Assembly: GCA_003225175.1 (NCBI GenBank) | Contig: QIBA01000062.1 | Span: 1-60,527, forward strand | Direction: 5' to 3' | From: Acidobacteriota bacterium | Lineage (GTDB): Bacteria > Acidobacteriota > Terriglobia > Terriglobales > Acidobacteriaceae | Length of the DNA: 60,527 nucleotides | Shown here: in pieces, positions 1 to 60,527 of the stretch | How positions within the stretch are numbered: the first letter of the stretch is position 1 | How the letters are laid out: each line of letters opens with the position of its first letter | Translations under genes and position numbers: made by a program | The notes under the pieces: generated by a model | Database searches by the model: none | Told to the model about the DNA's origin: nothing | The model's input: the letters and a program-made list of their open reading frames with translations, nothing else

Positions 1-125
1 GTGAGGATTACGTGTGAATCGAACGTGCTGCCGAAGAGCTTTTCCAGTTTGCCCAAGCCGTGTTCCACCTGCTTGCGCACCGCGGGAGTGACTTCATACT
101 GCCTTCCGGTGTACTCGACGTTCAT
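1..125 (-). CDS. hpf: Ribosome hibernation promoting factor, N-terminal part (cut by window edge)
   Basis: Only the first 41 codons are present. The translation starts MNVEYTGRQYEVTPAVRKQV and continues with GLGKLEKLFG, which fits the start of the HPF/RaiA (YfiA) family. These proteins bind the 30S subunit and promote ribosome dimerisation or silencing in stationary phase. A strong AGGAGG ribosome binding site lies about 6 nt before the ATG. The position directly downstream of rpoN, on the same strand, is the same order seen in many Gram-negative bacteria (lptA-lptB-rpoN-hpf), which supports the call. The remaining two thirds lie outside the window, so it is not possible to say whether this is the short or the long, C-terminally extended form. 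Confidence 0.85.
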   Translation of the reverse strand, partial: MNVEYTGRQYEVTPAVRKQVEHGLGKLEKLFGSTFDSHVIL

Positions 126-293
126 TAACTCCCTCCTGAATACGTTGGTCCTCGTGGATCGAAAGGCTTTGCTGCGCTCTGTTACATGTGTCTGTAGGTT
201 CCAGTTCCTCCTCTCGTAGAGATGCGCAGCACGCTGCGTCTCCACTTTGTGCACGGACAAACAGTCAGTTTCGTCTTTCCTGCTTGCATCGAC

Positions 294-313
294 AGACGCA
301 GCATGCTGCGTCT
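294..313. repeat. Perfect 20-bp palindrome in the rpoN-hpf spacer, with a degenerate second copy
   Basis: AGACGCAGCA followed by its exact reverse complement forms a 20-bp palindrome. A degraded relative (GTAGAGATGCGCAGCACGCTGCGTCTCCAC, split here as GTAGAGATGCGCAGC and ACGCTGCGTCTCCAC) sits at about 216-245. The spacer between the rpoN stop and the hpf start holds nothing else recognisable. As RNA either copy would fold, but there is no T-tract on the minus strand, so it is a dispersed palindromic repeat rather than a clear terminator. It might still lower or insulate hpf expression relative to rpoN. Confidence 0.6.
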
Positions 314-346
314 CTACCAGTTCTGCAACCGTCAAAATCGCCAGTT

Positions 347-2131
347 CTAATCCTTCACGCGTCTCTGATGCGTGCTGGGAATTTTCATATCCTCACGATA
401 CTTGGCTACGGTGCGCCGTGTCACGTTGATTCCTTGCGATTGCAGAATGCGCGTGATTTGCTCGTCGGTGAGCGGACGGCGCGAATCTTCTTCTTCGATC
501 AGCTTCTTCACCCGCCGCTTCAGGATCATCAGCGATGTGCCGCCGCCTTCGGGGCCATTCACGCTTTCGCTGAAGAAGTAGCGCAGCTCGTAGACACCCT
601 GCGGCGTGTGCACATACTTGTTGGCAACCGCTCGGCTCACGGTGGAAGGATGCACGCCAATTTCCTCGGCCACTTCCTTGATCATCATTGGTTTTAGCTG
701 GTCGATGCCAAGGTCGAGGAACTCGCGCTGGCGTCCGATGATCGCGTAGCAGGTCTTCAGGATTGTCTGCTTGCGTTGCTCGATGTTCTTCATGAGCTGA
801 ATAGCAGATTTATACCGCTCTTTCACATAATTGCGAACATCTTTTTCGGCGGCATCACGGTTGAGCAACTTTTTGTAGCCGGGATTCAGGCGAAGCACAG
901 GAACGTCGTCTTCGTTCATCAGCACGAAGTACTCATCGCCCTGTTTCACGAAGGCAACGTCGGGCTCGATCAGCCGCGGCTCTACCTGGTTGTAGCGCTG
1001 ACCCGGTTTGGGATCCAGTGTCTTGATGAAGTTCAGCGCATCCATCACCGACTCCAGCGGTCGTTGAATGGCGCGCGCAATATCCTTGTACTGCCGGTTT
1101 TGTACGTTGCGCAGTTGGGTTTCAACAATCGCGGTTGTTGTTTGAATCTGTGCGAGGTGCTGGTTTTGGACCTCGGAATCACCGTTCAGAACGCGATTGT
1201 TTACCTGATGCTCTAGATCCCGCAATTGCAGAAGCAGGCACTCGCGAAGATCACGAGCAGCGACTCCGACCGGATCCATTTGGCGTATAAGGTCGATTCC
1301 CTCGCGCAGATCTTCAATCGTGAAAGGAGCTTCAACCGGTTTCGCGCGCTCGACGCGGCTTACCGACGCCGGATTTGGTGCGACCGAAGGTTTGAGAGCC
1401 GGCGATGCAGCCGTCGCCATTGGCTTGGCGCCGACGTAGCTCCCAACCAGAACTTCCGCGGCTTCTTCAACGAAGGGATCGTCGTCCTCAGTATCAAGCG
1501 CAGCAGGAGCGGCAGAGCCTGTTCCGTTGACCGTCGGTGCCGGCGGAGCAATCTCGGATCCGGACGTCTCAAGTTCAATGCTTTCGCCGCGGGAAGCAGC
1601 CATCAGCTCTTCATCGGAGGCGACAAGATAACCGTCATCGTTCAAGTTGCCAATGACGAGTTCGGCCGCAGCGCGAACTTCCGGACTCACACTCATTGCT
1701 CCGAGCTGCCACATCAGGTGATCGGTCAAATTGCCTGGCTTGGAGAGAAAATTCTCAAACGAAGGACGATCGGAGCTTTCAAAGTCCTGTGGACTGCGGA
1801 ATCCAGGATCGAGGTAGTCCTTGAAGTAAGTGCCGAAATCGATCTCATCGAACGGATCTTTTTTCTCACCAGCCTGCTCTCCCGCCGTAAGCGGTGGCTG
1901 TTCAGGAGCTTCCGCGCGCTCGCGATCAGCTTCGCGGCCTGCAACTTGATCGATTAGCGGAATATTGGATTCGAGTTCCTCCAGAACAGGATTCTCGACG
2001 ATCTCTGCATTGATCATCTCCTTGAGCTCGAGTTTGTTCAGCGCAAGGACGCTGACCATCTGCACGAGCCCCGGTGTGAGGATCTGCTTCTGAGAGACCT
2101 TGAGATTAAGTTTGTTCTGAAGTAGGACCAT
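347..2131 (-). CDS. rpoN: RNA polymerase sigma-54 factor RpoN
   Basis: This 594-residue protein is the alternative sigma factor that recognises -24/-12 promoters and needs enhancer-binding AAA+ activators to open them. Region I is visible at the N-terminus (glutamine-rich LNLKVSQKQILTPGLVQMV). An acidic, Ala/Pro-rich linker at about residues 65-270 is longer than in E. coli. It is followed by the core-binding domain, the HTH (about residues 485-505, IGVHPSTVSRAVANKYV) and the RpoN box near the C-terminus (RRTVAKYRE), which contacts the -24 element. It lies 123 nt downstream of lptB and upstream of hpf. The long linker explains a length above the usual 450-500 residues. Identification is firm. 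Confidence 0.97.
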   Translation of the reverse strand: MVLLQNKLNLKVSQKQILTPGLVQMVSVLALNKLELKEMINAEIVENPVLEELESNIPLIDQVAGREADRERAEAPEQPPLTAGEQAGEKKDPFDEIDFGTYFKDYLDPGFRSPQDFESSDRPSFENFLSKPGNLTDHLMWQLGAMSVSPEVRAAAELVIGNLNDDGYLVASDEELMAASRGESIELETSGSEIAPPAPTVNGTGSAAPAALDTEDDDPFVEEAAEVLVGSYVGAKPMATAASPALKPSVAPNPASVSRVERAKPVEAPFTIEDLREGIDLIRQMDPVGVAARDLRECLLLQLRDLEHQVNNRVLNGDSEVQNQHLAQIQTTTAIVETQLRNVQNRQYKDIARAIQRPLESVMDALNFIKTLDPKPGQRYNQVEPRLIEPDVAFVKQGDEYFVLMNEDDVPVLRLNPGYKKLLNRDAAEKDVRNYVKERYKSAIQLMKNIEQRKQTILKTCYAIIGRQREFLDLGIDQLKPMMIKEVAEEIGVHPSTVSRAVANKYVHTPQGVYELRYFFSESVNGPEGGGTSLMILKRRVKKLIEEEDSRRPLTDEQITRILQSQGINVTRRTVAKYREDMKIPSTHQRRVKD

Positions 2132-2196
2132 TAGCCTTGAACGAGTGCTCCCGATCTGAATCTACGTGCTCTGCCCATTCGCTCTAATCACTGTTG

Positions 2197-2217
2197 TCCT
2201 GAGCCGAGGGCTCAGGA
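2197..2217. repeat. 9-bp perfect stem-loop in the lptB-rpoN spacer
   Basis: TCCTGAGCC and GGCTCAGGA are separated by GAG. The T-run follows on the plus strand, so it does not act as an intrinsic terminator for the minus-strand lptB>rpoN transcript. It is probably a dispersed intergenic hairpin that may protect the 3' end of lptB mRNA. Confidence 0.5.
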
Positions 2218-2254
2218 TGACGGTTTTTAGGACTTGCAACAAAGTCGATACACC

Positions 2255-2989
2255 TCACACCAAAGAGAAGCTCTCTCCCAGATAAATTCTCTTTACCTCA
2301 GGATCATTGCCTAACTGTTCCGGCGTCCCCGAGCGGAAGATCTTGCCTTGATTGATGATGTAAGCGCGATCGGTCACCGACAGCGTCTCTCGTACGTTGT
2401 GGTCCGTGATCAGCACTCCAATTCCACTGGCCTTTAGATCAAAAATGATCTTCTGCAGGTCCAGCACGGCGATCGGATCAATTCCGGAAAACGGCTCGTC
2501 CAGCAGAATGAACGTCGGGCGAATGCAGAGGCATCTCGCGATTTCCACTCGCCGTCTTTCGCCGCCTGACAGCGCATACCCCCGCGTCTTCCGGATATGT
2601 CCGAGTCCGAGCTGTTCGATCAGGGTCTCCATGCGGCTGCGCCGGTTCTCCCAGGAGAGCGGCTGGGCCTCAAGGATGGCCATAATGTTTTCCTCGACCG
2701 TCAGCTTGCGGAAGACCGAGGGCTCCTGCGGAAGGTAGCTAATGCCGTAGTTGCGTGCCCGCAAGTACATTGGGACATCAGTGATGTCCGCCCCATCGAT
2801 CGCAATTCGGCCCGTATCCGGCGCCACCAGCCCGACGATCATGTAGAAGCTTGTTGTCTTGCCAGCCCCATTCGGGCCTAACAAGCCCACTACCTCACCC
2901 TGATTTATGTGGAGAGTGACCCCGTTCACTACCCTCCGACCTCTGTAGGCTTTGCCTATCTGGTCGGTCGAGAGGGTTTGTTGCATCAT
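2255..2989 (-). CDS. lptB: LPS export ABC transporter ATP-binding protein LptB
   Basis: This 244-residue ABC ATPase powers extraction of lipopolysaccharide from the inner membrane with LptFG and passes it to the LptC/LptA bridge. Walker A (GPNGAGKTT) is at residues 39-47, the signature motif is LSGGERRR, and Walker B reads [13 protein letters not shown]. The length and the wording of these motifs are typical of LptB rather than a general importer. Its start overlaps the stop of the upstream lptC/lptA-like gene by ATGA, so the two are translationally coupled. Two consecutive ATG codons make the exact start ambiguous by one residue. Confidence 0.96.
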
Positions 2990-5373
2990 TTCTTGAACCG
3001 AGTCTGAGTTATGGACGTTGAATTGCTACTATCCACGAGAACTCTACCATCGCGGTTAAAGAAGGTCAACGAAACTCCCGTAACTTGACCGTGTTCGGCA
3101 TCAAAAATGCTAGGCGGAACGCCGGGCGATCCGGTTAGCACGAATTTCCCTTCATCGGCGGTATATATAAGGTGTGCGCCTAGAGCCTTTCGACCGGGTT
3201 GCTCGAGATGGATATCGCCCTCCGCATCAATCGTTTGCACTTCGCTTGGGGCACCTTGATCCGACGCTTTAGGAGTTCGCGCTTTCGCGTCTTCGGCTCC
3301 GGTCCGCGGCTTCAACGTGATGACGGCTTTGTTCGCGCGAAGCGTCGAATCGGCGCTGCGGACGAGAATGGAACCCTCGAAAATTGCTTTTCTTTGCGCG
3401 TCTTCATAATGCAGATGGTCCGCTTTCACCTCGACCGGAACGTCTTTCCCATTCTTGTCTGGCTGTACAAAAACTGTGGAAACCGGCTCACTGCTCTGGG
3501 TCCGGGCATCCAATGTTCGCCCATTTCGATTGAACTCCAAAACGGGAGCCTGGACGATGTTTCCACCCTGCCAGAGACGCGCGCGCCCTGAATATCGAGC
3601 GGAACCGGTGGAGTTCCTGGCAACCATCTGCTCGGCTGTCGCGTGAACCGCCTGGGAGGCGGAGAGCATCCCTCCTGACTCCGGTGTTTTTTGCTCGGCA
3701 TATGTTGTTTTTACGTCTCCACTGGCCGAGGTTTCGCCGGTCGTACGATTCAGAATCAAACTGTTGCTGGTAAGTGCAGAGCCCGTGGACTCGTCCTTGT
3801 AACGGACATTGCCTTTGAGGCTCATAGAATCGGCAGCCTGGCTGTAGGTAGCTTGATCGGCCGTAGCGATTCTCTTGCCCTCCTGAATTTGCACGTTGCC
3901 GGTTTGAATCACATCTTCGAGGGTCTGAGTTTTGCCCTTGGTGAATGTCGCCAACATGTCCTGGCTCTGGCTAATTCGGTCGGGTTGGCCAGGCGTGCTG
4001 GAAATGATTTTTACCGGCGAGCTCCCGGCAAGGGTGGAAATGCGATTGTCGTCAGAGAATTTAACCTCAAGACGGCTGGCCGTGATCGTTGTCTTCCCGC
4101 TCTGGGGCTGAGAGCCAGTTTGGCCCGATTTCTGCACGGTAGGTAGCGCGATTTGGGCAGTTCCCACGCTGGTCGCTGTCTGCAGCCGGGTCCCATTGAG
4201 GATAACGAGATCAAGCCCATCACCGCGAAACTGTGTTCCCCGAGGCGCGAGTGCTTCTTGTTGCGCGACCGTGGTCGTGTTTGGCTGCTTGTCCACGAGC
4301 GACATATTTTTTCGCATTTCCGATTCTTGTTTGCCATTCTGGGATGCGGGAACCTGAACGAGATCGACGTTATCTCTGAGTTCCGCCGATTTAACCTGAT
4401 TATCTGATCCGAAGCTAAGTATTATCCGTCCGGCATTTCCTCGCGATGCCGTCGAACCACTCGTTTCCCATGTGACGCCTCCGAAGAGATGTCCGCTGCT
4501 TGCCTGATTCTGCGGACCAAACGTGAAACTCGCTTGAGCGGTATGAAGCTGAGCCCGCCGCAATCCGCGAACGAGCGCATCGACTCCGCCGCCGGCATCA
4601 GCGCGCTCAACTGTCTTGTCGTCGCGCAGGTGCAACACAACATTCTGTGCCTGGAGTTTGCGAATAGCCGACTCGGCCCGAAGATCTTTTAGCCTCAATT
4701 CCTGTGATTCCTGAGCATAGAGAGCGCTGCCGGCTTGCAGCTTCGTTGGCTTTGGCCCATTAGTGAGGAGGTGGATGTCGGAGTGAAGCTGAAAAATGTT
4801 CTGCTTCGAATCATAAGTAGCGCCCAGCGCCGACCCAGTTCCTTGTGGCAAGGAGAAGTTTATTTTCTGAGTCGTCTTCGCAATGCCGCTGTTCTTGTTG
4901 AATGTCAGTCCGCTGGTTTCGAGGTGAAGGGGACTTCCGACCTTTTTGGGACTGGAGCCTGGAGCTGAGGTCGCCGGCTGCACTGCCTGAAGTTCAATCG
5001 AGACCCTTCCCTTGGCGGTGATGTCTCCGCTTTGCGCGTCATATTCAAAGTCGTCGCCCGAGATCTCATCCAGACGGTCCGATTGGCGCCCATATGACAG
5101 GATTTTGACCTTGTGTAATTCGGCTCTTCCGCCTTGCTTGTATCGAATCGCGTTAGCCGCACTCACGGAAAAGATCGTGTGCCCGCCAGCAGCCTGCGAA
5201 TAAGTGAAACCCTCGGTGTTCTGCTGAATGTTCACCCCTAATTTTGTCGGGAGGTCATGGATTGCCCTCTGTACGCGATACCGCGCATAGATGTAGAAGC
5301 CGGCGACCACTGCGACCATGAGCAGCGCCGAGAATCCTAACCAAAATCGCAGACGGGTGAAAATTGAGGGCAC
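2986..5373 (-). CDS. LptC-type membrane anchor fused to several LptA/OstA-like segments
   Basis: This 795-residue protein has one N-terminal membrane segment (about residues 9-29) and then a long predicted periplasmic beta-rich part. The first part resembles LptC (a TM anchor followed by the segment reading [20 protein letters not shown]). Further on there are at least two OstA_N/LptA-like stretches, for example around residues 470-560 ([20 protein letters not shown]) and 660-770 ([20 protein letters not shown]). LptC and LptA normally form a head-to-tail jelly-roll bridge carrying LPS across the periplasm. A single long chain could supply several of those units. Translational coupling to lptB supports the role. 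E. coli LptC is about 190 and LptA about 185 residues, so this is roughly twice their sum. Domain borders are estimates. Confidence 0.85.
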
Positions 5374-5489
5374 CAGATGAGGTTACAGGTTACAGAGAAC
5401 AGGGTACAGCGCGCGGAATGAGAGAGTCTCTAATTGAGGTACTATTCGTTTGTTCTTTGCTGTTCGGAGAATCGATGCGAGGCGCAAGC

Positions 5490-5936
5490 ATGACTCAGTC
5501 AGATGTCCGCGAATACAAAGCTCAGGCAGGTTCAACCGGGATTTTTGGGCGAGTAATCGGTAGTGCACGGCATCATCATTTCGTTGTAGACGGACCGGTG
5601 CAGAATGGCTGCCCCGGCGAGGCAATTACTCCCGCAGAACTATTCCTTTCCGGTGTAGCTGCTTGCGGCGTCGAGTTGGTGCAAGTGCTCGCGAAGTCGG
5701 AGGCTATCCCAGTGAAGGGAATTGCCGTTGATATCCGGGGCACTATTGATCGCTCTCGCCCGCCACGCAAGGACGTCTCGCTCTTCAACTCGGTGAAACT
5801 GAGTTTCCGAATGAAAGGTATAAGCGAGCAGCAAGGCCGGCGTTTGGTCGATCTGTTCAAGGGCAGATGACCGCTCTATGGCACGGTCGCAGTTGCGACC
5901 GAAGACGTCCAAGTCAACCTCATTGTCGAAGCTTAA
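5490..5936 (+). CDS. OsmC-family thiol peroxidase-like protein with in-frame UGA (candidate selenocysteine)
   Basis: The frame reads 126 residues of a standard OsmC-family protein, meets TGA at 5868-5870, and continues in the same frame with PLYGTVAVATEDVQVNLIVE to a TAA at 5934-5936. OsmC/Ohr proteins reduce hydroperoxides with two cysteines. The first is present (Cys59 in SGVAACGVEL). The second normally lies in a KGRCPLYGTV-like motif, and here the UGA stands exactly at that Cys (residue 127; the E. coli pair is Cys59/Cys125). A hairpin resembling a bacterial SECIS lies just downstream. The start at 5490 is preferred because GAGG lies 7 nt upstream; 5475 is an alternative. The gene is divergent from the lptC-like gene. 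The alternative explanations are a TGC-to-TGA nonsense mutation or a sequencing error. The family call is firm; the Sec reading is an inference. Confidence 0.8.
5884..5901 (+). promoter_or_regulatory. SECIS-like hairpin downstream of the OsmC UGA
   Basis: CGGTCGC, loop AGTT and GCGACCG form a perfect 7-bp stem with a four-base loop. The loop begins 20 nt after the UGA (5868-5870) and contains G at position 2, followed by U. Published rules for bacterial SECIS elements ask for a short stem-loop with a small apical loop, a G among the first two loop bases, and roughly 16-37 nt between UGA and loop; this hairpin meets all of them. It lacks the bulged U of the E. coli fdhF element. It lies inside the coding region, so the match could be partly accidental. 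Confidence 0.6.
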
Positions 5937-5996
5937 CGGCCAACAATGCTTTTCGGGAAGACGCGTATGTGCCGCTGGTGATTTATCCTTCCCCGC

Positions 5997-7460
5997 ATGT
6001 TCAAAGGATCTACTGCCTTCCTGATCTCTATGTTCGCAATCTGCAGCGCTATTGCGCAGAATGCGCCTCAAGCCGCTCGGGAGTGGACCGCCGCTCATCG
6101 TCAGCAGATTCAGGATCAATTTACCAACCTGTTGGCCATTCCAAACATTGCCAGTGATACTGCGAATATTCGCCGCAACGCTGAGACTCTTGTCGGAATG
6201 CTTAAGGAGCGCGATGTCGACGCGCGGCTTTTATCCATCCCGGACGCTCCTCCGGTTGTGTACGGAGAGATTCATGTCCCTAAGGCGCAGCACATGATCG
6301 TCTTCTATGCGCACTATGATGGCCAGCCAGTGACGCCGGCCGACTGGGTGGGCGGAAATCCATTCAAACCTGCATTCCGCCTCGAGAATGGCGAGACCCG
6401 CATTTACGCGCGATCTGCCTCCGACGATAAAGCCGCGATCCTCGCGCAATTGACGGCCATTGATGCCCTTCACGCAGCTCACATTCCGCTAAAGTCGAGC
6501 ATTCGCTTCGTGTGGGAAGGGGAAGAGGAGGCCGGATCACCTCATCTCGAGCAAATTCTCGACGCGAATCGCAATCTGATCGCTGGAGACGTGTGGCTGG
6601 TCTGTGATGGTCCTGTCGATCAGAGTGGCGCGCAGTCTGTGGTCTTTGGAGCGCGTGGGGATACGCATCTCGAAATTACTGTGTATGGCCCGCGGCGCGA
6701 ATTGCATAGTGGACATTACGGCAATTGGGCTCCGAACCCCGCAATGATGCTCGCGCAACTGCTCGCGGGCATGAAAGATGACGGTGGTCGAGTTCTGATT
6801 CCTCACTTCTACGACGGGATTACTGCGCTAAGCCCGCTCGAACAGGACGCGATCGCAAGGGCGCCAAAGAATGACGAGAAGCTAAAGCAGGAACTCTGGC
6901 TAGGTCACGTGGATGGCGGAGGCAAGCCCCTGCTCGAAGTGCTGAACTATCCCACGCTGAACATCAACGGAATTTCTTCTGGACGCACCGGTCCGCGGGC
7001 CAACAACATCATTCCCGCTACGGCTACTGTCGATCTGGATCTGCGTCTGGTAGTGGGAATCGATTGGCACGAACAGCAGGATCGCGTGATTGATTACATC
7101 CGGTCGCAGGGATACTACGTCACCGATCGCGAACCCGACGCGCAGACTTTGATGACGCATCGTAGAGTGGCATTCGTAAAACGTGACTCCGGCTACAACG
7201 CCGTGCGCACACCCATGGATTTACCGATTGCTAAAGAAGTGATCAAGGCGGTCGAAACCGCCGACCAACCGGTTGTCCTCTGGCCAACGATGGGAGGCAG
7301 CGTCCCCTTAGGAGCAATCGAACGCGCAGCCTCGACGCACACAATTACCGTCCCCATCGCAAACTACGATAACAATCAGCACAGCGCGAACGAGAATATC
7401 CGCCTGCAGAACTTATGGGACGGAATCGAGACAATGGCTGCGTTGATGGCGATGGATTAG
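5997..7460 (+). CDS. Secreted M20-family zinc peptidase/dipeptidase
   Basis: This 487-residue protein has an N-terminal signal peptide (hydrophobic residues 6-20, ending SAIAQ). The M20 metal and catalytic motifs are visible: YAHYDGQP (His106, Asp108), ARSASDDKA (bridging Asp143) and WEGEEEAGS (general base Glu176 and metal Glu177). A dimerisation-domain segment follows (TNLNGISSGRTGP-like, about residues 320-340), and a late His lies in NQHSANENIR. It probably trims peptides in the periplasm or outside the cell. It follows the OsmC-like gene by 60 nt on the same strand, but no functional link is apparent. Substrate cannot be read from the sequence. Confidence 0.92.
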   Translation: MFKGSTAFLISMFAICSAIAQNAPQAAREWTAAHRQQIQDQFTNLLAIPNIASDTANIRRNAETLVGMLKERDVDARLLSIPDAPPVVYGEIHVPKAQHMIVFYAHYDGQPVTPADWVGGNPFKPAFRLENGETRIYARSASDDKAAILAQLTAIDALHAAHIPLKSSIRFVWEGEEEAGSPHLEQILDANRNLIAGDVWLVCDGPVDQSGAQSVVFGARGDTHLEITVYGPRRELHSGHYGNWAPNPAMMLAQLLAGMKDDGGRVLIPHFYDGITALSPLEQDAIARAPKNDEKLKQELWLGHVDGGGKPLLEVLNYPTLNINGISSGRTGPRANNIIPATATVDLDLRLVVGIDWHEQQDRVIDYIRSQGYYVTDREPDAQTLMTHRRVAFVKRDSGYNAVRTPMDLPIAKEVIKAVETADQPVVLWPTMGGSVPLGAIERAASTHTITVPIANYDNNQHSANENIRLQNLWDGIETMAALMAMD

Positions 7461-7494
7461 CTGGACCTAATTCCAGGAACAACTGTGGCTGCGT

Positions 7495-10400
7495 CTACTG
7501 CGTCACTGTGAGGTTCAACTTTACCGTGTGCTGAATGGATCCAGAGATTCCGGTAATGGTAACGCTGAAGTTCCCGGTCGCCGCAGTCGGAGTGTTGGTT
7601 GTACCCCCTGTACCGCCGGTTACGGGGGAGCCCGAAGATCCCGAGAGCGTTGGGGAACTCCCACCGCCTCCGCAACCGAGGAACAATGTAAAGAGAAGCA
7701 GCAGCAATCCTAGTGTCATGTGCTTGTGAAGTCTTCTTACGGGCCTTGGCAGTGCGACAAGCAGCAATCCCACTATGGGAACTACCGTCGCGAGTGAGGC
7801 GCTCAGAGGCAGCGCCATGGAGGACGAGGATGCGGCTTTTGCAGTGAAGGTCATCATGGCGAATCCGCCCGCTAAGATCCTCCCGGGATCGAAGCTGCAG
7901 GTTACACTCGCCGGAAGCCCGCTGCACGAGAGCGTGATACCGGCCTGGAACGCCGGATTGGGATACGCGTAGATCGTCGCCGTAGTGGATTGCCCAATCT
8001 TCACCGTTCCAGTCGAAGCGGAGGCGCTAAGGGCAAAATCTGGCGTATTGATCGGAAATGTAATTGGCTGAGCAGGACCTCCCCCAGGAGCTCCGTTGAA
8101 GACCGACATCTGCAATGTCGTGCCTGCCGTAATCAGGTTGGAAGCGGGTACTTCGAGTATCAAGTCGGTTGAACTGAAGACAAACGTCGGCACCGGCGCT
8201 CCATTTACCAGTCCAATTGCTGTGTAATTGAACTGTTTGCCGGTCAGCTCCACATAAATGTCGGAAATATCCGTGACCCAGGATTTTGGAGACACTGCGG
8301 TTATGCTTGGCACAAGGTTCGTCAGCAGCGTCGATTTCCAGGTTACAGCCGAGTTCGACGTCAGACTCGGGGACTTGAAGCTGAGCTGCTGCGCGACTTT
8401 CGCCGTGGCCTGCACTCCAACGCCGGCTGTGGCTCCGTTATCGCTCGCTGTGCAGCTTCCTCCGAATGCCGTTTGGGCATAGTTGAACAGCAGATCGGTG
8501 GTGTTCTCAAAAAACAGTACTTCGAACGACACAGTTTCGGTTCCGTCCGTTTTGCAGCCGGCATGGGCCATGTTGCGCCATTCAATCACCAGTTCCCGAT
8601 TCGGAGCCGTTCCATTCACCGTCCAAAAAACGTTTCCCGTGGCGGTTGGGACGAGGTTGTCCCAATATGGAGCAATCAGAGTGTTTGCATAAGCATAAGG
8701 CAAAGCTAATGGAGCTGAAGGAGCATAGCTGTCGAGGCTGAGCCAACCATTGTCGCTGACTAACACGCCCTCGTAAGCTCCCCCGGCAAAAGAAATCGGA
8801 AACGGTGACTGCACAAATGCAAGGCTCTCGTCGGTCAGCTTCAAACTCGTTCCAGTGAAGGAGCGGTATTGAAACGGTGTTGACGCGAAGGCGTATGGAT
8901 CCGCGGCCACCTGGATTTGCTGGCCGCCGGGAAATGCCACGGTGTACACGCCAGCCTGGTTGGGCGTGAACTGGCCGGAAAAGATACCATCGCCAGGGTC
9001 CTGGTCAGGCGCAGTGCCATCATCATGCAAGCTAACCTGCTGGCCTGTCGGAGTCACGGCTAATGCCACTGGGCCGGCCGGTGATGCGCAACTGATGTTT
9101 AACAGTGCGATGTCGACCGGCTGTCCTGAACTGGCAAGAACGTTGGCCGATTGCGGTTTTAAGGGAGCGCTCACGGTGCGGCCCTGACAAGTAAGAGAAT
9201 TCAGCGCGTTCAACCTGCTCTGGGTGACGCTCGCCGCCACCGTCGACAGCTTGTCACCGCCGGCAAGGATCAGATTGCGGATCGCCTTCCAGTCCCGAGT
9301 TGGGTCTTGGGCTTTCAGCAACGCGGCAACTCCGGTCACATGCGGCGTTGCCATGGAAGTGCCGCTGAAGACGCTGTAAGTATTGTCGGGCGTCGTGCTC
9401 AGAATCTCATCGCCGGGAGCAGAAATCGATACAGAATGTGCCCCAAAGCTGGAGTAATAGCTTTGAGTGTCGGTAAAGTCGTTGGCCGCAACCGCGATGA
9501 TATTGTCGAGGGCAAAGGTGGCGGGATACAACGGATATATTCCGTCGTTGTCGCTGTTGGAATTTCCGGCCGCGGCGATCACGAGGATTCCGCGCTTGCG
9601 GACTCCGTCAATGGCGTCGTAGAGCGCCTGAGAATATCCGTATCCTCCCCAACTATTACTGGTGGCGATAATATTCACGCCACGATCCCTCATCATGGCC
9701 ATGTAGTTGAAACATCCGATCGCGCCCGCATCGGTACCGCCATTCAACCCCAGGAACTTGCAGGTGAGAATTTTTGCCTTCCAATTCACCCCTGCGACGC
9801 CACGTCCGTTGTTGCCGGCTGCACCTAGAATGCCGGCAACGTGTGTACCGTGATGCACGATGTCGGTAAGGTCGCTGTTATTATCGAGAGTGTTGATCCC
9901 GTTGCAGTCGTCAACGTAGCCATTGCCGTCATCGTCGATTCCGTTGTTGTTGCAATCGGCTTCGTTTCGATACACATTGGCGCTGAGGTCCTCGTGGTTG
10001 ATATCCAGTCCGGTATCGATGAGGCCGATAACAAGGTCACTGCTCCCGGTCGTAATGCTCCATGCTTCGAGCGCGTGAATATCCGCACCCGGCTTTCCCG
10101 ATGTGGGACCTTGAAAAAATGGGTAAGGAAACAAAATCGGCTGCCCGGTATTGTGCATGTTCCACAGGTCGTGAAAATACGGGTCATTCGGCGGACCATC
10201 GAGCGCCTTGCGGATGTAGTTCGGCTCGGCATACAGCACAGATGGATCGCTTCGGTAAGAGCCCAGTGCCGAATTGAAATCGACTCCGGGAGCGAGCTGT
10301 ACAAGCTGCAACCCGGGGAGCGTCGTGAAACTGCCCATCACCTTACCGGCAGCAGTCGCACGCGATTGCGAACTGGACATCTGCGCTGTCGATGGGCGAT

Positions 10401-10542
10401 ACCGAACCAGAAGCTGGTTGGGAACGTACTGCGGTGTGCGATCCCGCATGCCGCTTCCAGCGAGATCCGCCTGTTGCGCCGCTACATTGATAGAGAACGC
10501 TACGAGAAGAGAAGAAAAGACAATCCGAGGAGTGGGGCGCAT
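7495..10542 (-). CDS. Secreted subtilisin-like serine protease (S8) with long beta-rich C-terminus
   Basis: The ATG at 10542 is preferred over an upstream TTG at 10560 because AGGAG lies 8 nt before it and a signal peptide follows directly (RIVFSSLLVAFSINVAAQQA). An inhibitor-like propeptide leads into the S8 domain with the complete triad: Asp in LIDTGLD, His in HHGTHVAG, Ser in SGTSMATPH, and the oxyanion Asn in AAAGN. A calcium-site-like DGNGYVDD insert is rich in Asp and Asn. The C-terminal half is Ig/beta-sandwich-like. Near the end lie two hydrophobic stretches, the second closing in LGCGGGGSS, and then a further beta domain. This tail may anchor the protein in the envelope. Converges with the M20 gene. 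Confidence 0.93.
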   Translation of the reverse strand: MRPTPRIVFSSLLVAFSINVAAQQADLAGSGMRDRTPQYVPNQLLVRYRPSTAQMSSSQSRATAAGKVMGSFTTLPGLQLVQLAPGVDFNSALGSYRSDPSVLYAEPNYIRKALDGPPNDPYFHDLWNMHNTGQPILFPYPFFQGPTSGKPGADIHALEAWSITTGSSDLVIGLIDTGLDINHEDLSANVYRNEADCNNNGIDDDGNGYVDDCNGINTLDNNSDLTDIVHHGTHVAGILGAAGNNGRGVAGVNWKAKILTCKFLGLNGGTDAGAIGCFNYMAMMRDRGVNIIATSNSWGGYGYSQALYDAIDGVRKRGILVIAAAGNSNSDNDGIYPLYPATFALDNIIAVAANDFTDTQSYYSSFGAHSVSISAPGDEILSTTPDNTYSVFSGTSMATPHVTGVAALLKAQDPTRDWKAIRNLILAGGDKLSTVAASVTQSRLNALNSLTCQGRTVSAPLKPQSANVLASSGQPVDIALLNISCASPAGPVALAVTPTGQQVSLHDDGTAPDQDPGDGIFSGQFTPNQAGVYTVAFPGGQQIQVAADPYAFASTPFQYRSFTGTSLKLTDESLAFVQSPFPISFAGGAYEGVLVSDNGWLSLDSYAPSAPLALPYAYANTLIAPYWDNLVPTATGNVFWTVNGTAPNRELVIEWRNMAHAGCKTDGTETVSFEVLFFENTTDLLFNYAQTAFGGSCTASDNGATAGVGVQATAKVAQQLSFKSPSLTSNSAVTWKSTLLTNLVPSITAVSPKSWVTDISDIYVELTGKQFNYTAIGLVNGAPVPTFVFSSTDLILEVPASNLITAGTTLQMSVFNGAPGGGPAQPITFPINTPDFALSASASTGTVKIGQSTTATIYAYPNPAFQAGITLSCSGLPASVTCSFDPGRILAGGFAMMTFTAKAASSSSMALPLSASLATVVPIVGLLLVALPRPVRRLHKHMTLGLLLLLFTLFLGCGGGGSSPTLSGSSGSPVTGGTGGTTNTPTAATGNFSVTITGISGSIQHTVKLNLTVTQ

Positions 10543-10560
10543 GGGGAGGACTCCTGACAA

Positions 10561-10869
10561 ACGTGCCAGGAAGGCACGTCAACAAGCCGGAGATAATATC
10601 GAAAGATTTGAGCGAAGGTCAAAGGTTACTGTTTAGTAATAGTTCCAGTTTAGAACAAACTCTGTGCTCTACAAGCGCAAAGATTAAAATGGGATTAAGA
10701 TTCCGCAGTTAGAAGCACTCTATGTGGGCTATGCATGCCTTGCCTTGGCTATCGGTACGATCGAGTCAGCCACAAAACCAACGAGAGAAGCATGAACGTC
10801 CGAGGCCTTTGCTTCCGGTTCCCATCTTGGTTTTGCTTGAATCGACGCAAAATCAGGTAGCCTGTTTTC
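10561..10869. other. Intergenic region without recognised gene
   Basis: This is the divergent spacer between the S8 protease and the NHEJ-type polymerase gene. It should hold both promoters. No convincing ORF, hairpin or repeat was seen. Confidence 0.5.
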
Positions 10870-12168
10870 GTGCCGAAGGAAGCAGCCAAAGAAGTGCTCT
10901 CTCTCGAGGGGCATGAAGTCACTATAAGCAATCCGGATAAGCTGTATTTTTCATCGCAGGCGCGAGTCTCTAAGTTCGACCTCGTAGGTTACTACCTGTC
11001 GGTTGCACCCGGTGCGCTCGCCGGCATTCGGGATCGCCCGATTGTGCTCAAACGATTCGTGAATGGAGCCGAGGCGGAGGCGTTTTATCAGAAGCGCGCA
11101 CCCGCTCAGCGGCCCTCCTGGCTGCGAACCGTTACGCTATCGTTCCCTTCCGGCCGAACTGCAGAAGAGATTGTCGTAGATGATGCGGCTGGCCTCGTCT
11201 GGATCGTGAATCTCGGGTGCATCGAGCTACACCCACATGCGATTCGCTCCAGCACTCTTGAACATCCGGATGAATTGCGCATCGATCTCGATCCGGTGCC
11301 GGGCGTGAGCTGGGCCGATGTGTGCCGCGTCGCTCTCGAAGCACAGGCCTTGCTCGAAGAGGTGGGACTTCGCGGCTGGCCGAAGACGAGCGGTTCACGC
11401 GGGATGCATGTAAATGTACGCATTGAACCGCGCTGGACGTTCACTGAAGTACGGCGCGCGGCGGTCGCATTGTCGCGCGCAGTGGAGCGGCGTGCGCCCG
11501 CTCTGGCCAGTTCGAAGTGGTGGAAAGAAGAGCGACATGGCGTCTTCCTTGATTACAACCAGAATGCGAAGGACCGGACCACCTGCTCGGCATATTCGGT
11601 ACGTCCGCTTCCCGACGCTCGTGTCTCGACTCCGCTTCATTGGCACGAAGTCCCAAATTGCGACCCCGCCGACTTCACGATATTCACTGTTCCGGAGCGC
11701 TTCGCGAAAATCGGCAATCCACATGTGGAGATGGATGCCACAGCTGGTTCGCTTGAAAAACTACTCGAACTCGCGGAACGCGACGAAGCCGCCGGCCTCG
11801 GCGACGCACCCTGGCCGCCGCACTTTCGCAAGACGGCAGGGGAAGCATCTCGAGTAGCTCCGTCCCGCGCTAAATCAGCTGTAAAGAAGCCGCGCATCAA
11901 GATGCCTCTTATCGTTGTTGCGAATTCGCCAGATAAGACCTCCGCCCTCGCGGGTCTCGAAAGGTGGAAGGCGAAACACGCCCAGATAGCCGGTTTTCTC
12001 GCGATCGACGACGTCCTAGTCGACTCGATGCGAGGCCGGTCATCAACCTGGACGCGCATCCGAATTAACTTGCGCCATGTACCGGAAACGCTTCGGCCGC
12101 CGCAGGAAACTCCCGACCCCGATGATGATCCCACACGGGATTGGCGCGAATTGCGCAAACATGGCTAA
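10870..12168 (+). CDS. LigD-type polymerase/primase (PolDom) of bacterial NHEJ
   Basis: This 432-residue protein matches the polymerase domain of LigD, an archaeo-eukaryotic-primase-fold enzyme that fills or extends DNA ends with a preference for ribonucleotides during non-homologous end joining. The metal-binding signature RIDLDP (Asp139, Asp141) is intact, the family motif TSGSRGMHV follows at about 178-186, and the upstream WIVNLGCIELHPH is typical. Residues 310-432 form a lysine-rich linker and a second small region of unclear function. The start is GTG. The stop is only 18 nt from the stop of the convergent ATP-dependent ligase, so the usual LigD functions are split between two opposite-strand genes. 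No Ku gene is in the window. Confidence 0.92.
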   Translation: MPKEAAKEVLSLEGHEVTISNPDKLYFSSQARVSKFDLVGYYLSVAPGALAGIRDRPIVLKRFVNGAEAEAFYQKRAPAQRPSWLRTVTLSFPSGRTAEEIVVDDAAGLVWIVNLGCIELHPHAIRSSTLEHPDELRIDLDPVPGVSWADVCRVALEAQALLEEVGLRGWPKTSGSRGMHVNVRIEPRWTFTEVRRAAVALSRAVERRAPALASSKWWKEERHGVFLDYNQNAKDRTTCSAYSVRPLPDARVSTPLHWHEVPNCDPADFTIFTVPERFAKIGNPHVEMDATAGSLEKLLELAERDEAAGLGDAPWPPHFRKTAGEASRVAPSRAKSAVKKPRIKMPLIVVANSPDKTSALAGLERWKAKHAQIAGFLAIDDVLVDSMRGRSSTWTRIRINLRHVPETLRPPQETPDPDDDPTRDWRELRKHG

Positions 12169-12186
12169 GCGGTCAGCACGCAGCAA

Positions 12187-13308
12187 TCAGCGCCCGTGCG
12201 GGAAGATCTCTGCCAGTTCTTGCGGTGGAACCACTTCGAGCTGGGCATATGTGCAGTCGCTCGGCTTTTTGTCAGTTCGCCATCGGCGGAACTGCGCGAT
12301 ATGGCGGAAGCGGTTGCCTTGCATGTGATCGTAGGCAACTTCGACTACCAATTCGGGACGCACTGGTTCCCACGACAAGTCCTTTCCTTGGCTCCAGCGA
12401 CTCTGGCCGCCAGGCATGCGCTTCGGGACCTCGACTCCGCTTTCCCCAGGATCGCTTGCAAACTCCGCCCAGTCCTTCCATGGATGGGACGCGAGCGCCT
12501 CGATGCGATAAGGATCGAGAAATTTAGCCAGTTCCCGGCGCTTCTCAGCGCTGAAGCTGGAACAAACTCCGACGTGCTGCAAGGAGCCGCCATGGTCAAA
12601 GAGTCCCAGGAGCAACGAGCCGATGAGAGTGCGATCACCCTTCTTGTACCAGCGAAATCCTGCCACGACACAGTCGCAGTCGCGCTCGTGCTTCACCTTA
12701 AGCATCACGCGTTTGTTGGGTTCGTACGTTCCTGAAACGGGCTTGGCTATCACGCCGTCCAGACCTGCGCCCTCAAAGCGACCGAACCAGTCGGATGCGA
12801 TGCGGTGATCCGAAGTCGCCGGTGTCAGGTGAATCGGTGGAGGCGCAGATGAAATTAGGGACTCCAGTTCGCGCCGTCGGGTCTGGAATGGCTCGCCTCG
12901 CAGATCCCGGTTATCCCGGCACAGCAGATCGAAAAAAACAAACGACGCGGGAGTCTTTCTGGAAAGAAGATTCACACGGGAAGCGGCTGGATGCAGGCGC
13001 AGCTGCAAGGCGTCGAAGTCAAGACCGTCATTCTTAACAATGACAATCTCCCCATCAAGGACAGACCGAGAGGGCAACGCAGAGCGCAACGGCTCAAGCA
13101 GCTCGGGAAAATACCGGTTAAGCGGTTTTTCGTCGCGGCTCTGGATCAGGATCTCATCGCCATCGCGAAACACGAGCGCGCGAAAGCCATCCCACTTCGG
13201 CTCGAAAATCCAGTCTCCGTCGGCGGGTAATTCACTCACCCGCTTCGCAAGCATCGGCAATACCGGCGGATTTACAGGAAGGTTCACGCCTAATGGTATT
13301 CCGCGCAA
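12187..13308 (-). CDS. ATP-dependent DNA ligase, LigD/LigC-like
   Basis: This 373-residue protein has the nucleotidyltransferase motif I EPKWDGFRA with the adenylated lysine at about residue 38, followed by SRDEKPLNRYFPE, a DGEIVI motif and GLDGVIAKP. An OB-fold region lies at about 225-340 (RTLIGSLLLGLFDHGG to PELVVEVAY). Length and motifs fit the ligase domain of LigD or a stand-alone LigC, which seals nicks or ends with ATP. It converges tail-to-tail with the LigD-type polymerase, so the pair probably forms a split end-joining module with Ku encoded elsewhere. There is no phosphoesterase domain. Confidence 0.92.
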   Translation of the reverse strand: MRGIPLGVNLPVNPPVLPMLAKRVSELPADGDWIFEPKWDGFRALVFRDGDEILIQSRDEKPLNRYFPELLEPLRSALPSRSVLDGEIVIVKNDGLDFDALQLRLHPAASRVNLLSRKTPASFVFFDLLCRDNRDLRGEPFQTRRRELESLISSAPPPIHLTPATSDHRIASDWFGRFEGAGLDGVIAKPVSGTYEPNKRVMLKVKHERDCDCVVAGFRWYKKGDRTLIGSLLLGLFDHGGSLQHVGVCSSFSAEKRRELAKFLDPYRIEALASHPWKDWAEFASDPGESGVEVPKRMPGGQSRWSQGKDLSWEPVRPELVVEVAYDHMQGNRFRHIAQFRRWRTDKKPSDCTYAQLEVVPPQELAEIFPHGR

Positions 13309-13481
13309 ACCAGCTTGCGCTTGATGAAGCTTGAGCTTTTTTAGAGGCTCGAAGTTGAGCCCTGAAAAGGGGCCTTCTTAGCCCTGGCCACTTCCGGTTC
13401 AATCGTCAAAAGTCGGACGCGCGGCGGTTCCGCATGAGCGACTGGTCTCTCCCATAAGAAAAAGGTGAACTCAGGATCCGC

Positions 13482-15847
13482 CTACTCGAAGCGCAGTGCT
13501 TCCATCGGATCCACGCGCAGCGCGCGATGCGCTGGGATGGCTGCGGCAATCAGCGTGATGATGATGGTGAACACACCAGCCAGGCTGTAGACCAGCGGAT
13601 CAGTCGGGCTTACTGCGACCAGGACTGACGAAACTACGCGAGCCAACGCGGAAGCGACCAACGCGCCGACGAACAACCCCGCAACAGCGAATCCCATACC
13701 TTGCCGGATTACCATCTGCATGATGTCGCGTGGTTGGGCTCCGAGCGTTACCCGGATGCCGATCTCACTCGTTCTCTGCGCCACCGAGTAGGCCATCACA
13801 CCATAGAGACCGATCGTTGCCAGCAGTAGTCCTAATCCGCTGAGCACGCTCAGGAGACTTGCGGCGATCTTTGCGCCAAAAAGCGACGCGGAGATGTACT
13901 CAGTCATCGGCTCGGCGTCGAAGATGGTGAGCCCTGGGTCGATGCCTGCCGCTTCACGTCGCACTGCGGCAATAGCTTCGTTCACTGATCCAGTGGTGCG
14001 CACATGGAAGGTAAGACCATACTCCGGGCGGAAGATCTGGCGGATAGGAATATAGAAATATGGCTGCGGATTCTCAGTGACGCGATGGTATTTGCTGTTC
14101 TTCACCACGCCGACAATGGTGAACCACTGGCCCCAGCCACGCACTTTGTGTCCGAGAGCATCGCGGTTGGCGAGGAAGCGGCGCACGAACTCCTGGTTGA
14201 CGATCATCACTTTCAGAGAGGTGGGATCGTCGCGCAAATCAAAATCGCGGCCTTCGATCAGCGGAATCTTCATCGAGTTGAAGAAGCCTGGCGAGACCAG
14301 ATCGCGATAGATCTTCATGTTCTCGCTTGGAGCCTGTATAAAACCTTCCACTTCGAGGCCTTCCCAGTTCCCGCCGCTGAAGCCCAAGGGCACTGAGTCG
14401 TCGTAGCTGACTGCGGTGACTCCAGGCTGTTGTTCCAGCCGCTCGCGCAGTCGGAGGCAAAAAGCGTCGATCTGTTGTGCGTTGTAATTTGCGGTGGAGA
14501 AATCGAATTGCGCGAGAGCGACTCCATCGGGGGAGAATCCCGGATCCATGGCGCGCGCGGTCTGAAAGCTCTTAAGGAAGAGTCCGGCTCCGACCAGGGC
14601 AACTACGGCGAGCGCTACTTCGGAGCTGACTAGCAATCCTCGCAGACGCTGGGAATGAGTACCCATGGCTCCGCTGCGTCCGCCCTGCTTGAGGGCTTCG
14701 TTCACGTTAGCTCGCGTCGCATGCACAGCGGGAACCAGGCCGGACAGGATTACGACGCCGAATGCCAAGGCGGTAGTGTAGGCGAGTACTTGACCATCGA
14801 GAGGAGGCTGCAGCATTGCCGGACGGGCGACTGCCGGCAGAAGCCATTGGATCGCACCTCCGAGTAGGCTGGCCAGCGCGAGACCGCAGCCGGCGCCGGC
14901 CGTAGCGACTAAGAGCGTCTCGGTTAAAAGCTGTCCTGCCAATCGCACGGGAGCCGCGCCAAGTGCAAGGCGGATGCCGAATTCCTTCTGCCGTCCAGTG
15001 GCGCGGGCTAAGAGCAGGTTTGCGAGATTGGCGCAGACAATCAGGAGGACGACGCCGCTCACGCCCATGAGGATCGCAATCGGCGTGAGCAGAACCGATT
15101 GTGTTCCGAAATGGGATTGCCATATGGGCAACAATGTAGCCCCGACACCCTGGTTGGTATCGGCATCGACCACGGACATGCGGCTGGCGAGCGCTTGCAC
15201 TTCGTCTCGCGCCTGCTCGATGGTCGCGCCAGGCGCCAGCCTAGCCAAAGCTCGTAATCGAATCCGGTGCGCGTGCCGTGGAAGCTTGCAGGAGCTAGTC
15301 CGATAATCGTCAGCACCGTGTCGTTCAGGCGCAGGGTAGATCCGATTGCGGAAGCATCCGGGTGGTAATGGTTCGTCCAGTAGCCGTGGCTGATGACTAC
15401 AACCGGGTGCGCATTCTGCGTGTCATCGCTTTCCGCGCCGGAGAAAAAGCGTCCGGCTTCGGGCTTGAGCCCCAGCGTGTCGAAGAAGTTGCCGGAAACC
15501 ATCTCGCCCCAAACACGCTCGGTCTTGGGACCATCTCCGACGGCGAAAACATTTCCAATCCGAGCCGACACGAAATTGACCAGCCGCAGATGATCGCGAA
15601 AATCGGTGAAGTCGAGGTAGGAGGTTGTAAGCGGCTCGCGGTCGGCTGCCATGTTCTCGATGGCCACGATGCGTTCGGGCTGCGCGGCTCCGGGTATAGG
15701 ATTCAGAACCATTGACCGCATCCAGCTGAAGACGGTGGTATTGGCGCCGATGCCGATCGCTATCGTAAAAATGGCAATCGCGGTGAAGCCGGGGTTCCGC
15801 ACTAACGCTCGCAGGCCGTAGCGTAGGTCACGTACGAGGTTGGTCAT
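13482..15847 (-). pseudogene. ADOP-family permease (MacB-like), disrupted by an internal frameshifting deletion
   Basis: The N-terminal part (15847 down to about 15247) reads MTNLVRDLRYGLRALVRNPG, with a first membrane helix and a MacB periplasmic-core-like domain, and ends ..GFDYELW. The C-terminal part (from about 15248 to 13482) resumes in another frame with LARLAPGATIEQARDE. It contains the first FtsX core, the second MacB-like domain and the second FtsX core, ending MEALRFE. In intact ADOP proteins roughly 30-40 residues lie between the 'W' and the 'RL.PG' motifs; here they are absent, so the join looks like a deletion that is not a multiple of three. Otherwise the gene is well preserved, which points to a recent lesion or an assembly error. 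No ATPase partner adjoins, as is usual for ADOP. Confidence 0.85.
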
Positions 15848-16250
15848 GGCAGCTAGTCAGAGCGCAAAACGCTCGCCGTTTCAACCTGTTGATAACACGT
15901 ATGATTGCCTGATGTGATTCGCCTGGAGTGTCCGTTCTTGGGAAAAGCTGTTCGGACGGCGCGGCCGCGGCGCGCCTCGCAGAGGTTTTGGGGTTAGGAC
16001 GAAGCTGCTGAGTGGACTAATGGTCCTGCTTCCGTTCACGATGGCCGACTTTTTGTCATTGCGCGATCTCAGTGACTTCCTTGCCGCTGGCTTACGTTGG
16101 CCCGACCAAAAACTCGCGCGGCGGTCTCTAAGAATCTCAGCGCTCGAACGCCTGCATCTCGTGGTCGTACAATCAAATAGGATTCAGTTCACCCGATGAC
16201 CCGATCACTCGATCATTTGATTACACTCCCGGCCGATTTCCCAATGTTTT
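15848..16250. other. Intergenic region between ADOP gene and era
   Basis: The region contains the GC-rich block around 15955-15975 and, just before era, a run of degenerate CCCGATNAC-like repeats (16190-16220). A 59-codon ORF (16020-16199, plus strand) exists, but its product resembles nothing recognisable and no good ribosome binding site precedes it. Confidence 0.4.
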
Positions 16251-17162
16251 ATGTCCTTTAGATCCGGCTTCGTCTCCATTATCGGTCGTCCCAATGCGGG
16301 AAAGTCTACGCTGCTGAATGCGCTGGTTGGCGAAAAGGTCGCGATCGTTACGCACAAGCCGCAGACTACGCGGCATCGCATCCAGGGATACGTCAACGTG
16401 AAGGGCGGGAAGGGAAGACCGCCGGGACAGATTGTGCTGATCGATACTCCTGGCGTGCATAAGCCCGATTCGCCTCTGGGCAGCCGGATGATGCGTGAAG
16501 TGAGCGCTGCGCTCCAAGAGCGCGATGTGGCTCTTCTGATCGTTGATGCTACGCAGCCGTTCGGCAAGGGCGACCAGTTTGTTCTCGAGCTGTTCAAGAA
16601 CGTGAGTTCGCCGGTGATCTTGCTCTTGAATAAGATCGATCTTATTGACAAGCGGAAGTTGCTCGAGATTATCGATCGTTACTCCAAACTGCGCGATTTC
16701 GCTGAGATCATTCCCATTTCGGCAGTGAAACATAACGGATTGGACGAGTTAGTCGATGCGTTGCTCAAGCGACTGCCGGAAGGTCCGCGTTATTTCGAGA
16801 AAGATCAGGTCACCGATCAGCCCGAACGAGTGCTTGTCGCCGAGATGATTCGCGAACGCGTTCTCATCGAAACCGGCCAGGAAGTGCCCTATGCCGTAGC
16901 GGTGAAGGTTGAACAATTCGAAGAAGGCGACAAGCTGACCCGCGTTGCCGCAGCGATTTATTGCGAGCGTGAAGGACAGAAGGCGATTCTGATTGGCAAA
17001 AGTGGAGCGATGTTGAAGCGTATCGGAACATCCGCGCGCAAGCAGATCGAACGTCTGCTGGGTAAACAGGTATTTCTTGAGCTGTTCGTGAAAGTCCGAG
17101 AGAACTGGCGCAATTCAGAGGCGGCTCTGGACGATCTGGATTGGCGGAATCGAGTGAGTTGA
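16251..17162 (+). CDS. era: GTPase Era
   Basis: This 303-residue essential GTPase binds the 3' end of 16S rRNA and acts in 30S maturation. G1 is GRPNAGKS (residues 12-19), the switch region holds PQTTRHRI, G3 is DTPGV, G4 is NKID, and the sequence SAVKHNGLDEL fits G5. The C-terminal KH domain carries the expected GxxG-type loop (IGKSGAMLKRIG). Length is standard. It stands alone here; the common partners (rnc, recO, ybeY) are not adjacent. Confidence 0.97.
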   Translation: MSFRSGFVSIIGRPNAGKSTLLNALVGEKVAIVTHKPQTTRHRIQGYVNVKGGKGRPPGQIVLIDTPGVHKPDSPLGSRMMREVSAALQERDVALLIVDATQPFGKGDQFVLELFKNVSSPVILLLNKIDLIDKRKLLEIIDRYSKLRDFAEIIPISAVKHNGLDELVDALLKRLPEGPRYFEKDQVTDQPERVLVAEMIRERVLIETGQEVPYAVAVKVEQFEEGDKLTRVAAAIYCEREGQKAILIGKSGAMLKRIGTSARKQIERLLGKQVFLELFVKVRENWRNSEAALDDLDWRNRVS

Positions 17163-17362
17163 GCGCTCTTCCCAATAGACTTTTCTTTTCCAGCACGCGA
17201 TCAAAAAAGCTTTTGGTTTTTCTAAACATTCAATTTAAAAGGTTTTAGTCTTGACTGAGGAATCAGTTTCCTCCTAGGCTCGTCAAGCCGTTTTACATCG
17301 TGGAAGGGACGTTTAAGCAGCGAGCCTTTCCTGCGGCATTCATCTTTTTCGAGGTGTGTTCA

Positions 17363-20300
17363 ATGAAGAACAGCATCCGGGCTTGCCGTGTGGCGCTTGC
17401 ATTCACAGGGTTTCTTTTCTCTAGCCTCGGCATATTTGGCCAGGAGAGCCGAGGAACGATCAGCGGCTCGGTGCTGGATCCGGCGGGAGCCGCGATTCCC
17501 GCCGCAAATGTGACCGCGACGGAAATGCGCACCGGCGTGCAGACGCCGACGAAGTCTGACGCAAGCGGTCACTACAACCTGCCGTTCCTTCCTCCAGGTG
17601 AATATCAGATTGAAGCTGCGGCGGCGGGATTCCGGTCTTTTGTGCGCAGGGGGATCACGCTTGCGTCGAGCGATCATCCGTTGATCGATTTACGACTGGA
17701 GGTCGGGCAAGCGAGCCAGACAGTGACTGTGAGTGCTGACGCTCCGATGCTGGAAGTTGCGAACAGTTCCATTAGCCAGAGCATTACCACAAAAGAAGTC
17801 GAGGATTTTCCGCTCAATGGCCGTAATCCGATGATGGTGGCTCAACTCGCAATCGGCGTGATTGCCACTGGACAACCCTCTCTCGTGCATCCATTTGATA
17901 ATGGCGCAGCCTCGGCGTGGAGCATTGGTGGTACACCATCGCAGACGGCGGAAATCCTGATGGATGGCGCTCCGAACGCTACCTGGGACAATCGGGTTGC
18001 GTATGCGCCGCCTCAGGACGCGGTGCAGGAAGTGAAGGTGAAGGCCTTCGATGGCGATGCATCGTATGGGCACACCGGTAGCGGCACGATCAACCAGGTG
18101 ATGAAGACCGGAACCAACAACATGCACGGTTCCGTCTACTGGTTCTCTCAACCTTCAGCGTTGGCAGCCAATAGTTTCTTTAATAATCGAGCAGGAATTG
18201 CTGCCGCAGAGACTAAGTTGAACCAGTATGGCTTCACGGCTGGAGGTCCAGTAGATGTTCCGAAGGTTTACAGCGGAAAAAACAAGCTCTTCTGGTTCGC
18301 GGCGTTCGAAAGACTCACCGATAGTCAGCCCAACACGAAACTTCTGACGGTTCCAACAGCAGCAGAGAGGAATGGCGATTTTTCTGCGCTGCTAAATCTC
18401 GGCAGTTCTTTCCAGATCTACAATCCTTACAGCGGCGTAACTAGCGGCTCGACCGTTGCGCGGAAATCCTTCTTCTGCGACGCGGCCGGAAATCCGATCA
18501 CGCCGAATCTCACGCCTGGGGCAGGCTTCGGTACACAGGCCACTGGAACTCCTTGCAACAAGATCCCGCAACAACTTTTGAGTCCGGTGGCTTCGAAGTA
18601 TCTGCAGTTTTATCCGCAGCCAAACCTTTCAGGAAACTCGACTGGCTACGGTAATTTCGCTAATTCCGTTACGACGGATGACAATTACAGCAACGAACTG
18701 GGGCGTATCGATTGGGCGATGAGCGATCGCAGCCGGCTCGCGTTTAACGTTCGGCACAACAACCAGCTGCAATCGAAGAACAACTACTTCAACAACAACA
18801 CGACTGGCTCGCAGCTGGTTCGACAAAACTGGGGTGGCTCAGTCGACGAGGTGTTCACATTTAGTCCAACGACAGTGCTGGATGTGCGGGCGAACTACAC
18901 GCGCCTGAGAGAGGCGCATCCGTCGCCCAATGCGGGATTTGATCCAACAACGCTTGGTTTCCCGGCCTACACGGTGAGCAACAGTCGCTATCTGCAGCTT
19001 CCTGCGATCAGCTTCGGCACCAGCTGCGGTAGCGATACTACGCAGGCTGCCAGCTTCGATTGCTTCGGAGCTACGACCTCTGACTTGATTCCGTCTGAGT
19101 CGTATCAGATCTACGGCAACGTTGTGAAGCAGCTCAGTGCGCATACTTTGAAGTTCGGCGTGGACGCGCGTCGTTACTTGCTGGACGCGCAGACGTTCGG
19201 AGCGTCAAGCGGAACTTACAGTTTCAACAATTCCTGGACAAATGGACCGAATGCCAACTCTCCGGCCTCGAACTTCGGACAGGATTTTGCTGCGTTCATG
19301 CTCGGCGTTCCGACCTCTGGTTCTTACGACGTGAACACTCGCGGTACTTACACTTCCTATTACTACGCGCTGTTTGTGCAGGACGATTGGCGCATCAAGC
19401 ACAACCTCACCATTAATATTGGTTTGCGGTACGACCGCGATAATCCTTACTCGGAGAAGTTGGGAAGAACTGTAAACGGTTTCGACACCACGTCGGCGAA
19501 TCCGATCGCAGCTGCCGCCATCGCTGCGTACAGCAAGAAGCCGATTCCGCAGATTCCAGCCGGAAGCTTCGCGGTCCCGGGAGGCCTAACGTTTGCCACA
19601 CCGCAGGATGGATCGATTTGGGACAACACTTCGAATCTCGTCAGTCCGCGCGTCGGCTTCGCCTGGAGTCCTGACAAATTCGGAGGCAAGACTGTATTTC
19701 GCGGCGGCTTCGGAATGTTCGTGCAGCCGATCGCGATGTCGAATCTGAATCCCACCGGCTCGTATTCGAGCAGCCCGATCGTCACGCAGGAGGGTTTCAG
19801 CGCGACAACACCGGTAGTAATCCCGAGCAATTTCCTCGTTCCCAGTGCGACGCTGAGCAATCCCTTCCCGACTGGCTTTCTGCAGCCGACTGGTTCTGCC
19901 AGCGGGCTGGCGACGTTTAACGGTCAGAACATCACCTTTTTCGACGGCAAAATGCAGAACCCCTATTCCGAACGCTGGACGTTTGGCATTCAGCAGGAGC
20001 TGTCGCCGAACCTCGTGATGGAGATTGCCTATATCGGCAACCACGCGGTTCACCTTCCCCTCGCATTTACCCAGTTCAATGGAATTCCACGGCAATACCT
20101 GAGTACGCTGCCTTACCGCGACACCGCCGTGAACAGCGCGCTGACTGCCTCAGTCGCCAATCCATTTGCCGGGCTGATTCCAGGTACGAGTCTGAACGGC
20201 TCTACAACAACCGTACGGCAACTTCTGGCTCCGTTCCCGGAGTTTCCTGTGGTTGACTCGACGACGTTCAGCTCGGGCGTTACGGAACGCAATGCCAATG

Positions 20301-21070
20301 TGGGAAGCTCAAATTTTCACAGTTTGAGCGCGCGAGTGGAGAAGCGGCTCTCGCAGGGACTGTCGTTAATTGGCGTGTATACCTGGTCGAAGCTCATGGA
20401 GCGTGACGAGTGGCTGAACGCGACTGATCTTGCGCCGGAAAAACGCGTCTCGCCCTTCGATCACACCAATCATTTCGTGCTCGCAGCGAATTATGAGCTG
20501 CCGATTGGAAGAGGCAAGTTGATCAATCTGGAATCAGGCTGGGTAAACAGTCTGTTAGGGGGATGGAGCACGAATGCCATTTACACCTACCAGACAGGCG
20601 CTCCGATTCTGTGGATGAACGGCAGCACGAACAATCCGGGAGATTATCCGCTCTGCGCGGTTGCAACGGTCGCGGGCGCGTGTCCGAATGGCGGCAGTGG
20701 TGTGCCGCAGGCTGCAACAACGTTTCCGCTGACGAGTGTCGACAGCCGCCAAGTGAACGGAGCCTCGTTCGACATGTCACATTTCGTTACTGCCTCAGGG
20801 CAGCAGTTCCAATTCCATCTGCGCACACTCCCAACCACGTACAGTAATCTGAGGCAGGACGGCATCAACAATTTCGACGCATCGGTGATCAAGAGATTTG
20901 TGATCACCGAGAGTAAGTACTTCCAGTTCCGCATGGAAGCATTCAATGTGCTGAATCATCCGACGTTTGGAGCGCCGAATACTCAGGTGACGAGTGCGAA
21001 CTTCGGTCTGATTACTACCCAGGCCAATCGAGCGCGACAGCTGCAGATTGGATTGCGCTTCGTCTTCTAG
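17363..21070 (+). CDS. TonB-dependent receptor, Oar/CarA-like with carboxypeptidase-regulatory N-terminus
   Basis: The preferred start at 17363 has GAGGTG about 6 nt upstream and opens a signal peptide (MKNSIRACRVALAFTGFLF to FGQ). A CarboxypepD_reg domain follows (about residues 27-110, RGTISGSVLDPAGAAIPAAN), then a plug domain with the family marker DFPLNGRNPMM. A beta-barrel of more than 900 residues ends in QIGLRFVF, with the terminal Phe of outer-membrane barrels. These expanded receptors are abundant in Acidobacteriota and are thought to import oligosaccharides or other large substrates. A clear terminator follows, then a secreted double pectinase, so pectin fragments are a reasonable guess for the substrate. 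Confidence 0.92.
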   Translation: MKNSIRACRVALAFTGFLFSSLGIFGQESRGTISGSVLDPAGAAIPAANVTATEMRTGVQTPTKSDASGHYNLPFLPPGEYQIEAAAAGFRSFVRRGITLASSDHPLIDLRLEVGQASQTVTVSADAPMLEVANSSISQSITTKEVEDFPLNGRNPMMVAQLAIGVIATGQPSLVHPFDNGAASAWSIGGTPSQTAEILMDGAPNATWDNRVAYAPPQDAVQEVKVKAFDGDASYGHTGSGTINQVMKTGTNNMHGSVYWFSQPSALAANSFFNNRAGIAAAETKLNQYGFTAGGPVDVPKVYSGKNKLFWFAAFERLTDSQPNTKLLTVPTAAERNGDFSALLNLGSSFQIYNPYSGVTSGSTVARKSFFCDAAGNPITPNLTPGAGFGTQATGTPCNKIPQQLLSPVASKYLQFYPQPNLSGNSTGYGNFANSVTTDDNYSNELGRIDWAMSDRSRLAFNVRHNNQLQSKNNYFNNNTTGSQLVRQNWGGSVDEVFTFSPTTVLDVRANYTRLREAHPSPNAGFDPTTLGFPAYTVSNSRYLQLPAISFGTSCGSDTTQAASFDCFGATTSDLIPSESYQIYGNVVKQLSAHTLKFGVDARRYLLDAQTFGASSGTYSFNNSWTNGPNANSPASNFGQDFAAFMLGVPTSGSYDVNTRGTYTSYYYALFVQDDWRIKHNLTINIGLRYDRDNPYSEKLGRTVNGFDTTSANPIAAAAIAAYSKKPIPQIPAGSFAVPGGLTFATPQDGSIWDNTSNLVSPRVGFAWSPDKFGGKTVFRGGFGMFVQPIAMSNLNPTGSYSSSPIVTQEGFSATTPVVIPSNFLVPSATLSNPFPTGFLQPTGSASGLATFNGQNITFFDGKMQNPYSERWTFGIQQELSPNLVMEIAYIGNHAVHLPLAFTQFNGIPRQYLSTLPYRDTAVNSALTASVANPFAGLIPGTSLNGSTTTVRQLLAPFPEFPVVDSTTFSSGVTERNANVGSSNFHSLSARVEKRLSQGLSLIGVYTWSKLMERDEWLNATDLAPEKRVSPFDHTNHFVLAANYELPIGRGKLINLESGWVNSLLGGWSTNAIYTYQTGAPILWMNGSTNNPGDYPLCAVATVAGACPNGGSGVPQAATTFPLTSVDSRQVNGASFDMSHFVTASGQQFQFHLRTLPTTYSNLRQDGINNFDASVIKRFVITESKYFQFRMEAFNVLNHPTFGAPNTQVTSANFGLITTQANRARQLQIGLRFVF

Positions 21071-21102
21071 GCTATTCGTACCCGACGAGGGGATTAAGGA
21101 AG

Positions 21103-21127
21103 GGCACGGCTCAATCCGTGCCTTTTT
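21103..21127 (+). terminator. Intrinsic terminator after the first TonB receptor
   Basis: GGCACGG and CCGTGCC form a 7-bp stem with loop CTCAAT, followed directly by five T. It lies 33 nt after the stop codon. Confidence 0.9.
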
Positions 21128-21172
21128 CCTAATCGGGCTACTCTAAGCGTTGAAGTTGCACCACAATTTATC

Positions 21173-23548
21173 TTGCACATCGCACGCAATAGGCTCTTCT
21201 CATCTCCGACCATTTCGGGAATTGGCGTCTGGTTGTTCGCAGTAGCCAATTCGCTGCTTCTGATTTCTCCAGTGCTGGCGCAAGATACGCGCACCGTAAC
21301 TGAGCCGCATATTCCTGCCGTCTGCGCAACCTTGACAGCTGCTCTGTCGGCGAAGGCTGGCGTCCTTGCAGAAGCTGACGAACAAAAACTCGACACAGTT
21401 CGGCTTCAAGAGGCAATTGACTCCTGCGCTCCAGGTAAGGCTATAGAGCTGCGTGGCGAAGCGGGAAAGAACGCGTTCCTTTCTGGGCCTTTGGAGTTGC
21501 GGCATGCCGTTACCCTTCTGATCGATTCCGGCGTAACGCTCCTCGCATCGCGAGATCCGCGCCTGTTTGATGTCTATCCTGGCGTATGTGGAACAGTGAC
21601 AGCTCAGCAGCGGCGAGGTTGCAAGCCGCTCATCCACGTAGCGGACACCGCCGCTGCCGTGATGGGCGACGGAATCATCGACGGTCGCGGTGGCTCAAAG
21701 TTGCTGAATGCGGCGACGAGCTGGTGGGATCTTGCGCAAGAAGCGAAGGTAAAGAACGCATATCAGAATTGCCCGAGGATCATCGTTGCCGAGCGAGCGG
21801 ACAATTTCATTCTGTATCGCATCACGCTGAAGAACTCCCCGAATTTCCACGTGATCGTCAGCCGCACGAACGGCTTCACTGCCTGGGAAGTGAAGATCGA
21901 CTCGCCTAAGACGGCGCGCAACACCGACGGCATCGATCCATCATCATCAACGAATGTGAGCATCCTGCATTCCTACATTCATGCAGGAGACGACAACGTT
22001 GCTATCAAGGCAGGCTCGGCTGGTCCCGCGTCGCACATTACGATCGCAGACGATCACTTCTACACCGGTCATGGAATGTCGATCGGCAGCGAGACGAATG
22101 GTGGTGTGGAGGCGATCGAGGTTCGCGACTTAACGATTGACGGAGCTGACAATGGAATTCGCATCAAGTCGAACTCGACTCGCGGCGGCGTGGTTCGCAA
22201 CGTGTCCTATTCGAATGTCTGCATTCGCAACGTGAAGGAGCCTCTGGTTTTCGATCCGTACTACAGCACGGAGCGCGGCACTGATGTTCCAAGCTTCGAG
22301 GGCATCAAGCTGAACAGTGTTCACGTGATGACTCTCGGTAAGATGACTTTCGTCGGCAGCGATCTTCAGCATCTCCTGAGAATTCGCCTCGATGGGGTTC
22401 GGGCTGACTCCTACGACCCAAAGCAAGTTCGTGCTGCGAATGCGAGGATTGCCATCGGTCCCCGCGGAACCAACTTCGTGCCAAGCGGAGAGAACGTGAT
22501 CGTCGATGGAAAGGCAGGCGCTCCGGAAGCTCCGAGCTGCGATGGCCGGTTCGTTCCCTTTCCCGCGCCGGCCACAGGCCCATCGCAAAAGCAGGCAACT
22601 TCTGACCATCCGATCATCGTTGCTCCGGACGGTTCGGGTGATTACAAGTCCATTCAGGAAGCCATCAATTCACTTCCCGAAACAGGAGGCACGATCCATG
22701 TGCGCCCAGGCACGTATCGTGAGGTGGTCGAGATCTCGAAAGCGAATGTTCGATTGATTGGCGATGAAAAGATTCCCTCCACGACAGTCATTGTCTTTGA
22801 CAAGAGCGCGGGCAGTGCTGGCGGAACATTCAAGAGCGCGACGGTCAACGTGACCGGCGACAATTTCTATGCCGAAGGAATTACATTCCAGAACGATTTC
22901 AGCCAAAGAAGTCCCACGACAACCCAAGGCGCGCAGGCGGTCGCGCTCTCGGTTCAGGGCGATCGAGCAGTCTTCCGCCGCGTGCGTCTTCTGGGAGCGC
23001 AGGACACCTTATTTGCGGCGGCCAAATCGTGCGCGTCGGATACGGGTCCGTGCATTCCCGCACGACAGTACTTTGAAGATTGCTACATTGAGGGGCACGT
23101 CGACTTTATCTTTGGTGACAGCAAGGCGCTGTTTCGCAACTGCGAAATCCACGCAATTGCGCACAAAACCGTGTACCTCACGGCGCAAAGCAAACGCTAT
23201 CCCGGTCAGGAAAGTGGATACATTTTTGACCATTGCAGAGTAACTGCGGCCGAGGGCGTGGGCGAGCTGTGGTTGGGAAGACCCTGGCGTGCGTATGCTT
23301 CTGTAGTCTTTCTCAATACGGAGCTGCAGGCTCAAGTTGCGCCAAAAGGATGGAGCGAATGGCATTCGGGCGAGACCCACTCGCTGGAGACTGCATACTA
23401 CGCAGAGTATCGCTCGTCAGGACCGGGAGCGAATTCAACAAGCCGCGATTCACACTCACGTCAGCTGAGCGCCGGCGATGCGGAGCGGCTGTTGGCCAGT
23501 AGTCTCAAAATAGGAAACGATAACTGGAACTCGGCCGCGGTTCGTTGA
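21173..23548 (+). CDS. Secreted bifunctional pectinase: GH28 polygalacturonase fused to CE8 pectin methylesterase
   Basis: This 791-residue protein has a signal peptide (about residues 15-36). The GH28 half (about 70-460) carries all hallmark motifs: NTDGID (250-255), DDNVAIK (273-279), GHGMSIGS (299-306) and RIKS (330-333), giving catalytic Asp252, Asp273, Asp274 and His300. A short Pro-rich linker leads to the CE8 half (about 477-770) with GAQDTL (Asp611), DFIFG (Asp644) and LGRPW (Arg703). CE8 removes methyl esters from pectin, making polygalacturonate that GH28 then cleaves, so one chain does two successive steps. The start is TTG with no obvious ribosome binding site, and is the weakest point of the model. 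Confidence 0.93.
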   Translation: MHIARNRLFSSPTISGIGVWLFAVANSLLLISPVLAQDTRTVTEPHIPAVCATLTAALSAKAGVLAEADEQKLDTVRLQEAIDSCAPGKAIELRGEAGKNAFLSGPLELRHAVTLLIDSGVTLLASRDPRLFDVYPGVCGTVTAQQRRGCKPLIHVADTAAAVMGDGIIDGRGGSKLLNAATSWWDLAQEAKVKNAYQNCPRIIVAERADNFILYRITLKNSPNFHVIVSRTNGFTAWEVKIDSPKTARNTDGIDPSSSTNVSILHSYIHAGDDNVAIKAGSAGPASHITIADDHFYTGHGMSIGSETNGGVEAIEVRDLTIDGADNGIRIKSNSTRGGVVRNVSYSNVCIRNVKEPLVFDPYYSTERGTDVPSFEGIKLNSVHVMTLGKMTFVGSDLQHLLRIRLDGVRADSYDPKQVRAANARIAIGPRGTNFVPSGENVIVDGKAGAPEAPSCDGRFVPFPAPATGPSQKQATSDHPIIVAPDGSGDYKSIQEAINSLPETGGTIHVRPGTYREVVEISKANVRLIGDEKIPSTTVIVFDKSAGSAGGTFKSATVNVTGDNFYAEGITFQNDFSQRSPTTTQGAQAVALSVQGDRAVFRRVRLLGAQDTLFAAAKSCASDTGPCIPARQYFEDCYIEGHVDFIFGDSKALFRNCEIHAIAHKTVYLTAQSKRYPGQESGYIFDHCRVTAAEGVGELWLGRPWRAYASVVFLNTELQAQVAPKGWSEWHSGETHSLETAYYAEYRSSGPGANSTSRDSHSRQLSAGDAERLLASSLKIGNDNWNSAAVR

Positions 23549-23638
23549 AGCAAAGCAAACCATAGGTCTAAGTGACCGGTGGGCATTCGTCCAATCGCAA
23601 GTCGTTTTACCCGTGGGTTTTCCCGCGGCGGCGGAAGA

Positions 23639-24169
23639 TCAGTATGTAGCCAGGGCCGGAGCTTCCTCACGCGTCGCAACGGACTCTGACTTTTTCCTGG
23701 AATCACTATCGTTCGTCGAGAAATGCGCCTTGGGATCAGGGAGGCGCATGTCCACTTTTCCGTGGTAGTACGCGCCGTACTCGATGCTGATTCGTCCGGC
23801 GCACACGTTGCCGGTCAGGCTGCCGCCGCTGTGAACTTCCACGCGATCACTGGCGGTAACGTTCCCGTCGACCGTCCCTCGGATGATCACTTCGCCGGCT
23901 TGCATGTTCGAACTGACAACGGCGTCACGTCCAACGTTTATGTGGCAATCGCGCAGTGAAATCGGGCCTTCGATCTTGCCTTCAATGTGGATCGGTTCCG
24001 AGCCGCTGACCTCTCCCTTGATGACAAGGGATTTTCCGATATAGGTGATCCGCTCATCGGAACGTGGACTTTTCACAGCTGGAGCGGAGCTCACAGTCGT
24101 GGAAGTAGGCTTGGGCTCTGGTGCTGAGGGTTGCGATGGACTGCCGTTCGGACGTGAGGGACTCCACAT
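23639..24169 (-). CDS. Bactofilin
   Basis: This 176-residue protein has a Pro/Ser-rich N-terminal tail (residues 1-40) and then a bactofilin (DUF583) beta-helix with regular repeats: ITYIGKSLVIKGEVSGSEPI, the segment HIEGKIEGPISL, AGEVIIRGTVDGNV and SGGSLTGNVCAGRISIEYGA. Bactofilins polymerise without nucleotide on the inner face of the membrane and organise cell shape or wall synthesis. The gene converges with the pectinase; no peptidase partner (M23) adjoins. The charged C-terminal tail is variable in the family. Confidence 0.93.
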   Translation of the reverse strand: MWSPSRPNGSPSQPSAPEPKPTSTTVSSAPAVKSPRSDERITYIGKSLVIKGEVSGSEPIHIEGKIEGPISLRDCHINVGRDAVVSSNMQAGEVIIRGTVDGNVTASDRVEVHSGGSLTGNVCAGRISIEYGAYYHGKVDMRLPDPKAHFSTNDSDSRKKSESVATREEAPALATY

Positions 24170-24327
24170 GGGGGCATGATCCTCTTAACAAAAGATGTTG
24201 GTGAGGATGTTCTATCTCGGAGTTGAACTTCTGAATAGGTGCCGTAAGGTCATGGCCGGAGATTGGTCGGCACAATGACGGAGGCCTTACTTCCTAAGGA
24301 GTTAAGAGAGAGTTTCAAATCTCATTG

Positions 24328-24728
24328 CTACCAGATGGTTCTTACCGCATGAGCTCTTTGAATGACTTCATCGGCTGTAACTAGAGATAGGTCCTCGACC
24401 AAGGCAGTAGCACCAATAATCCGATCCATTGGGTCTTTCGGATAGGCACTTGGGAGTTGAAGCGATCGTGCCGCGATATGGCGATTGATTGGCACGATCG
24501 TGAAGCGCGACTCGACCTCGCCTAAGAATGACTCCAAGGAGACACTTAGCCCAATCGCTTTCGCGCGATTAGATTAGCAATTTCGAACAGAGAAACATCG
24601 GAGACGAAAAGGCCGCTTGCGCGCTTTCTGGCATGTTCGATCGCTGCCGTCGCTTTTCTCGACAGCCGTGTCGGCTCGGCCAAGACCAGGACGTGCGTAT
24701 CGAGGACCAGCACTAGTCCGTTTCCCAC
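24328..24728 (-). pseudogene. PIN-domain (VapC-type) toxin, frameshifted
   Basis: Two ORFs in different frames together make one VapC-like PIN protein. The first reads LVLDTHVLVLAEPTRLS to EIANLIARKRLG with the first catalytic Asp (LDTH) and the mid Glu (SLFEIA). The second reads LSVSLESFLGEVESRF to PKDPMDRIIGATALV and LSLVTADEVI with the late Asp residues. The break lies at a GGG run near 24551; one more G would join RKRLG to LSVSLESF. PIN toxins are Mg-dependent RNases. As read, the toxin is truncated and should be inactive, unless this is a sequencing error in a homopolymer. It overlaps its antitoxin by 16 nt. Confidence 0.85.
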
Positions 24729-24949
24729 TCGTCGTCAGGAATCACTGGCCCGATTATGTCACCAAGAATCTTGACTTTGCCCTTCATGACCCCGTAGAAG
24801 TCATGTTGATCGGGATCCACAGGCACGAGTTTCGCAACAGGCTTTCCATGTTTCGTGATGATGACGGACTCGCACTTTGCCTGCACCTCGTCCATGACGG
24901 CCAGACACTTGTTCTTGAATTCGCCCGCCGGCATGCTCTTAGTCTTCAT
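24713..24949 (-). CDS. Phd/YefM-family antitoxin (VapB role)
   Basis: This 78-residue protein begins MKTKSMPAGEFKNKCLAVMD, and the core KCESVIITKHGKPVAKLVPV is the classic Phd/YefM DNA-binding half. Its acidic, tryptophan-containing C-terminus (VIPDDEWETD) would neutralise the PIN toxin. It precedes and overlaps the toxin gene, the standard order for type II modules, and likely represses its own promoter. It is intact even though the toxin frame is broken. Confidence 0.88.
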   Translation of the reverse strand: MKTKSMPAGEFKNKCLAVMDEVQAKCESVIITKHGKPVAKLVPVDPDQHDFYGVMKGKVKILGDIIGPVIPDDEWETD

Positions 24950-25061
24950 AATTCCGGGGTGTCCCCTAGCATCATCCTGAACTCTAGACTATGGTCATAA
25001 TGCCATAGCCAGAACGACCGGATTTGGTTCGGGCAGGCGTCGTAGATGGAAATACGCTGCC

Positions 25062-25298
25062 ATGCTGCTGGAGGACCTGCGTTCTGGCTATCAGTTACTC
25101 TCTCCTAAGCGCGAGGAAATCAAAGCATTTATGGCGCGAAGTTTCGAATATCAACGACGATCGGGCGCGCCAGTCTTTGTGCAGGAATCATCTCGCTTCG
25201 GCAGGCACAAACTAGCCGTTTACATCGACAGAGCGCGCCGCGCCGAGTCCTTGGGCCCGAAAAATACCAGGACTGCGAGCCGCTCGGTGATGTCGTAG
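25062..25298 (+). CDS. Small uncharacterised ORF, doubtful
   Basis: This 78-codon frame (MLLEDLRSGYQLLSPKREEI..) lies in the spacer between the antitoxin and the cupin gene and runs into the cupin gene antisense. The first 60 residues look like a soluble helical protein, while the tail overlaps the coding cupin. A GGAGG-like sequence is not present at a good distance. It may be a real small gene or a remnant; no family recognised. Confidence 0.2.
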   Translation: MLLEDLRSGYQLLSPKREEIKAFMARSFEYQRRSGAPVFVQESSRFGRHKLAVYIDRARRAESLGPKNTRTASRSVMS

Positions 25299-25567
25299 AA
25301 CAAATGATGCTCTCGAGCCGGCACGAAGATGATCGTGCCCGGACCTACATTGAAACTCCTGATGTCATCTCCGGCGCCAACCTTCATTTTCGCGCGTCCA
25401 CTGGCAACGTAATAAACTTCGTCCTCCGCATGCGGAATCTGCTTATCGGCGTCTCCTTCATCTAATACATAGATGCCGACGCTGAACGACGGAACTCGCA
25501 CGAATTCCAGGTATCTCTGATTGGAGCTTGCCAGTAATTCTGAAAATTCAAACATGTTCACATGCAT
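25220..25567 (-). CDS. Single-domain cupin protein
   Basis: This 115-residue protein has cupin motif 1 (IPHAEDEVYYVASGRAKMKV) and motif 2 (VGPGTIIFVPAREHHLFYD), with His and Glu residues that could bind one metal. It is the last gene of a minus-strand unit, 12 nt after the outer-membrane barrel gene, so it is probably co-transcribed with the TIR-kinase and membrane ATPase genes. Cupins of this size may bind a small ligand or act as an isomerase, dioxygenase or sensor; the function cannot be read from the sequence. Confidence 0.8.
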   Translation of the reverse strand: MHVNMFEFSELLASSNQRYLEFVRVPSFSVGIYVLDEGDADKQIPHAEDEVYYVASGRAKMKVGAGDDIRSFNVGPGTIIFVPAREHHLFYDITERLAVLVFFGPKDSARRALSM

Positions 25568-25579
25568 AATGGGCGGGAC

Positions 25580-26938
25580 CTAAAAGGTGTACGAAAGACC
25601 AGCGAGCGGGACTACTTTGGCACGTAAACCACCATCGTCAAGAGTAAAAAAGATGTTTCCGGTGAGTAGAAGGTTTCGATAAATACCATACTTCGCACCA
25701 ACTGAAAGATTGTTCATCAGGAACGAGCCTTTTGAGGGCTGGATGTCTGCGATATCGTTGTGCACGGCACCTTGCATGTCGGTGAAAGGAACCGTGCTCA
25801 AGCGTTCCCCTCCCAGCACTCTTTGCCCGAGAAGGTCGGTCGCAAGCGTGACGCGTGACGTGAGTCGTACATCCACGCCGCCTGAATAATAAAGCTGATT
25901 AGGCAACCGCGCGGTTTTTCCAGTGGAAATGTCTCCAGCTAATATCGAATCACCATTCCATCCATAGCCGAAGTTCACGTGCGGAGATACACGCGCACGG
26001 TAAGAAGCGGCTATGAACGGTCTGATACCCCAAGCTCCGGAACCCAGGAAATTCAGTTCATCACCGCTGGGCACGCGGCCGTCGATTCCGCCGGCGATCG
26101 CCAGACGTTCTCGCGAGACTAATGTGCCCTTAAGCCGAAAGACTACATCGCCAAGTCCTGCTGCGCTTCGTGCCGTCGTGAAAGTGTGATCGGTGCTGCC
26201 GAACGGATTGTTGGCGTCGAAGAAGTGATATTCGCCTCCGAACGAGGAACGGTCATTGCAGTTACCCGCCAATTCGCAGGCCGGAATGCGCACAATGTGC
26301 GCGCTCGACGCTACACCCATGCGCACATCCAGGATGGGAATCGCAACCGAGACATCGATCCTGTTGGTGAGTCCAAAGGTGCCAAACATCGTGAACTGGT
26401 GCAGCTTGAGATCAATTCGATTGGTCGTGACGATGTAGTCTTTCTCGAACTCCGGGAATTGTCCGTTGATCTGGAATTCAATGTGCTTGAAATCTGCGGG
26501 CAGATGCTTCAAATCGATCCCATCGAGCTTATCGAATGAGAAGAATTGATAGTTTGCGCCAAGATAGAGTCGGTGTCGGCCGATGGTTTCGGCTCGTTCG
26601 CCGAAAATGGGACCATAGCTTTCGGTTGTCCGCGTGAACACTCCCAGAGCTTTATCGAAGGTGAAAGTAATCGCGGAAGCCGGCGAAGCGAGCGGCAGGA
26701 TCGAGAGTTCCTGGCTTAGAGCAGAGTTGAGTGGCGTGAAGCTTTGTTGAAAGCTCGCCTGAAAATGAGCCTGGTGATTCGGATTTGGCAGTATGAGCCC
26801 AGCCGGACCATACAGCTGGGGAATCCCGCATATCAATTTTCCCGAATTGGTACTGGACGGACAGACTTGTGCTTCTATAAATGGATCAGCTAAGGACAGC
26901 GCCAACACACACATCATCACGCGAAGCGTGGTCTTCAC
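25580..26938 (-). CDS. Outer-membrane beta-barrel protein of unknown function
   Basis: This 452-residue protein has a signal peptide (MKTTLRVMMCVLALSLADPF..EA), then alternating hydrophobic strands, e.g. HRLYLGANYQFFSFDKL and RIDVSVAIPILDVRMGV, and a C-terminal LAGLSYTF ending in Phe as required for barrel insertion. Gly-rich turn motifs such as AAGLGDVVFRLKGTL are typical of transporter-like or OmpA-like barrels of unknown role. It starts 20 nt after the STAND/PEGA gene and ends 12 nt before the cupin, so it belongs to a four-gene unit with the kinase-TIR protein. It may form the outer-membrane end of an envelope signalling complex or be an unrelated passenger. Confidence 0.75.
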   Translation of the reverse strand: MKTTLRVMMCVLALSLADPFIEAQVCPSSTNSGKLICGIPQLYGPAGLILPNPNHQAHFQASFQQSFTPLNSALSQELSILPLASPASAITFTFDKALGVFTRTTESYGPIFGERAETIGRHRLYLGANYQFFSFDKLDGIDLKHLPADFKHIEFQINGQFPEFEKDYIVTTNRIDLKLHQFTMFGTFGLTNRIDVSVAIPILDVRMGVASSAHIVRIPACELAGNCNDRSSFGGEYHFFDANNPFGSTDHTFTTARSAAGLGDVVFRLKGTLVSRERLAIAGGIDGRVPSGDELNFLGSGAWGIRPFIAASYRARVSPHVNFGYGWNGDSILAGDISTGKTARLPNQLYYSGGVDVRLTSRVTLATDLLGQRVLGGERLSTVPFTDMQGAVHNDIADIQPSKGSFLMNNLSVGAKYGIYRNLLLTGNIFFTLDDGGLRAKVVPLAGLSYTF

Positions 26939-26958
26939 CGTAAGTCCCCTGAATAGGC

Positions 26959-29430
26959 TTACTGCACAGACTCAATCATCCACTGCCCGGCCTGCTTGCC
27001 CAACTGAATTGTGACAGTACTGGATTCCGATTTCCGAATGCCGCCTTTAAAGATGTACTGGAGGGAGCGCAAGCATGTCACAGTGGCATGCGCTCCGTCA
27101 ATTTGGGGATCGGAAAACTTCAGGTCCATCTGAATGGACTCGGCGTCGCGGAAGGAGGTCCTTATTTTGTTGAGTTCCTGCTTGTGCAGACTGGGCCACA
27201 CGGCTGCCAGTTGATTCGCGTCTTTTTGCGTAAAGGCCTGGGAGAACCGCATCAACGTTGCTCGAACCGCTTGTGCGTCATCCGAATGAACTGGAGCGGC
27301 TGCTGTGGAAACGGTTTGCAGTTTGCGAAGCTCCGCTCGCGCATCTTCCACATATGGACTCTCTGGATAGGTCTTAAGGAATGCCTGCAAAGCGCCAGGA
27401 TCCTTCCCATTGTGGGCGGTTCTCCAATCAAATTCTTCCTGCTGCAGCCTGGCAGCCAATGCGCGAGCCGCCGAGTTGTAGCGTCCCTGCGGATACTTAT
27501 TCAGGAAGCGGTCGAGCGCAACCAGATCCCTGGTGTTGCGGAGAGTGTTCCACTCGAGTTCCTCGCCCCGGGCGCGGGCCTGGTCTGCAAATCGTCCGCT
27601 TGGATAGGTGCGTAAATAGGCTTCGAGGGCAGAAGGATCGTGACTATTTGCCAGCGCCAGCCAGTTCTGGAGTTCGACATCGGGACGCAACTGTCCATCA
27701 AGAACGACCTGCTTGCCGAGCAAGAACTCCTGATTGATCTGCCGCGAGAGATAGCCATCTTTCGCAAACGTGAGGGCGTGCATCCCAGGTCGAACATCAG
27801 CAGAGAAGGTTCCATCCGGCTGGACAGTGCCTACGTCCACGGCATCGATCGAGATCTTCGCGCCTGGCACTCCCTGCCGAACTGCGAGCGCGGTGCTGAG
27901 GACGATTTGCTTCTGCAGCTTAAAGAGAAGCTGCGTCTCTTTGTTTGCCAGCACCTCCGCCGTTTGAACGACGCTTTGAAATTGCGGCTTCTCTACTCTG
28001 ACCGTGTATTTGCCGGGTTGCAGGACTTGGAGCAAGAGCGTGCCGGAGTGACTTGTACGTCCATATTCACGATCGTTGATAAAGACAAGGGCATTGCCTT
28101 CGCTGCTCTTCACCAGGAGAGCTCCCGTTTCGGCAGCGACGGCGCTGGGCGGAGTAAACGATGCCCAGAACACAGGCGGTTCCGGCGCTTTGGCGCGATA
28201 CGGCTCGATGGTTGTTTTCACGCGATACACGCTGAGGTAGGCGTAGACAGCGATTCCCAAAATGAGTGGGACCGCGATTGCCATAGCCAATTTCAATCCG
28301 CGCAGATACGCGGCGCGCTGACGCCGGACCTCGGCGCCAGGCAAATTTGTCTGCACCCATTCGCGGTCGAAGGTGTGCCGGTACACACGATTGCGAACTT
28401 CCACCGTTCCAGAGTGGGAACGAGTGATTCCGGAGAGCCGCAGTACGGAAATGAGCGGATCAGTTTCGTCATCGCGTACGCGCTTACCGCTCCAGATGTT
28501 GGCGTATAGCGTGAGCAGGCTGATGGCGTCAACTTCGCTGCGCAGGATGCGTTCGCGCACAAAGGTCAGGTTGTCGTCGTGCTGGCGCGCTCTCTGCGAC
28601 AGAAACAGCTCCTGACAAATCCGATCGACTGCGGCAGGAGTGCTGGCACGCTCTTGAGCCAGGGTTAAACAAAGCCGCTGCGTCAGATAAGGATGTCCGC
28701 CTGTCCAGTGCAGCACTCGCTTAAGCAGTCGGCGAGCAGTATCAGGATTTGCGGACAGTCCTTCGCACAAGGGGGCGGCATCGTGTTCGGTAAAGTCGGT
28801 AAGCTGAATGCGATGCCCGATGTTAAAGGGCGTGGTGCGCGTGTCCCGAATCAGGTCCGATGGAGTTGCTACGCCGAGCAGGCAGAAGGTCAGGCGATTC
28901 AGCTCAGCATCATGCGTTCGGCGATTGTAGAGTTCGCGAATGCCGGCAAAAAACTCATCGGCTGAGAACGGCAAGCTGCGGACGGAGTCGATTTCATCGA
29001 CAAAGATGACGATTTTTCCCGGACAGCGCGGCAGCACAACCTCGCGCAGGGCAGCCATCCATCGCTGCATGGCGCCAATATGCTTGTGATCGAACCAGAA
29101 TTCTTCAAGCTCGTCTTCGAGCTCAAGCTGCTGCGCGATGCGCTCCAGCAAACCGTTGTACCACTGCTCGGAGCTCAGGTTCTGGCCGAGTCCGGTGAGG
29201 TCGAGCACAGTGATGGAGAATCCTTCTTCGCGGAGGCGCGCCGCCGTGCGGACCATCAACGACGATTTGCCCATTTGCCTCGAAGTGAGCACATAGCAGA
29301 TTGCGCCACGATGGAGTGCGGAATAGAGATCCTCGTCGGCCGCGCGGGCCACATAACAGGCGGCATCGCGACGCAGCGTACCTCCGGCGATGAAGAAGCT
29401 GTCACTCGAAATGGCGGCGCGCGTGCTCAT
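26959..29430 (-). CDS. Inner-membrane STAND-like ATPase with PEGA domain and YP repeats
   Basis: In this 823-residue protein, residues 1-360 form an AAA-like (AAA_35 type) STAND ATPase with Walker [11 protein letters not shown] (49-58), Walker B VIFVDEID (Asp145, Glu146) and the family motif GGHPYLTQR (244-252). One membrane helix (about 380-400) follows. Beyond it lies a PEGA-like domain (about 443-510, [19 protein letters not shown]), a second similar unit, three repeats ending in YPxGRY/YPESPY (about 605-730), and an NTF2/SnoaL-like C-terminus (about 735-823). The topology suggests a cytosolic ATPase with a periplasmic sensor or wall-binding part. Its start overlaps the kinase-TIR gene by ATGA. 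The same ATPase module recurs in that gene. Confidence 0.82.
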
Positions 29431-32405
29431 AACAGGTGTTGTTTTAGATAGCTCTCATAGAGCCGGCAGCGTATTCGCATGTCGTGCCCTGGTTCTCCGA
29501 GCACGATGCCGGAACTGCGCAAGCGGTAAAAGTCTTCGGGCGTTCCTGACTGTCGGCCCGCGAGCATGGACCGCACGACTTCGCAGATCGACGGCTCCTG
29601 CGCGAGCATCACAAGAACTCTGCGTAGATGATCCCCAAACGGTCCCTCGTCGCGTCCAGCACGCGCAGAAAATTTATCGAAGAACGCAGAATGGGCCGTC
29701 ATCTCATGCAGGCCGCGGCGCGTGAGATATGGATGGCCTCCCAGTAGCTCGTAAAATCCAGTGAGCTCGGCGGAATTCTTCAGCGGATGTCCGTATCTGC
29801 GATTCAGCTCGGCAACTTGCTCGGGAGTGAAGTCCTCGAGATAAAGCCTAGTGCCGACATTAAAGGGCGATTGATTAATGTCAGTAATAAAGAGGTGTGC
29901 TTCCGTCGCATACGCTATCGCCATGGTGAGCTTTTGCCACGGACCAGTCGGATCGAGCGAACGTTCGTTGTGCCACGAGCGAAACAGACCGAACGCTTCG
30001 CTGGCGAACTTGCAGGAGAAGAGCCGGTCGACTTCATCCATCCCCCACACCAGGCGCGTTTCCACACGACTGAGAATCTCGCGCCGCAGAAAGCGATCTA
30101 AGTTCATGCTTGGACCGCGTCTGGGGTTCCAGGACTGCTCGGGAACAATGTCGTCGAACCCGAGTTGCTCGGCGATGGCGTCGGCGAGCGCGAGGAAAAA
30201 GGAATCGATCGATTCCAGATGAGCGGCGTTCAGCTTCTGAAAGTCGGTGAGCACAACTTTGGCTCGGGATTTTCGTGCTTCCGAGAGGCCGCGCGCGAGG
30301 AGGGAAGTCTTGCCCATCTGGCGCGCGCCCTTGATGAGGACAATGCTGTCCTCGCGAGCGATCGCGGAAAGAAAGTCGTCATCTGTGGGGCGCACGATGT
30401 AGAAGGCCGAATCCAGAGGGACCGCGCCGCCGACGGCCTCCAGCTTGAGCGGACTCCGCTCCTGGCGAGGATTCCGCAATGAATCGAGTACCGCCAGCGT
30501 GAGTGCCGAATTGTCTGCCGGACTCTTCCACTCGGCATACTGCAGAGGATTGAGATTGGCCGACATCGTGTCCGGGAAAGGGTCGAAGTAATTCACGCGT
30601 ATCGGCAAAATACGCGGTTTCCCCTTTTGGCGCTGAGCCGCCTCGTGCGCAATTTCTATCTCGTAGGCCAGCATCTCGCTCTTAACAGAAGACTCAGAGA
30701 GCAGAGGAATCACCGCCTCAGCCTGACAAATGCGCCGTTCGATCTCGCGCGCCCACTCCATGCCTACGAGCAGGTGACGATCAATGAACACGCGATAACT
30801 GTTCCGTACCAATTCGGTTTCGAGCAGCCGCAGGATCTGCTCGTCGGGTTCAGCATTGCGCTTGTAAAGAATCGCAATTTCGCCCGTCGCTGTGGCCACC
30901 GGAGACACAGCCGGTGAGATCGATTTGTGGCGAAGGTCGGCGGCAAGGTTCTGCAAATCGAGGCCGATGTCGGCCGCTGTCTGATATCGAAGGGCGCGAT
31001 CCTTGTGCAGCGCTCGCTCGATGATCTGTTGCAATTCGCGCGGCACGGCAGGATTCACAGTCGCTGGCGAGGGCGCCGTGCGATTCAGAATGCCGTCAAA
31101 GATTACCGCCGAGGTATCTCCGCGAAACGGCAGCACTCCCGTAGCCATCTGATACAGAACCACGCCAAATGAGAAGAGATCCGAGCGGCCATCGAGTTCC
31201 TCGCCGCGAGCCTGCTCCGGCGACATATAAGCAACGGTGCCGACGAATTCGCCAGAACTTGTCGCACTCTCCTCGGCAGTCACTGTCGCTAAACCGCCAT
31301 TGCCACCCATACCCACTCGGGCGACAGCCCCGCGTCTGCGCTCAACTTTCGCCAGACCAAAGTCCAGGACTTTGATCTGTCCCTGGGCATTTACAAAAAT
31401 GTTCGCAGGCTTCACATCACGGTGGACAATTCCGCGCCCATGTGCCGCTTCCAATGCCTGTGCGATCTCAGTCCCATATTGCAACACTTTCTCAATCGGC
31501 AGCGGCTCGCGCGCCATCAGCTCCTTGAGCGTCCAGCCCTCGAGAAGCTCCATCACAATAAAGTGCCATCCCTTCCACTCGCCAACGTCATGGATGGTGC
31601 AGATATTCGTGTGATTCAGCGCGGAAGCAGAGCGAGCTTCGCGCTGGAAGCGCTCCAAATGCGAGCGGTGATTCGACAACTCGCGCGCAAGGAATTTAAT
31701 CGCGATATTGCGGTCAAGACGAATGTCTTTTGCTTTGTAGACCACTCCCATGCCGCCCGCGCCAAGCCGCTCCAGCACCAGGTAATGGTTCACGCTCCTG
31801 CCAATGAGCGGATCCTTTGCCTCGGTTTTGGGATGGAGAAAGCGCTCTGGGGTGGAATGGTTTCCCAAGCCGCCTTTGCATAGATTAGAGACCTGCAGCT
31901 GGATTCCATTAGCGAGTTCGAACTCACCAGCCGGGTGCATCATTTCCGACCAACGTCCAAACTGGCTCAGCAGATCGGCAGCCGCATTGGAAACCAGAAT
32001 GTGACCTGCGTCCCCACACTCCATGATCTGTCGAGCAACCGCGAGGCTGATTCCGGAAATTTGAGGAGAGTCACCGCCGGATTCACAATGAATTGGGCCG
32101 GTGTGAAGGCCAAGACGTATTTTCGGAGATGCGATCCGAGCCAGGGGAGAGACGAGTTCCAGTGCACAACAAGCGGCGCTTTCCGGGGAATCAAAAAAGA
32201 CGACCGCCAGATCATGCTTAAAGGCAAGAAAAAGTGCGTCGCCCCGCCTCTGACAGCGCTGAAACTTGGGCGTGCCTTGAAGAGCTTCCATCAAGCGATG
32301 AACAACCCGCTGCTCTTCCGGAGCACCGGAACCCGCGTCCGCTACGCCCACCGCCAGCACGTGCGCAATACGCACGTCCGGCAAGTTCATGGATTGCACC
32401 CCCAT
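29427..32405 (-). CDS. Four-module protein: cyclase-homology, Ser/Thr kinase, TIR and STAND-like ATPase
   Basis: This 992-residue protein has: a class III cyclase-homology domain (about 10-175, [29 protein letters not shown]), probably a non-catalytic sensor; a Hanks-type kinase (about 205-490) with GAGGMG 215-220, Lys237, HRDVKPANI (Asp330) and DFG 348-350; a TIR domain (about 508-645, [20 protein letters not shown]) with candidate catalytic Glu582 in SEMLAYE; and an AAA_35-type ATPase (about 655-992) with Walker [10 protein letters not shown] (693-701), Walker B WGMDEVDR and GGHPYLTRR. No membrane helix. TIR domains often hydrolyse NAD+ or make signals from it, and STAND ATPases act as switches, so this looks like a regulated sensor-effector. 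First gene of a four-gene unit. Family calls are motif-based; the role is inferred. Confidence 0.85.
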
Positions 32406-32477
32406 TAGAGCCCCTGATAGCTATGTGTCCAGTGAAGTCGCCCATTATGACCGAAAATGGGGGTGCTGGCTATCTCG

Positions 32478-32606
32478 CTGGAGCTTCGGGTGTCCATGCT
32501 CCATCTGCGACTAAAGCAGCCTATGCGGCTGGTGGATGGCTTGTACTTCGTCGCCGAGCACGATGACCATCACCTGGCAACGATCTGGGAAGCACTAGAC
32601 AGATAA
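32478..32606 (+). pseudogene. 3' remnant of a DinB-superfamily gene
   Basis: An open stretch of about 42 codons reads LELRVSMLHLRLKQPMRLVD followed by GLYFVAEHDDHHLATIWEAL and a TAA. The AEHDDHHLA motif near a C-terminus is characteristic of DinB/DUF664-like metal-binding four-helix proteins. No matching N-terminal part lies upstream; the sequence runs into the start region of the kinase-TIR gene on the other strand. It is most likely a leftover after a recombination event at the border of the kinase-TIR operon. Confidence 0.5.
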
Positions 32607-32669
32607 AAGCTCAGTAGGGCCGCACTAGTGGCTGGGTAAACGTCGGTCGGCCTGCGTCGGCTTTACTGA

Positions 32670-33533
32670 TCACCACGCCAGTTTTTCGGGCAGGAACTCC
32701 GCGAACAGATCATCGTAGTAAGGCTTCAGTTCCTTCACGTCTGGCTTGGTATGACCTTTCGAGTACAGGTCATAGGGATTGAATTTCTTCACCCATTCGA
32801 GCATCGCCCGATCTTTTTCGTTTTCCAGGTGCTGATAAGCGCCATGGCGGTGCCACGCGTAGAACGAGTGGAAGCGAAGCATATAGAGAGCTTCGTCGCG
32901 CAGGTATGGCTTCATGACTTCGGCGATGTAGCCGTCGTGGCCGAAAGACATGTGTACATTTTCCAGTCCGCAGTTTGGCTCGTAGATTCCGTACTGCGTC
33001 TGGTACTTCGGAGCATTCCGGTCGGGGTTGTTGGCGAAGTACTCGGGAAAGACGATCTGGTCGGACCATGCGCAGCCTACTGGAAATGTGTCTCCAACTA
33101 CGCCCCATTGTGGTTCCCCGTAAAGGCACAGACATTTGCCCAGATCGTGGACGAAGCCCACGAGCACCATCCACCTCGGATGGCCGTCACGACGAATGGC
33201 CTCGGAGGTTTGCAGAAGGTGCTCGAGCTGTGTGAGGTCCGTATCGGGGTCGCTATCATCCACTAAGGTGTTCAAATATTCGGCGGCTTCCCACACGCTC
33301 TTGACGCCACGTTTCAGGCCGAAATATTCCTTCTCTTTTTGGAGCACATAATCGAGCGTCTGATACTGATGGTTCAGCCGATAGAACTCAGCAACTCCCG
33401 GGTTCGCCTGAGCGTCGTACTGACGGAATTGCGATTCCGATTTGCCTTCTTTGTAGCGACCCTCCACGAAGTCATCCCACTGTTCCAAATTGGAAAGCGG
33501 CTCGGTCGCTGGACGAGTGCTCGATGTGGTCAT
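32670..33533 (-). CDS. Inositol oxygenase (MIOX family)
   Basis: This 287-residue di-iron enzyme oxidises myo-inositol to D-glucuronate with O2. The HD-type iron ligands are visible: His104 (QLEHLLQ), HDLGK (His129, Asp130), HMSFGHDGYI (His199), RFHSFYAWH (His222) and NPYDLYSK (Asp255), spaced as in the eukaryotic enzyme (His98/123/194/220, Asp124/253). Length equals that of animal MIOX (about 285). Bacterial homologues are much rarer than inositol dehydrogenases. A perfect LacI-type operator lies 24 nt before the start codon, so it is probably repressed by a LacI-family protein such as the one at 36165. GH4 and a PfkB kinase lie upstream on the same strand. Confidence 0.93.
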   Translation of the reverse strand: MTTSSTRPATEPLSNLEQWDDFVEGRYKEGKSESQFRQYDAQANPGVAEFYRLNHQYQTLDYVLQKEKEYFGLKRGVKSVWEAAEYLNTLVDDSDPDTDLTQLEHLLQTSEAIRRDGHPRWMVLVGFVHDLGKCLCLYGEPQWGVVGDTFPVGCAWSDQIVFPEYFANNPDRNAPKYQTQYGIYEPNCGLENVHMSFGHDGYIAEVMKPYLRDEALYMLRFHSFYAWHRHGAYQHLENEKDRAMLEWVKKFNPYDLYSKGHTKPDVKELKPYYDDLFAEFLPEKLAW

Positions 33534-33556
33534 GGCGATTTGCCTCTCCGGAATTG

Positions 33557-33570
33557 CCGAAACGTTTCGG
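33557..33570. promoter_or_regulatory. LacI-type operator upstream of inositol oxygenase
   Basis: CCGAAACGTTTCGG is a perfect 14-bp palindrome with the central CG typical of LacI-family operators. It sits 24-37 nt upstream of the MIOX start codon, where a repressor would block initiation. A close relative (CCAAAACGTTTTGG) occurs at 43673. Confidence 0.8.
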
Positions 33571-33700
33571 TATTTATTGTAGGCCTATCCGAACAGATTC
33601 ACCAGCGGCATTCGCCCAGGTGCTGCTTACGCAAGTGTCTTTGGATAGATGGCTGAAACAGCTTTGTTTCCAGCAACTTATGCTTGCCAGTCGGCTTACG

Positions 33701-35065
33701 TCACATGGTCACGATGCTTTGCAGATGCATTTGGTCCCCAAAGGCTTGCATGTATTCCGAGAGGACTGCTCCGGCGACTTCCTTGCGTCCGACAAGAGGA
33801 TTTGTAACCAATGCCGCCAAGGCAGCTTCGTTTGATCTGTTTACCGAGGCGCGCACCGTGAGACGTTCGTATTCCTTTACTTGCAGCAGCAGCCCACGGA
33901 CGGCTGCTGGAGCACGTCCCACTTTGCGAGGGTTGACTCCTGCAGAGGAAACGTCACATGGCAGCTCGACCGCATCGTTGGCATCAAGATCTTCGATGGC
34001 GCTGTTGTTTCGGACAGTTAGCGGTATTGGTATGGTTGAGTCCGAATGGAGCGCTTGAAGAACCAGTGTGGCTATGCGTTCATATCCCGAGAATTGCGAG
34101 TAGAGCGCCTGGCCTCCCTCGCGACGTTCTCCTGCTGTTGCCTCGATGCTGAAATATGAGGCATTTCGTTCGCGCAGATAATTTTCATAGATCTCGATCA
34201 ATTGAGATTCGGCAGCGTGCGCTAATTTGCTGAAGAGAGCTTGATTCATCAATGAAATGGCTTGCCCGCGTGATTGTCCGCTTCGCTTGGTGTTGCGATA
34301 GGCCGCATCGGGAAAGTAGTAGAAGTAGAGATACTCTGTCGGAAGCAGTCCCAAGTGCTGAATAAATTCGACGGGGAACAAGCCATGCCGGTAACACTTC
34401 TGAATCAACTTGGGGGACGAGAGGAGCTTCGGAAGCAGTTCTGTTTTGTCTCGATCACGAACGCCACGCACCCAGCCAAGATGATTTAGTCCCAGATAAT
34501 CGAATTCAAGCTCGAACGGATCTCTGCCGAGTGCAGTTGCGATCAGTTCAAAGGTCTCCAGGGGAGTGTCGCAGACGCCGACGATCTTCACTGTTGAGTG
34601 ATTCAGAAGGCCCTGGGAGATGATTCCCACGGGATTCGTGAAATTGACGACGGTCGCGCGTGGAGCAACTCGTTCGATGAGCCGGGCATACTCCAGCATT
34701 ACTGCAAGATTTCGCATAGCGCAGGCGAATCCGCCAGCGCCTACGGTCTCCTGGCCGACGAGTCCGTGTGCCAGCGCAATGTTTTCATCCTTCACGCGCG
34801 CTTCAATTCCACCTGCGCGCACGCTGGTAATCACATACGTCGCGCCAGCGACGGCTTGTTCTGGATTGGAACAAACACTTAATTTCGCTGCGAGACCGCT
34901 CCGCTTCGCCATTGCAGCTGAGACTCGGCCCATCGTTCTTAGACGTTCGGAATCTGTATCCCAAAATGCAAGTTCATCGATGCCAAGTTTTGACCGGGCT
35001 TCTGCAAGCCCATGTATGAGAAGGGGAGTTCTGACCCCCGCAGCTCCGATGATTGCGATCTTCAT
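33701..35065 (-). CDS. Family 4 glycoside hydrolase (NAD-dependent, 6-phospho-glycosidase-like)
   Basis: This 454-residue protein starts with a dinucleotide-binding fold (MKIAIIGAAGVRTPLLIHGL) and has the GH4 markers NFTNPVGII, the metal-ligand Cys in GVCDTPLETF, and the metal-ligand His in LGLNHLGWV. GH4 enzymes cleave O-glycosides by an unusual oxidation-elimination route needing NAD+ and Mn2+; many act on phosphorylated sugars. No PTS genes adjoin, so a non-phosphorylated glycoside or glucuronide is possible. It is 51 nt downstream of the PfkB kinase on the same strand, probably one operon. The exact substrate cannot be told. Confidence 0.9.
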   Translation of the reverse strand: MKIAIIGAAGVRTPLLIHGLAEARSKLGIDELAFWDTDSERLRTMGRVSAAMAKRSGLAAKLSVCSNPEQAVAGATYVITSVRAGGIEARVKDENIALAHGLVGQETVGAGGFACAMRNLAVMLEYARLIERVAPRATVVNFTNPVGIISQGLLNHSTVKIVGVCDTPLETFELIATALGRDPFELEFDYLGLNHLGWVRGVRDRDKTELLPKLLSSPKLIQKCYRHGLFPVEFIQHLGLLPTEYLYFYYFPDAAYRNTKRSGQSRGQAISLMNQALFSKLAHAAESQLIEIYENYLRERNASYFSIEATAGERREGGQALYSQFSGYERIATLVLQALHSDSTIPIPLTVRNNSAIEDLDANDAVELPCDVSSAGVNPRKVGRAPAAVRGLLLQVKEYERLTVRASVNRSNEAALAALVTNPLVGRKEVAGAVLSEYMQAFGDQMHLQSIVTM

Positions 35066-35116
35066 GACGGTGATGTTGTCGTGGCCTAGCTAATCTAAAT
35101 GGATACTGGCTTCAAC

Positions 35117-36067
35117 TCAATGCGCAGTCGTCTTCATCAGCCGCTTCAATTGCCTTTGCGTCGGTATCGCAGAGGAGCCGCCGGCAGCGGTGGTCGCGAG
35201 TGCGCCGCAAACATTGCCGGCTCGCAGACACTCCTCAAGATCCCATCCTGCAAGATAGCCGTGAAGAAAGCCTCCATTGAAAGCGTCGCCGGCGCCGGTC
35301 GCGTCGATCGAGCGAACGCGAATGGATTTCGCCCGCACAATCCTCCCGTTCTGAAATGCAATGGAACCACCTTCGCCAAGCTTGATAACGGGAACTCGGA
35401 CCGACCGAGCGATCTTTTTGAGCGCGCTTTCGATGCTTCGTTCCTGTGTCATGGCGCGAGCCTCCATCTCATTGGGAAACGTAAACTCGAGTTCTTCCAG
35501 CAAACGAGGAAGCTCGCGCGATTGAAACATCTCAGGATTCCATCCGATGTCGGCGGAGAGAGTGAGTCCCTGGGAGCGCAGACGCCGGATTGCAGGGAGC
35601 CAGGCTCTAATTGGCCAAAGGGCGCAAGCCAAATGAACGTGTTTAGACGCCCGAAGCTGTGTTCTCACCTTCGGCAAATCGAGCAGGCTGCGCAAGTTCT
35701 CATTGATGGCGTCATGAGTAATCATCATTCGGTCGCCGTTATAAGAGGCGCATACGGTTCGCGCGGTCGGAAGCTGCGAAGAGGATTCGCATGCTTCAAC
35801 AGAGACTTTGCTCTTAACTAACCTCTGCCACGCCGGGCTCAGACGTGCATCCTGTCCTATCCTGGTAACTACGGCAGTAAGTGTGCCCAATCCAGCGGCT
35901 ACCAGCGCCGTAGTTGCTAATCCTCCTCCGGGTAGTTCTGCGAAACTGCGAGTTTTGACCTCCTCTCCCAATCTGGGAACATCCGGTAGATCGTAAAAGA
36001 CCAAGTCAAGATAGAACTCCCCGAAGATGAGTAATTGTTGAGGAGAACGCGCGAAGGCAAGCGCCAT
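35117..36067 (-). CDS. PfkB-family carbohydrate kinase
   Basis: This 316-residue protein has both ribokinase-family signatures: a Gly-rich N-terminal site (AELPGGGLATTALVAAGLG) and the C-terminal SIDATGAGDAFNGGFLHG with the catalytic Asp of GAGD. Sugar specificity cannot be read; candidates are ribose, 2-keto-3-deoxygluconate, fructose or an inositol derivative such as 5-dehydro-2-deoxygluconate. It lies upstream of GH4 and divergent from a LacI regulator, 97 nt apart, so the regulator likely controls it. Confidence 0.9.
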   Translation of the reverse strand: MALAFARSPQQLLIFGEFYLDLVFYDLPDVPRLGEEVKTRSFAELPGGGLATTALVAAGLGTLTAVVTRIGQDARLSPAWQRLVKSKVSVEACESSSQLPTARTVCASYNGDRMMITHDAINENLRSLLDLPKVRTQLRASKHVHLACALWPIRAWLPAIRRLRSQGLTLSADIGWNPEMFQSRELPRLLEELEFTFPNEMEARAMTQERSIESALKKIARSVRVPVIKLGEGGSIAFQNGRIVRAKSIRVRSIDATGAGDAFNGGFLHGYLAGWDLEECLRAGNVCGALATTAAGGSSAIPTQRQLKRLMKTTAH

Positions 36068-36164
36068 TACGCGAAAATCATAACAGCTGAGCTAAGGGCT
36101 GAAGTCTTCTGTTGCGAAAGAGGACCCGGATACCCTGCCATGTCAGATTTCCAAGAGTCCGAGT

Positions 36165-37256
36165 ATGCTTTTGCAACACGACTTCAAAGGCCAATCGGGT
36201 GCAGCGTTGCGATCGAAGGAAAAGAAAGACCGGCGACACATCACCATTCGCGAGGTAGCGAAAGCGGCGGGAGCTTCCGTGGCCACCATCTCGGCCGCGC
36301 TAAACAATTCGGACTATGTCAGCGCCGAGATGCGCGGTCGTATTCAGGATGCCATCAAGCAGCTGAAATACCGCCCTAATGATTTGGCTCGCGGGCTTCG
36401 CCTGCAAAAGACCCATTCGATCGCCATTATTGTCCCCGATCTTTCCAACAATTTTTACGTCGACGTGGTTCGCGGAGCGAAGGACTATTCGGCCTCGGCG
36501 AATTACACGATTCTGATTGGCGACTCGCGTGAAAGTTGGGAAGAGGAGCGCAACTATCTGGATTCGTTTCATCGGCGGCGTGTGGATGGCGTTGTGCGTG
36601 TTCCTGCAATGGATGCAGTTGCCAAGAAAGCCACGCCCATTTTGGGCAACATACCGGTGGTTTATGCCGATCGATATCCGGCTGTTCGCGATTCGTCCGT
36701 CGGGCGCGTTGGTGTGGATAATGCGCTGGCGGCAGACAATGCCACCCGTTACCTTCTTAGCCTCGGACATCGAATGATCGGCATCATTTCGGGAGATACG
36801 TCCAGTGGCACTTCGGCGGATCGATTGAAGGGGTTTCTGCATGCTCTGAGCAGCGTCAAGATTCGCCCGGACCGCTCAATGATCCACACCGGAAATAACG
36901 ATATGGAGAGCGGACATCAGCATGCCATGCAATTGCTGACGCGCGCGCGACGCCCTACAGCGATTTTCTGCACGAACAACATGATGGCGCTTGGGGCACT
37001 GGCTGCCATTCAGGAGATCGGTCTGGCATGCCCGGAGGAAATCAGTCTGCTTGGCTTTGACGATTTCTATTGGTCAACTCTGCTGCGTCCGAGGCTTACA
37101 GTTGTCCGTCAACCGGCGCGCGAGGTCGGGATGATAGCGGCCAGAATGCTCATCGACCACGTCGAGGGCCGTCCCAGCGTTGCTAGCCCTGTTCTGCTGG
37201 CGACGCAACTCGTCGTGCGCGATTCCTGCAGTCCTCCAAAGCAGAACAATTCCTAA
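36165..37256 (+). CDS. LacI-family transcriptional regulator
   Basis: This 363-residue protein has an N-terminal HTH (about residues 25-50, ITIREVAKAAGASVATISAA) followed by the hinge helix and a periplasmic-binding-protein-like sensor (HSIAIIVPDLSNNFYVDVVR to CPEEISLLGFDDFYWSTLLR). It has an N-terminal extension of about 25 residues before the HTH, so a later start is possible. The gene is divergent from the PfkB-GH4 pair and overlaps the end of the convergent APC permease by 4 nt. It is the best candidate to bind the two CG-centred palindromes at 33557 and 43673. Confidence 0.93.
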   Translation: MLLQHDFKGQSGAALRSKEKKDRRHITIREVAKAAGASVATISAALNNSDYVSAEMRGRIQDAIKQLKYRPNDLARGLRLQKTHSIAIIVPDLSNNFYVDVVRGAKDYSASANYTILIGDSRESWEEERNYLDSFHRRRVDGVVRVPAMDAVAKKATPILGNIPVVYADRYPAVRDSSVGRVGVDNALAADNATRYLLSLGHRMIGIISGDTSSGTSADRLKGFLHALSSVKIRPDRSMIHTGNNDMESGHQHAMQLLTRARRPTAIFCTNNMMALGALAAIQEIGLACPEEISLLGFDDFYWSTLLRPRLTVVRQPAREVGMIAARMLIDHVEGRPSVASPVLLATQLVVRDSCSPPKQNNS

Positions 37257-38710
37257 CCAGCGGACGTTGATCGATTTTCGACCTGTGCTTCGAGCGGCCA
37301 TGACCGGATAGTCCGGGCCCGCAGCAGATAGGCAACTAGACCCAAGAGCAAAAGAATGGCCGCGCTGCCGACGTATTGCCTTTGGTCAGGAGTCGATGCA
37401 ACGTAGGTCCAGCCCACAAGTGCCACGATGGCTGGGACGGGATAGAGCCACATACTGAACGGGCGAGGGATGTCCTTCCGATACCAACGCATCGCGAACA
37501 GCGCGAATATCTGCGGAATGAACTGAAAGATGATCTGCGTAATCATCAATGCCAAGAGAAGCCGTTCGAGGGTCAACCAGCAAAGAGGCACAGCCATCAG
37601 GCTGATCGCAATCAGTGAGACTGTCGGAAAGTGCCCCTTCGAATGAACCCGGCCAAAGATCTTGAAAAAGTTTCCTTCTGCGCCTGCGGCATACAGAATC
37701 CGCGAGTAGCCAAGCGTCATCGTGAAAATCCCGCCAAGCGTTGCGGCCAGAATCAACACGGTCATCACTGCGGCCGCGCGTGAACCGTAGAGCTTGCCGA
37801 TAAATTCCGAAACGACGGCGCTGGAGACGGCTGCATCGCGCCACGGGATCGTTCCAATAATTGTCACGCTCATGAAGAGATACAGGACTGCGACAAGCAA
37901 CACTGACAGGACGATTGCTCGCGGAATGTTCTTCGAGGCGTTCTTTACCTCGGCGCCAAGATAAGTAATGTTGTTGTATCCGCCATAGTTGTACATCGCA
38001 ATGAGAGTGGCACTCGCGAGGCCATAGAAGAATCGCTTCGAGAGATGAAAAGCGCCGGGAGGGAAATCGAACGCTATGCTGGGATTCATATGAATCACCC
38101 CTGCACCAATCACCCAAAACATCGCGGTAAAAACGATCCCCAGCATGATTACGGAGAGCCGTCCGACTGTTTTGATTGGGCGATACAAAAGAAAGGCTAT
38201 GAGAAGACTTATGAAGGCGGCGAGTAAACCTACGCCGGCGTGAGTCAAGCCAGGGAAAAAATAGTGAGAGTACTCGGCAAACCCAACGCACGCGGCGGAT
38301 ATGGATAGCGGCGCAGCGAAAATGGTTTCCCACAGAAATAGAAAAGAAATCAGACGGCCCCAGGTACGCGGATTGAATGCTTCGCGAAAATAAATGTATG
38401 CGCCACCTGCCCCCGGCATGGCGGCGCCCAATTCGGCATAAACCATGCCATCGCAAATGGAAAAAATCGCCCCCAGAAGCCACCCGAGAATCGCCTGCGG
38501 TCCACCCATCGCAGAAAGAATGACTCCGATGGTGATGAAGGGCCCGATTCCAATCATCTCCAGCATGTTGACTGCAGTGGATTGAAGCAACCCCATGCCG
38601 CGGACTAACTTGTCGGAGGTGGCGGCTATTTCAGACGGAAGATGCGGTGTAGAGTTGTCGACCAATTCCAGAATCCTGCTTACCTGAGCGCTTGTAAAGG
38701 TGAGCCGCAA
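37253..38710 (-). CDS. APC-superfamily amino acid/amine permease
   Basis: This 485-residue protein has about 12 predicted membrane helices. The first carries the APC signature (MIGIGPFITIGVILSAMGGP), and helices 2-3 are followed by the loop AELGAAMPGAGGAYIYFREA, typical of the family's substrate-binding fold. It is probably a proton-coupled importer or exchanger of amino acids; the substrate is not evident. The neighbours are sugar genes, so a link to that pathway is uncertain. It converges with the LacI gene (4-nt overlap) and is divergent from a TPR protein. Confidence 0.88.
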   Translation of the reverse strand: MRLTFTSAQVSRILELVDNSTPHLPSEIAATSDKLVRGMGLLQSTAVNMLEMIGIGPFITIGVILSAMGGPQAILGWLLGAIFSICDGMVYAELGAAMPGAGGAYIYFREAFNPRTWGRLISFLFLWETIFAAPLSISAACVGFAEYSHYFFPGLTHAGVGLLAAFISLLIAFLLYRPIKTVGRLSVIMLGIVFTAMFWVIGAGVIHMNPSIAFDFPPGAFHLSKRFFYGLASATLIAMYNYGGYNNITYLGAEVKNASKNIPRAIVLSVLLVAVLYLFMSVTIIGTIPWRDAAVSSAVVSEFIGKLYGSRAAAVMTVLILAATLGGIFTMTLGYSRILYAAGAEGNFFKIFGRVHSKGHFPTVSLIAISLMAVPLCWLTLERLLLALMITQIIFQFIPQIFALFAMRWYRKDIPRPFSMWLYPVPAIVALVGWTYVASTPDQRQYVGSAAILLLLGLVAYLLRARTIRSWPLEAQVENRSTSAG

Positions 38711-38750
38711 TATAGCACGTCAACGTTGTGCAGATGACGGTGGAGAGCGC

Positions 38751-40646
38751 ATGAAAGAGCTGGTAACGCTGAGAGGCAGGAGAATGTGTTCCCTTTTGGG
38801 ATCAAGAAAAATTCTCCCGCTTCATTGTTCCATATGCCTCTCCGTACTTTGCCTGATAACTGGTGTCGGTGCTCGAGAGCATCGTGCTTCGCCAACAGTC
38901 GGGTCGAGTGGAGTCATCGCGTCTGCACAATCTTCTCTCGCCTCAGGGAATCCAACAGAAGCGATACAGGTCCTTTCGACTCACCTTCAGGCGCACCCTA
39001 AAGACACTGCAGCGCGTCTGTTGCTGGGGGAGGCTTTTACAGCCAGGAGAGAACTCGGCCAGGCTGAGCAGCAATATCAGGAAATTCTGAAATACGCGCC
39101 CGACAACTACCTGGCGCTCGCCGGTCTGGGCGAGATCTATGACCGCGCAGGCGATCCTGCGAAGGCAGAAGCAATTCTGGCCCATGCCGCCAAGGTGAGC
39201 CACGGCGTACCGAAGGTACAAACCGCATGGGCGGTGGTGCTTGCTCGATTGCATCGTTACAGCGAAGCGTCCCACGCTCTGTCGGAGGTTCCACCGCCGA
39301 AATCGCCCGAAAAGCGGCTCTCCTTCCATCGACTCAAGGCGTCCATTGCCGCTGGCTTGGTAGATCCTGCCGGCGCAGCAGCGGAAATGGAGAACGCATT
39401 AGCGCTCTCGCCCAATCAAGCTGGACTCCAGATGGCTACTGCAGCTGCTGAAACTGAGGCAAAGCATTGGGAGCGGGCCGCGAAATTAGCTGGTCCGCTG
39501 TTTGCTCGCACTCATGACCCAGCTTTGGGATTGATGCTGCTGGAAGCACAGTTGGGAAGTGGCGATGAGATTCGTCATACGTTGGAACAGCTTCGCACAT
39601 TGACTTTGTCGCAAGAACAGGAAGTAGTCTTCCGCCAACGACTGGCGGAAGTACTCATCGCACATGAACGCTTCTCCGAATCAGCAGACGAACTCAAGAG
39701 AGCAGTCGAACTCGATCCGAGTCGCGCCGAGGTGAGATTCAATCTCGCTCTTTCTCAATTCAAATCGGGCGGGTTGGACGATGCCTTGGCAACTGCAGAA
39801 AGCATGCAGACGACTGCTGACAGCGCTGAACTTGAAGATCTAATCGGAGACATTCAGGAAGCTCGCGGAGACGAGCTCTCGGCGGTGCGTAGCTATCAGG
39901 CTGCAATCGCGCTTGCACCGAATGAGGAGAAATACCGACTCTCGCTTGCGTTCGATCTTATCCGGCACAAGAGCTTCGAACCTGCTCGCGTGGTCCTGAC
40001 GCAAGCTCAGGAATCGCATTCGAACTCCTGGCGGATCCAGGTTGCGTTGGGAATGGTCGAATATTTTTCCGGAAGCGCTGAAGAGGCGACCAAAACTCTT
40101 CTGAACGGTGCAGGCATGGCACCAGATCCCGAATTGGCGCTCCGATATGTCGGCGACGTTCAGATGGACGAATCAGGCCCGCCTAATCCTGCTGCATTGA
40201 CTCGTCTTTGCGAGTATGGCGACGCTCATTCCAAGTCCGGAATGCTACAGTTCTACTGCGCTGCGTTGCTATTCCGTAGAGATTATCTTTCTAATGATCG
40301 CTCGCATACGGAGGAGATTCTTCGTCGGCTAAACACAGCAACTGAGAAGCTTCCCAACGAAGCCTCTCCTCATTGTCAACTGGGGAAGGCATACCGCTGG
40401 ATCGAGCGTTGGCAGGATGCGCTTCGCGAATCGGAGACCTGCGCGCGAATGGAGCCGAACTCGCCGGACGCGCATTACCGGCTTGCTCAGATTTACCAGC
40501 ATCTCGGTCAACAACATCGGTCTGAACAGGAGATGAAACTGTATCAAACGGCATCGGCACGTCTGGCCGACGAGAATGCCAGACGCGATGAGACCATCAA
40601 AACTTTTCTTTATTCAATTCAGGGCCAGGCGCAGGACCGCAAGTAA
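38751..40646 (+). CDS. Exported TPR-repeat protein
   Basis: The preferred start at 38751 (GGAGAG about 7 nt upstream) avoids overlap with the divergent permease and precedes a signal-like hydrophobic stretch (LHCSICLSVLCLITGVGA). The rest is helical with many tetratricopeptide-like units, e.g. AQSSLASGNPTEAIQVLSTH, LAGLGEIYDRAGDPAKAEAI and a last clear unit ASPHCQLGKAYRWIERWQDA. TPR proteins scaffold other proteins; this one is probably periplasmic. Such TPR proteins are common beside TonB receptors and PIG-L-like genes in Acidobacteriota. It converges with the PIG-L gene. No catalytic domain seen. Confidence 0.85.
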   Translation: MKELVTLRGRRMCSLLGSRKILPLHCSICLSVLCLITGVGAREHRASPTVGSSGVIASAQSSLASGNPTEAIQVLSTHLQAHPKDTAARLLLGEAFTARRELGQAEQQYQEILKYAPDNYLALAGLGEIYDRAGDPAKAEAILAHAAKVSHGVPKVQTAWAVVLARLHRYSEASHALSEVPPPKSPEKRLSFHRLKASIAAGLVDPAGAAAEMENALALSPNQAGLQMATAAAETEAKHWERAAKLAGPLFARTHDPALGLMLLEAQLGSGDEIRHTLEQLRTLTLSQEQEVVFRQRLAEVLIAHERFSESADELKRAVELDPSRAEVRFNLALSQFKSGGLDDALATAESMQTTADSAELEDLIGDIQEARGDELSAVRSYQAAIALAPNEEKYRLSLAFDLIRHKSFEPARVVLTQAQESHSNSWRIQVALGMVEYFSGSAEEATKTLLNGAGMAPDPELALRYVGDVQMDESGPPNPAALTRLCEYGDAHSKSGMLQFYCAALLFRRDYLSNDRSHTEEILRRLNTATEKLPNEASPHCQLGKAYRWIERWQDALRESETCARMEPNSPDAHYRLAQIYQHLGQQHRSEQEMKLYQTASARLADENARRDETIKTFLYSIQGQAQDRK

Positions 40647-40678
40647 AAGCATCTGCGCTTCGCGTCCATCCCAGTGGT

Positions 40679-43546
40679 TTACCGCTTCGGCTTGTCCAGC
40701 GACGCGCGTTGTTTTCCCGATTGGGTACTGGCGAGCTGCGGACTCTTACCCAGGCTGATCATATTCGCGAACAACCGGTAGGCTCCCGGAACACCCTCGG
40801 GCATCTGGCGATAGAAGGCATAGGCGTTGTAGATGTACACGCCCTTCCCATATTTCGCGTAAACCAGCCCGCCTTTTTGCGGCTCCTGACCCGCATCGTG
40901 TGTTTCGAGAAGAGGCTGATAATTGGTATCCCACGACTGCAGGAACTTCGATCCCCGCTCCTCTACCCAGTTGTCGAAATCCTTGCTTGTGATCTTGTTT
41001 GGCCAGGTAAAGACAGCATTCGCAGGTTCGAGGATTTCCATTTTGGAATGCTCGTCGGTTACCTCCTCCGGATTTGAGCCCATCTTGTAGGGATATGGAC
41101 CATAATTGTGATCGTATTCCGGCGTGTTGTACTGCACGATGACAACTCCGCCATTTTTTGCGTAGTCGAGGATCCGACTGTTGTAGGTCTTTAGATCATC
41201 GCGAACCGCATAGGCGCGCACGCCGACAACAATCGCATCGTACTTCGACAGATCACCGCCGGCGAGGTCTCCCGGCGAGAGGAAGTGAACATTGATTCCC
41301 AGGTTCACTAATGAGAGGGGCACGTCATCGCCCGCGCCTACGATATATCCAACGTTCAGACCCGGCGCAATCTTTACGTCGACGCCAGTCGTGCGATATG
41401 CGGAGGCGCGATACAGATTGTACGGACGCAGGTCAGGATATCCGACAGTGTGATAGCCCTCTTTGTACTCGCGGCCATCATAGGTGGCGACTGCGGTGAT
41501 GGTGTAAGGCTTCTCCTCGATTCGCCCAGGCACGACGTGAAATTTGAGAATCTGATCGTCGCCATCCTTAGCTGTCAAAAATGCTTGCTGCTCCGATTTC
41601 CATCCCACTGGCAGATCGAGTCTCACGGTTCCTTTGGCTGGTCCCTTGACATTGCTGTGGACCCTGACCGTCAGGTCAAACGCCTTTGAGCTGAGAGGAA
41701 CTATTCCAGCCTGTGGCGCGATGGCAACCGACACAGCAGGACCAATCACCAGAGGCTCAAGAACAGTCCCCGGTCCCGTGACGCGCTTCACGGACTGCAC
41801 GACTTGCGAAATCTCGAAAGGCACTCCATCGAAGCTGAATTGCACCTTGGCTAACAGAGGGTATGGTGCAAGCGGCATGTTCAGGAATTGCGGTTCTTGA
41901 ACGTCGTAGTAAGGCTGCTCGATATCTGGTCGTGCGAAGTAGGGACGCGTATAGCCCGCGTTCTGCGGTGCGTGAATCGCAAAGCGCGTGTCCATTGACT
42001 GATTGGATTTTAACGTTCCGCTGGTTTGCGATTCCGGATCAACCTTCCACTGCTCGCCTTGAGGCGTTTCGATAGCTACGCTCCCGACTTGCACAGGCAA
42101 ATTCGTCGGATTCGTGGTATGAACCTTTACCCAAAATTGCTGCCCCGGAATGGCGACCTGGAAGGTCTCCGGATTTCGAAAAAAACGCGCAAAGGGGCCG
42201 GTAGGTTCTTTCTCCGGAGCAACAGCAGCAAGGACTGATAACCCCAGCGCCTCTCCGAGAGCGTTCCCGAATTGGACTTGCTTTACTTTTAATTCATGAG
42301 CAACATCATATTTTGAATCGTCGCTCAGGCTGCTCGCGGCAACCTTCTCAATCAAATCGTTGGTCGCTTTTAGTCCCTCGGCCAAAGTAGAAGCAATAGT
42401 CTCCGGACGCGGTGCTGAAAAATCGTGGATTGCCTTCTCCACGAGCGAGTTGATGCTTGCCAGCCTCTCCTTGAGAAATGCCGAGTCTGCTCCCTGGCTC
42501 AGACTGGCGATGCCCATGAGCGAAACATCAATGCCGTCAAAGAATGTGGATTCCTTTTCTGGGACTGAGGCCAGCGAAGCAAAGCGATGATACGGGCTCA
42601 TTTGTTCCTCGGCTGGAGGCATACCGGTTCCGCCGTTTTGCGATCTCTGGTGGCCGAGTCCAAGGCGCGACACCTGTTCGTAAGTCAAGCCCAGGAGCGG
42701 GTTGTACTCGCCTTCGGGAATCTCGACTGCGGGTGAGAGTTCTCCCTTAGTGATAGTTCCGTCAGTGTAGTTGTGAAATTCGGCCGGATAGTACTTTCCG
42801 TCTGCGTAGTCATATATGCCTTTGTCGGTGATTCGCGCGAAAGGCACGCGGGCATAATCCTTGACCGGCTTCCACGGCCGCAGACCCTCCTTCAATTGCT
42901 CAGGAAACATCGCCGGGTCTCCTGCCGCCTTGAAAGCTTCCTGTGCCATCTGGCCGGCCGTTTGGTGATTCCCGTGGCCGTCTGTACGGCCGCCGACAAA
43001 AACTGAAGTGATTACCAACGGGCGCGTCATGCGGACTACGCGCACAACATCGGCAAGCACGCGATCATGACCCCAGTTGTCCAGGCTTTCCTCTTTGGTT
43101 TTTGAAAAACCGTAATCGATCACACGTGTCCAAAACTGTTGTGTGCCGTAGTAATGATCGGCCGCGAGAAGTTCTTCCGTGCGCACGAGTCCGAGCGCGT
43201 CGAAGTAGTCTGACGACATCACGTTGGCGCCCCCTTCACCGCGGTTCAAAGTCAGCAGGGCGACGCGAGCTCCCTGGCCGCGCGATGCATAGGTGAGCAT
43301 TCCGCCATCTTCATCATCAGGATGAGCAGTCACCATTAGCAAACTGGCGCGCGTGCGCAACTTTTGCAGACTTTGCCAAAGAGCACTTGCGCCGCGATCA
43401 AACGGTATGGGCTGCGCAGTCACTTCGGGCGCGGTGCTGACGGCAGTCGGGGACTGCGCCTTTGCTGAGGAGACTGGAAAGAATAGGGGCAATATGCAGG
43501 CGAGGACCACAAGCAGAGCGAAAATACGATTTGATCTGAATGCCAT
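40679..43546 (-). CDS. Secreted PIG-L family deacetylase-like protein with C-terminal amidotransferase-like domain
   Basis: The start at 43546 is preferred: AGGAG lies about 6 nt upstream and a signal peptide follows (SNRIFALLVVLACILPLFF..SAKA). The PIG-L (LmbE) N-terminal domain has TAHPDDED (about 73-80) and GHGNHQTAG, which hold the zinc ligands used to deacetylate N-acetyl-sugar substrates. The middle consists of Ig/NEW3-like beta domains. The C-terminal part (LSPGDLAGGDLSKYDAIVVG, then GGVVIVQYNTPEYDHNYG) resembles the GATase1/ThuA fold. It is divergent from a TonB receptor across a strong LacI-type palindrome, so both may be induced by the same sugar. Confidence 0.87.
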   Translation of the reverse strand: MAFRSNRIFALLVVLACILPLFFPVSSAKAQSPTAVSTAPEVTAQPIPFDRGASALWQSLQKLRTRASLLMVTAHPDDEDGGMLTYASRGQGARVALLTLNRGEGGANVMSSDYFDALGLVRTEELLAADHYYGTQQFWTRVIDYGFSKTKEESLDNWGHDRVLADVVRVVRMTRPLVITSVFVGGRTDGHGNHQTAGQMAQEAFKAAGDPAMFPEQLKEGLRPWKPVKDYARVPFARITDKGIYDYADGKYYPAEFHNYTDGTITKGELSPAVEIPEGEYNPLLGLTYEQVSRLGLGHQRSQNGGTGMPPAEEQMSPYHRFASLASVPEKESTFFDGIDVSLMGIASLSQGADSAFLKERLASINSLVEKAIHDFSAPRPETIASTLAEGLKATNDLIEKVAASSLSDDSKYDVAHELKVKQVQFGNALGEALGLSVLAAVAPEKEPTGPFARFFRNPETFQVAIPGQQFWVKVHTTNPTNLPVQVGSVAIETPQGEQWKVDPESQTSGTLKSNQSMDTRFAIHAPQNAGYTRPYFARPDIEQPYYDVQEPQFLNMPLAPYPLLAKVQFSFDGVPFEISQVVQSVKRVTGPGTVLEPLVIGPAVSVAIAPQAGIVPLSSKAFDLTVRVHSNVKGPAKGTVRLDLPVGWKSEQQAFLTAKDGDDQILKFHVVPGRIEEKPYTITAVATYDGREYKEGYHTVGYPDLRPYNLYRASAYRTTGVDVKIAPGLNVGYIVGAGDDVPLSLVNLGINVHFLSPGDLAGGDLSKYDAIVVGVRAYAVRDDLKTYNSRILDYAKNGGVVIVQYNTPEYDHNYGPYPYKMGSNPEEVTDEHSKMEILEPANAVFTWPNKITSKDFDNWVEERGSKFLQSWDTNYQPLLETHDAGQEPQKGGLVYAKYGKGVYIYNAYAFYRQMPEGVPGAYRLFANMISLGKSPQLASTQSGKQRASLDKPKR

Positions 43547-43666
43547 AGATCTCCTTTGCACATTCCGAACCTGTTGAGGCGATGATAGGGTCGCCGAGCG
43601 GCGGAAGGATTTAGGTGAAGACACCAAAGCAGCCATAAAGCAACGGAATTGTACGGTCTGTAGCGA

Positions 43667-43692
43667 GAAATACCAAAACGTTTTGGCATTTC
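43667..43692. promoter_or_regulatory. LacI-type operator between PIG-L gene and second TonB receptor
   Basis: The core CCAAAACGTTTTGG (43673-43686) is a perfect palindrome; the symmetry extends to 26 bp with a single mismatched pair. It lies about 120 nt before the PIG-L start and 290 nt before the receptor start. The central CG and the near identity to the site at 33557 point to a LacI-family repressor. Confidence 0.85.
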
Positions 43693-43981
43693 CTCACTTC
43701 GGATGCGGTTCTCTACTCACAGACGCTATTGCGCCGGCGCTTGCATTAGGTGAATGTAATCGTGTGGATAAGTTCTTCGATAAGTCTTGACAGTAAGAAT
43801 TTGTCAGGTGTTAGATGTGAACCCAACCAGACCGAATCGTTTCGATATTTTATGAGGTCCTTACATGGCGATAACTTCACTCCGCCCGCTACGCTTCACG
43901 AATTTTTTGCGGGTTCGAGAATGGGTTCAGAGTGAGATCGCCAGGGATGAATCGCTTGGTGAAGTAATGCAGGAGGCTGCA

Positions 43982-46900
43982 ATGAATCTTCGATGGGAAA
44001 CGAAGAGACGTTTTCTCCACAGTGCTTTCGGGTTTGTGATTCTCGTTATTACCGCTCTCTCCGCCTATGCGCAGATTGATCGCGGGGCGATCGTCGGCAG
44101 GGTAGTGGACGCCTCTGGCGCTGTCGTTCCCAGAGCGGCTGTGACGGTAACCAACAAGGGAACTGGAGTGGCAGTCAACACTACGACGAACGACACCGGA
44201 GAATATCAGGTTTTGGCACTGATCCCGGGCACTTATTCGGTGCGCGTCAGTTCACAAGGATTCGACACTGTTGTTCGGGACAGTCTCGAGCTGCATGTGC
44301 AGGATCGTCTTTCCATTGAAGTGGCATTGCGCGTCGGATCAGTCAATCAAGAGGTCGTCGTCACTGGCAGCGAGCCGTTGTTGCAAACCGAGTCGGCGGA
44401 CATCGGCAATGTAGTCGACTCACGACAGATTAACGATCTTCCCCTAAACGGACGCCGCTATGCAGACCTCGCGCTCCTGGAACCGGGAGTGCAAAAGTTC
44501 TACGGAGCCGCAAATCCAGCTCCAGACCGCTTCAGCGTAAACGGAAATCTCGAGCTTCAGAACAATTTCCGGCTGAATGGCATCGACAACAATTCCTGGT
44601 CGGAGAATCTTCAGGAATTCTCCGTGCAGGTGGTACAGCCGCCGCCAGACGCCGTGCAGGAATTTCGTGTGCAGACACGAACCTACTCCTCAGAGTTCGG
44701 GAACTCCGCCGGAGCTGTAATCAATACTGCGATCAAGTCCGGCACAAACGGTTATCACGGCAATCTATTTGAATACGTTCGCAATAGCATCTTCGACGCC
44801 AATTCATGGGCAAACAATAACGCAACTCCGCGTAAGCCAAAGGGCCGTTTCTCTCAGAATCAGTTTGGAGGCACGTTCGGCGGTCCCATCATCAAGGACA
44901 AAACCTTCTTCTTCTTCGACCTGCAGCGTTTCACTAGCCGTCGTTCCACGCCGATAAAGAGCACAGTTCCCACTCCACTGATGAAGCAGGGGAACTTTAC
45001 TGAGCTTAAGAACACGCTCAATGATTCTCCCGTAGCGGGCCAATCCGGCTGCGTGGCGGGAAACATCATTCAGTCGAGATGCATCGATCCGGTGGGCGCC
45101 AAGATCGCTGCGCTTTTCCCCGATCCGAACATTACTTTTCCAGTTCCTCTTGGGACGCCTGGAAGTTGGACGGGGGCTCAAAACTACATCTTTTCTACTG
45201 TCGTCCCCAATGACACGTGGTCGCTCGATGGCCGTGTCGATCACACTTTGAACCAAAAGGATCACATCACGGGCAGTTACAGCTACTACCACGTGAGCCG
45301 CCAGGATCCACCCTGGACGAGCGATCCCGTTCCGGGAAATGGAAATTTCGCCACGCAATATCGCACACACACTCAGCTTGTGTCATTGGGCTGGACACAC
45401 AACCTTTCGAATAACTTCCTGAGCGATGCGCGATTTGGCTTCAACCGCGATTACGCTCACAGCGATCCAGTTGGTCTAACGCTTGGCAAGTCCCTGGCGC
45501 CCGACTTCGGTCTTAACGGCATTCCCAACACACCCAACACGGCAGGTTTGCCGCCAATCGAGATTAATGGCCTTACGCGGCTAGGCACGTCGCCATGGCG
45601 CCCGCAGTACCAGATCTCGCAGGCGTGGAACCTGATCGAGAATCTCAGCTGGCTCAAAGGCAGCCACAGCTTCAAGTTCGGCTACGAGTACGTCAAGCGC
45701 GGCGACAACTTCCTCGATATACGAGCTCCACAGGGAGAGCCGATGATAACCGGTATCTACACTGCCGCCAGCTCGTTTGGCTTGCCCGACTTTTTGTTAG
45801 GCGACGTAGACGCGACACGCTTCACCACGCCTCTCGTCGTCCACTACTTCCAACCCGGACACTCGTTCTATGCCATGGACACGTGGCGAGCGACTTCCAA
45901 GCTGAACCTCACCTATGGCGTGCGCTATGAGGTGTTTGCTCCCATCATGAGCCGCGACAACCTGGTCTCCAACTTCACTTCGGCGAATGGTGGAGGTATC
46001 GTCAGCGCCCCGGGCAACGCATCGGGTTGGGCCAACCGGGCATTGATCCAACCAGACAAAAATGATTTCGCTCCGCGCGTCGGAGTCGCCTACCAGTTCA
46101 CGAAGAAAATGGTCGTCCGTGGCGGCTATGGGATCTTCTACCAGCACTACAACCGCATCGGATCGGAGAGCCTGCTCGAACTCAATCCGCCGTTCCTGCA
46201 GGACATACAGCTCAATCAGGGCACCGGAAGCTCGACTCCAATCTTCCAGCTCAAGAATGGATTCCCGTTGAGCACCATCACCGGCACGGCGCTTGATCTC
46301 ACCAAGCTGCAACTACGCGCTCAAGATCCCAACCAGCGGTCAGGTTACGTAGAACAGGCAAGCTTCGGTCCGGAATATGAGCTCTTCCAGGACACTGTGC
46401 TTGCGGCGACATACGTCGGGAATTGGGGCCGGAAGATGAACCGCCTCAGGAACGGCAATCAGGGTCTCATCACCGGCGCCGACAGCGGATGTCCCATTGT
46501 GCAATTCCCGTTTGCGAACCTGAATACCATCTCAAACATTGATACGCTAAATCCTGACCCGGTTGCACGCGTGAAAACGCCATGCGTTCTCAACGGTCAG
46601 CATGGCTTCCTTGAACTCGCCACGAACGATGGCAATACGGACTATAACGGCCTCGACTTATCCCTTCGCAAGCGCATGTCGAAGGGATTTGGCTACGCCG
46701 TCAACTACACCTACAGCCATGGACTTGCAAATTTCCAGGACAATCTAACCGGAGGCTCCACACCGGCCAATGCATACAACTACGGCGCCGAAATGAGCAA
46801 CTCGCCGTTTGACGTTCGCCATCGCCTTGTCAGCAACTTCACCTGGGATCTGCCCATCGGCAGAGGGAAGCGATTCGTATCGGGCGACAACTTGGCGAGC

Positions 46901-47419
46901 AATCTGCTCGGCGGATGGCAGTTCAACGGAATCGTCACTCTGCAAACTGGAACGCCCTTCAGCGTGACGACGCCGGACGTGAGCTTCACCGGCTCGAACC
47001 ACGCTTCTTACCCAAATTGCGTAGGCGATCCCTTTGCGGGCGCTACCAGCGACCCTGCCAGCTACACCAGCACAGGCTTCTTTATCAATCCTACGGCGTT
47101 TGCATTCCCGGCCAGAGGAACATTCGGCACGTGCAGACCGCGCGCATTCCACGGTCCTGGGATTCAGACTACCGATCTGAGCCTGTTCAAGATGTTTCGC
47201 ATGACCGAACGTTTTACCTGGCAGTTCCGGGCTGAATTCTTCAACGCATTCAATCATCCAAACTTCGCTAACCCAAATGCGAGCTTCACACTCGCCAATA
47301 GCGGTACCGGCGGCTCCTTCGGCAAGGTTTCAAATACGCTGAATCCGATTTTGGGAACGGGATCGGGAGGACCGGGTGATCCGCGGGAGATTCAGTTGGC
47401 ACTGAAGCTTTATTTCTGA
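43982..47419 (+). CDS. TonB-dependent receptor, Oar/CarA-like (second copy)
   Basis: The preferred start at 43982 has GGAGG about 5 nt upstream and opens a signal peptide (RRFLHSAFGFVILVITALSA). A CarboxypepD_reg domain follows (RGAIVGRVVDASGAVVPRAA), then the plug with the family marker INDLPLNGRRYADLALLEPG, then a long barrel ending ..IQLALKLYF. It shares architecture with the receptor at 17363 but differs in sequence. Its promoter region carries the LacI-type operator shared with the divergent PIG-L gene. It probably imports a glycan-derived ligand. A strong terminator follows. Confidence 0.92.
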   Translation: MNLRWETKRRFLHSAFGFVILVITALSAYAQIDRGAIVGRVVDASGAVVPRAAVTVTNKGTGVAVNTTTNDTGEYQVLALIPGTYSVRVSSQGFDTVVRDSLELHVQDRLSIEVALRVGSVNQEVVVTGSEPLLQTESADIGNVVDSRQINDLPLNGRRYADLALLEPGVQKFYGAANPAPDRFSVNGNLELQNNFRLNGIDNNSWSENLQEFSVQVVQPPPDAVQEFRVQTRTYSSEFGNSAGAVINTAIKSGTNGYHGNLFEYVRNSIFDANSWANNNATPRKPKGRFSQNQFGGTFGGPIIKDKTFFFFDLQRFTSRRSTPIKSTVPTPLMKQGNFTELKNTLNDSPVAGQSGCVAGNIIQSRCIDPVGAKIAALFPDPNITFPVPLGTPGSWTGAQNYIFSTVVPNDTWSLDGRVDHTLNQKDHITGSYSYYHVSRQDPPWTSDPVPGNGNFATQYRTHTQLVSLGWTHNLSNNFLSDARFGFNRDYAHSDPVGLTLGKSLAPDFGLNGIPNTPNTAGLPPIEINGLTRLGTSPWRPQYQISQAWNLIENLSWLKGSHSFKFGYEYVKRGDNFLDIRAPQGEPMITGIYTAASSFGLPDFLLGDVDATRFTTPLVVHYFQPGHSFYAMDTWRATSKLNLTYGVRYEVFAPIMSRDNLVSNFTSANGGGIVSAPGNASGWANRALIQPDKNDFAPRVGVAYQFTKKMVVRGGYGIFYQHYNRIGSESLLELNPPFLQDIQLNQGTGSSTPIFQLKNGFPLSTITGTALDLTKLQLRAQDPNQRSGYVEQASFGPEYELFQDTVLAATYVGNWGRKMNRLRNGNQGLITGADSGCPIVQFPFANLNTISNIDTLNPDPVARVKTPCVLNGQHGFLELATNDGNTDYNGLDLSLRKRMSKGFGYAVNYTYSHGLANFQDNLTGGSTPANAYNYGAEMSNSPFDVRHRLVSNFTWDLPIGRGKRFVSGDNLASNLLGGWQFNGIVTLQTGTPFSVTTPDVSFTGSNHASYPNCVGDPFAGATSDPASYTSTGFFINPTAFAFPARGTFGTCRPRAFHGPGIQTTDLSLFKMFRMTERFTWQFRAEFFNAFNHPNFANPNASFTLANSGTGGSFGKVSNTLNPILGTGSGGPGDPREIQLALKLYF

Positions 47420-47439
47420 GAACCACAATACCCATTATG

Positions 47440-47468
47440 GGAGCCGACGAAAGTCGGCTCCTTTTTTT
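47440..47468 (+). terminator. Intrinsic terminator after the second TonB receptor
   Basis: GGAGCCGAC, loop GAAA and GTCGGCTCC give a perfect 9-bp stem with a stable GNRA-type loop, followed by seven T. It lies 21 nt after the stop codon. Confidence 0.95.
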
Positions 47469-47699
47469 GGGAGAATTGGCCTGTCCCGCGGACGCCCTTC
47501 GTTTCTATTTGACGCGTGGCGTGTCGGGAATTCTAATGCAAGGCTCCATGGAGAGTTCCAACTTACAAGTAACAATTCCCGGAGCTGAGATTCTAGAGAG
47601 ACCAAGGCGGTCTTATTCGAGCGGCTGAGGAGCCAGATAAGAATTTGCTGCACGATGAATAAGGATTAGCTGCGGAAAAGCAATGCCGTGGCGAGCAGT

Positions 47700-49298
47700 T
47701 CAGTGGCGCCGGATATTTACCGTCTCGTTGGGCCTCACAGTAAATTTTTCTTCGCGTCCTGAACTTAGCTTCAGCAACACGTTCGCTGGAGCTTCGGCGA
47801 TTCCGATCGCGTGTTTCAAGTTTCCGTGCTCGTCGCTGACCAGGCGAACTGTACTGCTCGTCCGGCACAAGTCGCGATTGTTAATTCTGAGGTAGGCGAC
47901 GCCCGCCGAATAGCGCAGCTTCGCTATTCGAGTGGGAACGAGCTTCCAGCTGTAACTCGCTCGCAGGTCTGGCGGCATCGGACGCACATTCCATTCAAGA
48001 TCTTTTCCCTGCTTGCGCACTCCAGCGAGTCTCCAGGTGAAATCAAAAAAAACCAGGGCTGCCGGAGAATAGTCGGCCTCTCCCATCGTGAAACTGCCGT
48101 TGAGCGGGTCCATCTGTTGCAGAAACTTGTCGACCTTCAATATGGCTTCTAGCCATCGCTGCATCAGGTGCGCCAGATCGGCGGGTTTCCCGTAATGCTC
48201 CATCCATCTTGGCGCACGCAGTGCGGTTAAAGCTTGAGCGGCCCCTCCCCACGAGTTTGGCGGAATCGGCCGTACAAAAGCGGGATCATCGAGCGCGATC
48301 GAAGGGAACGGATAAGGCACCCAGAAGGCGGATGGATTGTGAATTTGGTGTCGATAAACGGTGTCGAACAGGTTTTGATCGACCACGTGCTCGCTAAGCA
48401 CTCGAGTGATCACATCTCCGCGAATGCGCACGAACTGATCCTGCGCGTCACGGTCATAAAATGCGGCGTCCTCTTCCGAATACAGGCGTGTCAGGATCGC
48501 AGTGCGAATTGCGTCCGCATCCGCCAGCCAGCGGTCGTGCTCCGCTGTCATTCCCAGCGCGTTTGCCATAGCAGCAAGCGCGATGCGACCTCCGTAAACA
48601 GTGGCGGAGAGATCGGGCGACAGCCGAGGCAGCGACGGAAGCGGCGGACACTTGCGCGCATCACCATCCGGACAACGGTTCGGCATTCCCGCCCATCTTG
48701 GGCTGTTGTCATGGCCGGTATCGTATGTGCAGAATCCTTCGCACAACCGCGTCTGCCGCGTATCGCGATACTTCTGCAACCATTGATCCCATTTGCTGCA
48801 TGCGTTGTACGCTTTCTCGAGAAGCTCACTGTCGCCGTTCTGCTGAGCAACCTCCCACGCCGTTGCGGCGATCGGGACGACCATCTGAATCTGAGCGAAT
48901 CCCACAGCTCCCTTGCGAACCCAGCAGGGCATCTGCCCGTCCTCACGTTGCAGGGCAAAAAAGAGAAGATGATTGTTGCGCGCTACATCGGCTCGAATCG
49001 GAGCATATACGAGCGCCTCGTGCGGAGCGCACTCCAGCCAGGCGCCTTGATAATTGGCGCCTTCGATCAATACTGGCTTCGGATAATTTGCAAGTCGTAC
49101 GATGTTCGCTCGAAGTGTCCGGAGCGCATGCGAATACACGGCTTGGTATCGCGCATCGCTAGTTTCAAAGAGAGCGATTTCAAGCGAATTAAAGTCGGAG
49201 TCAGCGTTCTCCGGGAAGGCAAATGCGTGGGAGCAGTGCCATAGGAAAGACGCGCCAGCGAGCACTGAACTCGTTTTGATGAAGTCCCGCCGCTTCAC
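47700..49298 (-). CDS. Tat-exported (alpha/alpha)6-barrel glycoside hydrolase-like protein
   Basis: This 532-residue protein starts with a twin-arginine signal (MKRRDFIKTSSVLAGASFLW). The body resembles MGH1/GH63- or GH37-type (alpha/alpha)6 glycosidases: NYQGAWLECAPHEALVYAPI, QMPCWVRKGAVGFAQIQMVV, CEGFCTYDTGHDNSPRWAG with acidic catalytic-type residues, and NPSAFWVPYPFPSIALDDPA. The last 100 residues form a beta domain. These enzymes remove terminal glucose or mannose units or cleave trehalose-like sugars; the substrate is open. It converges with the second TonB receptor and may act on the same glycan. Confidence 0.75.
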   Translation of the reverse strand: MKRRDFIKTSSVLAGASFLWHCSHAFAFPENADSDFNSLEIALFETSDARYQAVYSHALRTLRANIVRLANYPKPVLIEGANYQGAWLECAPHEALVYAPIRADVARNNHLLFFALQREDGQMPCWVRKGAVGFAQIQMVVPIAATAWEVAQQNGDSELLEKAYNACSKWDQWLQKYRDTRQTRLCEGFCTYDTGHDNSPRWAGMPNRCPDGDARKCPPLPSLPRLSPDLSATVYGGRIALAAMANALGMTAEHDRWLADADAIRTAILTRLYSEEDAAFYDRDAQDQFVRIRGDVITRVLSEHVVDQNLFDTVYRHQIHNPSAFWVPYPFPSIALDDPAFVRPIPPNSWGGAAQALTALRAPRWMEHYGKPADLAHLMQRWLEAILKVDKFLQQMDPLNGSFTMGEADYSPAALVFFDFTWRLAGVRKQGKDLEWNVRPMPPDLRASYSWKLVPTRIAKLRYSAGVAYLRINNRDLCRTSSTVRLVSDEHGNLKHAIGIAEAPANVLLKLSSGREEKFTVRPNETVNIRRH

Positions 49299-49455
49299 TT
49301 TTGGCCTGGTGTAAGTCTTGCTTCAATTGAGCCGGAGCTTGTCTCGCGTGATCCACACTGCGACGCCATAAACTCCAACTCTGTGCCCCAGCAACGAAAG
49401 GCGCGTTGTCGGGGACCCGACCGCCGGTACTACTGTCATCCCGAAACGAAGTGAC

Positions 49456-49493
49456 GGATCTGCTGTTTGCTTCAACGCCAAAACAGCAGATCC
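49456..49493. terminator. Long stem-loop downstream of katG
   Basis: GGATCTGCTGTTT and AAACAGCAGATCC form a perfect 13-bp stem with a 12-nt loop, starting 13 nt beyond the katG stop on the minus strand. No T-tract follows, so it may be a mRNA 3'-stabilising hairpin or part of a factor-assisted terminator rather than a classical one. Confidence 0.6.
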
Positions 49494-49505
49494 CTCGCGC
49501 CAACG

Positions 49506-52412
<2,907 letters not shown>

Positions 52413-53093
52413 TCAGTGTGCTTTGTAATCTACAAACAAATCAGGAAACTGTTCTTTCAGGGCGCTGATCTTCGGGCGATCGCAGACCAGGATGTAGGGA
52501 TTGTCAGGATGATGGAGCGCATAATCCTGGTGGTAGTCTTCGGCGCGGTAGAAGCCTTTCAGCGGTGTCACCTCGGTGACAATCGCTTTGGGGAAAACCT
52601 TGGCGGCATCGAGCTGCGAGATGTAGGCGGTGGCAATGCGCCGCTGCTCGTCATTCGCGTAGAAGATCGCGGAACGATACGACGTACCCACATCCGGCCC
52701 CTGCCGGTTAAGCTGCGTGGGATCGTGAGCGACAGAAAAGAAGATGCGCAGCAACTGTCCATAGGTGATCTTCGAGGGATCGTACACAACCTCCACCGAT
52801 TCGGCGTGCCCAGTCGTTTCGGTTGTCACCTGATCGTAGCTTGCGGTCGATTTGGAGCCGCCGGCATATCCCGCCGTTGTTTTGATCACGCCTTTCACTC
52901 GTTGGAACACCGACTGAGTTCCCCAAAAACAACCGCCGGCAAATACCGCTGACTGCTTGCCTGAAACCGCGGTAAGCGAAGCGTCCGCTGTTGGCGCAGG
53001 AATCGGCGCCTTCGGAGCCGCATTGGCGGTGCAGGAGAGAAGGGAAACCGTGACTCCCAGAGTCAAAGCACTAGATAGTAAGCGTGCGAGCAT
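52413..53093 (-). CDS. msrA: Peptide methionine sulfoxide reductase MsrA, exported lipoprotein form
   Basis: This 226-residue enzyme reduces the S-epimer of methionine sulfoxide in proteins. The active site is GGCFWG at about residues 53-58, and the catalytic core runs through GVIKTTAGYAGGSKSTASYD and YHQDYALHHPDNPY. An N-terminal signal with lipobox-like LLSC (about residues 18-21) indicates export and lipid anchoring, so it repairs envelope proteins. The catalytic residue is an ordinary Cys (TGC), unlike the UGA in the OsmC-like gene. It lies upstream of katG and is divergent from the ArsR regulator. Confidence 0.95.
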   Translation of the reverse strand: MLARLLSSALTLGVTVSLLSCTANAAPKAPIPAPTADASLTAVSGKQSAVFAGGCFWGTQSVFQRVKGVIKTTAGYAGGSKSTASYDQVTTETTGHAESVEVVYDPSKITYGQLLRIFFSVAHDPTQLNRQGPDVGTSYRSAIFYANDEQRRIATAYISQLDAAKVFPKAIVTEVTPLKGFYRAEDYHQDYALHHPDNPYILVCDRPKISALKEQFPDLFVDYKAH

Positions 53094-53250
53094 AAGGAAA
53101 CATCTCCGCTTTCTAATTCATGATAGGACACCGCGTCGGCGTTGACTGTCCAATTTAGAAAATCGTCGAACTGTTCGCCTCGTCTCGTCAATCCTCCCCA
53201 ATTCGAACCAGCAAAGATTGGAAATTCGTAAGAAAAAGCCTTGAATCATC

Positions 53251-53280
53251 CTTGACAATAAAAGTTGTCAAGCGTAGCAT
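53251..53280 (+). promoter_or_regulatory. Promoter with overlapping inverted-repeat operator for the ArsR-SRPBCC operon
   Basis: TTGACA (53252-53257), a 17-nt spacer and TAGCAT (53275-53280) form a good sigma-70-type promoter. The -35 box is embedded in an inverted repeat CTTGACAA-N6-TTGTCAAG (53251-53272), the kind of site an ArsR-family repressor uses. Start of transcription would fall at about 53287, right at the GTG start codon. Confidence 0.75.
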
Positions 53281-53287
53281 CCCCCTC

Positions 53288-53890
53288 GTGCTCGACATCC
53301 AGGTCATCGATGATCCGGCAGCGGCGACGGTGGCTTTGGAGCCCATGCGGAGTCGACTCCTCTCCGAGCTGGCCATGCCCGCCTCGGCGGCGACGTTGGC
53401 CACGCGGGTTGGCCTGGCGCGGCAGAAAGTCAACTACCACCTGCACGCGCTGGAGGCGCACCAGCTGGTGCGGCTGGCCCAGGAACGCAAGTGGGGCGGG
53501 CTGACGGAACGGCTGCTCGTGGCGACGGCCGCTTCCTACGTGGTTTCGCCGAGCGCTCTGGGTCCGGTCGCCGCGGATCCGAATCGGGAAATCGACAGGC
53601 TGTCCGCGAGCTATCTCATCGCGCTGGGCGCGCGGGTCGTCCGCGAGGTGGGCGATCTTGTTCGTCGTGCGAAAGCGGCGGGCAAACGTCTGGCGACCCT
53701 GGCGGTGGATACCGAGGTTCGCTTCCGGTCGGCGACCGACCGGGCGGCTTTCAGTAACGAACTCACCGAGGCCATAACGAAACTGGTTTCGAAGTACCAC
53801 GATGTATCCGCCCCCGGCGGCCGCGCGCATCGCCTGGTGGTCGTGGCGTACCCTCTGCCGCAGAAATCTGATTCCAAGGAGCCATCATGA
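53288..53890 (+). CDS. ArsR-type winged-helix regulator
   Basis: The GTG at 53288 is chosen because an upstream in-frame TTG at 53252 is the promoter -35 box; the mRNA would then be nearly leaderless. The 200-residue product has a winged HTH at about 20-90 (RSRLLSELAMPASAATLATR and GLARQKVNYHLHALEAHQLV). A C-terminal segment (ADPNREIDRLSASYLIALGA) resembles the ligand region of ArsR-like regulators paired with SRPBCC proteins. It overlaps the downstream SRPBCC gene by ATGA, so the two are coupled. It likely represses its own promoter through the 8-bp inverted repeat. No metal-binding Cys pair is seen. Confidence 0.88.
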   Translation: MLDIQVIDDPAAATVALEPMRSRLLSELAMPASAATLATRVGLARQKVNYHLHALEAHQLVRLAQERKWGGLTERLLVATAASYVVSPSALGPVAADPNREIDRLSASYLIALGARVVREVGDLVRRAKAAGKRLATLAVDTEVRFRSATDRAAFSNELTEAITKLVSKYHDVSAPGGRAHRLVVVAYPLPQKSDSKEPS

Positions 53891-54708
53891 GCGTAAAGAA
53901 AGAAGCCTCCGGACGCCGTTCAATCCAGGTCGAAGTCGAGGTCCCCGGCACGCCGGAGGAAGTCTGGCGCGCCGTCGCCACTGGGCCGGGTATTTCGTCC
54001 TGGTTCGTGCCGGCGGAGTTCGAGGAGCGCGACGGAAAGCCGGTTGCGGTGAAGTTGAACTTCGGCCCGGGCATGGAATCCCGTTCCGTTGTGACGGCCT
54101 GGGATCCGCCGCGCAGGTTTGCCGCGCAGGGCGAGGGCTGGGGCGGCTCGCCGCCCATCGCAACCGAGTGGAGCGTCGAAGCGCGCGCGGGTGGTGTGTG
54201 CCTCGTCCGTGTGGTGAATAGCCTCTTCGCCAGCACCGACGACTGGGACAACCAGCTTGAAGGCACCGAATCCGGCTGGCCCGGCTTCTTCCGCACCCTG
54301 CGGATCTATCTCACGCACTTCCGCGGCCAACGCTCCGCGATCATGCAGTTCGTGGCTCCCGTCGCGGGAACCGAAGCGGAGGCCTGGGAAACGCTGACCG
54401 CGGCATTGGGACTGAAAGGCTTGAGCGTCGGGCAGCGTTGGACGGCGCCCGCGGGTGTCCCGGCGCTCAGCGGCGTGGCGGAGTACGTCAGCCAGAGTCC
54501 GTACGACGCCCTGCTGCGGCTCGACAAGCCGGGGCCGGGCGTAGCCGCCTTTGGCGCCTTCAACTTCGGCGGCCAGAGCATGGTTGCGCTGAACTTCTAC
54601 CATTACGGCAATCAGGCGGCCGCGACCGTCGCCCGCGAGACACCGCTCTGGCAAGCCTGGATTCAAGAACGCTTCCCGGCGCCGTTGGAGACAATCAAGA
54701 GTGAATGA
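53887..54708 (+). CDS. SRPBCC (AHSA1-like) domain protein
   Basis: This 273-residue protein begins with an Aha1/START-like fold (about residues 12-140: IQVEVEVPGTPEEVWRAVAT, GISSWFVPAEFEER, and WDPPRRFAAQGEGWGG). The second half (150-270) looks like a second, diverged SRPBCC unit. Such proteins bind hydrophobic ligands in a deep cavity. ArsR-SRPBCC pairs are a common two-gene cassette, but the ligand is unknown. GC content and third-position GC are visibly higher than in the neighbouring genes, suggesting recent acquisition of the cassette. Confidence 0.88.
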   Translation: MSVKKEASGRRSIQVEVEVPGTPEEVWRAVATGPGISSWFVPAEFEERDGKPVAVKLNFGPGMESRSVVTAWDPPRRFAAQGEGWGGSPPIATEWSVEARAGGVCLVRVVNSLFASTDDWDNQLEGTESGWPGFFRTLRIYLTHFRGQRSAIMQFVAPVAGTEAEAWETLTAALGLKGLSVGQRWTAPAGVPALSGVAEYVSQSPYDALLRLDKPGPGVAAFGAFNFGGQSMVALNFYHYGNQAAATVARETPLWQAWIQERFPAPLETIKSE

Positions 54709-54893
54709 TCGCTTGGTCATCGGAGTGCGTCATTTGCAAGAAATAATCGCGCAGTTCAGGCTTCCCCTTTTGGTCGAATGATCGCGTGGTCGATGATTCC
54801 AGCAACCAGACCTTGCGGATGGCGAGTTTTGTAATTTTGCGGGCGCTTAGGGAGTTGGTGTCCAGAGTTGGGAACCCCCGATTCAGGTTTTCA

Positions 54894-55088
54894 GGTGGGA
54901 GCCCCCGCATTCATGCGGGGGAACAACGCTTCAGCGTTGCAAAGAAGCGATCGCATAATAATTCTTGGGCTTTAGCCCCTGGGCTTCCCGATCTGAAACC
55001 CCACGGCTAAAGCCGGAGGAAAAAGAAGAATACGCGCGTTTGCGAGGCTTGAAAGCCTCTCCCCCGGATGAATCCGGGGGCTCCCACC
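54894..55088. repeat. 195-bp REP/MITE-like element with terminal inverted repeats
   Basis: The ends GGTGGGAGCCCCCG (54894-54907) and CGGGGGCTCCCACC (55075-55088) are exact 14-bp inverted repeats. Between them lie several small hairpins: CCCCCGCAT/ATGCGGGGG, CAACGCTTCAGCGTTG (54924-54939), GGGCTTTAGCCC, CGGCTAAAGCCG, GAGGCTTGAAAGCCTC and CCCCCGGATGAATCCGGGGG. No ORF is inside. It resembles a non-autonomous, palindrome-rich dispersed repeat. Confidence 0.8.
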
Positions 55089-55196
55089 CAAAGCCAAGAA
55101 CATGGGCTACCGCCTGAAACCCAACCGAGGACTCCCACCTGAATGCGCTCCCGCCGAAATGCCGATCCCAACCCCGTCGTCCTCACGACTACCGAG

Positions 55197-55260
55197 GTTG
55201 TTGATTCCTGGTTCGGGAATCGTTTACTCCGACAGGCTCTCAGGCTGTCCCCATTTGGCC
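55197..55260. repeat. 64-bp dispersed repeat, copy 1
   Basis: Starts GTTGTTGATTCCTGGTTCGG and ends CTGTCCCCATTTGGCC. It is identical to 56485-56547 apart from one C. The two copies flank the DUF6843-like gene in direct orientation. Confidence 0.85.
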
Positions 55261-55613
55261 CCCATTTGGCCGCTCAGCTGATCTCGGCGATTTCGAGCGA
55301 GAAGTGGATCGAGATGTACGAACAATCGCGCTTGATGACGAGGGCGGGGAAGCAAGGCGCCCCATCGGCGAGCAAGCTGGCCGTCAAGCGCGTCGCCACA
55401 AAGCGTCGGCGGTAAACTTTCCCAGCATGACTCGCCGGTATCTCCCCTTGACAGAACTCGAATGGGATTCTGTGTTCTTGGGTTATTGCCTTAGCTGATT
55501 GCTGAGTGCTCATTGCTGCTCTTCTGTGGCCTGTCACGCCCGTTCGCCAGTCTGACGGAGAACCGCCGGCGGTAGCCGGTGGGTAAACTCCGAGTTGTGC
55601 GACACTTTGTGAA

Positions 55614-56381
55614 ATGGGACGCCAAGCAAAGTGGCTGTGGCTGGTTACGGGAGCAAATCTCGCGGTTGCCATACTGCTGATCCTCATGCTGTATGCAGTC
55701 AGGCTGGCGCTGGCGGCCATGGCGCCGGAGATTACGACTTGGCCGCTGCTAGTCGCGCTTCTCGTTGGCTTTCCACTTGCGATCTTCGGACTGCTAATCG
55801 CACGACGGGTGTCATCGCGGATTTCGCGGTACGCTGCCTACCTTTTCAATGGTTGTGTCCTACTAATGTATGGTTCGCTGACACTCGGAGGAGCGATGTT
55901 ATTTGCTCGTACCGTGAACGAGTCCTTTTTCATTCCTGACGGTTATCGCGGAGATGTTTACGTCATTTATGGCAGCCAAAACTGCGAACCTCTTGTCGAG
56001 AAAGATGGGGAGATCACCTATCGAATTCCAGGTGATGGAATCCTGCGGGTATGCGGGACGTTAGATCGGAAGACGACACGAACTCGATATTACTACTGGC
56101 GACGCGATGGAAGCAGTCAACGAATCAAGAGTCTTTGGTTAACGACGATTGAGAGAACGCCAGAGAATATAGCCGACGATTCGGAGGTTGGCGTATTCTT
56201 CCCGCGCACAGGTTCAACTGGAACATTTGCATCCACACCACCTAGTGTTTCGAGGCAATGTTCCGTGGACTTCCAGCAGTTCTATGTCGGGACAAAACAT
56301 CATCTAATAACAAACTATCGAAAGACCGATCTCCACGCTTATTTGCGAGACCATCCTGTGGGGTGCAAAGGATCAGAGTAG
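55614..56381 (+). CDS. Membrane protein with DUF6843-like extracytoplasmic domain
   Basis: This 255-residue protein has three predicted membrane helices in the first 100 residues (LWLVTGANLAVAILLILMLY; WPLLVALLVGFPLAIFGLLI; YAAYLFNGCVLLMYGSLTLG). A soluble domain follows, beginning FFIPDGYRGDVYVIYGSQNC and reading ITYRIPGDGILRVCGTLD, a pattern that resembles DUF6843. The region after about 190 is hydrophilic with two Cys residues. Function unknown. The gene is bracketed by two direct copies of a 64-bp repeat, so it may be mobile or recently inserted. Confidence 0.65.
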   Translation: MGRQAKWLWLVTGANLAVAILLILMLYAVRLALAAMAPEITTWPLLVALLVGFPLAIFGLLIARRVSSRISRYAAYLFNGCVLLMYGSLTLGGAMLFARTVNESFFIPDGYRGDVYVIYGSQNCEPLVEKDGEITYRIPGDGILRVCGTLDRKTTRTRYYYWRRDGSSQRIKSLWLTTIERTPENIADDSEVGVFFPRTGSTGTFASTPPSVSRQCSVDFQQFYVGTKHHLITNYRKTDLHAYLRDHPVGCKGSE

Positions 56382-56417
56382 CCAACTTAATTGCATAGCA
56401 AAACTCGCTCAGTTCAG

Positions 56418-56527
56418 GAGCCTGTCGGAGATAGATTTTCTGGAACGAAGAATCAACAACTTGCAAGGAGTGCTCTGTCTGTAAGTTGTTGATTCCTGGT
56501 TCGGGAATCGTTTACTCCGACAGGCTC
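56418..56527. repeat. 110-bp imperfect palindrome with equal 45-bp arms
   Basis: Left arm 56418-56462 and right arm 56483-56527. The outer 13 bp (GAGCCTGTCGGAG/CTCCGACAGGCTC) and the inner 12 bp (AATCAACAACTT/AAGTTGTTGATT) are perfect, and the middle is diverged. The right arm is part of the 64-bp repeat that also occurs alone at 55197, so the palindrome looks like a MITE whose half was copied or deleted. Confidence 0.75.
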
Positions 56528-56547
56528 TCAGGCTGTCCCATTTGGCC
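56485..56547. repeat. 64-bp dispersed repeat, copy 2
   Basis: Same sequence and orientation as 55197-55260 with one C fewer. Overlaps the right arm of the palindrome at 56418-56527. Confidence 0.85.
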
Positions 56548-56812
56548 CTCGCGCACCGTAACGATTTCCTCTGTCGTTCTCCGTGTTCAAAGCCGTTGCT
56601 GTTGCCGTTGACTGAGCTAGCTGAAACACGATTTAAACGCACATTTGAAGCATATTGGCCACGCTTTTGCGGCAATCGGGGACAGGAATAACGGTCTTCC
56701 TAGCGCACTCTAACGATTTCCTCTGCGATCCTCCGTGTCCTCCGTGTTCAAAGCTGTTGGCGTTGACTTCGCTTATCGCTAATTGCCTTGACGTCTTTGA
56801 TTGTCTTCACTC

Positions 56813-59119
56813 TCAACGCCGAAAGGTCCAGCGCAGTTTGACTGCAAATGTTTCGGAGTCGGGAGAGAGATGCAATTCGTGGGGAGTTAGATTGAGCTTC
56901 TGCCAGCCGCGGTTCCAGACGACAAAGAGGTCATTTCCCGGCCGAATCGTCCAACGCAGCCGGGTATTCGTGCCAACGTTCTCCGATTCCGTGTCGTACT
57001 GAACGAAGGTAGTCAGAACCAAGTTCGGATTCCATGCATAGCTGCCCTTGAGCTGCCACAGGCGCTGGACGAAGTTGCCTTCGCGCAGATGCGCGAAATC
57101 ATTTTCCGTGCTGATATCGAACTGCCAATGCGCAGCCTTGGATGTCCATCGGATGTAGTTTTCCTGCTGCAGCAGGTCGCCATCGTAAAAGCTGCCGAAC
57201 CATGTTGTCGTACCACCCTGGAGCGCACGATGCGGGCTTGATTGTGCTTCGAAGCGCCCGCGGGTGAAATGGTAAGAACCCGGCGGGATCACGACACCGG
57301 GAGAGATCTCGAACGGAGCCGGCAGAAATTCGAAGTGCGGATACCAATTGACCTCGAACCGGTCGCCCGTTTCCATTCTCACGTTCACCGGCGCCATGAA
57401 GTAGTTCCATGACTCCACCTGGCCATGCAGGTCGGTAATGTAGCGAAATTGATTTTCAAAGAACTCCTGCCGAATCCAGCGGAACGGACCGTCTTTCGAA
57501 GGCCGTGGTTGCCACGCACAGTATGTTTCCGATTGCCGCGTGCCGGGACGGGGCAAAAATCCCAATCCGGGATTGAGCGCCTCGCCGTACTGGTTGAGCG
57601 AAGTCGTGCAATCCCACAGGTCATTGGGATAATCGATTTTGAAGCCCCATCCCTGGCGCTCGCCGGGCCCAACATCGCCCTCGCCACGCGCGGTCCAGGC
57701 GCCGATAAAAAGGTTCTTGTTGCGACGGAATGTTGAAGTGCGCCATACCGCGTCAAAGCCCAGCAAACCATTACTTTGGACTCCGCCGGGATCGCCATGG
57801 GTGAAGATTGTTCCGATTCGGAACTTGTCTGTAAGGTCGTACGAGACGCGACTAGCCAGCAGATTCGTTCCGGGAACAAAGCCGGCGCTGGTGTTTGCGT
57901 CGCGAGTCTGAACGTCTAATGCGGCCAGATTCCAACGTCCAACACGCCCGTTGAGCTTCACGCCTCCATCCAGCGGGATTTGATCGCCGTTGTCCGATAG
58001 TCCGACACGGCGACTGAAGAATGGAATGAACTGCTCACTAAGTCCCAGTCCAAAGTCGTACTGGTTTGCGCCTTCGAGAAAAAACGCCCGCTTCTCTGGA
58101 AAGAACAGCGGGAAACGTGTGAGGTTGATCTGTCGCGCATCCACTTCGGTTTCTGCGAAGTCGGTGTTAGCGGTGAAGACGGTCACCAGCTGAGGCGTGA
58201 TCTTCCAGGTGAAATCGCCTCCAACAGCGCCCTGCCACGCATGAGGATCTCCGTGAAAATGCGAAGTGCTTCGGCCCGTGGTGTACGGACTAAGCTCGAT
58301 GCCGATTCCCTGCCGCAACTCACCAACCCCGCTGAGAACGCCTGCCCGGCTTAGATCGAAGAAGAAGGAATCGAGCGTGGGAGACGACCAGCGCAAAGTC
58401 ATTCGTTCCCGTGGCACGAAGCGTTCCACATTCAGTCCCCAAGTGGGACGGCCGCGAATGAAACTCAGCGTGCGGCTCGGAATCACAATCTCCGCCGACC
58501 AGCCATCCTCGGTGCGTTGAGTTCTGGCATCCCAAATGCCGTCCCAATCAAGAGACGCGCTGTCTGCCTTGGAAATTAATCCGTCATTCCGTGCCCCCGC
58601 CGCATTGATCTGAAAGAAGTAGCCGGTGCGACGGTCGCCATATGTATCCAGCACAATCGCAACTGTGTCGTCGCCGGTGAGATTGCCATCGCGCTGCATT
58701 CCATGTATGGCGATCCGGGACGCAGCAGGATCGTGGCAGCGAAAGCCAAAGTACACACGATCTTTGTCGACGATCACGCGTACCTCCGTATCGAACGGCG
58801 TTGGGGCTCCAGGATTGGGCGATTGCTGTACCAGGCGCAACACCGAAGCCTCCTGCCAAGCCGGTTCATCGAGTTTTCCGTCCAGAACGATTGCACTCGA
58901 GATCGGTTTGGCCGCTATAGAGAGGTCATCGCCAAAGCAGAAGGGAGCTGCAATGAGAAGAATTGCGAGCCAGGCACGACTCTGCCGCGAGGCCCAGCGA
59001 GGTCGGGGTTGGAAAGCGCGGAACAAAGCATAAAAAGCTAACCACAAAGGACACAAAGACGCACAGAGGAAATTGCGAGAGTAACCACTAGCCGGGGTGT
59101 CAACCAGCAACAGCAACAC
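56813..59119 (-). CDS. CBM9-like/DUF5916 outer-membrane-associated protein
   Basis: The body (from about residue 65) starts with a CBM9-like domain (AIVLDGKLDEPAWQEASVLR, then EVRVIVDKDRVYFGFRCHDP) and continues as the DUF5916 family: LTGDDTVAIVLDTYGDRRTG, then a beta-rich part with PLFFPEKRAFFLEGANQYDF, and barrel-like strands to the end. DUF5916 proteins are common in Bacteroidota and Acidobacteriota and probably bind or process carbohydrate at the surface; no enzyme activity is assigned. The first 45 residues as read lie in a dispersed repeat. A TTG at about residue 33 followed by a signal-like helix (RAWLAILLIAAPFCFG) is a more likely start. Confidence 0.82.
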   Translation of the reverse strand: MLLLLVDTPASGYSRNFLCASLCPLWLAFYALFRAFQPRPRWASRQSRAWLAILLIAAPFCFGDDLSIAAKPISSAIVLDGKLDEPAWQEASVLRLVQQSPNPGAPTPFDTEVRVIVDKDRVYFGFRCHDPAASRIAIHGMQRDGNLTGDDTVAIVLDTYGDRRTGYFFQINAAGARNDGLISKADSASLDWDGIWDARTQRTEDGWSAEIVIPSRTLSFIRGRPTWGLNVERFVPRERMTLRWSSPTLDSFFFDLSRAGVLSGVGELRQGIGIELSPYTTGRSTSHFHGDPHAWQGAVGGDFTWKITPQLVTVFTANTDFAETEVDARQINLTRFPLFFPEKRAFFLEGANQYDFGLGLSEQFIPFFSRRVGLSDNGDQIPLDGGVKLNGRVGRWNLAALDVQTRDANTSAGFVPGTNLLASRVSYDLTDKFRIGTIFTHGDPGGVQSNGLLGFDAVWRTSTFRRNKNLFIGAWTARGEGDVGPGERQGWGFKIDYPNDLWDCTTSLNQYGEALNPGLGFLPRPGTRQSETYCAWQPRPSKDGPFRWIRQEFFENQFRYITDLHGQVESWNYFMAPVNVRMETGDRFEVNWYPHFEFLPAPFEISPGVVIPPGSYHFTRGRFEAQSSPHRALQGGTTTWFGSFYDGDLLQQENYIRWTSKAAHWQFDISTENDFAHLREGNFVQRLWQLKGSYAWNPNLVLTTFVQYDTESENVGTNTRLRWTIRPGNDLFVVWNRGWQKLNLTPHELHLSPDSETFAVKLRWTFRR

Positions 59120-59762
59120 GCTTTGAACACGGAGGACACGGAGATCGCGGAGGAAGATTTCGCTTATTGCCTATCGCTAATTGCTAATTGCTGTCCTTCG
59201 CTAGCAGCTTAGAAGCTGAGAAGCTTGTTTTTCGCCTATCTTTCATTACCTACGCCGCTGCCGCGAGGCCCAGTGAGGTTGGTGTTGGAAATCGCGGGAC
59301 AAAACATAAAAAGCTAACCACAAAGGACACAAAGGCGCACAGAGGAAATCGCGAGAGTAACCAGTAGCCCGGTAAGTCCCTCCGCGATCCTCCGTGTCCT
59401 CCGTGTTCAAAGGGGTTGCGGTTGCCGTTGATGTTGCTGGTTGACTTCGCCTATTGCGTATCGCTAATTGCTAATTGCTGCCCTTCGTCTTTCGTTACCT
59501 ACGTCGCCGCAAGACCTAGCGAGGTCGGTGTTGGAAATCGCGGAACAAAGCATAAAAAGCTAACCACAAAGGACACCAAGGCGCACAGAGGAAATCGCGA
59601 GAGTGACCACTAGCCCCCGGTAAGTCTTCCTCCGCGATCTCCGTGTCCTCCGTGTTCAAAGCTGTTGCTGTTGATGTTGACTTAGCTTATTGCCTATCGC
59701 TAATTGCTTATTGCTGCCTTTATCGCTAATTGCTGTCCTTCGTCTTTCGTTATCTACGCCGC
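58984..59762. repeat. Three tandem copies of a ~250-bp degenerate repeat
   Basis: Copies at about 58984-59259, 59260-59505 and 59506-59762 share the core CTAACCACAAAGGACAC (59039, 59314, 59560) and the tail CTATCGCTAATTGC. Copies 2 and 3 contain CTCCGTGTCCTCCGTGTTCA in forward orientation; in copy 1 the equivalent segment (59099-59157) is reversed. Copy 1 runs into the start of the DUF5916 gene. No protein-coding potential. Confidence 0.85.
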
Positions 59763-59794
59763 CGCCGCGACTGCTGCCACAATGCGCGTTAGGA

Positions 59795-59840
59795 AAGCCC
59801 GCATCGAGGCTTGCGGGCTTCAAAGCTTCGCAGCTTTTTT
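59795..59840 (+). terminator. Double hairpin with T-run before the last membrane ORF
   Basis: AAGCCCGCA/TGCGGGCTT (59795-59820) is followed by AAAGCT-TCGC-AGCTTT (59822-59837) and a T-run to 59840. The second hairpin looks like an intrinsic terminator on the plus strand, but it ends right at the ATG of the next ORF, so it might act as an attenuator or as a stop for a transcript entering from the left. Confidence 0.6.
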
Positions 59841-60349
59841 ATGAGAGACCAATCCCAACCCGTCGTACCGTTCTCCCTCTGGGCAGGAGCGTATCTGGCG
59901 CTTGACGCTCTGATCACGGGGAACATCCACTGGAGTAAAAGCTTCACGCTCGCGCGCGCCCATGCTCCGTTCCTCTTCTGGCTGTATGTGCTGTGCGCGA
60001 TCGCAGTGGCGATTTTCGGAACTCGTTTCGAAATTCGGATTCGGGAAGGGCTTTGGCAAGACGCGGAGATCGTCCGCCGCAAGTGTTCCTCAAACCTTGT
60101 CTGATCGCGGCATTTCCCTTTGCGGTACTCGCCTACGCCGACAAGAATTGGACATCGCACGATGCTGCTCCGGTATGCGCCGGCGGCTGGGTTGCCGCGT
60201 GCGCCCTTCTTGTGAGCAAGCATCCCATGTGCGCCCTTGGACTTGGTTTCGCGTTTCTGCCATTCGTCGCCACCACGCTAGTTGCTCACGGTGTCGGGAC
60301 GCTTGGCTCTTCGCTGAAGCAGCGCGCGCAATCCCCGCACAGCGCCTGA
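59841..60349 (+). pseudogene. Small membrane protein, apparently frameshifted
   Basis: Two overlapping frames together give a protein with about four membrane helices. Frame 1 (59841-60104) reads MRDQSQPVVPFSLWAGAYLA and FLFWLYVLCAIAVAIFGTRF. The second frame takes over near 60080 with VFLKPCLIAAFPFAVLAYAD and continues with LGFAFLPFVATTLVAHGVGT to 60349. Both halves are hydrophobic with similar composition, which suggests one gene with a 1-nt shift rather than two genes. No family recognised. The intrinsic-terminator-like hairpin directly before the ATG is odd. Confidence 0.45.
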
Positions 60350-60527
60350 TCGGAGCTCTCCGGTCTCGCTGAATGCTGAGTGCTGAGTGCTGCTTTTCTG
60401 AAGCAACAACTTAATCCCGGGAATCGCACTGAATCAGAGCCGGACTGATCTCGGTAGCATTCCCACCTCGGCCAAACCTGCTACACCTTTCCGCATCGCA
60501 ATTGGCAAAGTCATTCCCGAATCTATG

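Follow-up and report, generated by a model that had tools for sequence, protein, structure and literature searches.

OsmC-fold selenoproteins and the candidate gene

According to the available text of PMC5962072, the first cysteine of Ohr attacks the hydroperoxide, the second cysteine closes a disulfide, and the resulting pair is reduced by lipoylated proteins. The accessible part of PMC8945050 describes OsmC as also being reduced by lipoyl systems, and YhfA proteins are said there to be without both Arg and Glu. Selenocysteine (Sec)-containing proteins of this kind have been reported from marine sequences: as far as the available portions of these sources go, three OsmC-like selenoproteins with the motif UXXT are described in the Sargasso Sea set of 2005 (PMC1088965) and five OsmC-like selenoproteins in the Global Ocean Sampling paper of 2008 (PMC2398784), and the UxxT motif is repeated in reviews of 2022 and 2026 (PMC9312934, PMC13188914). 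The gene analysed here, a stress-protection gene of a soil bacterium that a stop codon seems to truncate, lies in a stretch of 60,527 nucleotides of an Acidobacteriota genome (contig QIBA01000062.1 of assembly GCA_003225175.1), hereafter called the window, and its features are listed in Table 1.

A sequence-only reading of the window had claimed that an in-frame UGA is followed by 21 OsmC-like residues and a TAA, and that this UGA takes the place of the second Cys, while the first Cys (Cys59) is kept. Both claims are borne out. The gene is a single reading frame, and its 148-residue read-through product matches the OsmC family of Pfam (PF02566) with an E value of 7.4e-10 and a score of 39.6 bits (cut-off, 27.5). 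In profile alignments to Ohr proteins of known structure, residue 59 coincides with the cysteine of Ohr AAC and residue 127 with that of VCPY.

Table 1. Positions of the features of the Sec-OsmC gene in the window
Feature	Position	Strand	Basis
Predicted Sec-OsmC reading frame, ATG (5490) to TAA (5934-5936), 148 residues, predicted Sec at 127	5490-5936	+	Frame reading; Pfam OsmC match
Cys59 codon, first (peroxidatic-position) Cys	5664-5666	+	Cys in 39/39 distinct loci; alignment to Ohr AAC cysteine
TGA codon 127, very probably read as Sec, at the second (resolving-position) Cys	5868-5870	+	TGA in 34 and Cys in 5 of 39; Ohr VCPY alignment
21 codons after the putative Sec codon, completing the OsmC domain (PLYGTVAVAT...)	5871-5933	+	Kept in relatives; constrained wobble positions, codons 128-137
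SECIS-type hairpin, arms 5884-5890 and 5895-5901, loop AGUU 5891-5894	5884-5901	+	Folding, covariation, bSECIS rules

The ocean OsmC-like selenoproteins share with the window protein the OsmC fold (COG1765 / PF02566), a single Sec and the existence of Cys homologues, but the motif given in the available text is UxxT, whereas that of the window protein is UPLY. By analogy with the NF041052 members described next, the Sargasso Sea sequences presumably have Sec at the first Cys. The NCBIfam family NF041052, termed OsmC-related (seleno)protein, also has the OsmC fold, with an in-frame TGA followed by a hairpin in two members (L078 and L098), whose phylum is also that of the window. Against this model, the score of the window protein is 31.7 bits, far under the cut-off of 95, and the best E value of the model for the 39 members of the window protein's family is 1.4e-9. 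The cut-off is passed in 2 of 396 genomes of the phylum, by L078 with a TGA and by L079 without one, and in 2 of 162 genomes of the class of L078, by L078 and L098, which both have the TGA and belong to one genus. The TGA of these two genes is located at the first Cys (IAFULLTQL), the second Cys is kept (QTCFTL), and the UGA is followed by a hairpin of at least 5 bp. Their ULLT sequence fits the printed UxxT motif, whereas U-P-L-Y of the window protein does not.

Because Sec comes first in L078 and L098 and second in the family of the window protein, the two OsmC Sec families appear to mirror each other, as judged from two NF041052 sequences of one genus. As read from its gene, the window protein is arranged differently from the published UxxT OsmC selenoproteins, in mirrored fashion. 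Thus, the precedent to which the sequence-only reading had appealed stands in that OsmC-like marine selenoproteins exist, but not in the arrangement, which is UxxT in these proteins and UPLYG, with Sec at the mirrored position, in the window protein. Sec at the second Cys of OsmC is not found in the accessible text of PMC1088965, PMC2398784, PMC9312934 or PMC13188914, which cover the literature in part, and we do not claim that such an arrangement is unpublished. The word OsmC does not appear in the available portions of PMC12013277 and PMC5029168. The AhpD-like and SelW-like CxxU selenoproteins (PMC1088965, available text) resemble the window protein in that Cys is the first and Sec the second residue of the pair, but they belong to other families and have a short local motif, whereas the two residues of the window protein are 68 positions apart.

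Codon 127 and the tract downstream of it in relatives

The protein is present in 2 of 399 genomes of the class to which the window belongs, in 8 of 398 genomes of its GTDB family, and in 3 of the 6 genomes listed for its genus. The gene contains exactly one in-frame TGA in all eight members of the GTDB family, at identities down to 63%. The patterns used to scan genome contigs were taken from the VDGPVQNG and CPGEAITP regions, which exclude codon 127, and 38 loci were obtained. The proteins of seven of these loci are identical to ones found earlier, and the distinct set consists of the window and 38 loci. Codon 127 is TGA in 34 of these 39 distinct loci and TGC or TGT in five, and no other codon is found at this site. 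The occurrence of exactly one in-frame TGA in all eight family members, together with the restriction of codon 127 to TGA and Cys codons over the 39 loci, indicates that the in-frame TGA is more than a chance event. PF02566 is matched by all 39 members, and the ATG start of the window frame is common to most relatives. The names given to the TGA loci are Acidobacteria or Acidobacteriales, Betaproteobacteria, Burkholderiales, Deltaproteobacteria, Gemmatimonadetes or Gemmatimonadaceae, Chloroflexi, Actinobacteria and Thermoleophilia, and the Cys forms come from two Polyangiaceae, one member of the Deltaproteobacteria and two of the Gemmatimonadetes/Gemmatimonadaceae. Two metagenome bins with the TGA form (L051 and L052) are labelled Bordetella parapertussis, but this label is probably wrong, and both are placed with environmental Betaproteobacteria on the tree. 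Carriage by viruses or plasmids was considered and rejected. None of 39 pattern-matching viral stretches encodes a relative. Plasmid records give five matches at 28-31% identity, one of which (H1) is annotated as an organic hydroperoxide resistance protein.

The tract downstream of the TGA is kept both as protein and as RNA, and the random substitutions that would be expected behind a true stop are not seen. Identity at wobble positions is 0.68 for codons 128-137, as compared with 0.47 elsewhere, and 4 of 20,000 permutations give a value as high. The stretch that starts at codon 128 ranks second of 104, and the top-ranked one, which starts at codon 123, overlaps it. The tract downstream of the TGA contains the hairpin CGGUCGC-AGUU-GCGACCG, the loop of which starts 20 nt after the UGA. 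According to the available text of PMC13188914, a bacterial SECIS has a loop of 3-9 nt with a G in one of its first two positions and a spacing of 16-37 nt. The window hairpin agrees with these rules in its spacing of 20 nt and its loop AGUU, and at least 6 bp are formed in all 34 TGA forms. Taken alone, the window hairpin is weak: its z score is -1.81, equal folding is obtained for 9 of 200 shuffles, and a comparable hairpin follows 16 of the 1860 TGAs of the window on both strands. No Rfam family is matched over the whole window.

The comparison of the 34 distinct TGA tracts gives a strong signal. Seven pairs are conserved, from 5885/5900 to 5891/5894, outside which lies the outermost pair of the window hairpin, 5884-5901. 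The seven-pair hairpin is present in all 34 TGA forms, such that 238 of 238 cells are paired, as compared with 87.2% in shuffles, and versions of the hairpin slid along the tract pair at 16 to 72%. Four of the seven pairs show compensatory changes on both sides, a number reached by 2 of 500 shuffles, and the covariation score is 0.363, as compared with 0.136 for shuffled tracts, none of 500 of which scores as high. Further pair types are no more numerous than in shuffles (4 versus 4.4). Unconstrained RNAalifold predicts the same hairpin with six pairs, three of which are changed on both sides. The protein tree has good support for only 10 of its 36 inner branches. On this tree, the pair that closes the loop switches between A-U and G-C at least six times, and the minimum number of switches is two for pair 18-33 and three for pair 21-30. 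The switches of the loop-closing pair are silent at the protein level (GCA-GTT in 20 and GCG-GTC in 14).

Sec machinery and Cys forms

The genome from which the window comes (5.73 Mb in 268 contigs, 98.9% complete) contains all four components that the sequence-only reading had proposed to search for, each over its cut-off. The tRNA-Sec, with the anticodon TCA (UCA), scores 64.4 bits (cut-off, 47), and selA, selB and selD score 554.2, 377.4 and 370.7 bits respectively, over their curated cut-offs. The selD gene of this genome (locus L018, C38:136388-137308) has an in-frame TGA near its start, the read-through of which gives AAGUASKLSP, and probably encodes a second selenoprotein there. Two more OsmC-domain proteins are encoded in the genome, with both Cys residues and without internal stops, and the Sec-OsmC is therefore an additional, perhaps specialised, OsmC member.

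Among the 398 genomes of the GTDB family, selA is found over the cut-off in 181 and in all eight that have the Sec-OsmC gene (E ≤ 1.9e-116). Among 31 further genomes, it is found over the cut-off in 22 of the 26 with a TGA form and in three of the five with a Cys form. The four TGA genomes without selA over the cut-off (L041, L047, L048 and L062) are not alike. L041 has a true tRNA-Sec, and a fragment of its selA lies close to the start of a contig; in L047, of which 1.7 Mb of genome is covered, the tRNA match is a tRNA-Arg. When 150 candidates per genome are scored, L048 and L062 give no tRNA-Sec match over E 1e-7, and L062 has a short selA-like match. The gaps in L048 and L062 likely arise from incomplete assembly. 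The absence of machinery is weak evidence, because these genomes are metagenome bins for which completeness is not given and because only 150 tRNA candidates per genome were scored. Incomplete machinery in four TGA genomes nevertheless remains a result against the Sec reading.

The number of standard pairs kept by the Cys forms out of seven, with G-U allowed, is five in L055, six in L057, six in L058, three in L064 and five in L065. No Cys form has the complete hairpin, which L057 and L058 have lost in part. By a rule of six Watson-Crick pairs, no hairpin is formed in four of the five Cys forms, and that of L065 is another one, located further downstream. The Cys label at codon 127 arises from at least three changes on the tree. 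Both selA and tRNA-Sec are found in the genomes of L055, L057 and L065, and a tRNA-Sec with no selA match in that of L064. The TGC form L058 has a 5-bp hairpin with the loop GGUC at the place of the SECIS (L058:6370-6414), and its genome gives neither a selA match nor, among 150 tRNA candidates scored, a tRNA-Sec match. This hairpin looks like a SECIS decaying after a change from Sec to Cys. The direction from Sec to Cys is likely for L058, for which alone among the Cys forms we claim it. The Cys forms, L058 among them, are an apparent record of Sec given up for Cys.

Proposed function and rival readings

A structure model built from 39 sequences (pLDDT 86; an earlier model from 8 sequences was weaker, with pLDDT 78) is most similar to 1lql among solved structures (E 2.0e-9), and 63 OsmC/Ohr chains are matched at E ≤ 0.001. 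The window protein resembles Ohr peroxidases in its fold and in the positions of the two Cys residues, but it has a predicted Sec where Ohr has the second Cys, and it scores 26.8 bits against the Ohr model TIGR03561, the cut-off of which is 88.85. Ten residues ahead of the first Cys, where Ohr has Glu, the window protein has Ala49 and its relatives have residues other than Glu, a feature shared with YhfA, in which the Ohr Glu is likewise not conserved. The Glu one residue past this position (Glu50) is invariant in the family, as are Arg21 and Arg27. The catalytic combination of Arg and Glu (Arg19 and Glu51 of XfOhr) is not found, and the match of Arg21 or Arg27 to Arg19 of XfOhr is a candidate one. 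Because the catalytic Glu of Ohr is not conserved, peroxidase activity is not assured. By established bacterial Sec biology, SelB and Sec-tRNA(UCA) would bind the hairpin and insert Sec. If the protein behaves like other members of the Ohr/OsmC superfamily, from which its substrate and reductant are proposed, Cys59 or Sec127 would be oxidised by an organic hydroperoxide or a similar electrophile, a Cys59-Sec127 selenenylsulfide would close, and a dithiol, perhaps a lipoylated protein, would reduce it. The positions of the two residues are what suggests such a mixed Cys59-Sec127 pair.

The reading of the gene as one for a Sec-containing OsmC protein holds up, given the machinery in the genome, the 34 TGA loci and the conservation of the post-TGA tract as protein and as RNA. 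With high confidence, the gene would encode a selenoprotein of the Ohr/OsmC fold, with Sec127 at the second redox site, accompanied by the Sec machinery and by a thiol-peroxidase-like cycle as proposed above. The frame by itself contains a stop, and the gene is known from its sequence alone, as would also be the case if the TGA were a true stop followed by decaying remains, or a sequencing error. However, the 33 other distinct loci with a TGA at the site of 5868-5870, which rule out a sequencing error there, the open frame after the TGA and the co-varying hairpin leave this explanation with hardly any probability, and it is rejected. Codon 127 is very probably a site of Sec insertion, and neither a pseudogene stop nor an error. 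A selenium-free decoding of the UGA, in which a suppressor or a changed code would supply another amino acid, is equally hard to credit: no point in its support is found, a tRNA-Sec is present, Cys is the sole alternative residue at the site, and a changed code is rejected because 14 of the 34 TGA-containing genes also end in TGA. Termination at UGA competes with Sec insertion in general, and the gene could by design give two products, a 126-residue form with little selenium and the complete Sec protein with ample selenium. This is improbable, since the truncated form would be without the second redox site and, in the model, without the last helix and strand, and nothing conserved suggests a use for it.

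Within the reading as an OsmC-fold selenoprotein, the ordinary order, in which Cys59 attacks and Sec127 resolves, is slightly favoured. The same protein may instead work with the roles swapped, such that Sec127 attacks and Cys59 resolves, which we consider a serious possibility, though one short of an even chance. A position before a helix often activates a thiol or selenol, and residue 127 lies just before or at the start of helix 128-136 in the model. Sec usually replaces an attacking Cys, and the Glu that precedes the first Cys in Ohr is not conserved. MsrA is cited for Sec in place of the attacking Cys in the available text of PMC13188914. Against swapped roles, Cys59 occupies the peroxidatic position of Ohr and does not vary over the 39 loci, and the three residues Arg21, Arg27 and Glu50 are also invariant. 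The broader proposal, that Acidobacteria, Betaproteobacteria, Deltaproteobacteria, Gemmatimonadetes, Chloroflexi and Actinobacteria share a separate OsmC Sec subfamily with Sec at the second site, in which Sec127 attacks and Cys59 resolves, while the other OsmC family has Sec first, is likewise tentative, possible rather than probable. If it is true, selenium signals that the roles of two residues have been exchanged in a single fold. Sec has apparently been gained at each of the two redox positions of one fold, in different subfamilies, which provides a natural comparison for the long-standing question of whether Sec makes an enzyme attack better, resolve better or withstand over-oxidation. 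Since such genes would lose 22 residues in gene calls that end at UGA, under-annotation of the family is possible.

The genomic context gives no help with function. Of the 77 nearest neighbouring ORFs (greedy longest-ORF calls), 64 were scanned and 13 short ones left out, and a conserved operon as a functional guide is rejected because each Pfam family is seen in at most 3 of the 64 and no neighbouring gene recurs. Adjacent to the Sec-OsmC gene and divergent from it, the minus strand of the window (350-5373) carries genes for a Sigma-54 factor, an ABC ATPase and a protein with an LptC/LptA domain, in what looks like an rpoN-lpt cluster. An M20-family peptidase is encoded on the plus strand at 5997-7460, with its start 60 bases past the stop of the Sec-OsmC gene.
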